Shown here: positions 1 to 51,965 of the stretch, one piece after another
Layout of the letters: each line of letters starts with the position of its first letter
How positions within the stretch are numbered: the first letter of the stretch is position 1
Origin: Acidobacteriota bacterium
GTDB lineage: Bacteria; Acidobacteriota; Vicinamibacteria; Vicinamibacterales; UBA2999
Direction: 5' to 3'
Assembly (NCBI GenBank): GCA_016871195.1
Contig: VFZN01000019.1
Location: 1 to 51,965 of the forward strand
Length of the DNA: 51,965 nt
Notes under the pieces: generated by a model
The model's database searches: none
What the model was told of the DNA's origin: nothing
The model's input: only the letters and a program-made list of their open reading frames with translations
Position numbers and translations under genes: made by a program

Positions 1-98
1 TCGGCAATGTAGCGGTGAGCCTCGAAGCCCCACGCCCACGAGGGGCTGGGCACCGCGAGGCACAGCAGCATCAGCAGCATCAGCAGCAGGGCGCGCAT
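1..98 (-). CDS. Secreted zinc-dependent phospholipase C / S1-P1 nuclease-like protein (N-terminal part only)
   Basis: Only the first 32 codons are in the window; the gene runs off the left edge. They encode a clear Sec signal peptide (MRAL, then a Leu/Met-rich core) ending in PSPSWA, followed by WGFEAHRYIA. In the zinc-dependent phospholipase C and S1/P1 nuclease families the mature protein begins with Trp, whose amino group and carbonyl bind a catalytic zinc, and a WGxxxH motif follows. The predicted cleavage after Ala would expose exactly this Trp. The ATG at 98 is preceded by TACAAT and a 6-nt gap with no Shine-Dalgarno, suggesting a leaderless mRNA. The family follows from the N-terminus alone; I infer phospholipase C-like rather than nuclease from the WGFEAH form. 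Confidence 0.65.
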   Translation of the reverse strand, partial: MRALLLMLLMLLCLAVPSPSWAWGFEAHRYIA

Positions 99-104
99 GT
101 CCCG

Positions 105-110
105 ATTGTA
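105..110 (-). promoter_or_regulatory. Candidate -10 element for a leaderless transcript
   Basis: On the minus strand TACAAT lies 6 nt before the ATG at 98, so transcription would begin at or beside the start codon. The same TACAAT-CGGG arrangement precedes the GTG at 12720. No convincing -35 was seen. Confidence 0.4.
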
Positions 111-120
111 GCGGAGCCGC

Positions 121-1059
121 TCAGGGCGTCGGGGCGTCGACCGTCACCTGCATGCCGGCCCAGCCCACGCGACCGCCGCTGTCCGAATAGCGGTAGTCGT
201 TCAGAAAGAAGCGCTGACCTGGCGCCTCGGGGTCGGGCACGACAAACGGAAACCGCGACCACGACAGAAAGGCACGGGCGGTGGGGGTCGCCAGCACGGC
301 AGCCGCATCGGGCCGGGTCAGTCCCGTGTCAACGCCGAATCCAGCCGGCCGGAACCTCGGCTGCGGCCCGAACTGTACCACGCCCTTCTCGTAGCGCCCC
401 CCCTGCGTGATGACCACTTCCCGACGGAAGGGATTCACCAGCACCGGGGTCACCATGAAGGTTGTGCTCTCGGGCAGGCCCGCCCGCACCAGTCCGCGCA
501 GCACGTCCTGACGGGCCCAGAGGTTTGAGCCCCACATCGCAAGGCAGTACACGACCGCCAGGGCCAATCCGGCCTGCACCGGTCGGGCGGCCCGCGCATG
601 CCCCGCACGTTCGCGGCGGAACGACCACCACAGGCCCCCGCCCAGCAGCAGATACATCCACGGGTCGACGATGTAGAGGGCGTCGCCGTAGAACCAGCGC
701 GACGAGAACGGCATCAGCAGCCGGACGCCGTAACTGTTCAGATAGTCGAGGCCGACGTGGGAATAGACGCCCGCGACCGACAGCAGCAGCCAGTCGCGCC
801 ACGCCATCGGCTGTCCCCGGCGTCGCGCCCACCAGCCGGTCGCCAGCGTCAGCAGCACGGGCAGCAGCAGCTGCGCGACGACCCCATGCGTCCACCCCCG
901 ACGGAACGACACGGGCAGCGTGTCGGTCAGGAACACCGCGACGTCAACGTCGGGCAGGTTGGCGGCGATCATCAGCACGCCCATGGCAAAGGGCGTTCGT
1001 CGGGCGAGACCAGCCCGGCCCATAGCCGCGCCGGCCAGGGTATGACACAGGTTATCCAC
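121..1059 (-). CDS. YdjM-like membrane-bound metal-dependent hydrolase family protein
   Basis: A 312-residue integral membrane protein. The N-terminus (MDNLCHTLAGAAMGRAGL, then NLPDVD and a WTHG motif) carries the His/Asp signature of the YdjM / DUF457 family of inner-membrane metal-dependent hydrolases. HVGLDYLNSYGVRLLMPFSS, in the middle, is also characteristic. Several hydrophobic segments follow (WMYLLLGGGLWW and VQAGLALAVVYCLAMW). The C-terminal 100 residues look soluble and possibly extracytoplasmic. The substrate of this family is not established; in E. coli ydjM is an SOS-regulated membrane gene. No LexA box was recognised here. It lies on the same strand as fadD, 19 bp downstream of it, so they may be cotranscribed. 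Family assignment is strong; biochemical role is unknown. Confidence 0.8.
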   Translation of the reverse strand: MDNLCHTLAGAAMGRAGLARRTPFAMGVLMIAANLPDVDVAVFLTDTLPVSFRRGWTHGVVAQLLLPVLLTLATGWWARRRGQPMAWRDWLLLSVAGVYSHVGLDYLNSYGVRLLMPFSSRWFYGDALYIVDPWMYLLLGGGLWWSFRRERAGHARAARPVQAGLALAVVYCLAMWGSNLWARQDVLRGLVRAGLPESTTFMVTPVLVNPFRREVVITQGGRYEKGVVQFGPQPRFRPAGFGVDTGLTRPDAAAVLATPTARAFLSWSRFPFVVPDPEAPGQRFFLNDYRYSDSGGRVGWAGMQVTVDAPTP

Positions 1060-1078
1060 GCGTCGCCTTCATGCCGGC

Positions 1079-2791
1079 CTAGGCATCCTTCACCGTGATC
1101 GCGTCCGACCGCAGATCCTTGCGCAGTACCTTGCCGACGTTCGACTTCGGCAGGTCGTCGCGGAAGACCACGATCTTCGGCACCTTGTAACCGGTAAGGG
1201 TTTCGCGGCAGTGGGCGCGGATGTCTTCGTCGGTCAGCGACGCATCCTTCCGCACGACGTAGGCCACCACCCACTCGCCGGTGTCCTGGTCAGGCACACC
1301 GACGACCGCGCAGTCGAGCACTCCGGGATGCGAGGCGATGGCCGCCTCCACCTCGTTCGGATAGACGTTGAATCCGCTGACCAGAATCATGTCCTTCTTC
1401 CGGTCGACGATAAAAAAGTAGCCCTCGTCATCCATCTGGGCGATATCGCCGGTATGGAACCACCTGTCACGCAGGGCCTGCGCGGTCTCCTCGGGTTTTT
1501 CCCAGTAGCCCTGCATCACCTGCGGGCCCCGCACGACCACTTCACCCGGTGTCCCCACCGGCACATCCCGCCCCTCATCGTCGACCAGCCGCACATCGGT
1601 GCCGGGCACCGGCACACCGATCGATCCGCGCTTGACCCGATGGAACGGGAGCAACGTGACCACCGGCGAGGTTTCGGTGAGGCCATAGCCCTGATAGATC
1701 GGGGTGCGGGTGACCTGTTCCCATCGGTCCGCGACGGCAGGGACCAGCGCCATGCCCCCCGCGACCGACCCCGTAAAGCCCCACTCGCGCCGGGCGGTGA
1801 ACCAGGGCTCGTGCATCAGTGCGGCAAACAGCGTGTTGACCCCCGTGAACCACGTGAAGCGCTCGCGCTCGAGCAGCACCCTCAGGTTGGAGAGGGGGCG
1901 CGGGCTGGGAGACAGCACGTTGCGGCCGCCGATGACCCAGAAGAGCATGAGGTTCGCCGTGAAGGCGAAGATGTGATAGAGCGGCAGCGCGGTGAGAATC
2001 GCATCGCCGGCGGGCAGCAGCCAGGGCCGCCACACCTGCAGGCACTGCTCGATGTTTGCCAGCAGATTCCCGTGCGTGAGCATCGCCCCCTTGGCCACCC
2101 CGGTGGTGCCCCCGGTGTATTGCAGGGCGGCAAGGCTATCGTGATTCAGGGTGCGGGCGTAGGCCGTGGCGTCGGTACCGGCAGCCACACGCTCCTGGCC
2201 CTGCGCCATGGCGTGCGTGAAGGTGTCGTGCGGAAAGGTGACCGCCGGAATCATCCGCCGCACGTATTTCTGGACGCCCCACACCAGCCACCGCTTCACG
2301 GTGGGCAGCAGGTCGCTCAGCGTGACCACCACCACACGACGGATGGTAGTGACCGGCAGCACCTCAGCCACGCGGTCGGCAAACAGGTCAATCGTGACCA
2401 GCCCCGTGGCACCGCTGTCGACAAACTGCTTGGCCATCTCAGGGGCCGTGTAGAGAGGGTTGGTGTTCACTATCACCACGCCGGCTTTCAGGGCGCCGAA
2501 CACCACCACTGGATACGCGAGGCAGTTGGGCATCTGAATCGCAACCCGGTCGCCCTGGGCAAATCCGGCGACGTCGCGCAGATACACGGCGAATGCATCC
2601 GAGAGGGCGTCGACCTCCTCGAAGCGCAGTCCGCCCTGCACGCCATTTGGCAGCCCCAGCGCACATGCCTCACGTGAACGGAACCGGGACGCCGACTCGC
2701 GAATGAGGGCCGGCAGGTGGGGATGAGGGCGCGGCGGCAGGTCCGGGGCCGTCTGCGCATGGTAGACGGCGGTCCAGGGACGGGCGTTCAT
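1079..2791 (-). CDS. fadD: Long-chain fatty-acid-CoA ligase
   Basis: ATP-dependent activation of fatty acids to acyl-CoA through an acyl-adenylate, feeding beta-oxidation or lipid synthesis. The 570-residue protein has the whole ANL-superfamily set: the phosphate-binding loop YTGGTTGVAKG near residue 230, YQGYGLTETSP (A5 motif), the TGD aspartate in WFHTGDIAQMDDEGYFFIVD, the hinge region DRKKDMILVSGFNVYP and a C-terminal catalytic Lys in LPKSNVGKVLRKDL. Length and motif order match FadD. ATG at 2791 is chosen over GTG at 2797 because AAGGTG lies 7 nt upstream of it. It is transcribed divergently from glnN across a repeat-rich intergenic region. Chain-length preference cannot be read from sequence. 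Confidence 0.93.
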   Translation of the reverse strand: MNARPWTAVYHAQTAPDLPPRPHPHLPALIRESASRFRSREACALGLPNGVQGGLRFEEVDALSDAFAVYLRDVAGFAQGDRVAIQMPNCLAYPVVVFGALKAGVVIVNTNPLYTAPEMAKQFVDSGATGLVTIDLFADRVAEVLPVTTIRRVVVVTLSDLLPTVKRWLVWGVQKYVRRMIPAVTFPHDTFTHAMAQGQERVAAGTDATAYARTLNHDSLAALQYTGGTTGVAKGAMLTHGNLLANIEQCLQVWRPWLLPAGDAILTALPLYHIFAFTANLMLFWVIGGRNVLSPSPRPLSNLRVLLERERFTWFTGVNTLFAALMHEPWFTARREWGFTGSVAGGMALVPAVADRWEQVTRTPIYQGYGLTETSPVVTLLPFHRVKRGSIGVPVPGTDVRLVDDEGRDVPVGTPGEVVVRGPQVMQGYWEKPEETAQALRDRWFHTGDIAQMDDEGYFFIVDRKKDMILVSGFNVYPNEVEAAIASHPGVLDCAVVGVPDQDTGEWVVAYVVRKDASLTDEDIRAHCRETLTGYKVPKIVVFRDDLPKSNVGKVLRKDLRSDAITVKDA

Positions 2792-2797
2792 GAACAC

Positions 2798-3093
2798 TCA
2801 CCTTACCTGCACACGGGGCTGGTTCGGGAGATCTTTATAAACAGCCCCGCACGGCGCCGGACGCGGGCCATCGGCATCTGAACGCCAACAATATGCCACA
2901 TTAGCCTCCAATCAGGCCACTGTGGCATGTTTTCTGATTCATTCGCCACGAAATTGACCAGCCAATTGCACGCTGCCTCTCATTTCGTGCATGATTGGCA
3001 TGTTTTTCGTTACACCACGTCGCCGGGCCTCCCGCCTGAAACGATGTGGTGCCCGACGCACCGCGCAGACAGACGAGAGGGAGCAGAGACGCT
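2798..3093. promoter_or_regulatory. Divergent fadD/glnN regulatory region with repeated TGGCATGTTTT elements
   Basis: This 296-bp spacer holds no gene but has clear structure. TGGCATGTTTT occurs twice in direct orientation (2923-2933 and 2996-3006). An inverted ATGCCACA at 2893-2900 pairs with TGTGGCAT at 2921-2928. A third inverted pair, GCACG/CGTGC, flanks 2968-2990. A TTTATAAA box near 2834 could be the -10 region for fadD. GAGAGGGAG around 3075-3083 is the glnN ribosome-binding site. The TGG-N-GTTTT repeats vaguely resemble sigma-54 -24 halves, but the -12 GC is missing in both, so I prefer regulator-binding sites. Confidence 0.45.
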
Positions 3094-5280
3094 ATGGGAG
3101 CCGGAGTTCTGAAAGACGCCGTGGCAGGGATCAACACGTGGGCGACGCAGGGCCTGCGCCAGACGGGCCCGATGCTGAAGGTGGGTGAGGCGTACGGCAC
3201 GCTGGCCTTCAGCGACAAGACGCAGCAGGCGCGGCTGCCCAAGGCGGTCTACCGGTCGCTGCGCGACACCATCACACACGGCAAGGCGCTCGATATTTCG
3301 ACCGCAGATGCCGTGGCGACGGCACTCAAGGACTGGGCCCTCGAGCACGGCGCCTCCCACTTCACGCACTGGTTCCAGCCGATGACCGGCGTAACCGCCG
3401 AGAAGCACGACAGCTTTTACAACCCCACGGGCGACGGGCGCACGCTGGCCGAGTTCAGCGGCAAAGAACTGGTCCGCGGTGAACCCGACGCCTCGAGCTT
3501 CCCCTCAGGGGGCATGCGGTCGACCTTCGAGGCACGCGGCTACACGGCGTGGGATCCGACCAGCCCGCCCTGGATTCTGATGAACGGCAACAATGCGACG
3601 CTCGTCATTCCGACCGCGTTTGTATCGTGGACCGGCGAGGCGCTCGACAAGAAGACGCCGCTGCTGCGATCGATGGAAGCCCTGTCGACCCAGGCCGTCC
3701 GCGTGCTGCGGCTGTTCGGCTCGACCGCGTCGCGCGTGACGGCCACCTGCGGTCCCGAGCAGGAATACTTCCTCATCGACCACAACTTCTACTTCGCCCG
3801 CCCCGACCTCATCAACGCGGGCCGTACGCTGTTTGGCGCGCGCCCACCCAAGGGTCAGGAACTGGAAGACCAGTACTTCGGCTCGATTCCCGAGCGTGTC
3901 CTGGCCTGCATGGCCGAGGTCGAAGCCGAACTCTATCGCGTCGGCGTTCCGATCAAGACTCGCCACAACGAAGTCGCGCCCTCGCAGTACGAAGTGGCGC
4001 CCATCTTTGAGAGCGCCAATGTCGCCACCGACCATCAGATGATGACGATGGAGACGCTCAAGCGCGTGGCTCCCCGCTTCGGTCTGGCCTGCCTGATTCA
4101 CGAGAAGCCGTTTGCCGGCGTCAACGGCTCGGGTAAGCACGTGAACTGGAGCATGAGCGACGACCACGGCAACAACCTGCTCAACCCGGGGGACACGCCG
4201 CACGACAACATGCAGTTCCTGTTCTTCTGCACGGCCGTTATCCGGGCCGTCGACACGTTCCAGGGCCTGCTGCGGATGGCCGTGGCGCACGCTGGCAACG
4301 ACCACCGACTGGGCGCCAACGAAGCCCCGCCGGCCATTCTCTCGGTGTTCCTCGGCGACATGCTGACCGACATCTTCGAGCAGGTGGAAAAGGGCGGCGC
4401 CAAGCGCACCAAGTCGGGCGGCCTGCTCGACATGGGGGTCTCGGTCCTGCCGAAGCTGCCGCGCGATGCCGGCGACCGCAACCGCACCTCGCCGTTTGCC
4501 TTCACCGGCAACAAGTTCGAGTTCCGTGCCGTCGGGTCGACACAGAATGTGGCCTTCCCCTCCACCTGCCTGAACGTCGCGGTCGCTGAATCGCTCGATG
4601 CCATGGCCTCCGAGCTCGAGAAGATGCTTGCCGGCCGCAAGGGGGCCGCCGCCTTCAACGAGGCCGTCGCCGCGTTGCTGAAGAAGACGGTCAAGGCCCA
4701 CAAGCGCATCATCTTCAACGGCAACGGCTATGCCGATTCCTGGCAAAAGGAAGCGGCCACGCGCGGGCTGCTGAACCTGAAGACCACCGTCGATGCCCTG
4801 CCCGAGATCGTCAAGCCCGGCGTGGTGCGCACGTTCGAGAAGTTCAAGGTGCTGAGCGAGCGCGAGCTGCACGCCCGCTATGAAGTCAATCTCGAGAACT
4901 ACAGCAAGACCATCAACGTCGAGGCCCAGCTGATGGTGCTCATGGCCAACCGCTATATCCTGCCCGCGGCGCTCGAGTATCAGAAGCGCGTCGCCGAGAG
5001 CGTGTCGGCCGCCAAGCAGGCCGGTGTGGCCAGCAAGGAAGGTGGCAAGCACCTCACACGCATCGTCGGACTGGTCGATCGATTCCGTGCACTGACCGAG
5101 ACCCTGTCGACGGCCCTCGACCACGGCAGTCCCTCGGCCGAGAAGCACGCTCGCTACATGCGCGACAAGATCGTGCCGATGATGGGTGCACTGCGCGAGG
5201 TCGGCGACCAGATCGAGCTGCTGATTCCGCACGAACTCTATCCGCTGCCGACCTACCGCGAGATGCTGTTTGTGAAGTGA
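3094..5280 (+). CDS. glnN: Type III glutamine synthetase
   Basis: Makes glutamine from glutamate, ammonia and ATP. At 728 residues from ATG 3094 it has the size of the GSIII class, far longer than GSI (about 470). Recognisable blocks include [13 protein letters not shown] (metal-binding Glu), [15 protein letters not shown], the [15 protein letters not shown]/ammonia site region, [21 protein letters not shown] and the [20 protein letters not shown] block. ATG 3094 is preferred because GAGAGGGAG lies about 11 nt upstream; an in-frame GTG at 3046 has no such site. It stands alone with no glnK or amtB beside it. A strong terminator follows. Regulation is probably through the repeat-rich upstream region, which is inference. 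Confidence 0.95.
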
Positions 5281-5320
5281 CGCAGGACGGCCCGCCCTGC
5301 CTCGACGGCGACCGACGACA

Positions 5321-5354
5321 CCCGCGCGGCACTGTGCCGCGCGGGTTTCGTTTT
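5321..5354 (+). terminator. Rho-independent terminator after glnN
   Basis: A perfect 11-bp GC stem (CCCGCGCGGCA / TGCCGCGCGGG) with a 3-nt loop is followed by TTTCGTTTT. It is 40 bp beyond the glnN stop and before the FKBP gene. Confidence 0.85.
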
Positions 5355-5392
5355 ATGATGAACTCGGCCTGTGCCGTCCGAACCTTATTCCC

Positions 5393-5830
5393 ATGACCAA
5401 ACTCGTCACCACGCTGTCGCTGCTCACCGCGCTCACTGCCTTCACCGCTGCCTGCAACGGGTCGTCCGGCGGGTCGCCCACGACGCCGACGTCGACCGAT
5501 ACCGCGGCCTACAGTTCCACCGACCTGCGCGTCGGCAACGGGGCCACGGCTGTGGCCGGACAGCGCGTCACAGTCAACTACACAGGGTGGCTCTATAGCG
5601 CCTCGGCCAGCGAGAACAAGGGCAATACCTTCGACAGTGGCCGCGGCACCAGCTTCCAGCTCGGCACGCTGATCGCCTGCTGGAATCAGGGCATTCCCGG
5701 CATGCGCGTCGGCGGGCTGCGCCGACTGGTGTGCCCCCCGAATGTGGCGTACGGCAGTTCGTCACCGGGCGCCGGCATTCCCGCCAACGCCACGCTGCTC
5801 TTCGAAGTCGAACTCGTCTCGGTGCCGTAG
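5393..5830 (+). CDS. FKBP-type peptidyl-prolyl isomerase lipoprotein
   Basis: Proline cis-trans isomerase expected to act on exported proteins. The N-terminus is a lipoprotein signal: MTKLVTTLSLLTALTAFTAAC with Cys21 in an A-A-C lipobox, then a Gly/Ser/Thr-rich linker. The FKBP fold follows from about residue 45, with VAGQRVTVNYTGWLY, TFDSGRG, IPGMRVGGLRRLVCPPNVAYG and IPANATLLFEVELVSV, all standard FKBP landmarks. An unusual element is the LIACWNQGIPGMRVGG segment, where most homologues have VIxGWxxG; two cysteines (in ACWNQ and LVCPP) could form a disulfide. There is no obvious Shine-Dalgarno. It follows glnN but is separated from it by a terminator. Confidence 0.9.
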   Translation: MTKLVTTLSLLTALTAFTAACNGSSGGSPTTPTSTDTAAYSSTDLRVGNGATAVAGQRVTVNYTGWLYSASASENKGNTFDSGRGTSFQLGTLIACWNQGIPGMRVGGLRRLVCPPNVAYGSSSPGAGIPANATLLFEVELVSVP

Positions 5831-5861
5831 GCGCGGCACGCTGACGCGGGCCGGGACCACG

Positions 5862-6656
5862 TTACGGCAGCTGCCAGGCCTCGCGCAGCCGGTCGTAGGC
5901 CGCGCGGGGCAGCTGCACCACCACAGGCGCGCGGTCGGGCGACAGCCAGCGCATCGCGTCGACCAGGGCATCGGCACTCATCGCCGTGCAGCCCGCGGTG
6001 CCCCGCCCCGAGGGGTGTGCAATGTGCAGGAAGATGCACGAACCGCGTCCCGCCACGGCCGGCGTGTTGTAGTTGACCACGACACCCCAGCGATACTCCT
6101 CCCCCACCTCGCGCATCTTCTCTGAGCTGCCCCAGTCGGGCACGGCTACGCTGCGCCGATTGACAATCGTGTTGTATCCGCGCGACTGCACATCGTCGAT
6201 GCACTCGACGCCTTCGGTGACGGGAAGATAGGGCAAGGCGAGCTGTGATGCGGTGGCGTCCGTGGCGGGCGCGTACCCGAATGCGGTACCGATCGGAAAC
6301 ACTCCCGCCGGCGCGCGTCCGTCTCCCTCGCGCTTGACGGGGCCCTGCACCACAGGCGTGGCGAGGGGGTCCCAGGCGAGTCCGTTGCGTCCGACCACAA
6401 TCGCCACGCCACTGCCAGTGGCCGTCCACGGTGCGGTGGCGGCCAGACGTTCGAATCGGCGCAGTTCACCGCCGACCGTGTTCCAGTCAGGCGTAATCAC
6501 CAGCAGCAACTGACGGGCGGTCCTCAGCAGGGGCGGGGGTGCGGCTCCCTGCGGTGATGGTGCCTGCGCGAACACCACTGACGACGGCAGGGCCCCCAGC
6601 CACAGGCTTACGAGTGCCCAGCGGACAGGACCGGCAAGACGAGTGCGAAGCATCAT
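5862..6656 (-). CDS. Secreted L,D-transpeptidase (YkuD-family) domain protein
   Basis: Likely forms 3-3 or protein-peptidoglycan crosslinks in the periplasm. The N-terminus has a signal peptide (WALVSLWLGALPSSVVFAQA). The body carries the catalytic signature HIAHPSGRGTAGCTAM with the nucleophilic Cys and upstream His, typical of the YkuD / L,D-transpeptidase fold, plus RAPAGVFPIGTAFGYAP, equivalent to the substrate loop of this family. It resembles the YafK/YkuD-like branch with an N-terminal extension (TPDWNTVGGELRRFER) that many Acidobacteria have. It lies 12 bp upstream of the nucleotidase gene in the minus direction, with the latter transcribed first, so the two may share an mRNA. The crosslink type cannot be determined. 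Confidence 0.85.
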   Translation of the reverse strand: MMLRTRLAGPVRWALVSLWLGALPSSVVFAQAPSPQGAAPPPLLRTARQLLLVITPDWNTVGGELRRFERLAATAPWTATGSGVAIVVGRNGLAWDPLATPVVQGPVKREGDGRAPAGVFPIGTAFGYAPATDATASQLALPYLPVTEGVECIDDVQSRGYNTIVNRRSVAVPDWGSSEKMREVGEEYRWGVVVNYNTPAVAGRGSCIFLHIAHPSGRGTAGCTAMSADALVDAMRWLSPDRAPVVVQLPRAAYDRLREAWQLP

Positions 6657-6668
6657 GGGGCAGGCGTC

Positions 6669-7265
6669 CTAGGAGTCGGAGGGCCGACGGTGCGCGAGGC
6701 GCGCCATCACCTGGGTGTAGACCTCGTCCCAAGTATCGGCACGTGGACCAGGCAGGTGCCGGTTGGTTGAACTGGTGAACACGATCGTGTCATGACCGTG
6801 GTGCCGCAGGTGCTCGACGTTGCGCGGAGAATCTTCGAGATAGAGGTCGGCTCCAACGGCGGCCTTATCCGCGAGGAAGCACAAGTCCCAGTAGGGAATG
6901 TCGTGACCATCGAGCCAGTCGACCGTCTGCTGCACCGCCGCGCGATGAAAGTGTTTGAGCAGCAGGCGATGCGTGATGATGCGGATGCGCACACCGTGAT
7001 CCGACAGGCGCCGCAGCACCTGAGGCGCCCCGGGCATCGGCTTGAGCACACGAAACAGGTCGCGCTGCAGTACGGCAAACTGATGCAGCTTGGGATAGCC
7101 ACCGGGCACCGACCCCAGCCCCCACTCGGGCAGGTCCCACGACACCTCGTCGGGCAGTGACTCGGCACTCACGCCGAGCCATTCGGCCGCGATGGGCTTG
7201 AGGCCCGGATAAAAATCAGCGCACGTCCCGTCGAGATCGACCCCGAGAATGAATGGTTCGGGCAT
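6669..7265 (-). CDS. 5'-nucleotidase, NT5C (deoxy, cytosolic type C) family
   Basis: HAD-superfamily phosphatase expected to dephosphorylate (deoxy)ribonucleotides in the cytosol. Motif I is LGVDLDGTCADF near the N-terminus, with the nucleophile Asp followed by the acid/base Asp two residues on. Motif II is IRIITHRLL, and motif III/IV lies in the ADLYLEDSPRNVEHLRHHG region, the usual D-x-x-P pattern for this family. Length (198 residues) agrees with NT5C proteins. I chose ATG at 7265 because homologous sequence begins at EPFILGVDLDGT; an in-frame extension to 7379 has no conserved content. It probably precedes the L,D-transpeptidase gene in one transcript. Substrate specificity is not deducible. 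Confidence 0.85.
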   Translation of the reverse strand: MPEPFILGVDLDGTCADFYPGLKPIAAEWLGVSAESLPDEVSWDLPEWGLGSVPGGYPKLHQFAVLQRDLFRVLKPMPGAPQVLRRLSDHGVRIRIITHRLLLKHFHRAAVQQTVDWLDGHDIPYWDLCFLADKAAVGADLYLEDSPRNVEHLRHHGHDTIVFTSSTNRHLPGPRADTWDEVYTQVMARLAHRRPSDS

Positions 7266-7320
7266 GCCCGAGACCTTACACTGGAAACCGCCCGCGTGCG
7301 AAGCTGGCCCTACGATGGCC

Positions 7321-7587
7321 CTACGATTTCCCTCGCGGCAGAGCGAATGCCACGATGTGGCGGCCGGCTGCCGACCCAAGAAAACTGCCCCCGCCCGCTG
7401 CGACTACGACATACTGGCGGCCGTCCTTGCCGAGGAATGTCATCGGCACCGAATGGGCCGCCGCGTCAAGTTCTGTCTCCCACAGCAACGCTCCTGTCGA
7501 GGAGTCAAACGCCCGGAAGTAGCGGTCGATCGAGGCGCCGACAAACAGGACGCCTGACTGGGTCACCATCGGCCCTCCGATGTTCGG
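7321..7587 (-). pseudogene. C-terminal fragment of a PQQ-dependent (glucose dehydrogenase-like) quinoprotein
   Basis: About 88 codons ending at a TAG encode the last beta-propeller blade of a membrane or soluble PQQ dehydrogenase: PNIGGPMVTQSGVLFVGAS, DRYFRAFDSSTGALLWETEL and GRQYVVVAAGGG then HIVAFALP. In intact quinoprotein glucose dehydrogenases this is the final 85-90 residues of a protein of 600-800 residues; the rest is absent. The fragment is fused in frame to the N-terminus of an RND transporter at about 7588. It has no start codon, no PQQ-binding core and no active-site residues, so I regard it as non-functional debris from a deletion or an assembly join. Confidence 0.8.
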
Positions 7588-7746
7588 GGCGCCGGTGTAG
7601 AACGCGGTCACCGCCACGGCCGGAGGGGCGAGTTCCGGAGAGCGCGCGATCGGCAGCGTGGGAATCGATGCCGCGCCGGCCAGGATGATGAGCCGCGAGC
7701 AGACGGTCGACAGGACCGGTCGACGAATGAAGCGATCGGTCACCAT
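7588..7746 (-). pseudogene. N-terminal fragment of an RND (AcrB/MexB-type) efflux transporter
   Basis: The 53 codons from ATG 7746 match the canonical start of hydrophobe/amphiphile efflux RND pumps: FIRRPVLSTVCSRLIILAGA (first transmembrane helix) and LPIARSPELAPPAVAVTAFY, the entry to the porter domain. Intact pumps exceed 1000 residues; here the sequence breaks after TAFYTGA and continues as a quinoprotein tail. The gene order adaptor then pump, separated by two bases, is the normal one, which shows that a complete efflux operon once existed or exists elsewhere. No outer-membrane factor gene is nearby. Confidence 0.85.
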
Positions 7747-7748
7747 CG

Positions 7749-8928
7749 TCAGGCGCCCTGCTTTCCAGGGGCGGCCGGTGTGGCGGGGGTGGCCGGGGCC
7801 GCGGGAGGGGCCGGCATCACCGGTGCCCCTTCCCCAAATCTTCTGGATGCCGCCGGTGATGAGGCGGTCGCCCTCGGCGAGCCCGGACTGCACGATGTCG
7901 TCGTTGCCCACAAGCGCACCGAGCGTCAGCCCCTGCTGCCGGGCGATGAAGCCTTGCCCCTCGGGCTGCATCACGAACGCAAAGTACTGACCATTGATGC
8001 GGGATAGCGCCGTCAGCGGCACCGTCACCGCCGGTGCGGTGGCCCAGATCACCTGGACGCGCACCAGCAGCTCGGCGCGGAATTGCCCGCGGCCGTCGCG
8101 CAGGGCCACCTTGGCGAGCACCGTCTGCGTCGGCTCGACCGTGGGCGACACGTACGACACCCGGTTGCTGGCAAGGGTGGTGCCGCGGTCGTCGACGATG
8201 CGCGTGGGCAACCCTCCCTGCAGGGCGGCGGCCTGCTGCACCGGCACGCTGACGTAGGCCTCGAGGGACTCGTTGTCGTCGACCACGGTCAGGGTGCTCG
8301 CGCGCGTGACGCGATCACCGGTACGCACCGGCACGTCGCCGATGACGCCGGCCGACGGGGCCACCACGCGGTAGTAACTGAGGTCGGTACGCGTCTGGGC
8401 GATCTGCTCGTCGACGACCCGCAGGGCGGCCTCGGTACTGCGCTGCAGCGTTTCGGCCTGCTGCAGATCGCGCTGACTGAACGCCCCGGCCCCAAACAGC
8501 GTGCGGGCCCGCGTCAGCTCCTGCTGGGCGTGATCGACGTCGGTCTGCCGCAGGGCCCGCGTGCTTTCCAGGGTGCGCAGCGCCGCCCGCGGCAGCGCCG
8601 CCCGCGGCAGCGCCGCGTCGACCTCGAACAGCACGGCGCCGCGTGCGACGCGGTCGCCCGAGGCCACGGCAATGCGGGTGAGGAACCCTTCCACCTGTGG
8701 CTGAATGGTGACGGACGTGCGCGACTTGAGCACCGCCACAAACTCGCTGGACTGCTCGACAGGACGCACCGCCACCACGACCGACTCGACCGGCATGGGG
8801 GGACGTCCCCCGGCGGCGCCGCCCGGCGATGCGGCACCAGGAGCCGCGCTTGGCGCCCCGCCTCCACACGCCACCATGGCACTGCCCAGGACGGACACGA
8901 CGCACATTCGAACGGCAGACACGCGCAC
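7749..8928 (-). pseudogene. RND efflux periplasmic adaptor (MFP) lipoprotein with a 3' frameshift
   Basis: Adaptor subunit of a tripartite pump. A lipoprotein signal (CVVSVLGSAMVAC) leads to the biotinyl-lipoyl half-domains (SRTSVTIQPQVEGFLTRIAV and LSYYRVVAPSAGVIGDVPV), an alpha hairpin between them, a beta-barrel and a membrane-proximal domain. Near the end, one extra T at 7836-7838 (GATTTGGGG instead of GAT-GGGG) shifts the frame. In the alternative frame the tail reads GEGAPVMPAPPAAPATPATP and stops at TGA 7749-7751, two bases before the RND start. With the shift, the adaptor reads straight through into the RND and PQQ remnants. Start is uncertain: GTG at 8928 or 8922. Either a genuine mutation or a base-calling error is possible; only the last 30 residues are affected. 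Confidence 0.75.
8581..8610. repeat. 15-bp in-frame tandem duplication in the adaptor gene
   Basis: CGCCGCCCGCGGCAG occurs twice in tandem with a partial third copy, encoding the repeated AALPR in DAALPRAALPRAALRTLES. It sits where the first lipoyl half-motif meets the alpha hairpin and adds five residues. Confidence 0.85.
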
Positions 8929-9058
8929 AGACCCCTGACCTCCGCATCCGTGCTCGAAGAATGCCGACACAGCGCACACGGCAATCTCTGATGATAGTGG
9001 CCCGTCGCCAGTGGCGTAAAGTAACGGCTATGCATCGCGATTGCGGGAGCCTCTGTCC

Positions 9059-9934
9059 ATGACACGCCTGCCCGATGAACTCGTGGGCTATTCGCGGGGC
9101 ATGTTCAGCAACTGGTGCTGGCATCGCCCGCTGCAGCTCATGATCGACGCCGGTGAGGGCGTGCAGCTGGCCCTCGGCACCCATGTTTTCGCCGTATCGG
9201 TGCTGGCCATCACCCACGGACACTCGGACCATGTCCTGGGTCTGCCTGGGCTTATTGCCGCGCGCCGATTCAGCAAGGGGGCTACCGACAAGCCGCTGAC
9301 CGTGGTGTATCCCGAGGGGTCACGAGGGGTGCTGGCCGTGCGGCAGTGGCTCGACACCGCCTTCGCTGGCGTGACATTTCCGGTGCTGTGGCAGCCGATG
9401 CAGAGCGGCGACCGCGTCGCCTTGGGCGGTGGCCGCACGCTGGAGGCGACGACCGCGGTGCACACCCCCGGAGAACCTGCACTTGCCTATCGCGTCACGG
9501 AAGAGCGCCGGCAGCTGCGACCCGAATTTCGCGACTGGACGCGCGACGCCATCGAGGCCGCGGCACGGGCTGGCGACCGCGAGCGGATGACCGAGATGGT
9601 CACCCACGTGCGATTCGCCCACTCGGGCGATGCGATGCCGCTTGACCCCGTGTGGGTGGCCGGCGCCGATGTCCTGGTGCATGATGCGACGTTTCTTGTC
9701 GAGGCCGATCGGCGTGAGCGCATCCATGCCACGACCGACGAGGCCCTGCAGGTCGCCGCGACTGCCGGGGTCGCCCAGATTGTGCTGCAGCATCTGTCGG
9801 TGCGCTACTCGCGGCCGTCCAGCCTGGATGCACTGCGCACGCAGGTGTCCGCGCATCCGATCGCGCATGCATGGCTGCTCGACGACCACCGCCTCGTGCC
9901 GCTCACTGACGCAGCGGCGGCTACGCTTGGATAG
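9059..9934 (+). CDS. RNase Z-like MBL-fold metallohydrolase
   Basis: Metallo-beta-lactamase-fold hydrolase of the ribonuclease Z-like group. It has the zinc motif THGHSDH near residue 60, an aspartate in VLVHDATF and a downstream His in IVLQHLSVRYS. These match the order of motifs II-V of the tRNase Z / ElaC class, and FAHSGDAM sits where the substrate-binding arm ends. At 291 residues it is the length of short-form tRNase Z. ATG 9059 is chosen because GGGAG lies 9 nt upstream; TTG 9041 is less likely. It ends 12 bp before gatC. Enzymes of this clade may be true tRNA 3' processors or related phosphodiesterases, and the GYSRG N-terminus deviates from ElaC, so I keep the name general. Confidence 0.8.
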   Translation: MTRLPDELVGYSRGMFSNWCWHRPLQLMIDAGEGVQLALGTHVFAVSVLAITHGHSDHVLGLPGLIAARRFSKGATDKPLTVVYPEGSRGVLAVRQWLDTAFAGVTFPVLWQPMQSGDRVALGGGRTLEATTAVHTPGEPALAYRVTEERRQLRPEFRDWTRDAIEAAARAGDRERMTEMVTHVRFAHSGDAMPLDPVWVAGADVLVHDATFLVEADRRERIHATTDEALQVAATAGVAQIVLQHLSVRYSRPSSLDALRTQVSAHPIAHAWLLDDHRLVPLTDAAAATLG

Positions 9935-9946
9935 AATGCAGGCTGT

Positions 9947-10237
9947 ATGTCTTCGCTGACGCGCGACGAGGTGCGCCGCATCGCCGACCTAGCGCACCTG
10001 GCGCTCTCAGAGGATGAGCTGGCTCGTTTTACGCCCCAGCTGAGTGCCATGCTCGCCATGGCGGCCTCGCTGGCGCAGCTCGACACCACCGGCATCGAAC
10101 CCACCACGCAGGCATTGGCGCTGCCCACCGAACGAGACGACCAGGCACAGACGTCACTCGATCGCCCGTCGGCACTCGCCGCTGCGCCGGATACCGCCCT
10201 CGAGGCCGGCCTCTTCAAGGTGCCGAGGGTGCTGTGA
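9947..10237 (+). CDS. gatC: Asp/Glu-tRNA amidotransferase subunit C
   Basis: Small clamp subunit of the GatCAB complex that converts Glu-tRNA(Gln) and/or Asp-tRNA(Asn) to the amidated forms. The 96-residue protein has the standard GatC pattern: [20 protein letters not shown], then [20 protein letters not shown] and a C-terminal [12 protein letters not shown] that wraps around GatA. TAGAAT lies 9 nt before the ATG, and its TAG is the stop codon of the preceding MBL gene; no good Shine-Dalgarno is visible. The stop overlaps the gatA start (GTGA). gatB is not in the window. Confidence 0.93.
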
Positions 10238-11679
10238 CGCCGACTCCCTCCGCACATCCCTCCGCACGGTCGATCGCAGACGACATCAGGACAGGGCGCC
10301 GCACCGCCGTCGAGGTCTGCGCGGCGTCGCTCGCCGCCATTGCCTCGAACGACCCTCGACTGACGGCGTTTGTCACCGTGACCGGCGAGCGCGCCCTCGA
10401 GACGGCGGCGCGCATCGACGCCGATCGGGCCCGCGGCGCGGGCCTCGACCGGCCGCTGCTCGGCGTGCCCATGGCGGTGAAGGACAACCTCTGCACCGCC
10501 GGCGTGCGCACAACGGCCGCCTCGCGGGTGCTGGCCGACTATGTGCCGCCCTACTCGGCCACCGTGATCACGCGGCTCCAAGAGGCCGGCGCCGTGGTGA
10601 TCGGCAAGACCAACCTCGATGAATTCTCGATGGGGTCGTCCACCGAACATTCAGCCCTCGGCGCCACACGCAACCCCTGGGACGAAGCCCGCACCCCCGG
10701 CGGCAGCAGCGGCGGGTCGGCCGCCGCGGTCGCCGCCGGCATGGTGCCCGCGGCCCTGGGCTCCGACACCGGCGGTTCGATCCGGCAGCCCGCAGCGTTC
10801 TGCGGGCTGGTCGGACTCAAGCCGACCTATGGCCGCGTCTCGCGCTACGGCCTCATCGCGTTTGCCTCATCGCTCGATCAGGTGGGCCCGATGACCCGCA
10901 CCGCCGCCGATGCGGCGCTGGTGCTCGAAGCGATCGCGGGACACGACCCACACGATGCCACCTCGTCCCATGAACCGGTGCCGTCGCTGCGCGCGGCGCT
11001 CGGTCGCGGGGTGGTGGGCCTGCGCATCGGCGTACCGCGGACGCTGCTGCAGGACGGCGTGGACCAGGGCATCCTCAACGGATTCGACGCCGCGCTCGCG
11101 CGCTGGACGGCCGCTGGCGCGCAGCTGGTCGACATCACACTGCCGCACACGGCACACGCCGTGCCGGTCTATTACCTGATTGCCACCGCCGAGGCGTCAT
11201 CAAATCTGTCGCGGTATGACGGTGTTCGCTATGGCGCCCGCGCGTCGCTGACCCGCGAGCAGGGCCTGCGTGATGCCTACATGCTCACGCGTGCCCAGGG
11301 GTTCGGCGACGAGGTCAAGCGCCGCATCATGCTCGGCACCTACGTGCTGAGCCACGGCTACTACGAGGCCTACTACCTGAAGGCGCAGCAGGTGCGCACC
11401 CTGTTGCGGCGCGACTACGACGACGCCTTCGGACTGTGCGATGTCGTGGCGATGCCGACGACCCCGTCGCCGGCCTATCGCCTCGGCGAAAAGACAGACT
11501 CACCTCTGCAGATGTATCTGGAAGACATTTTCACCGTCAGCGCAAACCTGACGGGCCTGCCTGCCCTCAGTGCGCCAGCCGGCCTGACCTCGGACGGGCT
11601 GCCCGTCGGCGTGCAGCTGATGGGGCGGATGTTTGACGAGGCCACACTGCTGGCCGCCGCTCAGGTCTTGGAAGACTGA
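10234..11679 (+). CDS. gatA: Asp/Glu-tRNA amidotransferase subunit A
   Basis: Amidase subunit that releases ammonia from glutamine for transamidation by GatB. It is an amidase-signature protein of 481 residues with the catalytic Lys in [13 protein letters not shown], the [13 protein letters not shown] Gly/Ser loop containing the cis-Ser, and the Ser nucleophile in [33 protein letters not shown] and [20 protein letters not shown] are GatA-specific blocks. The start is a GTG overlapping the gatC stop, indicating translational coupling. The C-terminus stops at [10 protein letters not shown], roughly 10-15 residues short of most GatA proteins, which end after a TDWH-type segment; this is unlikely to affect catalysis. 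Confidence 0.95.
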
Positions 11680-11698
11680 GCGGCCGACCACGTGTCCA

Positions 11699-12025
11699 TT
11701 AGCGGATATCGAAGACCGCCTTGAAGTCGGGGAGGTCCCACTCGACCAGGCGCGACCGTACTTCCTGCATCGCCACACGTTCAGCCTTTGGCTTCCGTGC
11801 GGGCGTCGAGGATGCCGGTGCGGCCACGGCCGCCGCCTCGCCCGTTGCTGGCTCGAGACGCGACTTGGCACCGCGCCGCAGCTGCTTGGCCCGGAGTGCC
11901 GCCACATCGACGAAGAGGAAGCGGCTTTCGATGACCTGCGCCTCGGGTCGCACCTCAGGCTCGGGGGTCACCTCGGACTCGGGGTTCGGGTCGGTCGACT
12001 GGATGGGCTGATCAACTTCTGACAT
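11699..12025 (-). CDS. Probable RNA polymerase omega-like subunit
   Basis: A 108-residue protein with an acidic, Pro-rich N-terminus (PNPESEVTPEPEVRPE), a conserved core SRFLFVDVAALRAKQLRRGA and a C-terminal KAERVAMQEVRSRLVEWDLP. The core pattern, an aromatic-x-x-V helix followed by AAxRAKQL, and the later VAMQEV block match the layout of RpoZ (omega), the beta-prime chaperone of RNA polymerase; Acidobacterial omega proteins are divergent. Start ATG 12025 is chosen over an upstream in-frame codon at 12043 because homology to the acidic leader begins there. It is convergent with gatA and stands downstream of hsp20 after a terminator. If not omega, it is a conserved small protein of unknown role. 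Confidence 0.55.
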   Translation of the reverse strand: MSEVDQPIQSTDPNPESEVTPEPEVRPEAQVIESRFLFVDVAALRAKQLRRGAKSRLEPATGEAAAVAAPASSTPARKPKAERVAMQEVRSRLVEWDLPDFKAVFDIR

Positions 12026-12057
12026 AGCCGTCAAGAGTAACACGACGACCCGCGCAG

Positions 12058-12100
12058 GGAAAAGACACCGGGGGACCGGCCATCCGGCCGACTCCCCCGG
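12058..12100 (-). terminator. Terminator after hsp20
   Basis: A strong stem, CCGGGGGA-CCGGCC / GGCCG-TCCCCCGG (12068-12100), lies 12 bp beyond the hsp20 stop and, on the minus strand, is followed by a short TCTTTTCC tract. Confidence 0.65.
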
Positions 12101-12112
12101 GCGCGTCGTCGC

Positions 12113-12553
12113 CTACGAGGCGACGGCGATGTCCACCGTGCGCGGCCGGGCTTCCTCGCGGAACGGCAGGCGCACGGTCAGCACCCCCTGCCTGAACTCT
12201 GCCGCGATCCGGCCGGCATCGACCGTCGCCGGCAGCGAGAACGATCGGCTGAATGTGCCATACGCCCGCTCGATGCGGTGATACTGGTCGCGCTTCACTT
12301 CTTGGTCGAACTTGCGCTCGCCACTCAGGGTGAGCACGTTGTTCTCGACCGTCACGGACACGTCCTCCTTTCGGAGGTCGGGCAGCTCGGCCTTGAGCAC
12401 CAGCTCCTTCTGCTCAGTCTGGAAGACATCCACGGCCGGCACCCACTGGCTCAGCGTCTGCTGGTCACGGGGCCCGATCTCGTCAAACAGCCGGTGCATC
12501 CGGTCCTGCAGCACAGCGAGGTCACGGAACGGTTCAAATCGGGTCAAGGTCAT
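12113..12553 (-). CDS. Small heat-shock protein, Hsp20/alpha-crystallin family
   Basis: ATP-independent holdase that binds unfolding proteins. The 146-residue protein has a short N-terminal arm (MTLTRFEPFRDLAVLQDRMHRLFDE), an alpha-crystallin domain from about residue 40 (WVPAVDVFQTEQKELVLKAE, VTVENNVLTLSGER, YGTFSRSFSLPATVD) and the A-x-x-x-x-GVLTVRLP motif, then a short tail. This is the class A type typical of bacteria. AAGGAGA is a good ribosome-binding site. A near-consensus promoter with a perfect palindrome in its spacer lies about 80-100 bp upstream, and a GCGTGC-GTC-GCACGC hairpin sits in the 5' leader. It is divergent from a second alpha-crystallin-domain gene at 12720. Confidence 0.95.
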   Translation of the reverse strand: MTLTRFEPFRDLAVLQDRMHRLFDEIGPRDQQTLSQWVPAVDVFQTEQKELVLKAELPDLRKEDVSVTVENNVLTLSGERKFDQEVKRDQYHRIERAYGTFSRSFSLPATVDAGRIAAEFRQGVLTVRLPFREEARPRTVDIAVAS

Positions 12554-12628
12554 CTGAGGGTCTCCTTCAGTTCCGCGTGCGACGCACGCAGGAACAATGT
12601 AACATCATACTGCGCCTATGTAAATAAT

Positions 12629-12657
12629 ATTTTATTAGTGTCTGACACTCATATCAA
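12629..12657 (-). promoter_or_regulatory. hsp20 promoter with palindromic operator in the spacer
   Basis: Minus strand: -35 TTGATA (12652-12657), 17-bp spacer, -10 TAAAAT (12629-12634). The spacer contains AGTGTCAGACACT (12637-12649), a perfect 6-bp inverted repeat around one base. It is neither CIRCE nor the HspR HAIR sequence. Placement inside the spacer fits repression by promoter occlusion. Confidence 0.7.
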
Positions 12658-12707
12658 TAGGGTCATTCACATCCGCGCCCACCCGGAGATTCACGGGCCG
12701 TCCCATT

Positions 12708-12713
12708 TACAAT
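12708..12713 (+). promoter_or_regulatory. Candidate -10 element, leaderless start of the second Hsp20-like gene
   Basis: TACAAT ends 6 nt before the GTG at 12720, with no Shine-Dalgarno in between (CGGGGC). The layout matches that at 105-110. Confidence 0.4.
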
Positions 12714-12719
12714 CGGGGC

Positions 12720-13172
12720 GTGGCGCCTTCCCCCCCCACCGTCTCCGAGGCCGTTCTGGCGCGTGAGGTGCAGCGCCTCCTCGAGGACCTCGCCCTGCAG
12801 CGACCCGGCCAGCGCTCACTGGTCGCCGGCGAATGCATCCCACCCGTCGACGTACTCGCCTCGCCCCAGGCCGTGCAGGTGGTCGTCGATGTCCCGGGCG
12901 TTTGCCTCGAGGCCCTGCGCATCGCCATCGTGCAAGACGTGGTCATCATCGTCGGAGAAAAATACCGAACGGCCCCGACACGCACACCGGTCAGTGCCCA
13001 CCTCATCGAGCGTGATTTCGGTCGATTCGTGCGCGTGGTGCCACTGCCGGCGGCCGTCGATGCCTCGCGCGCGAGGGCCACACTGGCACGCGGTGAACTG
13101 CGGGTCACCGTACCAACCCTGACAGACCTGCGCGGGCGCGTGTATCCCGTGCCGATCGAGCGCGGCGCATGA
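12720..13172 (+). CDS. Divergent Hsp20/alpha-crystallin-domain protein
   Basis: A 150-residue protein with an alpha-crystallin-like core: PPVDVLASPQAVQVVVDVPG, VQDVVIIVGEKY, then IERDFGRFVRVVPLPAAVD and ATLARGELRVTVP, which parallel the blocks of the neighbouring Hsp20. The N-terminal arm is an amphipathic helix (AREVQRLLEDLALQ). It is less conserved than the 12113-12553 gene, with a Cys in the core strand (GVCLEALRIAIV). The start is GTG, and an upstream -10-like hexamer suggests leaderless transcription. It overlaps ymdB by 4 bp (ATGA), so it heads the long plus-strand operon reaching nadK. A specialised rather than general chaperone role is possible but not shown. Confidence 0.8.
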   Translation: MAPSPPTVSEAVLAREVQRLLEDLALQRPGQRSLVAGECIPPVDVLASPQAVQVVVDVPGVCLEALRIAIVQDVVIIVGEKYRTAPTRTPVSAHLIERDFGRFVRVVPLPAAVDASRARATLARGELRVTVPTLTDLRGRVYPVPIERGA

Positions 13173-13993
13173 TTCGCCTGCTGTTCATCGGCGACATCTT
13201 TGCCCGCTCCGGTCGGGACATCGTGCGACGGGCCCTGCCCGCCCTCGTCCGATCGCACCAGGTCGAGCTGGTCATCGCCAATGGAGAAAACGCGGCCGGC
13301 GGTGCCGGACTGCAGCGCGAGCAGGCCCTCGACCTCTTCCGCGCCGGCGTGCATGTCATCACCGGTGGCAATCACATCTGGGACAAGCGTGAACTGCTGA
13401 CCTACATCGCCCAGGAACCCCGCATCGTCCGTCCCGGCAACTATCCCGCGGGCACACCCGGGGCAGGCGCGGTCGTCGTGCACACCGCAGGCGGCGTGCG
13501 TGTCGGCGTCATCAACCTGATGGGCCGCGTGTATCTCTCGACGCTCGACGACCCGTTCGCGGCAGCCGATCGGCTGCTCGACGCCACGGCCGCCGAGGGC
13601 GCCAAGGTCACGCTGGTCGACTTCCATGCCGAGGTGACGTCCGAGAAGATTGCCCTCTGCTGGCATCTCGAGGGCCGCGCCACCGCGGTGGTCGGCACGC
13701 ACACGCATGTGCAGACCGCCGATGAGCGGCTCCTCCCGGGCGGCACCGCCTGCATCACCGACGTCGGCATGACCGGTCCGCACAACGGGGTCATCGGTAT
13801 GGATCGCGCGGGCGTCATCGCACGCTTCCGCACCGGACTCCCCGGGCGCTTCGCACCAGCCGATGGAGACATCCGCCTGCACGGGGTGCTGATCGATGCG
13901 GATGAAACCACAGGCCGCGCCTCGGCTATCACGCGCGTCGCCCTGAACGAGGTCGATGTCGCTCGTCTCACCGCCGAGGGACCGGCCGCATGA
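13169..13993 (+). CDS. ymdB: YmdB-family metallophosphoesterase
   Basis: Metallophosphoesterase of the TIGR00282 / YmdB family; the Bacillus homologue is a cyclic-nucleotide phosphodiesterase affecting biofilm and motility. The 274-residue protein has the dinuclear metal ligands in FIGDIFARSGRDIV, ANGENAAGGAG, TGGNHIWDK, VDFHAEVTSEK and GTHTHVQTADERLLPGGT, then TDVGMTGPHNGVIGMD. Length is typical. It overlaps both neighbours by 4 bp (ATGA). Co-occurrence with xseA follows a gene order seen in several phyla. Physiological substrate in this organism is unknown. Confidence 0.9.
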   Translation: MIRLLFIGDIFARSGRDIVRRALPALVRSHQVELVIANGENAAGGAGLQREQALDLFRAGVHVITGGNHIWDKRELLTYIAQEPRIVRPGNYPAGTPGAGAVVVHTAGGVRVGVINLMGRVYLSTLDDPFAAADRLLDATAAEGAKVTLVDFHAEVTSEKIALCWHLEGRATAVVGTHTHVQTADERLLPGGTACITDVGMTGPHNGVIGMDRAGVIARFRTGLPGRFAPADGDIRLHGVLIDADETTGRASAITRVALNEVDVARLTAEGPAA

Positions 13994-15525
13994 CGCCGCT
14001 GCCGTTCGACGATGACCCGGCCGATGACGTGACGTCGCCCCGCCGGCCACCGCGAGGCCGCAGGCCGTCGACGCCCGTGCCTCCGGCGGGCTCACCCGCA
14101 CTCCAACCCCCTGCCCCACCGGCCACCCCCCAGGCCGTGCTTCCTGCCGCCGCGTCACCCGTCACGACGCCGGCCGCCAGCCGCCGCAGGGTGCTGTCGG
14201 TCACGGCACTGACGGCCGAGCTGCGTGCACGGCTCGAGTCCGGGTATCCCGACATCTGGGTCGATGGCGAACTGTCGAACGGCCGCATGTGGTCGTCCGG
14301 GCACTATTACTTCCAGCTGAAAGATGCGACGGCCCAGATTCGCGGCGTGATGTTCCGCACCCATGTCAGCCGACTGCGCTTCGTGCCGCAGGACGGCATG
14401 CAGGTACTCGTGCGCGGGTCGCTCAGCGTGTACGAGGCGAAGGGCGAATATCAGCTGGTGGCTCAGCACATGGAACCACGCGGCGCAGGGGCTCTCCAGC
14501 TGGCCTTCGAGCAGCTGAAGCAGCGCCTGCAGGACGAAGGCCTGTTCGCACAGGCGCGCAAGCGCCCGCTGCCCGCCCTGCCGCGGCGCATTGGCATGGT
14601 CACGTCGCTCGATGGGGCCGCCCTCCGCGACATGCTCACGGTGCTGCTGCGGCGTCATCCGAACGCCCAGGTGCTGATTGCGCACTCGCGGGTGCAGGGC
14701 GACGGGGCGGCCGCAGAGATTGCGCAGGCCCTCGCACGCCTGACGCAGGTCGCGGATGTCGACGTGGTGATCGTCGGCCGGGGCGGCGGCTCGCTCGAGG
14801 ATCTGTGGGCCTTCAACGAGGAAGTCGTGGCCCGGGCCATCGCCGCCTCGCCCGTGCCTGTCATCTCGGCCGTGGGCCATGAAACCGACGTCACCATCGC
14901 CGACTTCGTGGCAGACCTGCGCGCCCCGACACCGTCGGCGGCCGCCGAACTGGTGCTGCAGAAGTCTGACGAGCGGGCCGCACAGATTCGCCGATGGCGC
15001 GAGCGCCTCGCGTCGACGATGGCCGCACGCCTCGCACGAGACGCCCACCGTCTGCACCGGGCCTCGTCGCATCCGGCGCTGGCCGGCCTCCCCCTGCGGC
15101 TGGCGCTGCGTGCCCGTCGCCTGGATGATCTGCTCGCGACCGCTGACCGCGCTCTCAGGACGGCCGTCGCGGCACGACTCCGCCGGCTGGGACAGGCCAC
15201 ACGCCTCGTCGCGCACCACGACCCCCGACACCGCCTGGCGCGCGGCCAGACGGCGCTGGCCGGGCTGGATGGCAGGCTCCGCGCAGGCATCGAGGCCCGC
15301 CGGCAGCGCCTCAGGCGACAAATCGAGCGGAGTGCGGCACACCTGCATGCCCTGAGTCCGCTCGGCGTGCTCGGGCGCGGCTACGCCGTGTGCTGGGATG
15401 GCACGCGGCGTCGCGTGATTCGCGCCGCCAGTGACGTGCAGCCGGGTGATGCCGTGCGGGTCACCCTGGGTACCGGCGAACTCTTCGCACGCGTCATCCC
15501 CCCCGACGTCACCGACGACAGTTAG
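13990..15525 (+). CDS. xseA: Exodeoxyribonuclease VII large subunit
   Basis: Catalytic subunit of ExoVII, which degrades single-stranded DNA in both directions and acts in repair. The N-terminal 60 residues are a Pro/Ala-rich extension of low complexity (PPRGRRPSTPVPPAG and more), not usual in XseA. The OB domain then begins at LSVTALTAELRARLESGYPD and contains WVDGELSNGR and SGHYYFQLKD. The nuclease core holds RIGMVTSLDGAALRDMLTVL, VDVVIVGRGGGSLEDLWAFN and SAVGHETDVTIADFVADLRA. A long coiled-coil region (residues 310-450) follows, then the C-terminal PLGVLGRGYAVCW. It overlaps ymdB (ATGA) and precedes xseB, completing the complex. Confidence 0.95.
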   Translation: MTPLPFDDDPADDVTSPRRPPRGRRPSTPVPPAGSPALQPPAPPATPQAVLPAAASPVTTPAASRRRVLSVTALTAELRARLESGYPDIWVDGELSNGRMWSSGHYYFQLKDATAQIRGVMFRTHVSRLRFVPQDGMQVLVRGSLSVYEAKGEYQLVAQHMEPRGAGALQLAFEQLKQRLQDEGLFAQARKRPLPALPRRIGMVTSLDGAALRDMLTVLLRRHPNAQVLIAHSRVQGDGAAAEIAQALARLTQVADVDVVIVGRGGGSLEDLWAFNEEVVARAIAASPVPVISAVGHETDVTIADFVADLRAPTPSAAAELVLQKSDERAAQIRRWRERLASTMAARLARDAHRLHRASSHPALAGLPLRLALRARRLDDLLATADRALRTAVAARLRRLGQATRLVAHHDPRHRLARGQTALAGLDGRLRAGIEARRQRLRRQIERSAAHLHALSPLGVLGRGYAVCWDGTRRRVIRAASDVQPGDAVRVTLGTGELFARVIPPDVTDDS

Positions 15526-15539
15526 AATGGAGCTCACCG

Positions 15540-15788
15540 ATGGACGGCAGCATCCGAGATTTTGAAACCGCCCTCGCCGAGCTCGAGTCGGTGGTCAAGC
15601 GACTGGAAGATGGCGACCTGCCGCTGGAAACGTCGTTGGCCCTGTACGAGCGCGGCGTGGTGCTCTCGCGCTACTGCCACGACCGGCTGCAGGCGGCCGA
15701 GCGGCGCATCGAGGTGCTGAATGAACGCGGCGACATCACCGCAGCCCCCGAGGGCCTGGGGCTCTCCGACGAGGACGAGGGGGACTAA
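15540..15788 (+). CDS. xseB: Exodeoxyribonuclease VII small subunit
   Basis: The 82-residue partner of XseA; several copies bind the coiled coil of the large subunit. The sequence IRDFETALAELESVVKRLED then GDLPLETSLALYERGV is the invariant XseB helical hairpin. It begins 14 bp after the xseA stop, with GGAG about 7 nt before the ATG. The C-terminal third (TAAPEGLGLSDEDEGD) is acidic and probably disordered. ispA starts 6 bp downstream, so the operon continues. Confidence 0.93.
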   Translation: MDGSIRDFETALAELESVVKRLEDGDLPLETSLALYERGVVLSRYCHDRLQAAERRIEVLNERGDITAAPEGLGLSDEDEGD

Positions 15789-15794
15789 CCGCTC

Positions 15795-16751
15795 GTGTCG
15801 CTCGACGGGTATCTCGAGGTCCGGAGTCAGGCGGTCGATGCGGCGCTCGCCCTCGCGCTGGCGCGCTCGCCCGCGCCGCCCGTCATCATCGCGGCGATGC
15901 AGTACTCACTGCTCGGGGGCGGCAAACGCCTGCGGCCCCTGCTGGCTCTGGCGGCATGTGAAGCCACACACCGGGCGTTCGGCCCCGACGCCTGGGCCCC
16001 CGCAATGCCGGCCGCCTGCGCGGTCGAGATGATCCACACCTATTCACTGATTCACGACGATCTGCCGGCCATGGATGGCGATGCGATGCGCCGAGGGCGG
16101 GCGACCTCGCACGTGGTGTTCGGCGACGGCATGGCCATTCTGGCCGGTGATGCCCTGCAGGCCGAGGCCTTCGCGACCCTGGCGCGCGCAGCCGATGGCG
16201 CCACGCCCGCGATGGCGGTTCGCGTGGTGCAGGCCCTGCGGGTCATCGCCGATGCGGCGGGGCCCGTCGGCATGGCGGGTGGACAGGCCATTGACCTGGC
16301 GCATGATCCGGCCCACCGCCCTTCGCAGGACCTGGCGATGCCGGCCCCCAGCGGATCGATGCCGGTGCTGGACGCCGACGGGCTCACCGACATGCATGCC
16401 CGGAAGACCGGCGCACTGATTCGCGGCTCGGTGGCCGCCGGGGCCATCCTCGGCGGGGCCGGCGCCCCGACGCTCGCGCATCTCGACACCTATGCCTCGG
16501 CCGTCGGCCTGGCGTTCCAGATCGTTGACGACATTCTCGACGTCGAGGGCGCATCGGCAGACCTCGGCAAGACCGCAGGCAAGGATGCCGCGTCGGGCAA
16601 GCCCACCTATGTGGGGTTCTACGGCGTGGACGGCGCGCGACAGCGTGCGGCCGACTGCCTCGCGCGCGCGGGAGACGCGCTGGCCGCCGCCGCAGTTGAC
16701 GGGCGCTACCTGCAGCAGCTGGCCACGTGGGTCGTGGAGCGGCGTGCATGA
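15795..16751 (+). CDS. ispA: Polyprenyl (farnesyl/geranylgeranyl) diphosphate synthase
   Basis: Condenses IPP with allylic diphosphates to supply quinone, undecaprenol and carotenoid precursors. It has the first aspartate-rich motif HDDLPAMDGDAMRRG, the second FQIVDDILDVEG, and LLGGGKRLRPLL for IPP binding. The fourth Asp of the usual DDLPAMDDD run is Gly here, but the DDxxxxD chelating set is intact. The start is GTG, 6 bp after xseB, and the stop overlaps tlyA (ATGA). Residues preceding the first motif suggest an FPP or GGPP product, but chain length cannot be fixed. dxs, which often follows in this gene order, is missing. Confidence 0.9.
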   Translation: MSLDGYLEVRSQAVDAALALALARSPAPPVIIAAMQYSLLGGGKRLRPLLALAACEATHRAFGPDAWAPAMPAACAVEMIHTYSLIHDDLPAMDGDAMRRGRATSHVVFGDGMAILAGDALQAEAFATLARAADGATPAMAVRVVQALRVIADAAGPVGMAGGQAIDLAHDPAHRPSQDLAMPAPSGSMPVLDADGLTDMHARKTGALIRGSVAAGAILGGAGAPTLAHLDTYASAVGLAFQIVDDILDVEGASADLGKTAGKDAASGKPTYVGFYGVDGARQRAADCLARAGDALAAAAVDGRYLQQLATWVVERRA

Positions 16752-17500
16752 AAGTGCCGCGCATGCGCCTCGATGCGCTGCTGGTGCACCGCGGCCTTGT
16801 CGAATCGCGGGAGAAAGCCCGTGCCCTCGTTCTGGCCGGTCAGGTCGATGTCGACGGGCACGGTGCGCAGAAGGCCGGCACCATGATCGACGTGCACGCC
16901 GACGTGCGCGTCATCGGCCCCGACCATCCGTGGGTCAGCCGCGGCGGTCTCAAGCTGGTCCATGCGCTCGACACCTTCGGACTCGATGTCGCCGTGGCAC
17001 TGGCCCTCGACATCGGCGCGTCGACCGGGGGATTCACCGACGTGCTCCTGCAGCGGGGCGCACGCCACGTCATCGCGCTCGATGTCGGTCACAACCAGCT
17101 GCACTGGAAGATTCGCAGCGACCCGCGCGTCACGGTGATCGAGGGGTGCAATGCCCGTCATCTCACGCGCGCGGACCTGCCAGACATCGGGGCAGGCGTC
17201 GACCTCGTGTCGATTGATGTGTCGTTCATCGGCCTCGCCCTGATCTTCCCGGTGCTGCCAGCCCTGATGGCCCCGGACGCGCGCGTCGTGGCCCTCGTCA
17301 AGCCGCAGTTCGAGGCCGGACGGAACGACGTGGGCAAGCACGGCGTCGTGACCAACCCCGTCGTACACGAGCGCGTGGTGGCCTCGGCGACGGCCGCGGC
17401 CACCGAGGCCGGTCTCGAGCGGCTGGGGCTGACCGACTCACCGATCACGGGCGCCCAGGGCAACCGTGAATTCCTGATGCTGCTGGGAGCACGCACATGA
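16748..17500 (+). CDS. tlyA: TlyA-family rRNA 2'-O-methyltransferase
   Basis: Predicted SAM-dependent ribose methyltransferase, known in other bacteria to modify 16S and/or 23S rRNA. An N-terminal S4 RNA-binding domain (MRLDALLVHRGLVESREKAR, LVLAGQVDVDG) precedes an FtsJ-like Rossmann fold with LDIGASTGGFTDVLLQRGA (SAM motif I), IALDVGHNQLHWKIR, and DLVSIDVSFIGLALI. The catalytic K-D-K-E type residues are represented by Lys in VALVKPQFEAGR. Start ATG 16748 overlaps the ispA stop; an in-frame extension to 16727 has no support. Its stop overlaps nadK, so translation is coupled on both sides. Confidence 0.92.
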   Translation: MKVPRMRLDALLVHRGLVESREKARALVLAGQVDVDGHGAQKAGTMIDVHADVRVIGPDHPWVSRGGLKLVHALDTFGLDVAVALALDIGASTGGFTDVLLQRGARHVIALDVGHNQLHWKIRSDPRVTVIEGCNARHLTRADLPDIGAGVDLVSIDVSFIGLALIFPVLPALMAPDARVVALVKPQFEAGRNDVGKHGVVTNPVVHERVVASATAAATEAGLERLGLTDSPITGAQGNREFLMLLGART

Positions 17501-18363
17501 CCATCGGAGTCGTCACCAAGCCCGGGCTCGCACACGCGGGCGATACGCTCATGGCCCTCGAGCAGTGGTGTGCCCAGCGCCACGTCTCAGCCGTCTGGAG
17601 CGAGGCCGCCGCGGCCCTGCTGCCGCCCGCCGCAGACCGCTGGGTGTCCTCTGCAGACGATCTGCCCCGCATGGTCGATTTCGTGCTGGTGCTCGGCGGC
17701 GACGGCACCCTGCTCGGCATGGCCGGACGCATCGCGGCAGCCAACGTCGACATCCCCCTGCTCGGGGTCAACTTCGGGTCGCTGGGGTTCCTGACGGAAA
17801 TCACCCGACCGGAACTGTTCACCTCGCTTGAGACCGTGATTGCGGGGTCGGCCTCCCACGATGAGCGGATGCTACTGCGGGCCCGCAACCTGGGCACGGC
17901 CATGGCCACCCACGTCGCCCTCAACGACATCGTCTTCAGCCGTCCGTCGGGCACGCGTCTGCTGGAACTGGGCGTGTGGGTCGGCGACCACTTCGTCACC
18001 ACCATTCGCGCCGACGGCCTCATCGTCGCCAGCCCGACTGGGTCGACCGCCTACAACCTGTCGGCGGGTGGCCCGATCGTCCATCCGGCGATGGATGCGC
18101 TGGTGCTGACGCCCATTGCGCCGCACACGCTCAGTAACCGGCCGATTGTGATTCCTGCCGAGCGCGACGTGCGCGTGCAGATGGCGTCACGGGCTCCAGA
18201 GGACGGCATGCTGGTGACCTTCGACGGACAAACCACCCTCGACGTCCCATCGGGCGCTGACATCGTCGTCGGGCGCGCGCCACATCCGCTGCGGCTCGTC
18301 CGCGCGTCGGCGCGCAGCTACTTCGACGTGCTGCGCGAGAAGCTCGGCTGGCACCAGCGCTGA
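17497..18363 (+). CDS. nadK: NAD kinase
   Basis: Phosphorylates NAD to NADP, the cell's only NADP source. The 288-residue protein carries the diagnostic LVLGGDGTLLGMAGR (GGDGT motif with catalytic Asp), NFGSLGFLTEI (NE/D region), SPTGSTAYNLSAGGPI and the late TFDGQTTLDV strand. Starts at an ATG overlapping the tlyA stop and is the last gene of the operon beginning near 12720. It is convergent with mltG with only about 24 bp between the stops and no evident hairpin terminator. Confidence 0.95.
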   Translation: MTIGVVTKPGLAHAGDTLMALEQWCAQRHVSAVWSEAAAALLPPAADRWVSSADDLPRMVDFVLVLGGDGTLLGMAGRIAAANVDIPLLGVNFGSLGFLTEITRPELFTSLETVIAGSASHDERMLLRARNLGTAMATHVALNDIVFSRPSGTRLLELGVWVGDHFVTTIRADGLIVASPTGSTAYNLSAGGPIVHPAMDALVLTPIAPHTLSNRPIVIPAERDVRVQMASRAPEDGMLVTFDGQTTLDVPSGADIVVGRAPHPLRLVRASARSYFDVLREKLGWHQR

Positions 18364-18387
18364 CCCTCCCGCTGGCAGCGTCGGCCG

Positions 18388-19434
18388 TCAGCGTCCGTGT
18401 CGGGTCGCCTGCCGGCGCTGCCGGAAATACTCGACCTGCCACCGTTGCACGTTGCGGTTATGCTCGTCGAGGGTATCGGCGAACACATGCGACCCGTCGT
18501 TCCTGCTGACGAAATACAGGTGGGACACATCGGCCGGCCGCACGGCCGCCTGCAGGGACGCCAGCCCCGGGGCCGCGATGGGCCCGGGCGGCAGCCCCCG
18601 ATAGCGATAGGTGTTGTAGGGCGAGTCGATCTGCAGGTCGGCGCGCGTTAGGTTGCCCGTGTAGGTGCCGCGCTGCAGGAGGGCGTAAATGACCGTGGGG
18701 TCGGCCTGCATGCCCATGCCGATCGTCCACCGGTTGCGGTAGACGGCTGCCACGAGCGGCCGCTCGTCGGCCCGGGCGGTTTCCTTCTCGACGAGCGAGG
18801 CCAGCGTCACGATCTCCCGCGTGGTGACGCCCGCGCGGCGCACCGCGTCGAACAGCGGCCCGTCGTAGTGCTGGCGGAACAGCGTCACCATGCGGACGAT
18901 GAGGTCGTTGGCTGACGCGCGTCGCGGAAGGGCGTAGGTGTCGGGAAACAGATAGCCCTCGAGGTCGGTGGCGGCGGGGTCGAGGTCGCTGATGAAGGCG
19001 GTGGCGCGTGCGGCCTCAAGAAAATCCTCGGCCGTGCCGAAGCCCTGCGCACGGAAGTGCTGCGCCATCTCGCGCAGCGTGAGGCCCTCGCGGAAGGTGA
19101 TGGTGCGCGCAAACACCTCGCCGCGTGCCAGGTGACCGACGACCTCGCGCGCGCTCAGGGGCCGCGTGAACTGATAGTCGCCTGCCTGCAGCACCCGTGC
19201 CTGCCCGGTGCGCCAGAGTGCCAGGCGGAAGACCAGGGGATGGGATACCACTCCTGCGCGGGCCAGCTGGCCGCCAATGGCCGACGTACCCGTGCCCGGG
19301 GCGATCTCGACGAACTGCTCGGGGCCCGCATAGCCCTGAAACGGCGTGTCGACGGTGCGCAGCGCGGCGGCCACACCGCCCCCCGCGGTCACGGCCAGTA
19401 CGATCAACAGTCCCACCCAGCGACGCATCGGCAT
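18388..19434 (-). CDS. mltG: Endolytic peptidoglycan transglycosylase MltG
   Basis: Cleaves nascent glycan strands at the inner membrane and so sets chain length. A single N-terminal transmembrane helix (WVGLLIVLAVTAGGGVAAAL) anchors a periplasmic YceG-like domain. The catalytic Glu lies in LASLVEKETARADERP, and GMGMQADPTVIYAL and SPYNTYRYRGLPPGPIAAPG are family hallmarks, as is the LysM-like N-terminal part (AGDYQFTRPLSAREVVGHLA). Length (348) is normal. It starts 3 bp after the ruvX stop, so ruvX-mltG form an operon, a pairing common in bacteria. An alternative ATG two codons on (19428) is equally possible. Confidence 0.93.
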   Translation of the reverse strand: MPMRRWVGLLIVLAVTAGGGVAAALRTVDTPFQGYAGPEQFVEIAPGTGTSAIGGQLARAGVVSHPLVFRLALWRTGQARVLQAGDYQFTRPLSAREVVGHLARGEVFARTITFREGLTLREMAQHFRAQGFGTAEDFLEAARATAFISDLDPAATDLEGYLFPDTYALPRRASANDLIVRMVTLFRQHYDGPLFDAVRRAGVTTREIVTLASLVEKETARADERPLVAAVYRNRWTIGMGMQADPTVIYALLQRGTYTGNLTRADLQIDSPYNTYRYRGLPPGPIAAPGLASLQAAVRPADVSHLYFVSRNDGSHVFADTLDEHNRNVQRWQVEYFRQRRQATRHGR

Positions 19435-19437
19435 TCC

Positions 19438-19887
19438 TCACGAACGGTGATCGAGAAAATCCTGCAGGATGATGGCGGCGGCCTCGGCATCGATGCGCGT
19501 CTTGCGGCGTTTCCAGTCGCGCTCGCCTCGCGCGATCAATCGGGCGTCGGCCTCGTAGCTCGAGAGCCGTTCGTCCTGCAGGGTGACGGGCACCGACACC
19601 GCTGCGCCCAGTGCCTCGGCGAAGGCCTCGGTCGGCACGGTCATGTGCGTGGCACTGCCGTCGAGGCGGCGCGGCCAGCCAATCACTACGGCCTGCAGCC
19701 CGTCATCGTCGCGCTGCAGATCGTGGATGATGCCTGCGACCAGCGCCACCGACGTCGGGGTATCGATCGGGCGCGGCACTATCTTCCACGGAGAGGCGAG
19801 CATGCCAGAGGCGTCACTCAGCGCCAGCCCGAGGCGACGCTCGCCATAGTCGATTCCAAGGACCCGCACGGCGCTGCCCGGTGACAC
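19438..19887 (-). CDS. ruvX: Putative Holliday junction resolvase / pre-16S rRNA nuclease YqgF
   Basis: RNase H-fold nuclease; in E. coli YqgF finishes 16S rRNA 5' maturation, and it is also called RuvX for resolvase-like activity. The 149-residue protein has VLGIDYGERRLGLALSD (first catalytic Asp), VVIGWPRRLDGS, the LQDERLSSYEAD strand-helix and the last Asp in IDAEAAAIILQDFLD. The start is GTG at 19887, giving a 6-residue leader before VLGIDYG. It is upstream of mltG in one transcriptional unit and 10 bp downstream of a small membrane-protein gene. Confidence 0.92.
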   Translation of the reverse strand: MSPGSAVRVLGIDYGERRLGLALSDASGMLASPWKIVPRPIDTPTSVALVAGIIHDLQRDDDGLQAVVIGWPRRLDGSATHMTVPTEAFAEALGAAVSVPVTLQDERLSSYEADARLIARGERDWKRRKTRIDAEAAAIILQDFLDHRS

Positions 19888-19897
19888 GCGTCAGGGG

Positions 19898-20212
19898 TCA
19901 GGCGGGGGGCAGGCCCGCCAGCAGGCCCCGCAGGTAGACGGCCACCGCGGCGGCGACCACAAAAATGCCGAGCCCCCGCATCAGCGCCGCCCCGGGCCCG
20001 AACGCCCGCTGCATCACCTGCTGCAGCGGCTGCAGCGCCAGGAACACCAGTGCGTAGCTGGCGCCCATGCCACCGGGAATGCCGAAGCGGGGCACCAGCA
20101 GCGCAGGCAGCGCGGTCAGCACGAAGGTGCTGCCGAGCCAGGCGGCCAGCATCAGGCCATACAGTTCGCCGCGGGTCACAAGCGACGGAGCCGGTGACGG
20201 AGAGGAGTCCAT
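19898..20212 (-). CDS. Small unrecognised membrane protein
   Basis: A 104-residue protein with three likely transmembrane segments: LYGLMLAAWLGSTFVLTALP, YALVFLALQPLQQVM and GLGIFVVAAAVAVYLRGLLA. The N-terminus (MDSSPSPAPSLVTRGE) is polar. I do not recognise the family. It is the first gene of the ruvX-mltG unit, 10 bp upstream of ruvX, so a link with envelope or DNA processing is possible only by position. Codon use resembles its neighbours, and the ATG at 20212 is the only sensible start. Confidence 0.6.
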   Translation of the reverse strand: MDSSPSPAPSLVTRGELYGLMLAAWLGSTFVLTALPALLVPRFGIPGGMGASYALVFLALQPLQQVMQRAFGPGAALMRGLGIFVVAAAVAVYLRGLLAGLPPA

Positions 20213-20236
20213 GCCGCGATCTTAGCAATTGCGTGG

Positions 20237-20264
20237 TTGCAGCGGAGGATGTTTCCTCTAGAAT
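20237..20264 (+). promoter_or_regulatory. Promoter of the S41 peptidase homologue
   Basis: TTGCAG (20237-20242), a 16-bp spacer and TAGAAT (20259-20264). The -10 ends 11 nt before ATG 20276 and no Shine-Dalgarno is present, so the leader would be only a few bases. Confidence 0.5.
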
Positions 20265-20275
20265 GATGACATCCC

Positions 20276-21463
20276 ATGGTGACGCGCCGCAGTCGTGCTC
20301 TCGTGCTGGTGCTGTCGGTGCCAGTGGCCCTCTTCTTCGTCGTGGGCGGCTGGCTCGCCCGCACGATGTCGGCCCAGGGGCCCTCGACCTACGAGCACCT
20401 CCGTATCTTCGAAGATGTGGTGTCGCTGATCTCGCGCAGCTATGTCGAGCAGGTCGATGTCGACCGCGTCATGCACGGCGCGATGCACGGTCTGGCGGAC
20501 GGCCTCGATCCCGACTCGGCGTATCTCGACAAGACGCAGGTGGCGGCCTTTCAGCGCAAGGCGGCGCCGCCAGCCGGAGACACCGGCCTCGAATTGACGC
20601 GCCAGTACTACCTGCGGGTGATTGCGGCGCTCGACGGCTCGCCCGCCGCCCAGGCCGGCCTGCAACCGGGCGATTACATCCGCGCCATCGACGGCCAGTC
20701 AACGCGTGACACCTCGGTCTTCGAGGGCATGCGCCTGCTGCGCGGTGCGCCCGGTTCGACGGTGCGGCTCACGGTGCTGCGCGGCACGGCAGTCGACCCG
20801 CATGACGTGGTGCTGACCCACGCGGCCCTGAAGGCCCCGGCCGTCTCGAGCCGCCTCGCCGCACCCGGAGCGGGCCTGATCCGGATTCCCGGGTTCACCG
20901 CCGACACCGCCGCGCAGGTGACCCGCGAGGTCACGACACTGCGCAAGGCCGGGGCCACGCGACTGCTCGTCGACCTGCGCGGCACCGCGACCGGTGACCT
21001 CGACGCCGCACTGCCCGTCGCACGCCTCTTCGTGCGCAGCGGCACGCTCAGCTATCGGCAGGAACGCGACGCCGAGAAGGTGGCCGTCGCCGCCGCCGCT
21101 GGCGACGGCAGCATCAGCCTGCCCGTGGTGCTGATGACCGACAACGGCACATCGGGTGCGGCCGAGGTGTTTGCGGCCGCGCTGCACGGCAACACACGCG
21201 CGTCGCTGGTCGGCGAACGCACGCTGGGACGCGCCGCGCGACAGAAGCTCGTAGCGCTGCCCGACGGCAGCGGACTGCTGCTCACCTATCAGCGCTATCT
21301 CATGCCGGGTGGCGCGGCCATCAGCCCCCGCGGCCTCTCGCCCGACGTGGCCGTCGCGCAACCCACGCGGGAGTTCGGGGTGGCACCGCCAGCGGGCGAT
21401 CCCATCCTCGACAAGGCCCTGACCGCAGAGCCGCCTGCACCGCCTGCGTCACCGGGCGCGTGA
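20276..21463 (+). CDS. S41 (CtpA-like) peptidase homologue with replaced active-site residues
   Basis: A 395-residue protein with an N-terminal anchor (LVLVLSVPVALFFVVGGWLA), a tail-specific-protease N-terminal region (FEDVVSLISRSYVEQVDVDR), a PDZ domain (about residues 105-175, with GSPAAQAGLQPGDYIRAIDG) and an S41 core. In CtpA/Prc the nucleophile is the first Ser of S-A-S-E and the general base is the Lys of TFGKG, 25 residues on. Here the aligned positions are Gly294 (TSGAAEVFAAAL) and Arg319 (ERTLGRAARQK). Ser293 and Lys324 are near but not at the canonical positions. The fold seems intact (LLVDLRG, SGLLLTYQRYLMPGG, PRGLSPDV), so it may be a non-catalytic scaffold or an enzyme with a shifted dyad. 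Starts without a Shine-Dalgarno. Confidence 0.85.
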   Translation: MVTRRSRALVLVLSVPVALFFVVGGWLARTMSAQGPSTYEHLRIFEDVVSLISRSYVEQVDVDRVMHGAMHGLADGLDPDSAYLDKTQVAAFQRKAAPPAGDTGLELTRQYYLRVIAALDGSPAAQAGLQPGDYIRAIDGQSTRDTSVFEGMRLLRGAPGSTVRLTVLRGTAVDPHDVVLTHAALKAPAVSSRLAAPGAGLIRIPGFTADTAAQVTREVTTLRKAGATRLLVDLRGTATGDLDAALPVARLFVRSGTLSYRQERDAEKVAVAAAAGDGSISLPVVLMTDNGTSGAAEVFAAALHGNTRASLVGERTLGRAARQKLVALPDGSGLLLTYQRYLMPGGAAISPRGLSPDVAVAQPTREFGVAPPAGDPILDKALTAEPPAPPASPGA

Positions 21464-21502
21464 TATACTCCGCATTCGTTCGACGTTCCCCCGGAACCGT
21501 CT

Positions 21503-21579
21503 AGGCGCGTAGCTCAGTTGGTTAGAGCGCCTGCTTGACACGCAGGAGGTCGGCAGTTCGAGTCTGCCCGTGCCTACCA
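21503..21579 (+). tRNA. tRNA-Val (GAC)
   Basis: The 77-nt cloverleaf folds cleanly: acceptor AGGCGCG/CGTGCCT, D-arm GCTC...GAGC, anticodon stem CCTGC/GCAGG with loop TTGACAC (anticodon GAC), a T-arm GGCAG-TTCGAGT-CTGCC, and an encoded CCA. It is 34 bp upstream of thrS, on the same strand. Confidence 0.97.
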
Positions 21580-21613
21580 GACTTTTCATCGTCCGATTCC
21601 CGGCCGTTCACCC

Positions 21614-23545
21614 ATGAGTCAGGTCACCATCACCCTTCCCGATGGCTCTCAGAAGCAGGTCGCGGCCGGCGCGCCCGTGCGCGCCGTGGCCGAGATGATT
21701 TCGCCCCGACTGGCCGAGGCGGCGTGTGTCGCGTGGGTCGGCGACCGCCTGGTCGACCTCACCCATCCGCTGACCGACGATGCCACGGTCCGGTTCGTGA
21801 CGACCAAGAGCCCCGAAGCCCTCGAGGTGTATCGGCACTCGACGGCGCACCTGCTGGCTGCTGCGGTGACGGCCCTCTTCCCCGACGTGCAGTGCGGCAT
21901 CGGTCCCCCGACTGACGAGGGCTTCTTCTACGACTTCGTCGTCAGTCGTCCGTTTGTGCCCGAAGACCTGGCGGCCATCGAGGCCAAGATGCGCGAGCTC
22001 GCCGACAACGATTTCGTCTACGAACGCCAGGCGTGGCCGCGCGACGAGGCCATCGCGTTCTTCCGCCAGCGCGGCGAACCGCTCAAGGTGCAGCTCATCA
22101 AAGAGAAGACGGTCGGGCAGTCGCACGTGTCGTGCTACACCATCCGCGACCGCGAGACCTTCCTCGACTTCTGCGTAGGGCCGCATGTGCCATCGACCGG
22201 CCGGCTCAAGGCCTTCAAGCTAACGGCCACGTCGAACGCGTACTGGAAGGGCGACGCGAAGAACCAGCCGATGCAGCGCATCTACGGCACGGCGTTCTTC
22301 ACCCAGAAGGAACTCGACGACCACTTGGCGCGCATTGAAGAAGCCAAACGCCGCGACCACCGCAAGCTCGGCAAGGAACTCGGGCTGTTCACGTTCCACC
22401 CGTGGGCGCCGGGCTCGACCTTCTGGCTGGCCAAGGGGGCCACGCTCTACAACACGCTGTCCGACTACATGCGCGACGTGCTCTTCCCCGCCGGCTACGT
22501 CGAGGTGAAGACGCCCATTGTGTTCAACAAGGCCCTGTGGGAAACCTCGGGGCACTGGACGCACTACCGCGAGAACATGTTCCTCGTCGAATCGCGCGAC
22601 GGCGAGGAGATGGGGCTCAAGGCCATGAACTGCCCCGGCCACATGCTCGTGTTCGGGGCCGAGAAGCGCAGCTACCGCGACCTGCCGCTGCGCTATCACG
22701 AGCAGACGCCGCTCCACCGCAACGAGGCCTCGGGCACGCTGTCGGGGCTGACGCGCGTGCGCCAGTTCTCGCAGGACGATGCACACTGCTTTGTGGCGGA
22801 AGATCAGATTGCCTCGGAAGTGGAAGCCCTGCTGAAGCTGATTCAGCGCGTGTACGGCGACTTCGGGCTGCCCTACTCGGCCAAACTGTCGACCCGTCCG
22901 GTCGACTTCCTGGGTGACGTGGTCACGTGGAATCATGCCGAGGCCTCGCTGAAGGCCGCGCTCGAGCAGGCCGGTCAGGCCTACGTCGTCAACGAGGGCG
23001 ACGGCGCGTTCTACGGGCCGAAGATCGACTTCGACGTCACCGACGCGCTGGGCCGCAAGTGGCAGTGCGCGACGATTCAGCTGGACTATCAGCTGCCGCA
23101 GCGCTTCGACCTCACCTATGTCGGGGCCGACAATGCCGAGCACCGGCCGGTGGTGATTCACCGGGCGATTTTCGGCAGCTTCGAGCGGTTCATGGCGATT
23201 CTCATCGAGCACTTCGCCGGGGCATTTCCGCTGTGGCTGGCGCCGGTGCAGGCCGCCGTGCTGCCCATTGCCGACCGGCACCTCGACTATGCCCGTCAGG
23301 TGCAGGCGACCCTCGCGGCCGCCGGGCTGCGGGCGACGGTGGACGACCGTCAGGAGAAGGTCAATCTGAAGATTCGCGAGGCGCAGCTGCAGAAGGTGCC
23401 CTACATGCTGGTGGTCGGCGACCGCGAGGCGGCCGACGGGGCGGTGGCGGTGCGCAGCCGGGCCCAGGGCGACCTCGGAGCGAGGGCCGTGGCTTCGTTT
23501 GTGCACGAAGCCCTTGCCGAGGTCGACCGTAAGCAGATATCCTAA
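21614..23545 (+). CDS. thrS: Threonyl-tRNA synthetase
   Basis: Charges tRNA(Thr). All domains are present in 643 residues: TGS ([19 protein letters not shown]), the editing domain ([20 protein letters not shown], and the later [18 protein letters not shown]), the class II catalytic core with [10 protein letters not shown] (zinc-binding Cys), [36 protein letters not shown] and [19 protein letters not shown], and an anticodon-binding domain ending at [15 protein letters not shown]. The ATG lacks a good Shine-Dalgarno. It begins a run of translation genes (infC, rpmI, rplT, pheS, pheT). No T-box or thrS operator-like anticodon mimic was recognised in the 34 bp upstream. Confidence 0.96.
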
Positions 23546-23570
23546 GTGTCTTTGTCAATGGAGGACCACT

Positions 23571-24179
23571 ATCGCCTTCGACCGTAACCGCCCGGGACGC
23601 CGGGACGACCGCCTGCGTATCAACGAGCGTATCCGTGTCCGTGAAATCCGCGTGATTGACGACACGGGGCAGCAGCTCGGCATCATGCCCCCGCCTCAGG
23701 CTCTGGCTATTGCCAGGCAGAAGGGGCTCGACCTGGTAGAAATTTCGCCGACGGCCATGCCTCCGGTCTGCCGGATCATGGACTACGGCAAGTATCAATA
23801 TCAGGAGCAGAAGCGGTCGCGCGAGGCCAAGAAACATCAGAAGGTGATCGAGGTCAAGGAGATTAAGTTCCGTCCCAAGGTGGACGAACACGACTATCAG
23901 TTCAAGAAGAAGCACATCGAGCGCTTCCTGGCTGATGGCGACAAGGTGAAGGCGACGATTTTTTTCCGGGGACGCGAAATGGCGCATCCGGAGATCGGCC
24001 ACCGGATTCTGATGCGGTTGCTCGAGGAACTGGCCGAGGTGGCCACGCCCGAGACCATGCCCCGTCAGGAAGGCAACCAGATGCACACCATCCTCACGGG
24101 CAAGCGTGGGGCGGCCCCGCGCAAGACCGTGGCGCGGGCCGAGGACGAGGCACCAGAGGGAGACGCACAGGCATCATGA
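23571..24179 (+). CDS. infC: Translation initiation factor IF-3 with an AUC start
   Basis: IF-3 proofreads initiator tRNA and start codons on the 30S subunit. The frame contains [20 protein letters not shown], the linker [16 protein letters not shown] and [20 protein letters not shown], all highly conserved. There is no ATG, GTG or TTG in a suitable place. GGAGG at 23560-23564 is followed 6 nt later by ATC (23571), which starts the usual [11 protein letters not shown]-terminus; an ATG at 23558 is out of frame and stops after nine codons. infC in E. coli begins with AUU and represses itself by rejecting that codon, so AUC fits the same logic. It is 202 residues, with an acidic tail. The stop overlaps rpmI. 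Confidence 0.92.
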
Positions 24180-24367
24180 AGCTCAAGACTCATCGCGGCG
24201 CCGCCAAGCGGTTCAAGAAGACCGGCAGCGGCAAGATCACCCGGGCAGCGGCGTTCAAGCGCCACATCCTGACGAGCAAGGCCAGCAAGCGCAAGCGCCA
24301 GATGCGCGGCACCGAAGTGGTGTCCGACGCGGACGCGCCCAAGCTGCACCGGATGCTGCCCTACTAA
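24176..24367 (+). CDS. rpmI: Ribosomal protein L35
   Basis: A 63-residue, very basic 50S protein: [20 protein letters not shown], then [20 protein letters not shown], and RMLPY at the C-terminus, as in L35 of most bacteria. It overlaps infC by 4 bp (ATGA), so it is translationally coupled, and precedes rplT by a 166-nt structured gap. Order infC-rpmI-rplT is conserved. Confidence 0.96.
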
Positions 24368-24533
24368 CGCCATTCGGGGTGTCTCGCCTGGCGAGGCACC
24401 ACCGATTGTCGGCACGCTGCAGCGCGCAGTCTGGGGCATTTCTGCTGCAGCACCCTGTGCCGACCCGCTCCCCCGGGAGCGGACCCAAGTGCCGTGAGAC
24501 ACGGCCCCCCAGTCACTGCGAACAGGAGCACAC
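24368..24533 (+). promoter_or_regulatory. Structured rplT leader, candidate L20 autoregulatory element
   Basis: Intergenic RNA with several hairpins: a GTGTCTCGCC/GGCGAGGCAC helix near 24379-24399 (one T-G mismatch or wobble), CCGCTCCC-CC-GGGAGCGG near 24466-24483 (perfect 8 bp) and CCGTG-AGA-CACGG near 24492-24504, just before the AGGAG of rplT. In E. coli and Bacillus, L20 represses this operon by binding leader or intergenic RNA. No U-tract follows the strongest stem, so translational control or RNA processing is more likely than attenuation. Confidence 0.45.
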
Positions 24534-24890
24534 ATGCCGCGCGTCAAGCGTGGAGTAGTTCGTCGTCAGAAGCGCAAGAAGCTGAGCAAGCTGACAAAGG
24601 GCTACTTCCAGAACAAGAGCAAGCTCTACAAATTTATGCGGGAAGCCGCCGAAAAGGCGGGCGTCTATGCGTATGTCGGACGCAAGCGCAAGAAGCGCGA
24701 TTACCGCAGTCTGTGGGTGGTCCGCATCAATGCGGCCGTGCGTGAGCACGGACTCACCTACAGCGTGTTCATGAACGGTCTGAAGACGGCCGGCATCGAA
24801 CTCGACCGCAAGAGCCTGGCCGAACTGGCCGCCCGCGAGCCCGCGTCGTTCGCGTCGCTGGTGCAGCAGGTCAAGGCGAAGGCCGCCTGA
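24534..24890 (+). CDS. rplT: Ribosomal protein L20
   Basis: A 118-residue 50S assembly protein. It begins [20 protein letters not shown] and contains [40 protein letters not shown] and [20 protein letters not shown], the conserved L20 blocks. AGGAG lies about 7 nt before the ATG. It is followed by a strong terminator at 24945. In other bacteria the C-terminal domain also binds its own mRNA. Confidence 0.97.
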
Positions 24891-24944
24891 GACCCCGCGC
24901 CGGCGACCTCGTTCGTCCGGCCGTCGGGCCTCACGACTGTGACA

Positions 24945-24976
24945 GGGCCTCGCGCCACCCGCGCGAGGCCCTTTCT
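24945..24976 (+). terminator. Terminator after rplT
   Basis: A 10-bp GC stem (GGGCCTCGCG / CGCGAGGCCC) with a 7-nt loop followed by TTTCT. It ends two bases before the TATCAT hexamer preceding pheS. Confidence 0.8.
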
Positions 24977-24977
24977 G

Positions 24978-24983
24978 TATCAT
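24978..24983 (+). promoter_or_regulatory. Candidate -10 of a leaderless pheST transcript
   Basis: TATCAT ends 7 nt before ATG 24991 with no Shine-Dalgarno between. It lies directly after the rplT terminator, consistent with a new transcription unit. Confidence 0.45.
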
Positions 24984-24990
24984 CAAGCCG

Positions 24991-26082
24991 ATGCGTATCA
25001 ACCCTTCCATTGGTCCCGACCGCGCCCGTGCGGTCTTTGACGAGGAACTGCAGGGCATCACCACCGACGCCGCCTTGCGCGACCTGCGGCATCGCTGGCT
25101 CGCACGCAGCGGCAGCTGGGTCGCCGGGTTCATGGACCTGCTGGCCGCCGCCGCCCCGGCCGAGAAAAAGGCCCTGGGCCGGGGGGCCAACGAGCTGAAG
25201 CGCCATGTCGAACAGGCCCTCGGCGACCGCGAAGCGGCGCTCGCCGCCACGAAGCGCCCCGAGGGCGCCGTCGACATCACCCTGCCCGGCCGGCAGCCGT
25301 CGCTCGGCTTCCGCCACCCGCTGAGCCTCATCCGCGAACAGATTGGCGACATTTTCAGCCGCCTCGGCTATCAGGTGCTCGAGGGCGGCGAAATCGAAGA
25401 CGACTACCACAACTTCGAAGCCCTCAACATGCCCGAAGAGCATCCCGCGCGCGACATGCAGGACACGCTCTACCTGGCGACGCCCGTGCCGCCCCCCGCG
25501 GTGCCGCCGCCCACTCGCGGCCGGGCCCCGCGCACGCCGCAGCCCCTGACGCTGCTGCGCACGCACACCTCGGCCATGCAGATTCGCCAGATGGAACGCC
25601 ACGACCCGCCCGTGCGCCTCGTGGCCATCGGACCCGTCTATCGGCGCGACAACCTCGACCTCACGCACACCCCGATGTTTCATCAGGTGGAAGGCCTCGT
25701 CGTCGGTCGCGGCATCACGCTCGCCGACCTCAAAGGCACCCTCACCTCGATGGCCACCGCCCTCTTCGGCGAAGGCCAGCAGGTGCGCTTCCGCCCCAGC
25801 TTCTTCCCCTACACCGAGCCCAGCGCCGAGGTCGACATCCGCTGCATCCGGTGTCAGGGCGCGGGCTGTGCGATGTGCAAGCGCACCGGCTGGATCGAAA
25901 TTCTCGGCAGCGGCATGGTGCACCCGGCCGTCTTTGAAGCCGTCGGCTACGACCCGGCCGAGTTCACGGGCTTTGCGTTCGGGATGGGCATCGAACGTGT
26001 GGCGCTGCTCAAGTGGGGTGTGGAAGATATCCGCCTGTTCTACGAGAACGACCTGCGATTCCTGGAGCAATTCGGCCGATGA
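24991..26082 (+). CDS. pheS: Phenylalanyl-tRNA synthetase alpha subunit
   Basis: Catalytic subunit of the (alpha-beta)2 enzyme. The N-terminal coiled coil is followed by a class II core: HPLSLIREQIGDIFSRLGYQ, GGEIEDDYHNFEALNMPEEH, DLTHTPMFHQVEGLVV (motif 2 region), SFFPYTEPSAEVDI and GMGIERVALLKWGVEDIR (motif 3). It has the C-x2-C-x4-GC-x2-C cluster (CIRCQGAGCAMCKRTGW), a zinc-ribbon-like insertion found in many PheS proteins. A Pro/Arg-rich insert (PPPAVPPPTRGRAPRTPQP) precedes motif 2. The ATG lacks a Shine-Dalgarno and is likely leaderless. It overlaps pheT (ATGA). Confidence 0.95.
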   Translation: MRINPSIGPDRARAVFDEELQGITTDAALRDLRHRWLARSGSWVAGFMDLLAAAAPAEKKALGRGANELKRHVEQALGDREAALAATKRPEGAVDITLPGRQPSLGFRHPLSLIREQIGDIFSRLGYQVLEGGEIEDDYHNFEALNMPEEHPARDMQDTLYLATPVPPPAVPPPTRGRAPRTPQPLTLLRTHTSAMQIRQMERHDPPVRLVAIGPVYRRDNLDLTHTPMFHQVEGLVVGRGITLADLKGTLTSMATALFGEGQQVRFRPSFFPYTEPSAEVDIRCIRCQGAGCAMCKRTGWIEILGSGMVHPAVFEAVGYDPAEFTGFAFGMGIERVALLKWGVEDIRLFYENDLRFLEQFGR

Positions 26083-28139
26083 ATGTGCTGCTGTCGTGGA
26101 TTCGTGAGTTTGTCGACGTCGCCGAACCGGCCGAGGAGATCGGCCGCCGGCTCTCGCTGCGCGGCCTGGCGCTCGAAGGCCTCGAGGCCCAGGGCGATGA
26201 CTGGCTGCTCGACTTCGATGTCACGGCCAACCGCCCCGACTGCATGTCGGTCGCAGGCATCGCGCGCGAAATCGCCGTCGTGTTCCAGCGCCCGTTCCGC
26301 GCGCCGCACACGCGACTGGCCGGGGCCGTCCGCACCCACACCGCGCCGTCGATGACCGCGCCCGCCGTGTCCATCCGCATCGACGCGCCCGATCTGTGCC
26401 GCCGCTATGTCGGCGCCGTGGCCGATGTACGCATCGGGCCCTCGCCCCAGTGGATGGCCGATCGCCTCACCGCCTGCGGCGTGCGCCCCATCAGCAACGT
26501 GGTCGACATCACGAACTACGTGCTGCTCGAACTCGGCCACCCGATGCACGCCTTCGACCACGAGCGCCTAGCCGGGCCGGCCATCGTGGTGCGTCGCGCC
26601 GCCGACCAGGAAACCCTGACCACGCTCGATGGCAAGGCACGCACCCTGCGCGGGGACATGCTGGTCATTGGCGATGCCGCACGCGCCAGTGCCGTGGCAG
26701 GCGTGATGGGCGGAGCTGCGTCGGAAGTGCATTCCGGCACCACACGCATCGTGCTGGAGGCCGCCTGGTTCAAGCCCCAGTCGGTGCGCGCCACCAGTAA
26801 GGCCCTGGGCCTGCGCAGCGAAGCCTCGATGCGCTTTGAACGCGGTGCCGACCTGACGGCCGCGACCGTGGCCATGGCCCGCGCCGGTGAACTGCTCGAG
26901 CAGACAGGGGCCGGGCGCATCACGGCGCCCTTCATCGACGTCTATCCCGAACCCTATGCGCCGCAGCCGGTGCACCTGGCGCAGCCACGCATCGCCGGCC
27001 TGCTGGGCATGGCGGTGCCCGAGGCCGATGTCGAACGCATCCTGACCGCCCTCGGCTTTCAGGCCACCCGCAGCGAGACGGGCTGGCGGGTCATCGCGCC
27101 GGGCTGGCGCGTCGATCAGCATCGCGATGTGGACCTCATCGAGGAAATCGGCCGTCACTTCGGCTTCGAGCACCTGCCCAGCACCTTCCCCGGGGTACAG
27201 CAGGCGCCGCAGCCCTCCGATCCGCGCATCGCCCGCGACCAGCGCGCGCGCCGCATCGCCCTGGCGCGGGGCTTCTCCGAAGCCATCAGCTTTGCGTTCA
27301 TCGATGCCCGGCACGCCAGCCCGTTTCTGGCCGGCGCCGCACCGGTGGCACTCGCCAATCCTCTCTCGGAAACCTTTGCGGTGATGCGTCCGAGCCTGCT
27401 GCCGGGCCTGCTCGCCGCCGTCAGCCACAACCGTCGGCACGGCCGCCGCGACGTGCAGTTGTTCGAAGTGGGCACGCGCTTTTCGCCGTCAGGCGAATCG
27501 CGCGCGCTGGCCCTCGCGTGGACCGGTCTGGCCACGCCCGATCACTGGTCGGGCCAGCGGCGCGATGTGGATCTTTTCGACCTGAAGGGTGTCGTCGAAC
27601 ATCTCGCCGAGGCGTTCGATGCCCCCCTGACATTCGACCTGCCCGCGGCGCACGACCTCGCCGCCGACGTGCTGGTTCCCGGCCGTGCGGCCACGCTGCA
27701 CCTGGCGGGCACCGCCGTGGGCGTGCTGGGACAGGCCACACCCGCCGTGTGCGATGGCCACGACATGCCGGGCACCGATGCCACGTATGTGGCCGAGCTC
27801 GACCTCGACGCCCTCTCGCGGCACAGTGGTGCGCTGCGCATGGCACAGCCCCTGCCGCGCTTCCCCGCCGCCGTGCGTGACGTGGCACTGCTGCTGGACG
27901 AACACTTGTCGGCGGCCGAGGTTCGTGGCACCATCCTCTCCGAGGCGCCCGACACACTGGTGAGTGTCGTCGAGTTTGACCGCTATCAGGGGACAGGCAT
28001 TCCTGAGGGCAAGGTCAGCCTCGCGCTGCGGCTGACGTATCAGTCGCGCGAACGCACACTGACCGATGCCGAGGTGGACACCGCCACCGACGAGGTCGTG
28101 GGTGTGCTGCACATATCGCTGGGGGCTGTGCGCCGCTAG
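26079..28139 (+). CDS. pheT: Phenylalanyl-tRNA synthetase beta subunit, short form without the EMAP-like domain
   Basis: The 686-residue beta subunit begins NVLLSWIREFVDVAEPAEEI and passes after RGLALEGLEAQGDDWLLDFD directly into DVTANRPDCMSVAGIAREIA. The tRNA-binding (EMAPII/B2) domain, normally about 110 residues inserted after residue 40, is absent. The remaining domains are complete: B3/B4 editing (NVVDITNYVLLELGHPMHAF), B5 (LLGMAVPEADVERILTALGF), a catalytic-like core (IGRHFGFEHLPSTFPG, LRPSLLPGLL-type stretch) and the C-terminal FDX-ACB anticodon domain (PRFPAAVRDVALLLDEHL). Start ATG 26079 overlaps the pheS stop. Short PheT forms occur in several phyla, so this is probably lineage-wide rather than a local deletion. 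Confidence 0.93.
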   Translation: MNVLLSWIREFVDVAEPAEEIGRRLSLRGLALEGLEAQGDDWLLDFDVTANRPDCMSVAGIAREIAVVFQRPFRAPHTRLAGAVRTHTAPSMTAPAVSIRIDAPDLCRRYVGAVADVRIGPSPQWMADRLTACGVRPISNVVDITNYVLLELGHPMHAFDHERLAGPAIVVRRAADQETLTTLDGKARTLRGDMLVIGDAARASAVAGVMGGAASEVHSGTTRIVLEAAWFKPQSVRATSKALGLRSEASMRFERGADLTAATVAMARAGELLEQTGAGRITAPFIDVYPEPYAPQPVHLAQPRIAGLLGMAVPEADVERILTALGFQATRSETGWRVIAPGWRVDQHRDVDLIEEIGRHFGFEHLPSTFPGVQQAPQPSDPRIARDQRARRIALARGFSEAISFAFIDARHASPFLAGAAPVALANPLSETFAVMRPSLLPGLLAAVSHNRRHGRRDVQLFEVGTRFSPSGESRALALAWTGLATPDHWSGQRRDVDLFDLKGVVEHLAEAFDAPLTFDLPAAHDLAADVLVPGRAATLHLAGTAVGVLGQATPAVCDGHDMPGTDATYVAELDLDALSRHSGALRMAQPLPRFPAAVRDVALLLDEHLSAAEVRGTILSEAPDTLVSVVEFDRYQGTGIPEGKVSLALRLTYQSRERTLTDAEVDTATDEVVGVLHISLGAVRR

Positions 28140-28175
28140 GCGCCTCCCCCCGTTCACTGAAAGAGAGACCTCCGC

Positions 28176-28448
28176 GTGACCACATCGACTACCGCCCGAC
28201 TGGAACCCATCGACCGGCTCGAAGACAAGATCAGGACCCTGGTGGCCCACATCGGTCGACTGCGGACGGAACAGGGCCGCCTGGCTGATGAGAACGCCCG
28301 GCTGCAGCAGGAACTCGATGCGCTGCGCGTGCAGCTCGAGGCCGGCACATCGGCTGCCGCAGAAGTGAGCGCCCTGCGCGACGAGCGCGATCAGATGCGC
28401 GGACGCGTGGCCGAGATGCTCGAGCAGCTCGACGCCCTGCCCCTGTAG
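28176..28448 (+). CDS. ZapB-like coiled-coil cell-division protein
   Basis: A 90-residue protein that is almost wholly coiled coil: heptads run through LEDKIRTLVAHIGRLRTEQG, RLADENARLQQELDALRVQL and LRDERDQMRGRVAEMLEQL. This matches ZapB-type proteins, which bridge ZapA-FtsZ to the nucleoid-terminus system in E. coli. The inference depends on the adjacent zapA 10 bp downstream; coiled coils alone are not diagnostic. GAGAG about 8 nt before the GTG start at 28176 is a weak Shine-Dalgarno. It is 36 bp after pheT and probably in a short zapB-zapA unit. Confidence 0.7.
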   Translation: MTTSTTARLEPIDRLEDKIRTLVAHIGRLRTEQGRLADENARLQQELDALRVQLEAGTSAAAEVSALRDERDQMRGRVAEMLEQLDALPL

Positions 28449-28458
28449 GTCAGGGCGT

Positions 28459-28773
28459 ATGGCGTCAGGCATCACCACCGTCGTCACGGTCGAGATTCAG
28501 GGACAGCAGTTCCCGATCCGCACGTCTCTCGATGCCGCTTACGTGCAGCGCCTGGCGGCGCATGTCGACGACCAGATCCAGAAAGTGTCGCGATCGGCGC
28601 CGACCGCCGATACGCTGTCGCTGGCGATTCTGGCCGCACTGAATGTGACCGACGAATTTTTCCGCGCACGCGACGACCACGACGAGGCGCACTCGACCCT
28701 CGCCGAGCGTGCCATGGCCCTCGAGCATCTCGTCGATGAGGCCCTCGCTCACGGATCGTCGTCCGTCGAGTGA
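28459..28773 (+). CDS. zapA: Cell-division protein ZapA
   Basis: FtsZ-binding protein that bundles protofilaments in the Z ring. The N-terminal domain VTVEIQGQQFPIRTSLDAAY has the beta-hairpin and GQQF-type signature of ZapA. VQRLAAHVDDQIQKVSR and ADTLSLAILAALNVTDEFFR are the typical following helices, and the C-terminus is a coiled coil. At 104 residues it has ZapA length. It is immediately upstream of a probable 6S RNA, an arrangement found in many bacteria. Confidence 0.9.
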   Translation: MASGITTVVTVEIQGQQFPIRTSLDAAYVQRLAAHVDDQIQKVSRSAPTADTLSLAILAALNVTDEFFRARDDHDEAHSTLAERAMALEHLVDEALAHGSSSVE

Positions 28774-28792
28774 CGCACACGGCACCCCGCGC

Positions 28793-28821
28793 TTGACCCG
28801 CACCTGCCGAGGCACTAAGCT
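28793..28821 (+). promoter_or_regulatory. Promoter of the 6S-like RNA
   Basis: TTGACC (28793-28798), a 17-bp spacer and TAAGCT (28816-28821). The spacing is ideal and the start would be near 28828. It starts no protein gene; the next is thiL nearly 190 bp further on. Confidence 0.65.
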
Positions 28822-28827
28822 CGGAAG

Positions 28828-28985
28828 GTCCTGCGCTGCTCGTGATGGTTTTCCGGAGGCTTGTCTGAGCCAATGTTCATTCCAAGCGAGTTGCGACAGC
28901 CGCGTGGTGCGCATGCCTCCGTCGAGAGGAAGCCTGAAGCGCGGCGTATACAGCAGCTCCACCTGCTACTGCAGGTTCAGCAATC
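28828..28985 (+). ncRNA. ssrS: Probable 6S RNA
   Basis: Between zapA and thiL lies about 160 nt of non-coding DNA behind a good promoter. The RNA can form a rod: an outer helix (CCTGC...GCAGG, GCTGCT...AGCAGC), a large unpaired centre, and an inner stem GGAGGC (28855-28860) with GCCTCC (28915-28920). An alternative AGGCTT/AAGCCT pairing flanks the bubble. 6S RNA binds sigma-70 holoenzyme by mimicking an open promoter, and the zapA-ssrS neighbourhood is conserved in many proteobacteria. Ends are estimates; the 3' end may be anywhere from 28975 to 29005. Sequence-level similarity could not be tested here. Confidence 0.6.
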
Positions 28986-29015
28986 CTCCCCACACGGCAG
29001 GGCGGGACACACTCT

Positions 29016-30005
29016 GTGACCACCGGTGATCTCGGCGAACGGGCCCTCATCACCCGTGTGCGCGCCCGCCTCCCCCGTCCCTCGTCCTCTCTCGTGGTCG
29101 GTCCCGGCGACGATGCGGCCATTGTGCGTCCGGGCCGTGCTGCCCTTCAGGTGCTGACGACGGATGCGCTGGTGGAAGGCGTGCACTTCTCGCGCGCGTG
29201 GTGCCCCGCGGCATCGATTGGCCACAAGGCCCTCGCCGTCAACCTGAGCGATATCGCCGCCATGGGGGCGCTGCCGCGCTGGGCGTTGCTGTCACTGGCC
29301 CTGCCCGCAGACACGGCGGTCGACGTCGTGGATGGCCTCGTCGACGGCCTGTCGGCACTGGCCACGCGGCACGGCGTGACCGTGGCCGGCGGCAACATCA
29401 CCCGCAGCCCCGGGCCGATCGTCGTCGACGTGACGGTGGGCGGCGAGGTGGCCCAGCGCAAGTTCATCACGCGCGCCGGTGCCTTTCCCGGTGACGAACT
29501 CTGGCTGAGCGGCACCATCGGTGGCGCGCACGCGGCGCTGGCGATACTCGAATCCGGTGGCGCGCCACCCAAGGCACTGGCGTCGCGTCTGCACCGGCCG
29601 ACACCGCAGGTGCGCCTGGGCGCCGCCGTGGCCGCGCACCGCGCCGCGCGCGGCCTGATCGACCTCAGTGACGGCCTCGGCGCGGCCATCACCCAACTGG
29701 CCGAGGCGTCAGGCTGCGGCGCGCGCATTGATGCGGCGGCCGTGCCGGTCGAACCCGAAGCGCGCGCCTGGTGGACGCGACAGGGCCTCGACCCCATACG
29801 CCAATCACTGAGCGGCGGCGAAGATTACGAACTGCTGCTGGCGGTGCCCCCGCGATGGGGCGGGCGACTGCGGCATCTGCGACGACAGGTCACCGATCCG
29901 CCGCTCACCCGCATCGGCACACTGACCCGCGCACGCACGCTGCTGCTGTCAGAGGCCGGCACTGACGCACCGCTGCCCTCGGGCTTCGAGCATTTTCACC
30001 CCTGA
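29016..30005 (+). CDS. thiL: Thiamine-monophosphate kinase
   Basis: Phosphorylates thiamine phosphate to the cofactor thiamine diphosphate. The AIR-synthase fold is evident: LVVGPGDDAAIVRPG (Mg-ADP aspartates), TTDALVEGVHFSRAW, AVNLSDIAAMGALPRWALLS, the nucleotide loop TVAGGNITRSPGPIVVDVTV and RGLIDLSDGLGAAITQLAEA, then SGGEDYELLLAVPP. The start is a GTG at 29016 giving the usual GDLGERALI N-terminus. Length (329) is typical. No other thiamine gene and no TPP riboswitch are near; it sits behind the 6S-like RNA, so its own promoter is not obvious. Confidence 0.93.
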   Translation: MTTGDLGERALITRVRARLPRPSSSLVVGPGDDAAIVRPGRAALQVLTTDALVEGVHFSRAWCPAASIGHKALAVNLSDIAAMGALPRWALLSLALPADTAVDVVDGLVDGLSALATRHGVTVAGGNITRSPGPIVVDVTVGGEVAQRKFITRAGAFPGDELWLSGTIGGAHAALAILESGGAPPKALASRLHRPTPQVRLGAAVAAHRAARGLIDLSDGLGAAITQLAEASGCGARIDAAAVPVEPEARAWWTRQGLDPIRQSLSGGEDYELLLAVPPRWGGRLRHLRRQVTDPPLTRIGTLTRARTLLLSEAGTDAPLPSGFEHFHP

Positions 30006-30017
30006 CGCGAGCACGCC

Positions 30018-30482
30018 ATGGCCTTGCATCCCCGGTCACTCGTCTGGCAGGTGCTGACCACGGCCCTGGTCGCCCTGGCACTGGTGTTTCTGTCACAGTC
30101 AACCGCACGCGGCCCGCGCGATGGGGCCCCCGAAGACGCCGCGGTCAACGGCTCGGTGCTGGGGCCGGGGGAATCGGCCAGCTTCATCGCCACCGCCTAC
30201 TGCAAAGGCACCACGACACGGGCCGGCACCGCCGTCATCACCGGCACCGCTGCCGCCGATCCGAAGGTGCTGCCGCTGGGATCAATCATTCGAATCGATG
30301 GAACCGATGCGCGCACGAATGGCCTCTGGGTCGTGCTTGATACTGGCCCCGGGGTAAAGGGCACCCGCGTCGACCTCTACATTTGGAGTTGCTACGAGGC
30401 GCTCGACTTCGGCCGTCGCCCGGTGACGGTCACCGTGCTGCGTCGCGGCTGGGAGCCCACACAGAGCGTGACGACACCCTGA
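30018..30482 (+). CDS. 3D-domain (double-psi beta-barrel) exported protein
   Basis: A 154-residue protein with an N-terminal signal or anchor (VLTTALVALALVFLSQS) and a C-terminal 3D domain named for its three aspartates: SFIATAYCKGTTTRAGT, GTAAADPKVLPLGSIIRI, WVVLDTGPGVKGTRVDLYI. This is the MltA/RpfB/YabE C-terminal fold, associated with glycan-strand cleavage. Cys in AYCKG and WSCYE may form a disulfide outside the cytosol. It starts 12 bp after thiL and may be cotranscribed with it. Enzymatic activity is inferred from family only. Confidence 0.85.
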   Translation: MALHPRSLVWQVLTTALVALALVFLSQSTARGPRDGAPEDAAVNGSVLGPGESASFIATAYCKGTTTRAGTAVITGTAAADPKVLPLGSIIRIDGTDARTNGLWVVLDTGPGVKGTRVDLYIWSCYEALDFGRRPVTVTVLRRGWEPTQSVTTP

Positions 30483-30550
30483 CTGGCCAGGGTCACGAGC
30501 ACGGCCCTCGGCAGTTGCTGTTGCCGGGCGTCACCCGGCCAAAACGCTGA

Positions 30551-30556
30551 TATCAT
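30551..30556 (+). promoter_or_regulatory. Candidate -10 element of cstA
   Basis: TATCAT ends 8 nt before ATG 30565 with only CCCCCGCT between, so there is no Shine-Dalgarno. A GCCGGGCG-TCA-CCCGGC-like hairpin lies just upstream (about 30522-30539) and may end the thiL-3D transcript. No clear -35 is seen. Confidence 0.35.
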
Positions 30557-30564
30557 CCCCCGCT

Positions 30565-32400
<1,836 letters not shown>

Positions 32401-32425
32401 GCGGCGCGTCGACAGGCCCGCGCGC

Positions 32426-33259
32426 ATGCCATTCTCCATTCGCCGCCTGCTGTCGGCACTGGCAGTCCTGCTGCTCACCGGCAGCGGCGCCGCCGAGGCG
32501 CAACCGCTGCTCTCGCTGCCCCCGGCGAACCCAGGACCGCGCGCCGCCATCGGCGAAGACTACGCCTTCGAAGTGGCCTTCGGCCTCTGGAACCCGACAC
32601 CGGGCATCGTCATCAACTCGGAATCGTTGGGCATTCCGGGTACCGACGTCGACCTCGTCAACGATCTGGGCGTGATGCAAAAGCGCCTCACGCGCCTCAA
32701 TGCCACGCTGAAGACCGGGCGGCACAAGCTGCGCTTCGAGCGCGTGCCGATTCAGTATGTGGCGAGCACAAAGCTCACACAGCCCTTCGTGTTCAACGGC
32801 CAGCGCTTTGCCGCGGGCACCACGGTCGACACCAGCGCCGCCTTCAAGACCTATCGTGCAGGCTATGAACTCGACATCATTCGGGCCGACCGCGGCTATC
32901 TCGGCATTCTGACTGACGTCAAGATCACCGACGTCGATGTCAGCCTCACGCGCAGCCTGGGCACAGAGTTCACGTCGGCCATTGCGCCCATTCCCACCGT
33001 GGGCGGCGTACTGCGCATCTATCCCCTGCCCTTCCTCGCCGTGGGCGGCGAGGCGTCGTACTTTCGCATTCCCGAGTCGCTCGACGAGAACTACCGCGGG
33101 CGTTACCTCGACTATGACGTCTACACCACCGTGAATGCGACCAACAACATCGGCGCCACGCTGGGCTACCGGTCGATTGACGTGTTCTACAGGAACCGGC
33201 TCGACACCGGGTCGCTGACCTTCGCCGGCTTCTACCTCAGCGGCGTCGTCCGCTTCTAG
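32426..33259 (+). CDS. Predicted outer-membrane beta-barrel protein
   Basis: A 277-residue exported protein: signal peptide MPFSIRRLLSALAVLLLTGS ending at AEAQ, then alternating hydrophobic/polar strands typical of an 8-12-strand barrel (KLRFERVPIQYVAS, YELDIIRADRGYLGILTDVK, GEASYFRIPE, GATLGYRSIDVFYRN). The last residues, FYLSGVVRF, end in the aromatic residue needed for BAM recognition. I do not recognise a named family. It lies 25 bp downstream of cstA, so it may be coexpressed as an outer-membrane port for the same nutrient; that is position-based inference. Confidence 0.7.
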   Translation: MPFSIRRLLSALAVLLLTGSGAAEAQPLLSLPPANPGPRAAIGEDYAFEVAFGLWNPTPGIVINSESLGIPGTDVDLVNDLGVMQKRLTRLNATLKTGRHKLRFERVPIQYVASTKLTQPFVFNGQRFAAGTTVDTSAAFKTYRAGYELDIIRADRGYLGILTDVKITDVDVSLTRSLGTEFTSAIAPIPTVGGVLRIYPLPFLAVGGEASYFRIPESLDENYRGRYLDYDVYTTVNATNNIGATLGYRSIDVFYRNRLDTGSLTFAGFYLSGVVRF

Positions 33260-33336
33260 CCGCCGCGACTGTCGTCGGTCGCCTGTCGTGCCCGAGCCGC
33301 GTAGACGATGAGCACGAGCGACGGACACGTGCGCGG

Positions 33337-35973
33337 TCAGGGCGACGGAAACTCGACCCACACCCCCAGCCGCCGAAGGTCTGCGGAAGCCGCATCCATC
33401 AGCGCCGGCATAAACTGCGTGTCGGTAACCAGACGCACCGACCAGCGCCGCCCGCCATTGCCCCCGACATCGTCGGCGCGTAGCCGCACGTCCTGAGTCT
33501 GGCCGGGCTCGAGCGACACGGACGTCTGTGAGGCCCCCACCGTCAGCAGCACGCGCGTGGCCACTGGCCCGGCCCGCAGGCGCATCACAGGCTCAGGCCC
33601 GCCGCCATCAGGAACCTCGACCACCATTCCAGTGGTGTCGCGGCCCTGCGTCCAGAACCCCGGAGCCTCAACAAAGGCACGGTCGTCGAGAAACCAGGCC
33701 TGCACCGCGCCATAGCGCGCGGCGCGCACAGCCACGGCACCAGGCACGACGCCTTCGTCCACGTGGACGGGCTTCACCCGCACACGCGCCATCGTTTGCC
33801 TCGCGCCGTCGTCTCCGGTGATGACGAGCGCGTTGACGCGCTGCGGCAGCGTCAGCGGCAGGCCGTCGCCGTGCGACAGCTGCGCGGCATCGAGCTGCAG
33901 CAGCGGGGCGTCAGACCGACCGATGGTCACCGTCAGCGTGCCCGCAGCGGGGGTGCGGCTGGCACTGACGAGCCGGTACTCGCCGGCGGCCACACGCGCC
34001 GACGAGAACAGCGTGGCCCCGGGGCTTGTAGTGATGCGCTCGCTGGTCGAGAGCGTCAGCGTCGGCAGCAGCTCGCCGGCCCGACGCAGGCGCGTCGGGG
34101 CATCAGACGTCCACACGCGCTGGCCATCGCCGTTGGCAAACACCTCGAGCATGTCGGTGGCGGCCGTCGCGGGCGTCCACACCACGCCGTAGCGCGCCCA
34201 CACGAGGGTGGTGGCCACGAGCGTCGTGACGACCAGCGCCGCACCGGTGCCCAGCCAGTGCTGGCGACTGTGGTCGGGCATCCGCATCACCAGCACGGCA
34301 CTGGCCAGCAGCACCACCAGCCACATCGCGCTGTCGACCAGGGCCACGCCCGGCGCATCACGGTGCAGCGCCGGCAGGGCGAGCGTGAGATTGACGAGCG
34401 GGTTGAGCCACGACAGCAGCAGGTCGCTGCCGTTGCGCGGGTTGTAGATCAGTGCGCCCGCGTCCATACCGACCCGCGTCGCGAGGCCCGCGACGCTGAC
34501 CAGCAGCAGTGCCAGCGTGAACACACGACGGGCCGTGCCCCCCGCCTTCCACCATGCCGCCATCGGCAGGGCCAGGGCCGGCAGCACGGCGACCAGAAAC
34601 CTCGCAGGCGCGCTGTAGCCGCCCCACCACATGCGATAGGCCGCCACGGCCAGCAGATACGGCACGGTCAGCAGCACGACTTCGGTGGCAAGCCGCGGCG
34701 ACTGCCGCGCCAGTGACCCGACGCCCAGCACGGCGAGCAGCAAGACGGGGGCCGCGGTGAACAACCCGAACTGCTGATCAAAGAGCAGCCCGGGAATGCC
34801 GGGTCCCCAGTGCGACAGCGAGCTTTGCGTATAACCGCCGTAGGGCGCGGTCGGCATCGGGGTGCCGTAAGTCAGCTGGAAAAAGAGGACCCACGCGGCG
34901 GCCGACACCACGGGCACGGCGAGAAACCGCCGCACCAGCCGCCACCGGTGCGGCTGTGCGAGCAGGCGCGCCACGACGATGGTGCCGGCGATGCCGGCGG
35001 TGATGGCAAAGCGCGTGTGGAACCAGGGGAGCAGGGCCAGCACCGTGCCCACGCCCAGCAGCAGGCGCGATGAAGGCGTCTGTCCCTGCTGCAGCGTCAC
35101 GAGCAACCACAACGCCGCGATGAGGGCCACCGCGCCGGCCGGATCGGGGAACACGGTGAAGCCGTGCAGGAACACCGGCACACTGCCCATCACCGCGAGT
35201 GTGGCCACCCACGCCGCGCCGGCATCGGCCGTCAGCCGGAACAGCACCTGCCACAGCAGCGCGGCCCCGAGGCTTGTCAGCAGGATCATCAGCGCGACGG
35301 TGCCCTCGTAACCAGCGACGGCATACGCCGGGGCAATGAGCGCCGATACGCCCGGGGCATGAATCGAATAGATGCGGCCATCGCGTCCGCGCCGCAGATA
35401 GTCGGGCTTCAGTTCCCCGCGGAAATACGGCAGATACTCGCGCCGCTCGTGGTTATCGTCGATGGCGAGGTCGCCGTCGTTGAGCAGGCTTTGCGCGATG
35501 ATCAGGTAGTGTGGCTCGTCACCGGCGGGCAGGCGGTCGCGTACCTGCCACCAGCTGATCGACAGCGCCGCGGCACACACCGCGCCGGCCACCAGGGCCC
35601 CGCGACTCGTGAACACCTCAGGCGCGCGCGCGTCGCGCAGCGACGGCCACAGCAGCCCGGCCCCCACCACGAGCCACACCACGCCCAGTAGCGGCCCCTG
35701 CCACACGGCGAAGGCGGGCGGAATGGGTCCCGGAATGAACGGCAGCCAGACGACGCTGGTCAGCAGCAGGGGCAGCCACCGTGTGGGCGCGGCACGGCTG
35801 ACGCGTGCCAGCACCAGGGCCGTCAGCAGAAAGCCGCCGAGCCACCACACCGGCGGCAGCACGGCCACCCTGACAGGCGGCAGCGCTCCGGTGAGCCCGA
35901 ACTGCGCCCGCGACACCCACAGGGTGAGGGCCCCATAGGCGGCCAGCGCCGTTCGCATCGATCCCGCACGCAT
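33337..35973 (-). CDS. GT-C-fold polytopic membrane glycosyltransferase-like protein
   Basis: An 878-residue protein with about a dozen transmembrane helices over residues 1-600 and a soluble C-terminal region of about 250 residues. The first large periplasmic loop has RDRLPAGDEPHYLIIAQSLL; Asp-Glu in such a loop is the catalytic or metal motif of GT-C enzymes using polyprenyl-phosphate sugars (PMT/ArnT type). HGFTVFPDPAGAVALIAALW and WFHTRFAITAGIAGTIVVAR also fit. The C-terminal part is beta-rich (GTLTVTIGRSDAPLLQLDAA), perhaps carbohydrate-binding. It is the last gene of the slt-methyltransferase unit. Start ATG 35973 (or 35958). Acceptor is unknown, and a purely structural homologue is possible. 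Confidence 0.65.
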   Translation of the reverse strand: MRAGSMRTALAAYGALTLWVSRAQFGLTGALPPVRVAVLPPVWWLGGFLLTALVLARVSRAAPTRWLPLLLTSVVWLPFIPGPIPPAFAVWQGPLLGVVWLVVGAGLLWPSLRDARAPEVFTSRGALVAGAVCAAALSISWWQVRDRLPAGDEPHYLIIAQSLLNDGDLAIDDNHERREYLPYFRGELKPDYLRRGRDGRIYSIHAPGVSALIAPAYAVAGYEGTVALMILLTSLGAALLWQVLFRLTADAGAAWVATLAVMGSVPVFLHGFTVFPDPAGAVALIAALWLLVTLQQGQTPSSRLLLGVGTVLALLPWFHTRFAITAGIAGTIVVARLLAQPHRWRLVRRFLAVPVVSAAAWVLFFQLTYGTPMPTAPYGGYTQSSLSHWGPGIPGLLFDQQFGLFTAAPVLLLAVLGVGSLARQSPRLATEVVLLTVPYLLAVAAYRMWWGGYSAPARFLVAVLPALALPMAAWWKAGGTARRVFTLALLLVSVAGLATRVGMDAGALIYNPRNGSDLLLSWLNPLVNLTLALPALHRDAPGVALVDSAMWLVVLLASAVLVMRMPDHSRQHWLGTGAALVVTTLVATTLVWARYGVVWTPATAATDMLEVFANGDGQRVWTSDAPTRLRRAGELLPTLTLSTSERITTSPGATLFSSARVAAGEYRLVSASRTPAAGTLTVTIGRSDAPLLQLDAAQLSHGDGLPLTLPQRVNALVITGDDGARQTMARVRVKPVHVDEGVVPGAVAVRAARYGAVQAWFLDDRAFVEAPGFWTQGRDTTGMVVEVPDGGGPEPVMRLRAGPVATRVLLTVGASQTSVSLEPGQTQDVRLRADDVGGNGGRRWSVRLVTDTQFMPALMDAASADLRRLGVWVEFPSP

Positions 35974-35986
35974 CGTGTGCGCGATT

Positions 35987-36733
35987 CTACTGCGGCTTGC
36001 GGGCCACGCAGACGAGCGACGACCCGATGGGCATGTTCACGACACGCAGCAGCGCGGCTTCGGCCATGAGGGCGGCGGTGAGCACGGCATTCACCGGGGC
36101 CGGAGGCACGGCCAGTTCCCATTCGTCATTGTCGGCCGTCGAGGCGGCACCCGTCAGGCGGTCGCCGAGCCGGGCGGCCAGCACGAGCGGAAAAATTGCC
36201 GCGTGTGTGAACGTGACGCGCTCGGGCACGAGGCCTCCGGCGGTCACCAGGGCGCGCAGGCGGGCGGGCGTAAAGCGCCGGGTCTCGCATGCCAGCCGCG
36301 AGTGCGCGCCGTGCAGCATGTCGAGGGCGGCCACGGTGAGCACGGCCGCCCCGCCGGGCTTGAGCACCCGCGCCACTTCCCTGATCCCTTGCTGCTCGAC
36401 CGCATCGGGCAGCGCCGAAAACACATCGAACGACGCGACCAGCGCGAACGTGGCATCTCCGAACGGCAACCCGGCCACCGAGCCCTGCAGCACGCGCGCG
36501 GCATCCTGCCGGGCAAACGCCAGGCCGCGCCAGGTGATGTCGCAGCCGACCGCCGCTCCGTAGGGGGCCAGCAGGGGAAGATTCACGCCGGTGCCGCACC
36601 CGCAATCGAGCACCGGGCCGCGGGGGCGTCCCTGCATCGCCTGCGCGAGCACGGGCGCGACAAACGCCCGAAAGCCGCGGAACCAGAAATGATCGCGCTC
36701 GGCGCGGTGGGTCAGTTCGAGCAGGCGGTCCAT
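35987..36733 (-). CDS. Class I SAM-dependent methyltransferase
   Basis: A 248-residue Rossmann-fold methyltransferase: RGPVLDCGCGTGVNLPLLAP (motif I, E/D-x-G-x-G-x-G), AVGCDITWRGLAFAR (motif II), LVASFDVFSALPD and VARVLKPGGAAVLTVAALDM. The N-terminus ELTHRAERDHFWFRGFRAFV resembles methyltransferases of the UbiE/UPF type found beside glycosyltransferases. The C-terminal segment with LPLVLAARLGDRLTG is probably amphipathic. It is 12 bp downstream of slt and 13 bp upstream of the GT-C gene, so it may methylate a lipid- or glycan-linked intermediate; the target is not known. Confidence 0.8.
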   Translation of the reverse strand: MDRLLELTHRAERDHFWFRGFRAFVAPVLAQAMQGRPRGPVLDCGCGTGVNLPLLAPYGAAVGCDITWRGLAFARQDAARVLQGSVAGLPFGDATFALVASFDVFSALPDAVEQQGIREVARVLKPGGAAVLTVAALDMLHGAHSRLACETRRFTPARLRALVTAGGLVPERVTFTHAAIFPLVLAARLGDRLTGAASTADNDEWELAVPPAPVNAVLTAALMAEAALLRVVNMPIGSSLVCVARKPQ

Positions 36734-36745
36734 GCGGGCAGCGCC

Positions 36746-38908
36746 TCAGCGTCCATAGAGCCGGCGATAGTCGTCGGCGGTGCCGAGAATGCGCTTCACG
36801 TAGTTCTGCGTCTCGGGAAACGGAATGTCGTCGATGAATTCGTCCTGTGGCAGGCCCGGCTTCTCTTTCTGCCAGGCCTTCACACGGTGCGGGCCGGCGT
36901 TGTAGGCCGCCAGTGCATAGTGGACGCCGCCAAACGCGCGCACGCTATCGGCAAAGATGGCGGTGCCGAGGCGCACGTTCGTGTCGGGGTCAGTGAGGCG
37001 CGCAGGGGTGAATCGCGGCAGCCGCAGCTTGCGCGCGAACTGCCGGCCGGTGGCGGGCATAATCTGCATGAGCCCGATGGCCTTCGCCGACGAAGTGATG
37101 ACTGGATCGAACGTCGACTCCTGCGCCATCAGGGCAGCCACCACAAAGGGATCGAGGCCGTTGGCCGTTGCATACTTCTGAATGAGCGGCCAGTAGGCCA
37201 GCGGAAAGATGACCTGCTGCATGGGCTCGGGCAGGCTGTCGCCACCGGCGGCCATCCAGTGCGGATAGGCGCGCTTCATGGCGTTGATGCCGGCGCGCAG
37301 TCGACCAGTCCGGTGCTGTGCCAGTGCGATGGTCGCGGTCAGCGCGGGTGACTCGCCCTTCGTTCTCTGGACAAATGCGAGTTCGTTCAGGGCGTCTTCA
37401 TTGAGGCCGGCGGCCATCAGGCTGCGCGCGCGCTCGATGCCCGCGGGCGGGGGCGGGGCTGGCAGCGTGCGGCTGAATTGCGGACTCACAGCCTTTGCAG
37501 CGGCGGCCGACAGCTGCGTGCGGGCCAGACGACCGTAATAGCTGTTGGCGTAATCGATGGCGGCAATGCGCAGGCGGTCGTCGGCGCGGACAACATCGCC
37601 CAGCGCCTTCCAGCTGCGCCCGCTCCAGTACAGCCACGACGGCCGCTGATCGGCGCGGGGAAACCGGGCAATCCCCTGTTCAAAGAGGCGCGCGGCTTCG
37701 TCGTAGCGCCGGGCGCGATAGGCCCACCAGCCCGAGCGCCAGTAGGCACGCTCGGCATAGCGGCTTGAGGGATAGCGCTCGATCAGCCGCCGAAACACGC
37801 GGTCGGCCTCCTCGTCTTCATCCGCGACGATGAAGTGGGTGGCGAGATCGTTGAGGGCCTCCTCCGCGAGGGGGCTGCGGGAGAAGGCATCGGCAAAGGC
37901 CTGGGCGTCGCGGCGATAGGCCTCGCGCGGCCCCAGGCCCGCGAGGGCCGCCACGCGGTAGAACCCCACTTCATCGGAGGCGGTGGGCTCGTCGAACTGC
38001 CGCAGCTCATCAAACCCGGCGCGGAACCGCTTCAGGCGCACATCGCTGGCGGCGACGCGGATGCGGGCGCGTGTGTCGTCGGCGGGCGGCAGCCCTGCGG
38101 TACGGGCGCGGCTGTAGGACGCGCGCGCGGCGTCGAAGCGGCGGGCCTGAAACAGGGCATCGGCCCGACGCAGCTCGCGCGGGGCGAGGGCAGGCACCGC
38201 CGACAGGGCCGACAGGGCCGACAGTTCGGCCTCGGCGGTGGCGGACTCGGCCGACAGCGGATAGTCGAAATACACGCGCCGATAGGCCTCGACGGCCCCC
38301 GGCGTATCGCCCTGCCGGCGTCGGACGATGGCGAGGCGGAGCCAGGCGACCTGGGGCGCGGCGACCGGAGGGGTGGGCGCCGTGCGCGTGGCCAGCCCCT
38401 CATACACCGCCACCGCCGCGCCATCGTCGCCCCGGGCCTGGTGGAGTTCGGCGAGGGCGAGGGCGGCGGCTTCGGGCAGATAGTGATCGGCAGGCAGGGC
38501 GGCGAGGCGTGTGAACTCGCGGGCGGCCTCGTCCAGGGCATTGGTGAGGCGCAGCGCGCGGGCGCGGTGGAAGCGGACGTAATCGTCAACGGCGGTGCGT
38601 TGCAGCCCGGGGCGCGACAGCAGCTGTAGGGCGGTGCGGGCCTGGGCTGGGTCGTCCAGCAAGGTGACGGCGCGTGACAGATCGGCGAGGGGCCCTGCGG
38701 GGGCGGCGGTGGCGCTGCCGTTGACATCGGGGGCGAACCAGAGACTGGCGGCATCGCGCGGGAGGTCGGGGTGGCGTGTGGGGGCGAGCCCCTCGTCTGG
38801 GGCCGTACTGCGTGTGTGACTGGTCGAGCTGGTGGCCCTGCCTGTCTGGCTGAGGGTGCAGAGCGCCGTGCAGACGAGCAGCAGGGCGACGGTGAAGCGT
38901 GGGGGCAT
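36746..38908 (-). CDS. Slt-type soluble lytic murein transglycosylase
   Basis: Exolytic transglycosylase that releases anhydromuropeptides. A signal peptide (MPPRFTVALLLVCTALCTLS) precedes a superhelical array of TPR-like helices over about 500 residues (RRADALFQARRFDAARASYS, EEADRVFRRLIERYPSSRYA) and a C-terminal goose-lysozyme-type domain with catalytic Glu in MAQESTFDP, then SAKAIGLMQIMPATGRQFA and YALAAYNAGPHRVKAWQ. Start ATG 38908 gives the signal peptide a normal n-region; TTG 38950 is inside the promoter. CATAAT lies 12 nt before that ATG, so the leader is very short. First gene of a three-gene minus-strand operon, divergent from ssrA. Confidence 0.9.
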   Translation of the reverse strand: MPPRFTVALLLVCTALCTLSQTGRATSSTSHTRSTAPDEGLAPTRHPDLPRDAASLWFAPDVNGSATAAPAGPLADLSRAVTLLDDPAQARTALQLLSRPGLQRTAVDDYVRFHRARALRLTNALDEAAREFTRLAALPADHYLPEAAALALAELHQARGDDGAAVAVYEGLATRTAPTPPVAAPQVAWLRLAIVRRRQGDTPGAVEAYRRVYFDYPLSAESATAEAELSALSALSAVPALAPRELRRADALFQARRFDAARASYSRARTAGLPPADDTRARIRVAASDVRLKRFRAGFDELRQFDEPTASDEVGFYRVAALAGLGPREAYRRDAQAFADAFSRSPLAEEALNDLATHFIVADEDEEADRVFRRLIERYPSSRYAERAYWRSGWWAYRARRYDEAARLFEQGIARFPRADQRPSWLYWSGRSWKALGDVVRADDRLRIAAIDYANSYYGRLARTQLSAAAAKAVSPQFSRTLPAPPPPAGIERARSLMAAGLNEDALNELAFVQRTKGESPALTATIALAQHRTGRLRAGINAMKRAYPHWMAAGGDSLPEPMQQVIFPLAYWPLIQKYATANGLDPFVVAALMAQESTFDPVITSSAKAIGLMQIMPATGRQFARKLRLPRFTPARLTDPDTNVRLGTAIFADSVRAFGGVHYALAAYNAGPHRVKAWQKEKPGLPQDEFIDDIPFPETQNYVKRILGTADDYRRLYGR

Positions 38909-38920
38909 GGGTCTCGCGAC

Positions 38921-38950
38921 ATTATGGGGAGCGGGATCCGTGCAAGTCAA
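38921..38950 (-). promoter_or_regulatory. Promoter of the slt operon
   Basis: Minus strand TTGACT (38945-38950), 18-bp spacer, CATAAT (38921-38926), 12 nt before ATG 38908. Divergent from ssrA, which starts 48 bp away. Confidence 0.6.
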
Positions 38951-38997
38951 TGCAGGGGTGCTACACTGAAGACTGTGTTCGCGAGAGCGACCGCCGT

Positions 38998-39354
38998 GGG
39001 GGCGACTTGGCTTCGACGGGGGATCGGGATCGTGGAGCGCGTGCCGAGGATTCCATCTCCGCCTCGTTAAACTGCGGTGGAAACCAACGTAACTGCGGAA
39101 GCAGACTACGCTCTCGCTGCTTAATAACCAGTGAGCGGTGGCCCTGAAAGTGCCTGCGATTCAGGAATCACCGTCATTTAGTGGGCTGGTCCTCTGGTGC
39201 CGCGCTGACGCCGGGGGATGAGATCTATCAGGGCTAGCGGCCGGGGCGTTTGGCTCCGTTCAGAACCGGTCGCAACATCAGAATGGAGACACGCACGTAG
39301 GGTTCTGCGACGACGGTTTCTCGGACGCGGGTTCAACTCCCGCCGCCTCCACCA
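38998..39354 (+). ncRNA. ssrA: Transfer-messenger RNA
   Basis: One-piece tmRNA that rescues stalled ribosomes. The 5' GGGGGCGACTTGGCTTCGAC and 3' GTTCAACTCCCGCCGCCTCC plus encoded ACCA form the tRNA-like domain (acceptor GGGGGCG/CGCCTCC). The tag frame ends in ADYALAA before tandem TAA-TAA (39122-39127); taking GCG at 39074 as the resume codon gives the 16-residue tag AVETNVTAEADYALAA. Resume position is inferred. Pseudoknot-like GC stems fill the interior. Its 3' end abuts a tyrosine-recombinase remnant, as expected when an element integrates into ssrA. Confidence 0.95.
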
Positions 39355-39366
39355 CTTAACTGACTG

Positions 39367-39395
39367 ACTGCGTTGAAGTTCTACTTCAACGCAGT
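39367..39395. terminator. Perfect 13-bp hairpin between ssrA and the integrase remnant
   Basis: ACTGCGTTGAAGT and ACTTCAACGCAGT are exact inverse complements around a TCT loop. It overlaps the integrase stop codon (TAG at 39381-39383) and lies 13 bp after ssrA. There is no U-tract on either strand, so it may be a bidirectional terminator, an RNA-processing stem, or part of the attachment site. Confidence 0.5.
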
Positions 39396-39640
39396 GTCCG
39401 TCTCCAGCATGTCTCCACACCCATGCGGGTCGAGACGTCCCTTCTCCAATAGCCGAATCGCGTTCACTGTCGCTGCCGGGCTCAGATGCATATACCGCTG
39501 CGTCGTCGTGAGGTCCTTGTGACCCGCCAACTCCTGGATCGCTTTGGCCGCTGCCCCGCGCATAGCCAAGTGCGAACAGAACGTATGGCGCAGCACGTGG
39601 ATGCCTTCGTGCTTGACTCCCGCCCACTTCGCCCGGGCGC
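39381..39640 (-). pseudogene. C-terminal remnant of a tyrosine recombinase (integrase)
   Basis: About 86 codons encode the catalytic C-terminus of a phage-type integrase: GIHVLRHTFCSHLAMRG (H-x-x-R), IQELAGHKDLTTTQRYMHLS (H/K and the Tyr nucleophile) and NAIRLLEKGRLD. The N-terminal DNA-binding domain and the first catalytic Arg are missing; homology stops at about 39640, where sequence of an unrelated plus-strand gene begins. It lies immediately downstream of ssrA, the usual place for the integrase of a tmRNA-integrated island. As it stands it cannot be an active recombinase. Confidence 0.85.
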
Positions 39641-39642
39641 AG

Positions 39643-42600
39643 GACGGCCACGACCTGCCCACTCTCAAGGTGCTCGGCTGGGACAACCTCGACACCGCGC
39701 TGCACCTCGACGCCGTGGCTCGTGAGCTGACCGCGCACCTTGCCTGGCCCGACGACGACGCCAACGCCGAGGCCTGGCGCACGCGCTGGCGCGCCGCGTT
39801 CACGCTCGGCCACCGCGAGGTCGTTACGACGTCGAAGGAACTCTCGATCCGCCTGGCCGAGCTGGCCCGCGCCATCCGCGACCGCATCAAGACCGCCCTC
39901 GCCATCGAGACCGACAAGGGCCCGCTCACCCGGCTCATGAAGGCGTTCCAGGCGGCGCTGGTTCACGACCTCGACGCTGATGGTTTCGCCGACATGTACG
40001 CGCAGACCATCGCCTACGGCCTGCTCTCGGCGCGCATCGCCGACCCGCACAAGAAGACGGCCGACGACTTCGCCGCCCACATGCGCACGAACCCCTTCCT
40101 GCGCGAGCTGATGGAGACGTTCCTCAAGGTCGGCGGGCGGCGTGGCAAGGCGGGCGGGCCCGGCATCGACTTCGACGAGCTGGGAGTCTCCGAGGTCGTC
40201 GAGCTGCTCGACGACGCCAACATGGAGGCTGTCGTCCGTGACTTCGGCGACCGTAACCCGCTGGAAGACCCGGTCATCCACTTCTACGAGCTCTTCCTCA
40301 AGGAGTACGACGCCAAGAAGCGCATGCAGCGGGGCGTCTTCTATACCCCGCGTCCAGTGGTCTCCTACATCGTTCGCTCGGTGGACGAGCTGCTGCGTTC
40401 GGAGTTCGGCCTTGCTGACGGCCTCGCCGACACGACCACCTGGGGCGAGATGGCGAAGCGCCACAAGGATTTGAAGGTCCCGCAAGGCGTCTCACCCGAC
40501 CAGGATTTCGTCCAGATCCTCGACCCGGCCACCGGCACCGGCACCTTCCTCGTCGAAGTCATCGATCTCATCCACAAGACGCTCGTCGCCAAGTGGAAGG
40601 CGCATGGCCATGGCGAGAAGAAGATAGACGCGCTGTGGAACGAGTACGCGCCGAAGCACCTGCTGACGCGCTTGCACGGCTACGAGCTGCTGATGGCGCC
40701 TTACGCCATCGCGCACCTCAAGATCGGGCTGAAGCTCTACGAGACGGGCTACCGGTTCGGCAGCGAGGAGCGGGCACGGATCTATCTGACGAATGCGCTG
40801 GAGCCGACGCAGGACTTCTCGGGGAGGTTCGAGTTCGCTGTACTGGCGTTGGCGCACGAGGCGCAGGCGGTAAACGAGATCAAGCGGCTTCGCCGATTTG
40901 CGGTCGTCATTGGCAACCCGCCGTATTCCGTCAGCTCGCACAACAAGAGTCCGTTCATCGAGAACTTAATGGCGGCCTACAAGACTGGTTTGGACCGGGA
41001 AAGGAATATTCAGCCCCTTTCAGACGACTACATCAAGTTCATCTGCCTCGCCGAGCACATTCTCAATAGTACGGGCAAAGGCGTACTGGGCTTCATCACA
41101 AATCATTCGTTCCTCAGCGGCGTTATTCACCGAACGATGCGGAAATCTCTGCTCGAAACGTTTGATACGATTGCCGTCACAGACCTTCACGGCAACTCGT
41201 TCATCAATGAACATCCGCCCGGTGGCATCCGCGACTCCAACGTTTTCGCAATTCAACAAGGCGTCTCGTTGTTCCTTGGTTGTCGCAAAGTTGGTGGCGC
41301 GACCTCTATTCGCTTCTCTGAACTATGGGGGACCGGTGAAGCAAAGCTAGCGACTCTGTCGGAGTCGCGGGGTGCAATCACACAAACGACAATTCAGCCT
41401 GATGCTGACTACGCATTCTTCGTTCCGAAAGACTTCTCCCAAGCCGAGGACTATTCCAAGTGGCCCAGCTTGGCGGATGTTTTTCGGGTGAATCAAAACG
41501 GCGTTCAAACGGGTCACGATGGATTCAGCGTTGCGTTTGACAGCAAGACGGTCGTTAGGCGCGTCGAGGATTTTTTCAACTCGGCCATAAGCGATAGCGA
41601 AGTCAGTCAGCGTTACGAGCTCGGCGACAACTCTGGCTGGAGCTTCACACAGAAGAGGCGGCAACTTCGTGGCACCACCCTTCAGGCGAAGCTCCTCGTC
41701 CCATATTTCTACCGACCGTTCGACATCCGCTACATCTACTACGACGCTAATCTGCTGAAGCGACCTTCGCCAGCAATCATGCCGCACTTGGTTGATGGTA
41801 AGAACATGGCTCTATTCGCGATGCGGAAAATCGTGCCGACTTTCGCATATTCTTTTTTCGGAGTCGTAAACAGCGTCGTTGACCACGGCCACTTTTACAT
41901 GGGCAACCAAGGTTCGAGTTCGTGCTTTCCGCTTTACCTAAAGCCGACACAGCAGCGACTTGGCGCGACCACAAATCGCGAGCACAATTTTCAGTTACGG
42001 TTTTGTGAGAAGCTTTCCAAAGCTCTCGGAACTTCAACAACGGTTGAGGGCCTGCCCGTTGGCCTGACGCCCGAAGACATCTTCCACTATACCTACGCGG
42101 TGTTTCACAGTCCCGGCTACCGAAGCCGTTACGCGGAGTTCCTGAAGATTGATTTCCCGCGCCTGCCGTTCACCGGAAACATGCAACTGTTCCGCGCGCT
42201 GGCCCGGCTCGGTGGCGATCTCGTCTCCCTGCACTTACTCGAATCTCCCAAGCTCGACCACCACATCACCGAATACCTCGGCGGTCGCGCTCCTGAAGTC
42301 GAAAAGGTGTCCTGGTCCAAGAACACCGTCTGGCTCGACAAGGCGCAGACCGTCGGCTTCAAGGGCGTGCGCGAGGACGTGTGGAACTTCCACATCGGTG
42401 GCTACCAGGTCTGCGAGAAGTGGCTCAAGGACCGCAAGGGCCGCACGCTCTCGAAGGACGACATCGCCCACTACCAGAAGATCGTCGTCGCCCTCTCCGA
42501 GACCATCCGCCTGATGAAGGAAATCGACCAGGTCATCGAGCAGCACGGCGGGTGGCCGGGGGCGTTTCAGACCGCTGCGGCAGCGGACAGCGGTGAGCCC

Positions 42601-42645
42601 CCACTGATGCGTGTGGCAGAAGATTCGCTCCCGTATGGGAAGTAG
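39643..42645 (+). pseudogene. Type ISP-like restriction-modification enzyme missing its N-terminus
   Basis: About 1000 codons of a single-chain restriction-methylation protein. An all-helical coupler (IRLAELARAIRDRIKTALAI, FADMYAQTIAYGLLSARIAD) precedes a gamma-class N6-adenine methyltransferase with FYTPRPVVSYIV, DPATGTGTFLVEVID (motif I, about 40522) and NPPY (motif IV, about 40916). The C-terminal half resembles the type ISP specificity domain (YRPFDIRYIYYDANLL near 41710; KNTVWLDKAQTVGFKGV). An N-terminal nuclease domain expected in this family is absent: the frame runs back into sequence antisense to the integrase at about 39640. No helicase motifs are seen. A methyltransferase could survive if translation began internally (GTG near 39670), but no Shine-Dalgarno is visible. 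Orphan in a decayed island. Confidence 0.75.
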
Positions 42646-43014
42646 GCTGGCCGCTCCCCAGCCATCTACCCCGACGCTGCCCCTGGGCACTGGTCCTGCC
42701 GATCCCAGTTCACCCGCGGGAAGAGGACAAGGGACTTGCCTCGACGGTAGCCCACCACATCGGACGCCCCCTCGCCCCCTGGGGGATGACGCCGTTGGTC
42801 GAGGGTCGGAAGGTGGGGTTCATGACCTATGAGCGGAACTCGGGGCCCACGCACCAGGGAGCCGCAGATCCTGCCGTGCTCGGCGGGTCGGACATGCCCA
42901 TCGGCATGCATGCCTCGGCCAGCGCGCCGTCGACCTGCGGTATCGGTCGCGTCAGCGACGCAGCAGGGCGTTGCTCACGAACCCGGCGACGGCGCCAACG
43001 AGGACTAGCGCGAG
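42646..43014. other. Island intergenic stretch without an intact gene
   Basis: No convincing gene is present. The minus strand at about 42978-43014 could encode LALVLVGAVAGFVSNALLRR and a stop, resembling the last helix of a membrane protein, but nothing recognisable precedes it. I see no terminal inverted repeats or direct repeats that would bound an insertion sequence. Confidence 0.4.
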
Positions 43015-43176
43015 GTCTTAGCGACGCACAGCATCACCTGCAGCATGCGCCGCCGAGGCAATTGCTATGACAACGCCGTCATGGACGCGTTCTTCTCGAC
43101 GGTCAAGAGCGAACTCGGCGAGTGGTTCGACAGCCACGGCGATGCCAAGGCCGATACCACCTATTTGTTCGATGGT
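43015..43176 (+). mobile_element. Remnant of an IS3-family transposase (OrfB)
   Basis: The frame THSITCSMRRRGNCYDNAV then MDAFFSTVKSELGEWFDSHG matches the region around the last catalytic acid of IS3-family OrfB, where the standard form is RRGNCYDNAVMESFFSTLK. The catalytic Glu after AVM is Asp here. Homology ends near 43150, well before the RRRHSTLG end of the intact protein. Only about 45 codons survive and no inverted repeats are visible, so this is a dead fragment. Confidence 0.8.
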
Positions 43177-43441
43177 TGATACGATGGATTCCTACTCCAC
43201 GGCAATTGTCCATCAATATCGAGCAAAGGATATTTTTCAATGGTTTAGATTGCTCGGATTACGTGAAATTATCGTGATGAACAGCCGCGCGGGTTGGGTT
43301 AGTATCGTTGCTGAAAAAGGTTCTAGCAATGAGCGAGCAACCCGCATAAGCGATCAAAAGCAGATTAAAGGCCCGACGATAGGCGGGATGAACGGGGCTG
43401 GGGAGGCAACGGAATCAGCGTTATCGGACCTGTCCGCCTAG
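43172..43441 (+). pseudogene. Low-GC fragment resembling the C-terminus of a SAM methyltransferase
   Basis: An 89-codon frame, DTMDSYSTAIVHQYRAKDIF, QWFRLLGLREIIVMNSRAGW and VSIVAEKGSS, ends at TAG. The pattern D-x-YS ... Y ... I-x-WF-x-x-x-GL ... GWVSI resembles the last helix-strand pair of class I methyltransferases attached to sugar or lipid biosynthesis loci. Base composition is clearly more AT-rich than the flanks, as are its codons. The frame begins within the IS3 remnant and has no start of its own with a ribosome-binding site, so it is probably the tail of a deleted gene. Could also be an unrelated small protein. Confidence 0.4.
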
Positions 43442-43662
43442 ATTCGTCAAAGATTCGGCCCCCGGCCACAGCCGCGGCGAGCGATTCGAGCGCAGCGTGG
43501 TTGGATGATGTGTTCGACGGCATGGGCACCTGGAGGCCGCACACCCGGCGGCGCGGCATCATAGAACGCGAACGAATCCAGCGCAACGCAGATGAAACGG
43601 TGTTATAGTCCACGCCACCTGAGGCCGGTGCCCGGCGCCGGCCCTTCGCAGCGGAGGTTTCG
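43442..43662. promoter_or_regulatory. Upstream region of the TonB-dependent receptor gene
   Basis: No gene is seen. TATAGT near 43605-43610 (in GTTATAGTCC) is a plausible -10 and GCGGAGG near 43651-43657 is a ribosome-binding site for ATG 43663. A GCCGGTGCCCGGCGCCGGCCC stretch between them can form hairpins. Confidence 0.35.
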
Positions 43663-46569
43663 ATGGTGCATCTCCTTGGCTCGCGCCTGCTTCTGGCGGC
43701 AATGCTGCTGCTGTCGCCGCTGGCCGCGCTCGCACAACAGAACGCCACCATATCGGGGGTCGTGACCGACGAGTCGAAGGGCGTGCTGCCGGGCGTGACC
43801 GTCACCGCCACCGACCTGGGCACCGGCCGGGTCGCCACGGCCGTCACCGACGCCCAGGGTGACTATCAGATTCGCAACCTGCCGCCCGGCCGCTACTCGG
43901 TCACCGCGGAGCTCTCCGGGTTCGGCACGGCGACCCTTCCGGTGCTCGAACTGCGCGTCGGCCAGAACGCCACGGTGCCGCTGTCACTCAAGGTGGGAGC
44001 GCTGGCCGAGACCATCACGGTCACCGGCGAGTCGCCGCTCGTCGACATCACGTCATCGGAAGTGGCCGGCAACGTCGACCGTCGCCAGATGGAAGAACTG
44101 CCCCTGGCCGGCCGCAACTGGATGGAGCTGTCCCTTCAGGTCAAGGGCATCACCGCCAACAACGTCGACAACCGTCCCGGCGTCGGCGACGACAACGCGT
44201 TCCAGCTCAATCTCGACGGCCAGCAGATCACCAACAAGGTGGCGAGCTCTGGGTTCGGTCAGCCGAAGTTCAGCCGCGAGGCGATTGCCGAGTTCCAGAT
44301 CATCACGAACCTCTTCGACATCACCCAGGGCCGCTCGACCGGTGTGCAGGTGCAGGCCATCTCGAAGGCGGGCACCAACAACCTCCGAGGCTCGCTCTAC
44401 GGGTACTTCCGCGACGACAAGTTCAACGCGGCAGACTTCGTGGCCAAGCGGGTGCTGCCGTATCAGAACCAGCAGACCGGCGCCTCGCTCGGCGGGCCGA
44501 TTCGAAAAGACAAGCTGCACTATTTCCTCAGCTACGAATACGAGCGTGAACCCGGGACGGTCTTCTTCGCGCCGGTGAACCTGCCCACGATTCGGACCTC
44601 CGCTGCCGACAAGCAGATCAACCACAGCACGCTCGCGCGGGTCGACCAGGATTGGACCTCCAACTCGCACCTGTCGTACCGCTTCTCGTCCTGGCGCTTC
44701 GATCGGCCAAACGACAAGCAGGCCGAACACCCGACGCAGTCGGCCTCGCGCACGCGCAAGGCTGACAACTTCCTGGTGAGCTGGTCACACGTGCGCTCCT
44801 CGAGCCTGGTGGAAGAAGTGCGTGTCGGCTACAACACCTTCGGCTGGACCAACGGCGTGGCGCTCGATGATCTCGTGACGGCTGCGCCTCGCGGCTGGCT
44901 CGGCACCGGCACGCCGTCGTTCAACTTCATCAACGGCACGATCGGGCCGCCGCAGAACTTCCCGCAGGAGTTCAACCAGAACCAGATCACGGCGCGTTAC
45001 GACCTCACGTGGAACAAGGGCTCGCACGACATGAAGATCGGCGCCGAGTTCCTGGGCTGGAAAGACTCGGGTGAGTGGCATCTCGGCGAGCGCGGTGTCT
45101 TCAACTTCCGCGCCAACCCTGCCGACATGGACCGCCGTTTCCCGGGTAACGACCCCACGCAGTGGGACATCACGGGGCTCGACACCTTCGCCACGAACTT
45201 CCTGCAGAACACGGGCAACTGGGACGTCGACATCCCGCGGCCGACCTATGCCGTCTGGTTCGGCGACAACTGGCGGGTGAACGACCAGCTCACCATCAAC
45301 TACGGCGTGCGCTACGACCTCGACCAGGGCGCGACCGACCCGCCCGATACGAAGAACAGCACGGTGTTCGCGCCGTTCGGCGGGCCGCTCTTCAAGGACA
45401 ACATCCGCGACAACAACAACATCTCGCCGCGCGCCGGGTTCGCCTGGAACGTCGGCGGCGGCAACGATCTCGTCGTCCGCGGCGGCACCGGCCTCTACTA
45501 CGGCTCGGTCGTCTCGAACGTCACCTTCAGCCAGCAGTCGTTCGGCAACCGCATCATCGTCAACAGCTTCCCGAACGACAATCAGCCCGGCTGGTTCCTG
45601 AATCCCACGCGCAACTTCACGCCGCAGCAGATCGCGAGCGGTGCCGTGCCTCAGGCGCCCCGCGTCATCGCCCACGACTTCGAGTTCCCGGTCACCTGGC
45701 AGAGTGCGATCGGCTTCCAGAAGCAAATCACTCCGGTGCTTGGCGTCGAGATGGACCTGACCCACTGGCGCGAGTTCAACCGCACGCGCGGGGTCGATAT
45801 CAACATGGTCGTGGATCCGGCCACGGGGTATCCGGCGCAGGGGCGCGTGGCCGATCCGGCCTGGGGACCGATTATCTGGATCGAGTCTGGCGGCAAGGCC
45901 GACTTCCTGTCGCTGGCCAACGGCATCACGCGCCGGTATGCCAACAACTTCCAGGCCGGGCTGACCTATACCTACACGTTCTTCGCGCGTGACAACCAGC
46001 CGGCCAACGGCTTCGGCCCGAACGCCGACAACCCGCTCGACATCGACAACGACGACGAGTGGGCCACATCGCAGGAGTTCCAGCGCCACACCCTGCGTCT
46101 GAACGGCATCTGGGCGCCGGGTTGGGGCCTGACCTTCTCCGGCGCCTACCAGTTTGGCTCCGGGAACTATTTCAACACGTCGGTAGGCGGGAATCCCTAC
46201 GGGAAGAACCGCGCTGCTTTGTCGCACACCAACCGGTTGTACGTCGGCACCGCGCCGCTCGTCATCAACACGGCGCTCGCCGGCGACCGCTACGATGGTC
46301 CGACCACGCTCAATTCGGGCGACCGCGTGCCGCGTAACGCCCTCAGGGGCGATGCGATTCACAAGGTCGACGCCCGCGTGACCAAGGCGTTCAAGATCAA
46401 CAACCTGAGCCTGTCGGTCGTGGCCGAGGTGTTCAACCTGTTCAATCACGAGAACTTCGGCAGCTATAACGCCGTGGTCACGTCGCCGCTGTTCGGCCAG
46501 CCGCAGCAGAACATCGGCAATGCGTTCCGGCCGCGCACCGGGCAGCTGGCGTTTCGCGTGCAGTTCTAA
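43663..46569 (+). CDS. Oar-like TonB-dependent receptor with carboxypeptidase regulatory-like domain
   Basis: A 968-residue outer-membrane receptor. A signal peptide (LLLAAMLLLSPLAALAQ) precedes a carboxypeptidase-regulatory/SusD-type beta-sandwich (about residues 28-110: ATISGVVTDESKGVLPGVTV, GDYQIRNLPPGRYSVTAELS) and a plug domain (about 120-230: MEELPLAGRNWMELSLQVKG, FQLNLDGQQITN). The rest is a large barrel ending in GQLAFRVQF. Such receptors are abundant in Acidobacteria and probably take up large or polymeric substrates. No TonB, ExbB or SusD partner is adjacent. It starts a block that returns to core-like composition after the decayed island. Substrate unknown. Confidence 0.92.
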   Translation: MVHLLGSRLLLAAMLLLSPLAALAQQNATISGVVTDESKGVLPGVTVTATDLGTGRVATAVTDAQGDYQIRNLPPGRYSVTAELSGFGTATLPVLELRVGQNATVPLSLKVGALAETITVTGESPLVDITSSEVAGNVDRRQMEELPLAGRNWMELSLQVKGITANNVDNRPGVGDDNAFQLNLDGQQITNKVASSGFGQPKFSREAIAEFQIITNLFDITQGRSTGVQVQAISKAGTNNLRGSLYGYFRDDKFNAADFVAKRVLPYQNQQTGASLGGPIRKDKLHYFLSYEYEREPGTVFFAPVNLPTIRTSAADKQINHSTLARVDQDWTSNSHLSYRFSSWRFDRPNDKQAEHPTQSASRTRKADNFLVSWSHVRSSSLVEEVRVGYNTFGWTNGVALDDLVTAAPRGWLGTGTPSFNFINGTIGPPQNFPQEFNQNQITARYDLTWNKGSHDMKIGAEFLGWKDSGEWHLGERGVFNFRANPADMDRRFPGNDPTQWDITGLDTFATNFLQNTGNWDVDIPRPTYAVWFGDNWRVNDQLTINYGVRYDLDQGATDPPDTKNSTVFAPFGGPLFKDNIRDNNNISPRAGFAWNVGGGNDLVVRGGTGLYYGSVVSNVTFSQQSFGNRIIVNSFPNDNQPGWFLNPTRNFTPQQIASGAVPQAPRVIAHDFEFPVTWQSAIGFQKQITPVLGVEMDLTHWREFNRTRGVDINMVVDPATGYPAQGRVADPAWGPIIWIESGGKADFLSLANGITRRYANNFQAGLTYTYTFFARDNQPANGFGPNADNPLDIDNDDEWATSQEFQRHTLRLNGIWAPGWGLTFSGAYQFGSGNYFNTSVGGNPYGKNRAALSHTNRLYVGTAPLVINTALAGDRYDGPTTLNSGDRVPRNALRGDAIHKVDARVTKAFKINNLSLSVVAEVFNLFNHENFGSYNAVVTSPLFGQPQQNIGNAFRPRTGQLAFRVQF

Positions 46570-46573
46570 AGGG

Positions 46574-46607
46574 CAGGGAACGGGGAACGGGGAACAGGGA
46601 ACAGGGA
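46574..46607. repeat. GGGAAC(A/G) heptanucleotide tandem repeat
   Basis: GGGAACG, GGGAACG, GGGAACA, GGGAACA and partial units follow the receptor stop. The array can pair with CTGTTCCCC at 46633-46641. Confidence 0.8.
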
Positions 46608-46641
46608 AATCATCCGGCCACGATCCCGATCTCTGTTCCCC
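46589..46641. terminator. Candidate bidirectional hairpin between convergent genes
   Basis: GGGGAACAG (46589-46597) and CTGTTCCCC (46633-46641) are perfect complements with a 35-nt loop, sitting between the receptor stop and the DUF1624 stop. There is no U-tract. Confidence 0.4.
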
Positions 46642-46645
46642 ATTC

Positions 46646-47833
46646 CTACAGGTAGGAGAGCCACCAGTCGCGGCGACGCGCCTTGACGTCAGCCAGCCAC
46701 CGGCACGCCGGGTAGAGCGCGGTGACGAGCAGGAACCAGGCGATGTACACCAGCCACAGCGGGTAACCGAGGTCGGCTGGAAACATCTCGCGTGCGCCTC
46801 CCATCGAAGGCAGCGGGTGCCAGACGAAGCCCCACGTGGCGGCGCCGTAGCGAAGGAATGCGGCGAATGCCGCGGCCACGTGCAGCACCCAGAAATGGAC
46901 CACGTAGTAGGCGAAGGGCACGCGGCCGAACACGACGAACGGATGGCGGGCGCCGGGCATCGCGCGCTCGAGCCAGGTCAGCAGCAGCGCCGCCGGCCCG
47001 AGCGTCATCAGGATGAAGATGAGCGAGGGCGGGTATTTGGTCGTGTTGACAAACGACACGACCGTCATCACCGGGGACACCTGCGCTGACCACGGCGCCG
47101 GGTCGCCGTAGCCGTTCGAGACCCGCAGCACGACGAAGCCGGCGATCGCCGCCAGTCCAAAGGTCCGGAGCGCACGTGCGCGCCGGTCGGGCGCCCATGT
47201 ATAGAGGCCGGCGGCCCAGAACCCCAGGGCCATCACGCCGGCCCACGGCAATACGGGATAACCGGCAATGGCCGAGATCGGTCCGATGGTGATGAGGCCG
47301 GGCTGGTGCAGCACGTGCCAGAGCCAGGCGAGCGGCCCAAACACCGAGGCCGGCACGCCGTCGAGCGTGTTGTGGCCCACCACGATCACGAGCCCGATGA
47401 GGCCGACAACTTCGGCGGGCAGGTGGATGAGACCTGCCAACGCCACCATCGACCATCCGAGTGCCCAGAGGATGATGAGGAACACCGGATACTGCAGATC
47501 GAAGGTGAAGTTCATGGCCAGGCGCATGACCACGAGTTCGACGGCGATGAGCCAGAGCCCGCGCGTCAGCAGATACCGCGAGACTGCGGCCCTCGAGCCG
47601 CCGCGGGCCAGGCGGAGTCCGGCGCCCATGCCGGCCGTGACGAAGAAGACCGGCGCACAGACATGGGTGATCCAGCGTGTGAGGAAGACGAGCGGTGTCG
47701 TGCGCGTCAGATCCTCGGCGGAAAACTGCATGGCGCCCGCGTGAAAGAACTCACGCGTGTGGTCCAGGGCCATGATGATCATGACCAGGCCGCGAAGGGC
47801 GTCGATGGCGGTGACCCGGCGCGATTCCGTCAT
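46646..47833 (-). CDS. DUF1624 / heparan-alpha-glucosaminide N-acetyltransferase-like membrane protein
   Basis: A 395-residue polytopic membrane protein. The N-terminus RVTAIDALRGLVMIIMALDH then REFFHAG is the hallmark of the DUF1624 / HGSNAT-catalytic family of predicted acyltransferases, where the D-x-x-RG and M-x-LDH segments lie in the first helix. About ten hydrophobic segments follow, with FLTRWITHVCAPVFFVTAGM and PLWLVYIAWFLLVTALYPAC. Start ATG 47833 is chosen because conserved sequence begins at TESRRVTAIDAL; the in-frame extension to 47905 is unsupported. It is convergent with the receptor gene. The acceptor is unknown. Confidence 0.85.
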   Translation of the reverse strand: MTESRRVTAIDALRGLVMIIMALDHTREFFHAGAMQFSAEDLTRTTPLVFLTRWITHVCAPVFFVTAGMGAGLRLARGGSRAAVSRYLLTRGLWLIAVELVVMRLAMNFTFDLQYPVFLIILWALGWSMVALAGLIHLPAEVVGLIGLVIVVGHNTLDGVPASVFGPLAWLWHVLHQPGLITIGPISAIAGYPVLPWAGVMALGFWAAGLYTWAPDRRARALRTFGLAAIAGFVVLRVSNGYGDPAPWSAQVSPVMTVVSFVNTTKYPPSLIFILMTLGPAALLLTWLERAMPGARHPFVVFGRVPFAYYVVHFWVLHVAAAFAAFLRYGAATWGFVWHPLPSMGGAREMFPADLGYPLWLVYIAWFLLVTALYPACRWLADVKARRRDWWLSYL

Positions 47834-47944
47834 GTCACTCAGCCTCCCGGCGCCCGTGGCGGGGGCGCGACATTCCGTGTAGACTGGCGCCCGCCGCCGC
47901 ATCACGCCTGGCGGCTCGTCACGGCCGACCGCACGGAGGCTAAC

Positions 47945-48208
47945 ATGAAGTCGCGGTTCTACTCGCCTGGTCTCGCCGCTGCCGCGGCGCTCGCCCTCGT
48001 TGGCGGCTGGCTCGCCGCCCAGCCCGCCGCGCAGTCACAAGCCCCAGCACCCGTCGCCATTCCCATGCAGGGCGGATCGGTGCAGCAGGGCACGCGCGGC
48101 ACCACCGGCTATCCCGCCGCGAAGACCGGCGGGAACTACATGCACAATTTCTACTTTCCGCCGGCGGTGTCATCGACGCCCTGGTGGCCCGATTGGGCGC
48201 CCGACGGC
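47945..48208 (+). pseudogene. N-terminal fragment of a secreted TolB-like beta-propeller protein
   Basis: The 88 codons from ATG 47945 (GGAGG just upstream) encode a signal peptide (PGLAAAAALALVGGWLAAQP), a linker, and GGNYMHNFYFPPAVSSTPWW then PDWAPDG. N-Y-M-H-N-F-Y-F-P-P and S-T-P-W-x-P-x-W-x-P-DG form the entry of Acidobacterial PD40/TolB-propeller proteins, often amidohydrolases, whose first WSPDG blade motif stands here. After DG the frame continues for 63 codons with no similarity, because it is antisense to a methyltransferase start. The remaining several hundred residues are missing. Confidence 0.65.
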
Positions 48209-48463
48209 GCGCGACGCGAACTGGTGCAGGTGATCGCCACGCCCGCATCCGACGTCGAGGACGCGGCTGCCCGTCGTGAGAGCCAGGGCTTCGACCATGG
48301 AGGCGTCAACGGGTGCGTTGAAGTGCCGTGCCACCGCCGGATCCATTGCACCAGCGTGTGCTGCGACCGCCGGTGGCTGGGCCTCGCGCGCCTGTGACCA
48401 TGCCGGTCGCGAAAGGATGGCGGTGCCAAGAGTGGCCAGCCACGTGCGCCGCGGAACGCGCAT
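48209..48463 (-). pseudogene. N-terminal fragment of an exported SAM methyltransferase
   Basis: From ATG 48463 the minus strand encodes VPRRTWLATLGTAILSRPAW, a Tat/Sec-like signal, then MDPAVARHFNAPVDASMVEA and TGSRVLDVGCGRGDHLHQFA, a textbook motif I. The sequence then ends at about 48209 where the TolB-like fragment begins from the opposite side. Motifs II-IV are absent, so no active enzyme is possible. A signal peptide before a methyltransferase fold is itself unusual and suggests a periplasmic or Tat-exported form. Confidence 0.6.
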
Positions 48464-48715
48464 TACCCGGCATGATCGCGGGCGGCCGTGCTCCCGTCCG
48501 TAGATCTTCAACAGACGGCCGCGACGCCGCCACCAATGGTTGCCCCAGCGTGCTGGCCGGAGCAGACGACTGACGGCGGCGAGGCACCAGCTCGGAGGCG
48601 CGGTGGGTGAAGGGCCACTGCGGGTGCAAGCGGTGTCAAGCGGCACCGAACTCGCGGCCATGACCGTGGTACCATCAGCCGTCGCGGCGCGGGCGAGCGA
48701 CACGAGGAGATTCGC
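48464..48715. other. Intergenic region between the methyltransferase fragment and alkaline phosphatase
   Basis: No gene is recognised in these 252 bp. ACGAGGAGATTCGC at the end supplies a ribosome-binding site (GAGGAG) for ATG 48716. TACCAT near 48670 is a possible -10 for the phosphatase. I saw no terminator or repeats. Confidence 0.4.
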
Positions 48716-50230
48716 ATGGACTCAACTATCGCCACCAGACTGTCGCGGCGCCGCTGGATCGGCGGAGTGGCCGCGCTGCTCGGGACTTCCGGCCGCTCAG
48801 CCGCGTCCCAGAGCGCCGCCACCACGCCAGCGGCAGTGCCACGACACGTCGTGCTGATGGTGGCCGACGGTATGAGCGTCGGTGTGCCGACACTTGCTGA
48901 GTCGTTCTCCCACACCGTGCGCGGGCGCGGCACCGCGTGGTGGGAGCTGGCGCGCCATCCGGACGTGACCACGGGGTGGGTCGACACAGCGTCGCTGACG
49001 TCGCTCGTCACCGATTCAGCCGCCGCCGCCTCGGCGTGGGGCAGCGGGTCTCGCGTTCGCAACGGCGCCATCAACGTGTTGCCGGACGGTACGCGCTTGA
49101 CGCCCCTGGCACACCTGGCGCGGCAGGCGCGCCGCCGCATTGGTCTCGTGACCACGACCACGGTCACACACGCCACGCCCGCCGGGTTTGCCGCCGTCAA
49201 CACGAACCGCAACGCTGAAGACGACATCGCCACGCAGTACTTGGATCGTGTAGACGTCGTGCTCGGCGGCGGGCAGCAGTTCTTCGATGCCGGACGTCGA
49301 GCCGATGGCCGTGATCTGGTCGGTGATTTCGCGCGCGGAGGGTATGCGGTGTGGCGAACCCGAGACGAGTTGCGCGCCGCAACAGGGAGCGGACGCGGGC
49401 TTGGCCTGTTCGCCAGCGAGCATCTGCCATACAGACTCGATCGCGACCAGGATCCACGCCTGCAGGCCAACATACCCACGCTGGCCGAAATGGCGTCAGC
49501 GGCACTGGCGCGGTTGCACGACGTGCCGGAGGGGTTCTTCCTGCTCGTCGAAGGCGGGCGCGTCGATCACGCCGCACACGCGAATGACGCGGCGGCGATC
49601 CTCCGCGAGCAGCTCGATTTCGACGACGCCGTCGCGGCCGTGCGCGAGTTTGCCGCAGGCCGGCACGATACGCTCGTCATCGTTACCTCTGACCACGGAA
49701 ACGCCAACCCGGGCTTGAACGGTATGGGCCAGAGCTACCTCGACTCGAGCCGGGTCTTCGCGAATGTCACGCGTGCGCGCGCCTCGTTTTCTGTCGTCAA
49801 GCGCCAGTTGCTCGATGCGGCCAACCGTTCCGGTCAACCCAGCGTGAATGACACGGGCATGCTGGTGGAGCACCTTCTGGGTTTCGCGCCCGACCGGCTG
49901 CAGACGGAGGTGATTCGCACTGCCCTGGCCCGCCCCGTGGTCACCGTGCTCAATGGACAGCTGGCCGGATTCGACGGCGTGCTCGGGCAGATCGCCGCCA
50001 ACCACTGGGGCATTGGGTGGACGGGGACCACGCACACCGCCGATCTTGCGCCGGTGCTCGCCTTCGGCCCAGGCCAGGAACGCTTCCGCGGCCTTCGTGC
50101 CAATACCGCGCTCTTCGGCGACCTGGTAGCGCTGATGGGACTGACGTTCAAGAACCCGGCCATGGCACCTGTGGACGCACGTGCCTATGCGGCATACGGC
50201 GTCGCGGGTGCCGAAGTGGTGCCGGCATGA
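48716..50230 (+). CDS. Tat-exported alkaline phosphatase
   Basis: Periplasmic or surface phosphomonoesterase of the PhoA superfamily. A twin-arginine signal (SRRRWIGGVAALLGTSG) precedes the metal Asp51 in HVVLMVADGMSVGV and the nucleophile Ser101 in LVTDSAAAASAWGSG. VEGGRVDHAAHANDAAAI supplies metal ligands, as does VIVTSDHGNANPGLNG, and HTADLAPVLAFGPG holds the late His. The N-terminal part (TWATT-like VTTGWVDTASLTSLVTDS) is normal; the length of 504 fits. GAGGAG lies 7 nt upstream. Its stop overlaps the thermonuclease-like gene (ATGA), so both are made together. No Pho box was recognised. Confidence 0.92.
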   Translation: MDSTIATRLSRRRWIGGVAALLGTSGRSAASQSAATTPAAVPRHVVLMVADGMSVGVPTLAESFSHTVRGRGTAWWELARHPDVTTGWVDTASLTSLVTDSAAAASAWGSGSRVRNGAINVLPDGTRLTPLAHLARQARRRIGLVTTTTVTHATPAGFAAVNTNRNAEDDIATQYLDRVDVVLGGGQQFFDAGRRADGRDLVGDFARGGYAVWRTRDELRAATGSGRGLGLFASEHLPYRLDRDQDPRLQANIPTLAEMASAALARLHDVPEGFFLLVEGGRVDHAAHANDAAAILREQLDFDDAVAAVREFAAGRHDTLVIVTSDHGNANPGLNGMGQSYLDSSRVFANVTRARASFSVVKRQLLDAANRSGQPSVNDTGMLVEHLLGFAPDRLQTEVIRTALARPVVTVLNGQLAGFDGVLGQIAANHWGIGWTGTTHTADLAPVLAFGPGQERFRGLRANTALFGDLVALMGLTFKNPAMAPVDARAYAAYGVAGAEVVPA

Positions 50231-50817
50231 CGAATCCCGGCCTCGTCACGCTGGTCGTGGTGGCCTCGATGCTCGGCGTGGGCGATGCCGCCGGGCAGCC
50301 CGCGGCGCAGCGGCGTCCCGCGCTCACGCGTGTTGCCGTGCCGGTGGCGGCCGTGACTGTCGACGATGGCGATACCGTGGAGATCCGCTGGACGCCGACG
50401 GACATTGAGACCGTCCGCATTCTGGGCATCGATGCGCCGGAGACGCGTCACCTCGAGCACAACATCCCGTTCGATCAGCCGTTTGGCCCAGAGGCCCGGG
50501 CGTTCGGCCAGGGTGTACTGGCGACGGCGCGCGACGTGGTGATTCTTCGCGCTGCCACGACCGATCCGTTCGGCCGCTCGCTCGCCTATCTCCTTGTCGA
50601 CGGGCGCAACTATTCAGTCCTGATGGTGAGCGCGCGACTCGCGGTAGAGAGTGTGACCGCGTTCGGCGACAACGGCCTGCCGATGGAAGCCGCGGCTGTC
50701 GTGGCCGCGGCCAAGGTGGCAGGTCCCGTAGCGTTCGAACCACCTCACGCCTATCGCTCGCGTATGCGGGACGTGGCCGAGTGGCTCAAGGCTCGCCGCC
50801 AGTACCCGCCGCCCTAG
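50227..50817 (+). CDS. Staphylococcal thermonuclease-like (SNase) protein
   Basis: A 196-residue protein with a weak signal (LVTLVVVASMLGVGDAAGQP) and an SNase OB-fold: VTVDDGDTVEI (Asp ligands), TVRILGIDAPETRHLEHNIP, FGPEARAFGQGVL and TDPFGRSLAYLLVDGRNYSV. R-x-L-GIDAPE and D-x-FGR-x-LAY are the catalytic Arg/Glu and C-terminal Arg motifs of the family. The residue that acts as Glu in ELL-type motifs is less certain. It overlaps the phosphatase gene and probably acts outside the cytoplasm; together they could scavenge phosphate from extracellular DNA, which is inference. Confidence 0.82.
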   Translation: MTNPGLVTLVVVASMLGVGDAAGQPAAQRRPALTRVAVPVAAVTVDDGDTVEIRWTPTDIETVRILGIDAPETRHLEHNIPFDQPFGPEARAFGQGVLATARDVVILRAATTDPFGRSLAYLLVDGRNYSVLMVSARLAVESVTAFGDNGLPMEAAAVVAAAKVAGPVAFEPPHAYRSRMRDVAEWLKARRQYPPP

Positions 50818-50856
50818 TGGTCGACCGCACGCGAATGTCACACGACGCGTCGGTCG

Positions 50857-51099
50857 TTACCGCCGCGCCGGCGCGCAGCACAAACAGTCGATCGGATGAC
50901 GCGCGGCGGTCAAAGGGTTGGTGGGGTCGTCGGCCGCCGCCGGAGGGGCCACTCCCGTGAGGTACGCCGCAGCCGTCGGGGCGCGCGCGAGGAGCGCCCG
51001 GCAGATCGGGCACATCTCCAGCTCGTCACTGCGTCCCAGCGGCTTCAGCACCTCGAACTCGACGTCACATCGATCACAGGCGTAGACGTAGATCGGCAC
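50857..51099 (-). CDS. FmdB-family zinc-ribbon regulatory protein
   Basis: An 80-residue protein: VPIYVYACDRCDVEFEVLKP then LEMCPICRALLARAP. The PIYxYxCxxC ... CPxC pattern is the FmdB/CxxC zinc ribbon, named after a putative regulator of formamidase expression. The C-terminal 35 residues (PPAAADDPTNPLTAARHPID, then CLCC) add a second small Cys cluster, not usual in the family. GTG start at 51099 is chosen because the conserved PIY follows at once; GGAGGAG lies about 12 nt upstream. It is convergent with the thermonuclease gene. Function in bacteria is uncertain. Confidence 0.8.
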   Translation of the reverse strand: MPIYVYACDRCDVEFEVLKPLGRSDELEMCPICRALLARAPTAAAYLTGVAPPAAADDPTNPLTAARHPIDCLCCAPARR

Positions 51100-51313
51100 G
51101 CGCGCGCTTCGGCTCCTCCGCCACATCCTACAGCGTCGAGTGTCTCGTGGCCTGCGACAAGACGAAACCCGCGAACGGTGCCGCCATGGCCGCTCACCAG
51201 CCGACCGAGGGCGGCGACCGGCGCAGACACGCAGGGCGCCGGTGTGCGATCGCACGTGAGGGCAGTGCCGCCCGGCACCTGCGCATCGTGGGCCGCACGT
51301 GCACACTGACCTC

Positions 51314-51595
51314 ATGGCCATGCTCATCAATCTCGACGACGACGTGGAAGGGTCTGGCTCGGAGGCCATCGTCCGCGTCAAGGGCTGGCTCTCGGCGCGC
51401 CTCGATCTGCCCGCGGACGCCATCGTGCTCGTGACCGAACTGCGTTGCCGCGAGGAGGGGTGCCCGCCGCTCGAAACGGTCCTGGCCGTGCTGGCACCCT
51501 CCGGCCGCTGGCACTGCACCGTGCACAAGGCCGCGGCGGCGCTCACGGAATCCGACATCCACGACGCGCTGGCGGCCAACGCGCCTCGACTCTGA
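51314..51595 (+). CDS. Small conserved-looking protein with a C-x4-GCPP motif
   Basis: A 93-residue protein not assigned to a family. It starts MAMLINLDDDVEGSGSEAIV, has a predicted helix (RVKGWLSARLDLPADA), and carries TELRCREEGCPPLETVLAVL, where two Cys five residues apart are followed by PPxET. It ends with a helical KAAAALTESDIHDALAANAP. The Cys-Pro-Pro-Glu-Thr layout suggests metal or cofactor binding, or a redox role, and I think small proteins with this motif exist elsewhere, but I cannot name them. No Shine-Dalgarno is evident; GTG 51299 and ATG 51320 are alternatives. Confidence 0.55.
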   Translation: MAMLINLDDDVEGSGSEAIVRVKGWLSARLDLPADAIVLVTELRCREEGCPPLETVLAVLAPSGRWHCTVHKAAAALTESDIHDALAANAPRL

Positions 51596-51661
51596 CCTGC
51601 GGTCCGCGCGCGAGGGCGGGTGGCCAGCCGCGTGGCTGCCACGCCGCCCGGACGGTGCGCC

Positions 51662-51805
51662 TCAGTACGAAATCGAGCGCGTGCTCGTGAGGAACGCCTG
51701 CATCGCGCCGCCCTCGCCGCCCACGGTCAGGCCGGGCATCAGGTCGGCCGCCTGCACATTCCGCACGTTCATGCAGTGCTGGCCGCCCCCCACCACCCCC
51801 CCGCC
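51662..51805 (-). pseudogene. C-terminal fragment of an unidentified protein
   Basis: A minus-strand frame of 47 codons ending at TGA encodes QHCMNVRNVQAADLMPGLTV, then GGEGGAMQAFLTSTRSISY. Its residue pattern looks like real protein (ordered and non-repetitive), unlike the Gly-rich run before it, which comes from a C/G homopolymer-like tract (51785-51803) with an in-frame TAG at 51806. So either the gene is cut here or the tract hides a frameshift. I do not recognise the family. Confidence 0.4.
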
Positions 51806-51965
51806 CTACATAACCCGTCAGCACATCCACCGACCCCCCTGACCACGCGACATGTGTGCGCGTAGTGCATACCAACGACTGCATCCCGACGGTAGCCGTC
51901 AGGACGCGTCATCAGACCACCACTGGTCGCAAGTGGTCGCAGCTATCTACTGCCGGCCGGTCCGG
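51806..51965. other. Right edge, no gene recognised
   Basis: Short, no supported frame. GGTCGCA occurs twice (in CTGGTCGCAAGTGGTCGCAG near 51926-51945). Confidence 0.3.

Follow-up and report, generated by a model that had tools for sequence, protein, structure and literature searches.

The window (the whole stretch of Acidobacteriota DNA analyzed here, 51,965 nucleotides) carries at 20276..21463 on the + strand a ctpA homolog whose 395-aa product is built like an S41A protease and has Gly and Arg at the positions of the catalytic Ser and Lys. Is this still an enzyme, with an atypical active site, or a gene in decay, or a pseudoprotease kept for something other than cleavage? The open reading frame, Pfam, NCBIfam and phmmer searches, an AlphaFold2 model and fold matches all point to a dead CtpA.

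Domain organization and catalytic positions

In Pfam the protein matches Peptidase_S41 (PF03572; E 8e-32; score 110 bits, cut-off 24). A PDZ domain (PDZ_6, PF17820; E 1.6e-13) precedes this core, and the N-terminus has a CtpB_N-like match (1e-6). The best NCBIfam match is prc (TIGR00225), at 196.9 bits, which is below the curated cut-off of 218.6. The N-termini of orthologs make the GTG at 20279 a possible true start instead. A scan for promoters and terminators found none.

The AlphaFold2 model (105 homologs; mean pLDDT 93.4) comprises an N-terminal helix, two dimerization-region helices, the PDZ domain, a cap and the core. The helix, residues 4-33 (20285..20374, + strand), is the predicted membrane anchor, and its Gly24 is near-invariant (119 of 126 non-redundant homologs). 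Next comes a dimerization-like region, residues 36-93 (20381..20554, + strand), recognized from the CtpB_N-like match, helices 36-55 and 62-77, and regional identity. The PDZ domain, identified by PDZ_6 and a fold match, spans residues ~96-187 (20561..20836, + strand). Pfam and the model thus agree with the earlier note, which had described an S41/CtpA-like protein with its PDZ domain and N-terminal anchor intact. Structural matching with VIA-align gave Helicobacter pylori CtpA (Z 37), Pseudomonas aeruginosa CtpA in its inactive protomer (Z 36), resting CtpB (Z 35) and active CtpB (Z 25); a likeness of the predicted model to the resting state is suggestive only.

Searching the solved structures with phmmer retrieved P. 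aeruginosa CtpA (7rpq, E 1e-52), and the structure of its S302A mutant (7rqh) departs from the wild-type sequence at exactly the column of Gly294 (21155..21157, + strand). Homolog alignments likewise put Gly294 at the position of the Ser nucleophile, residue 302 in P. aeruginosa, and Arg319 (21230..21232, + strand) at that of the Lys general base, Lys327. This confirms a first reading of the DNA, in which these two residues, 25 apart, had been placed at the Ser and Lys positions. The third triad residue, Gln323 (21242..21244, + strand), is conserved: it aligns with Gln331 and is Q in 112 of the 132 homologs described below. Asp80 (20513..20515, + strand; LDPDSAYL against LDPHSAYL in the phmmer alignment) occupies the place of P. 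aeruginosa His84, the third residue of the catalytic network and proposed acid (PMC11021448). The activity of P. aeruginosa CtpA is abolished by S302A and also by K327A alone (PMC11021448). Since either change suffices there and both positions are changed here, the sequence makes it nearly certain that the window protein has lost proteolysis.

Distribution and evolution of the dyad loss

Is the loss a peculiarity of one genome? Eighteen orthologs on genome contigs share 54-65% identity with the window protein over its full length; Arg319 is common to them, and position 294 is G, S or N. When the class (Vicinamibacteria) was searched, 148 of 149 genomes gave a match, which in about 139 of them reached E 1e-43 or better, a threshold that we set and that is stronger than typical paralog matches; one further genome, G008, in which ctpA is broken up by masked bases, was counted beyond these. 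Two records titled Cyanobacteria and Acidimicrobiia (L008 and L012) contain orthologs 60-61% identical in the same gene order, and their titles are probably wrong.

A phylum-wide search and the fetched loci together yielded 132 Acidobacteriota homologs with the site covered, where 'phylum-wide' means most sampled lineages, families with weak matches (E 1e-28 to 1e-45, in large part likely paralogs) being only partly covered. The Ser/Lys pair is absent from 130 of them: 84 of 84 in the class and 46 of 48 sampled outside it. The earlier note had looked to Vicinamibacteria for conservation of the Gly/Arg replacement; non-catalytic pairs are indeed kept throughout that class, and it is the limit to the class that does not stand. 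Orthologs with a normal Ser and Lys, which had been named as evidence against a pseudoprotease, number two (L137 and L145, both of family f39), none of them in the class. Both loci have envC before the gene and yibQ after it, and a separate active CTP paralog is also present. As a control, the same kind of alignment showed Ser-Lys-Gln in all 25 other CTP paralogs sampled from the phylum; the window's own genome encodes two further S41 proteins with Ser and Lys.

Of the 132 homologs, 100 have G at position 294, 10 have C, 8 have S, 6 have N and 6 have Q; at position 319, 76 have R, 3 have K and the remainder have a hydrophobic, acidic or other residue (L, A, M, E, V and others). Because the replacements vary at both positions, the site has not been turned into a single new chemistry. 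Could the protein still be an enzyme, using a shifted pair such as Ser293 (21152..21154, + strand) and Lys324, as had been suggested from the DNA, or the Cys294/Arg319 and Ser294/Arg319 variants? Ser294 with Arg319 does occur in five homologs and Cys294 with Arg319 in ten, all of one family, and Thr292, Glu297 and Gln323 are strongly conserved. The Ser293/Lys324 pair, however, is found in only 29 of 132; Ser293 is replaced by Ala in 64, Lys324 is R, E, T or Q in about 58, and no nucleophile/base pair is common to the family. The model adds that Lys324, which directly follows the conserved Gln on a beta strand, should point its side chain away from the site, and loss of the Lys alone (K327A) kills P. 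aeruginosa CtpA (PMC11021448). Conservation thus rejects the shifted dyad, and we regard any surviving enzyme activity of this kind as very improbable. The family with conserved Cys294 and Arg319 (f14, loci L071-L080; motifs TVCPGE and GRRTAGRTGRP) has mltG as the following gene, in the same direction.

A tree built without the catalytic columns groups the dead homologs with f39 in a single clade (SH-aLRT 100, stem 0.76), separate from the active Acidobacteriota paralogs and from the CtpA proteins of P. aeruginosa and H. pylori. Family f39 is nested within this clade, and monophyly of the members without the dyad is weakly rejected (p-AU 0.039), so that repeated loss of the dyad, or one reversal, is probably likelier than a single loss. 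A single loss that left f39 as a surviving active sister is weakly rejected by the same test.

The disappearance of both catalytic residues, and of the neighboring envC in the window's genome, could also be read as decay of a gene whose function was lost recently. Against this, the frame is open over 395 aa and 18 orthologs match it over their full length at the identities given above, the same loss is class-wide, and dN/dS in close pairs is 0.05-0.4, indicating purifying selection. Selection and conservation rule out a pseudogene, as the earlier note had maintained, and we give decay practically no chance. Strips around the old active site are still well conserved in the dead homologs, as judged by regional identity, a degree of conservation that may go beyond what a mere scaffold needs.

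Compared with the active paralogs, it is the dimerization region that has gained in relative constraint (relative identity ~1.02 against 0.74). This fits a docking role and also bears on the chief rival to it, namely that the protein is a dead partner that pairs through its N-terminal region with an active CTP paralog (for example the 538-aa protein L001, which has Ser and Lys), as inactive protomer, activator or competitive inhibitor. There is a precedent in the P. aeruginosa CtpA-LbcA complex, where one protomer per dimer is inactive (PMC11021448), and the same genomes do hold active paralogs. These paralogs, however, fall in a well-separated clade, are only ~30% identical and have long C-terminal extensions, and matching dimerization surfaces are putative. 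Such a partnership therefore seems rather unlikely.

Gene neighborhood and the loss of EnvC

The neighborhood was surveyed over 134 loci by flanking-gene clustering and profile searches. In 75 of these an EnvC-like gene lies directly upstream of dead ctpA, often with a 4-bp overlap. Its product has a coiled coil and a LytM domain and EnvC as best NCBIfam model, at a score below the cut-off; in many of these neighbors the zinc-ligand positions are degenerate. The gene yibQ (Polysacc_deac_2) lies downstream in several loci, mltG and ruvX are divergent neighbors in many, and in some the next gene is PBP1A-like. P. aeruginosa has an envC-ctpA-PA5135(yibQ) operon, whose CtpA degrades cell-wall hydrolases (PMC12569750); this order recurs in relatives of the window gene, whereas the window itself is without envC. 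Directly upstream of envC, many loci (L054, L061, L062, L120 and others) have a gene for a ~700-aa protein predicted to be a type I phosphodiesterase/nucleotide pyrophosphatase.

On the - strand the window has mltG, encoding an endolytic transglycosylase (18388..19434; TIGR00247, 8e-65, and context), ruvX/yqgF (19438..19887; RuvX, 3e-31), both conserved neighbors, and a gene for a 104-aa membrane protein (19898..20212) with no Pfam or NCBIfam match. A 63-bp intergenic stretch (20213..20275) separates the last of these from ctpA. Comparison with relatives marks it as a clean junction at the site of the missing envC: the close relatives L004 and L005 have envC upstream of dead ctpA, and in L004 it sits between ctpA and the homolog of the 104-aa protein gene. 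Downstream, on the + strand, are tRNA-Val(gac) (21503..21579) and thrS (21614..23545), a conserved neighbor identified from its flanking-gene cluster and sequence. Further along the same strand, at 38998-39354, is a tmRNA gene with the tag AEADYALAA.

Has envC merely moved? Neither EnvC nor the FtsX extracellular domain was found in the window's genome, which is 98% complete and keeps its Amidase_3 proteins. The presence of EnvC elsewhere in this genome was rejected: it encodes only two M23 proteins, both with intact zinc ligands. EnvC and the FtsX extracellular domain have disappeared jointly from about a third of the class, the window's genome included: 94 genomes have both, 4 only EnvC, 5 only FtsX and 46 neither (co-occurrence, Fisher p 6e-28, kinship between genomes ignored). 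Dead CtpA is present in at least 42 of the 46 with neither. An obligate EnvC partner is accordingly rejected, and because dead CtpA remains in genomes without EnvC and FtsX, EnvC is at most one partner.

Proposed function and relation to known systems

What might a dead CtpA do? Since the fold, the PDZ domain, the dimerization region and the selection on the gene are all retained, binding appears to be what is kept, and the presence of cell-wall genes as neighbors (EnvC, MltG, YibQ, PBP1A-like) argues, if indirectly, for a role in the cell wall. From neighbors, conservation and relatives we infer, with a probability of roughly 55%, that the envC-linked periplasmic CtpA of Acidobacteriota is a conserved pseudoprotease, an anchored PDZ docking protein or scaffold for cell-wall hydrolases or regulators that does no cleavage. 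The N-terminal helix would hold it in the inner membrane and the N-terminal region would mediate dimerization; the PDZ domain and the retained, inert substrate groove would bind peptidoglycan hydrolases, or activators of these, by their C-terminal tails, so that the bound proteins are positioned, held or shielded instead of degraded. EnvC may be one partner and cannot be the sole one; this best-supported candidate does not apply in the window's genome, because EnvC and FtsX are absent there.

A ligand-binding module that acts outside cell-wall biology is a further alternative, suggested by analogy with IRBP/RBP3. This animal retinoid carrier, whose S41-like modules are non-proteolytic, is among the structural matches (Z ~19) and shows that the fold can serve purposes other than proteolysis. 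CtpA proteins nevertheless match far better, the window protein retains its PDZ domain and dimerization region, and the neighbors are cell-wall genes; such a role is improbable.

We return, then, to a docking protein. Its pseudoprotease character, which the earlier note had proposed, is strongly supported by the non-catalytic pairs in orthologs, purifying selection and a high-confidence model with the CtpA fold; the shifted dyad that the note offered beside it fell away, and the phylum-wide extent and the linkage to EnvC lie beyond what it saw. Our wider proposal is tentative: much of the Acidobacteriota may have turned CtpA into a non-proteolytic docking protein beside a degenerate LytM EnvC, one that outlives the lost FtsEX-EnvC and would have its own role in envelope growth or division.

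Active CtpA-type proteases control growth through degradation of peptidoglycan hydrolases. That a dead form should be so widespread and conserved, amid the same genes, implies that CtpA acts in part by binding, not cutting, a function that would be masked in model organisms by protease activity. Dead CtpA would thus be a separation-of-function variant made by nature, and would form a family of bacterial pseudoproteases. In the literature searched, a dead envC-linked CtpA is nowhere described. Non-proteolytic S41-like proteins are already known (IRBP), and bacterial pseudoproteases exist in other folds, for example CspC/CspA of Clostridioides difficile.

How does the window protein compare with known systems? 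EnvC, an amidase activator with a degenerate LytM domain, has a different fold and is gone from the window's genome. The IRBP/RBP3 modules share an S41-like fold, are distant and are without PDZ. Bacillus subtilis CtpB (4c2c-4c2h) has its fold in common with the model; unlike the window protein, it is an active sporulation protease, with Ser309-Lys334-Gln338. The best structural match, H. pylori CtpA (9ku0, 9jr1), is 28% identical and, again unlike the window protein, keeps Ser300-Lys325-Gln329, as indicated by the alignment and by a mutant entry named for the residues (9ku3). P. aeruginosa CtpA (S41A; 7rpq, 8sxe), which works with LbcA, has the same domain order and 33% identity over 344 residues. 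Its Ser302, Lys327 and His84 are Gly294, Arg319 and Asp80 in the window protein, in which a C-terminal dimerization region giving a hexamer is putative: its C-terminus is short, and the model aligns as far as residue 430 of P. aeruginosa CtpA.
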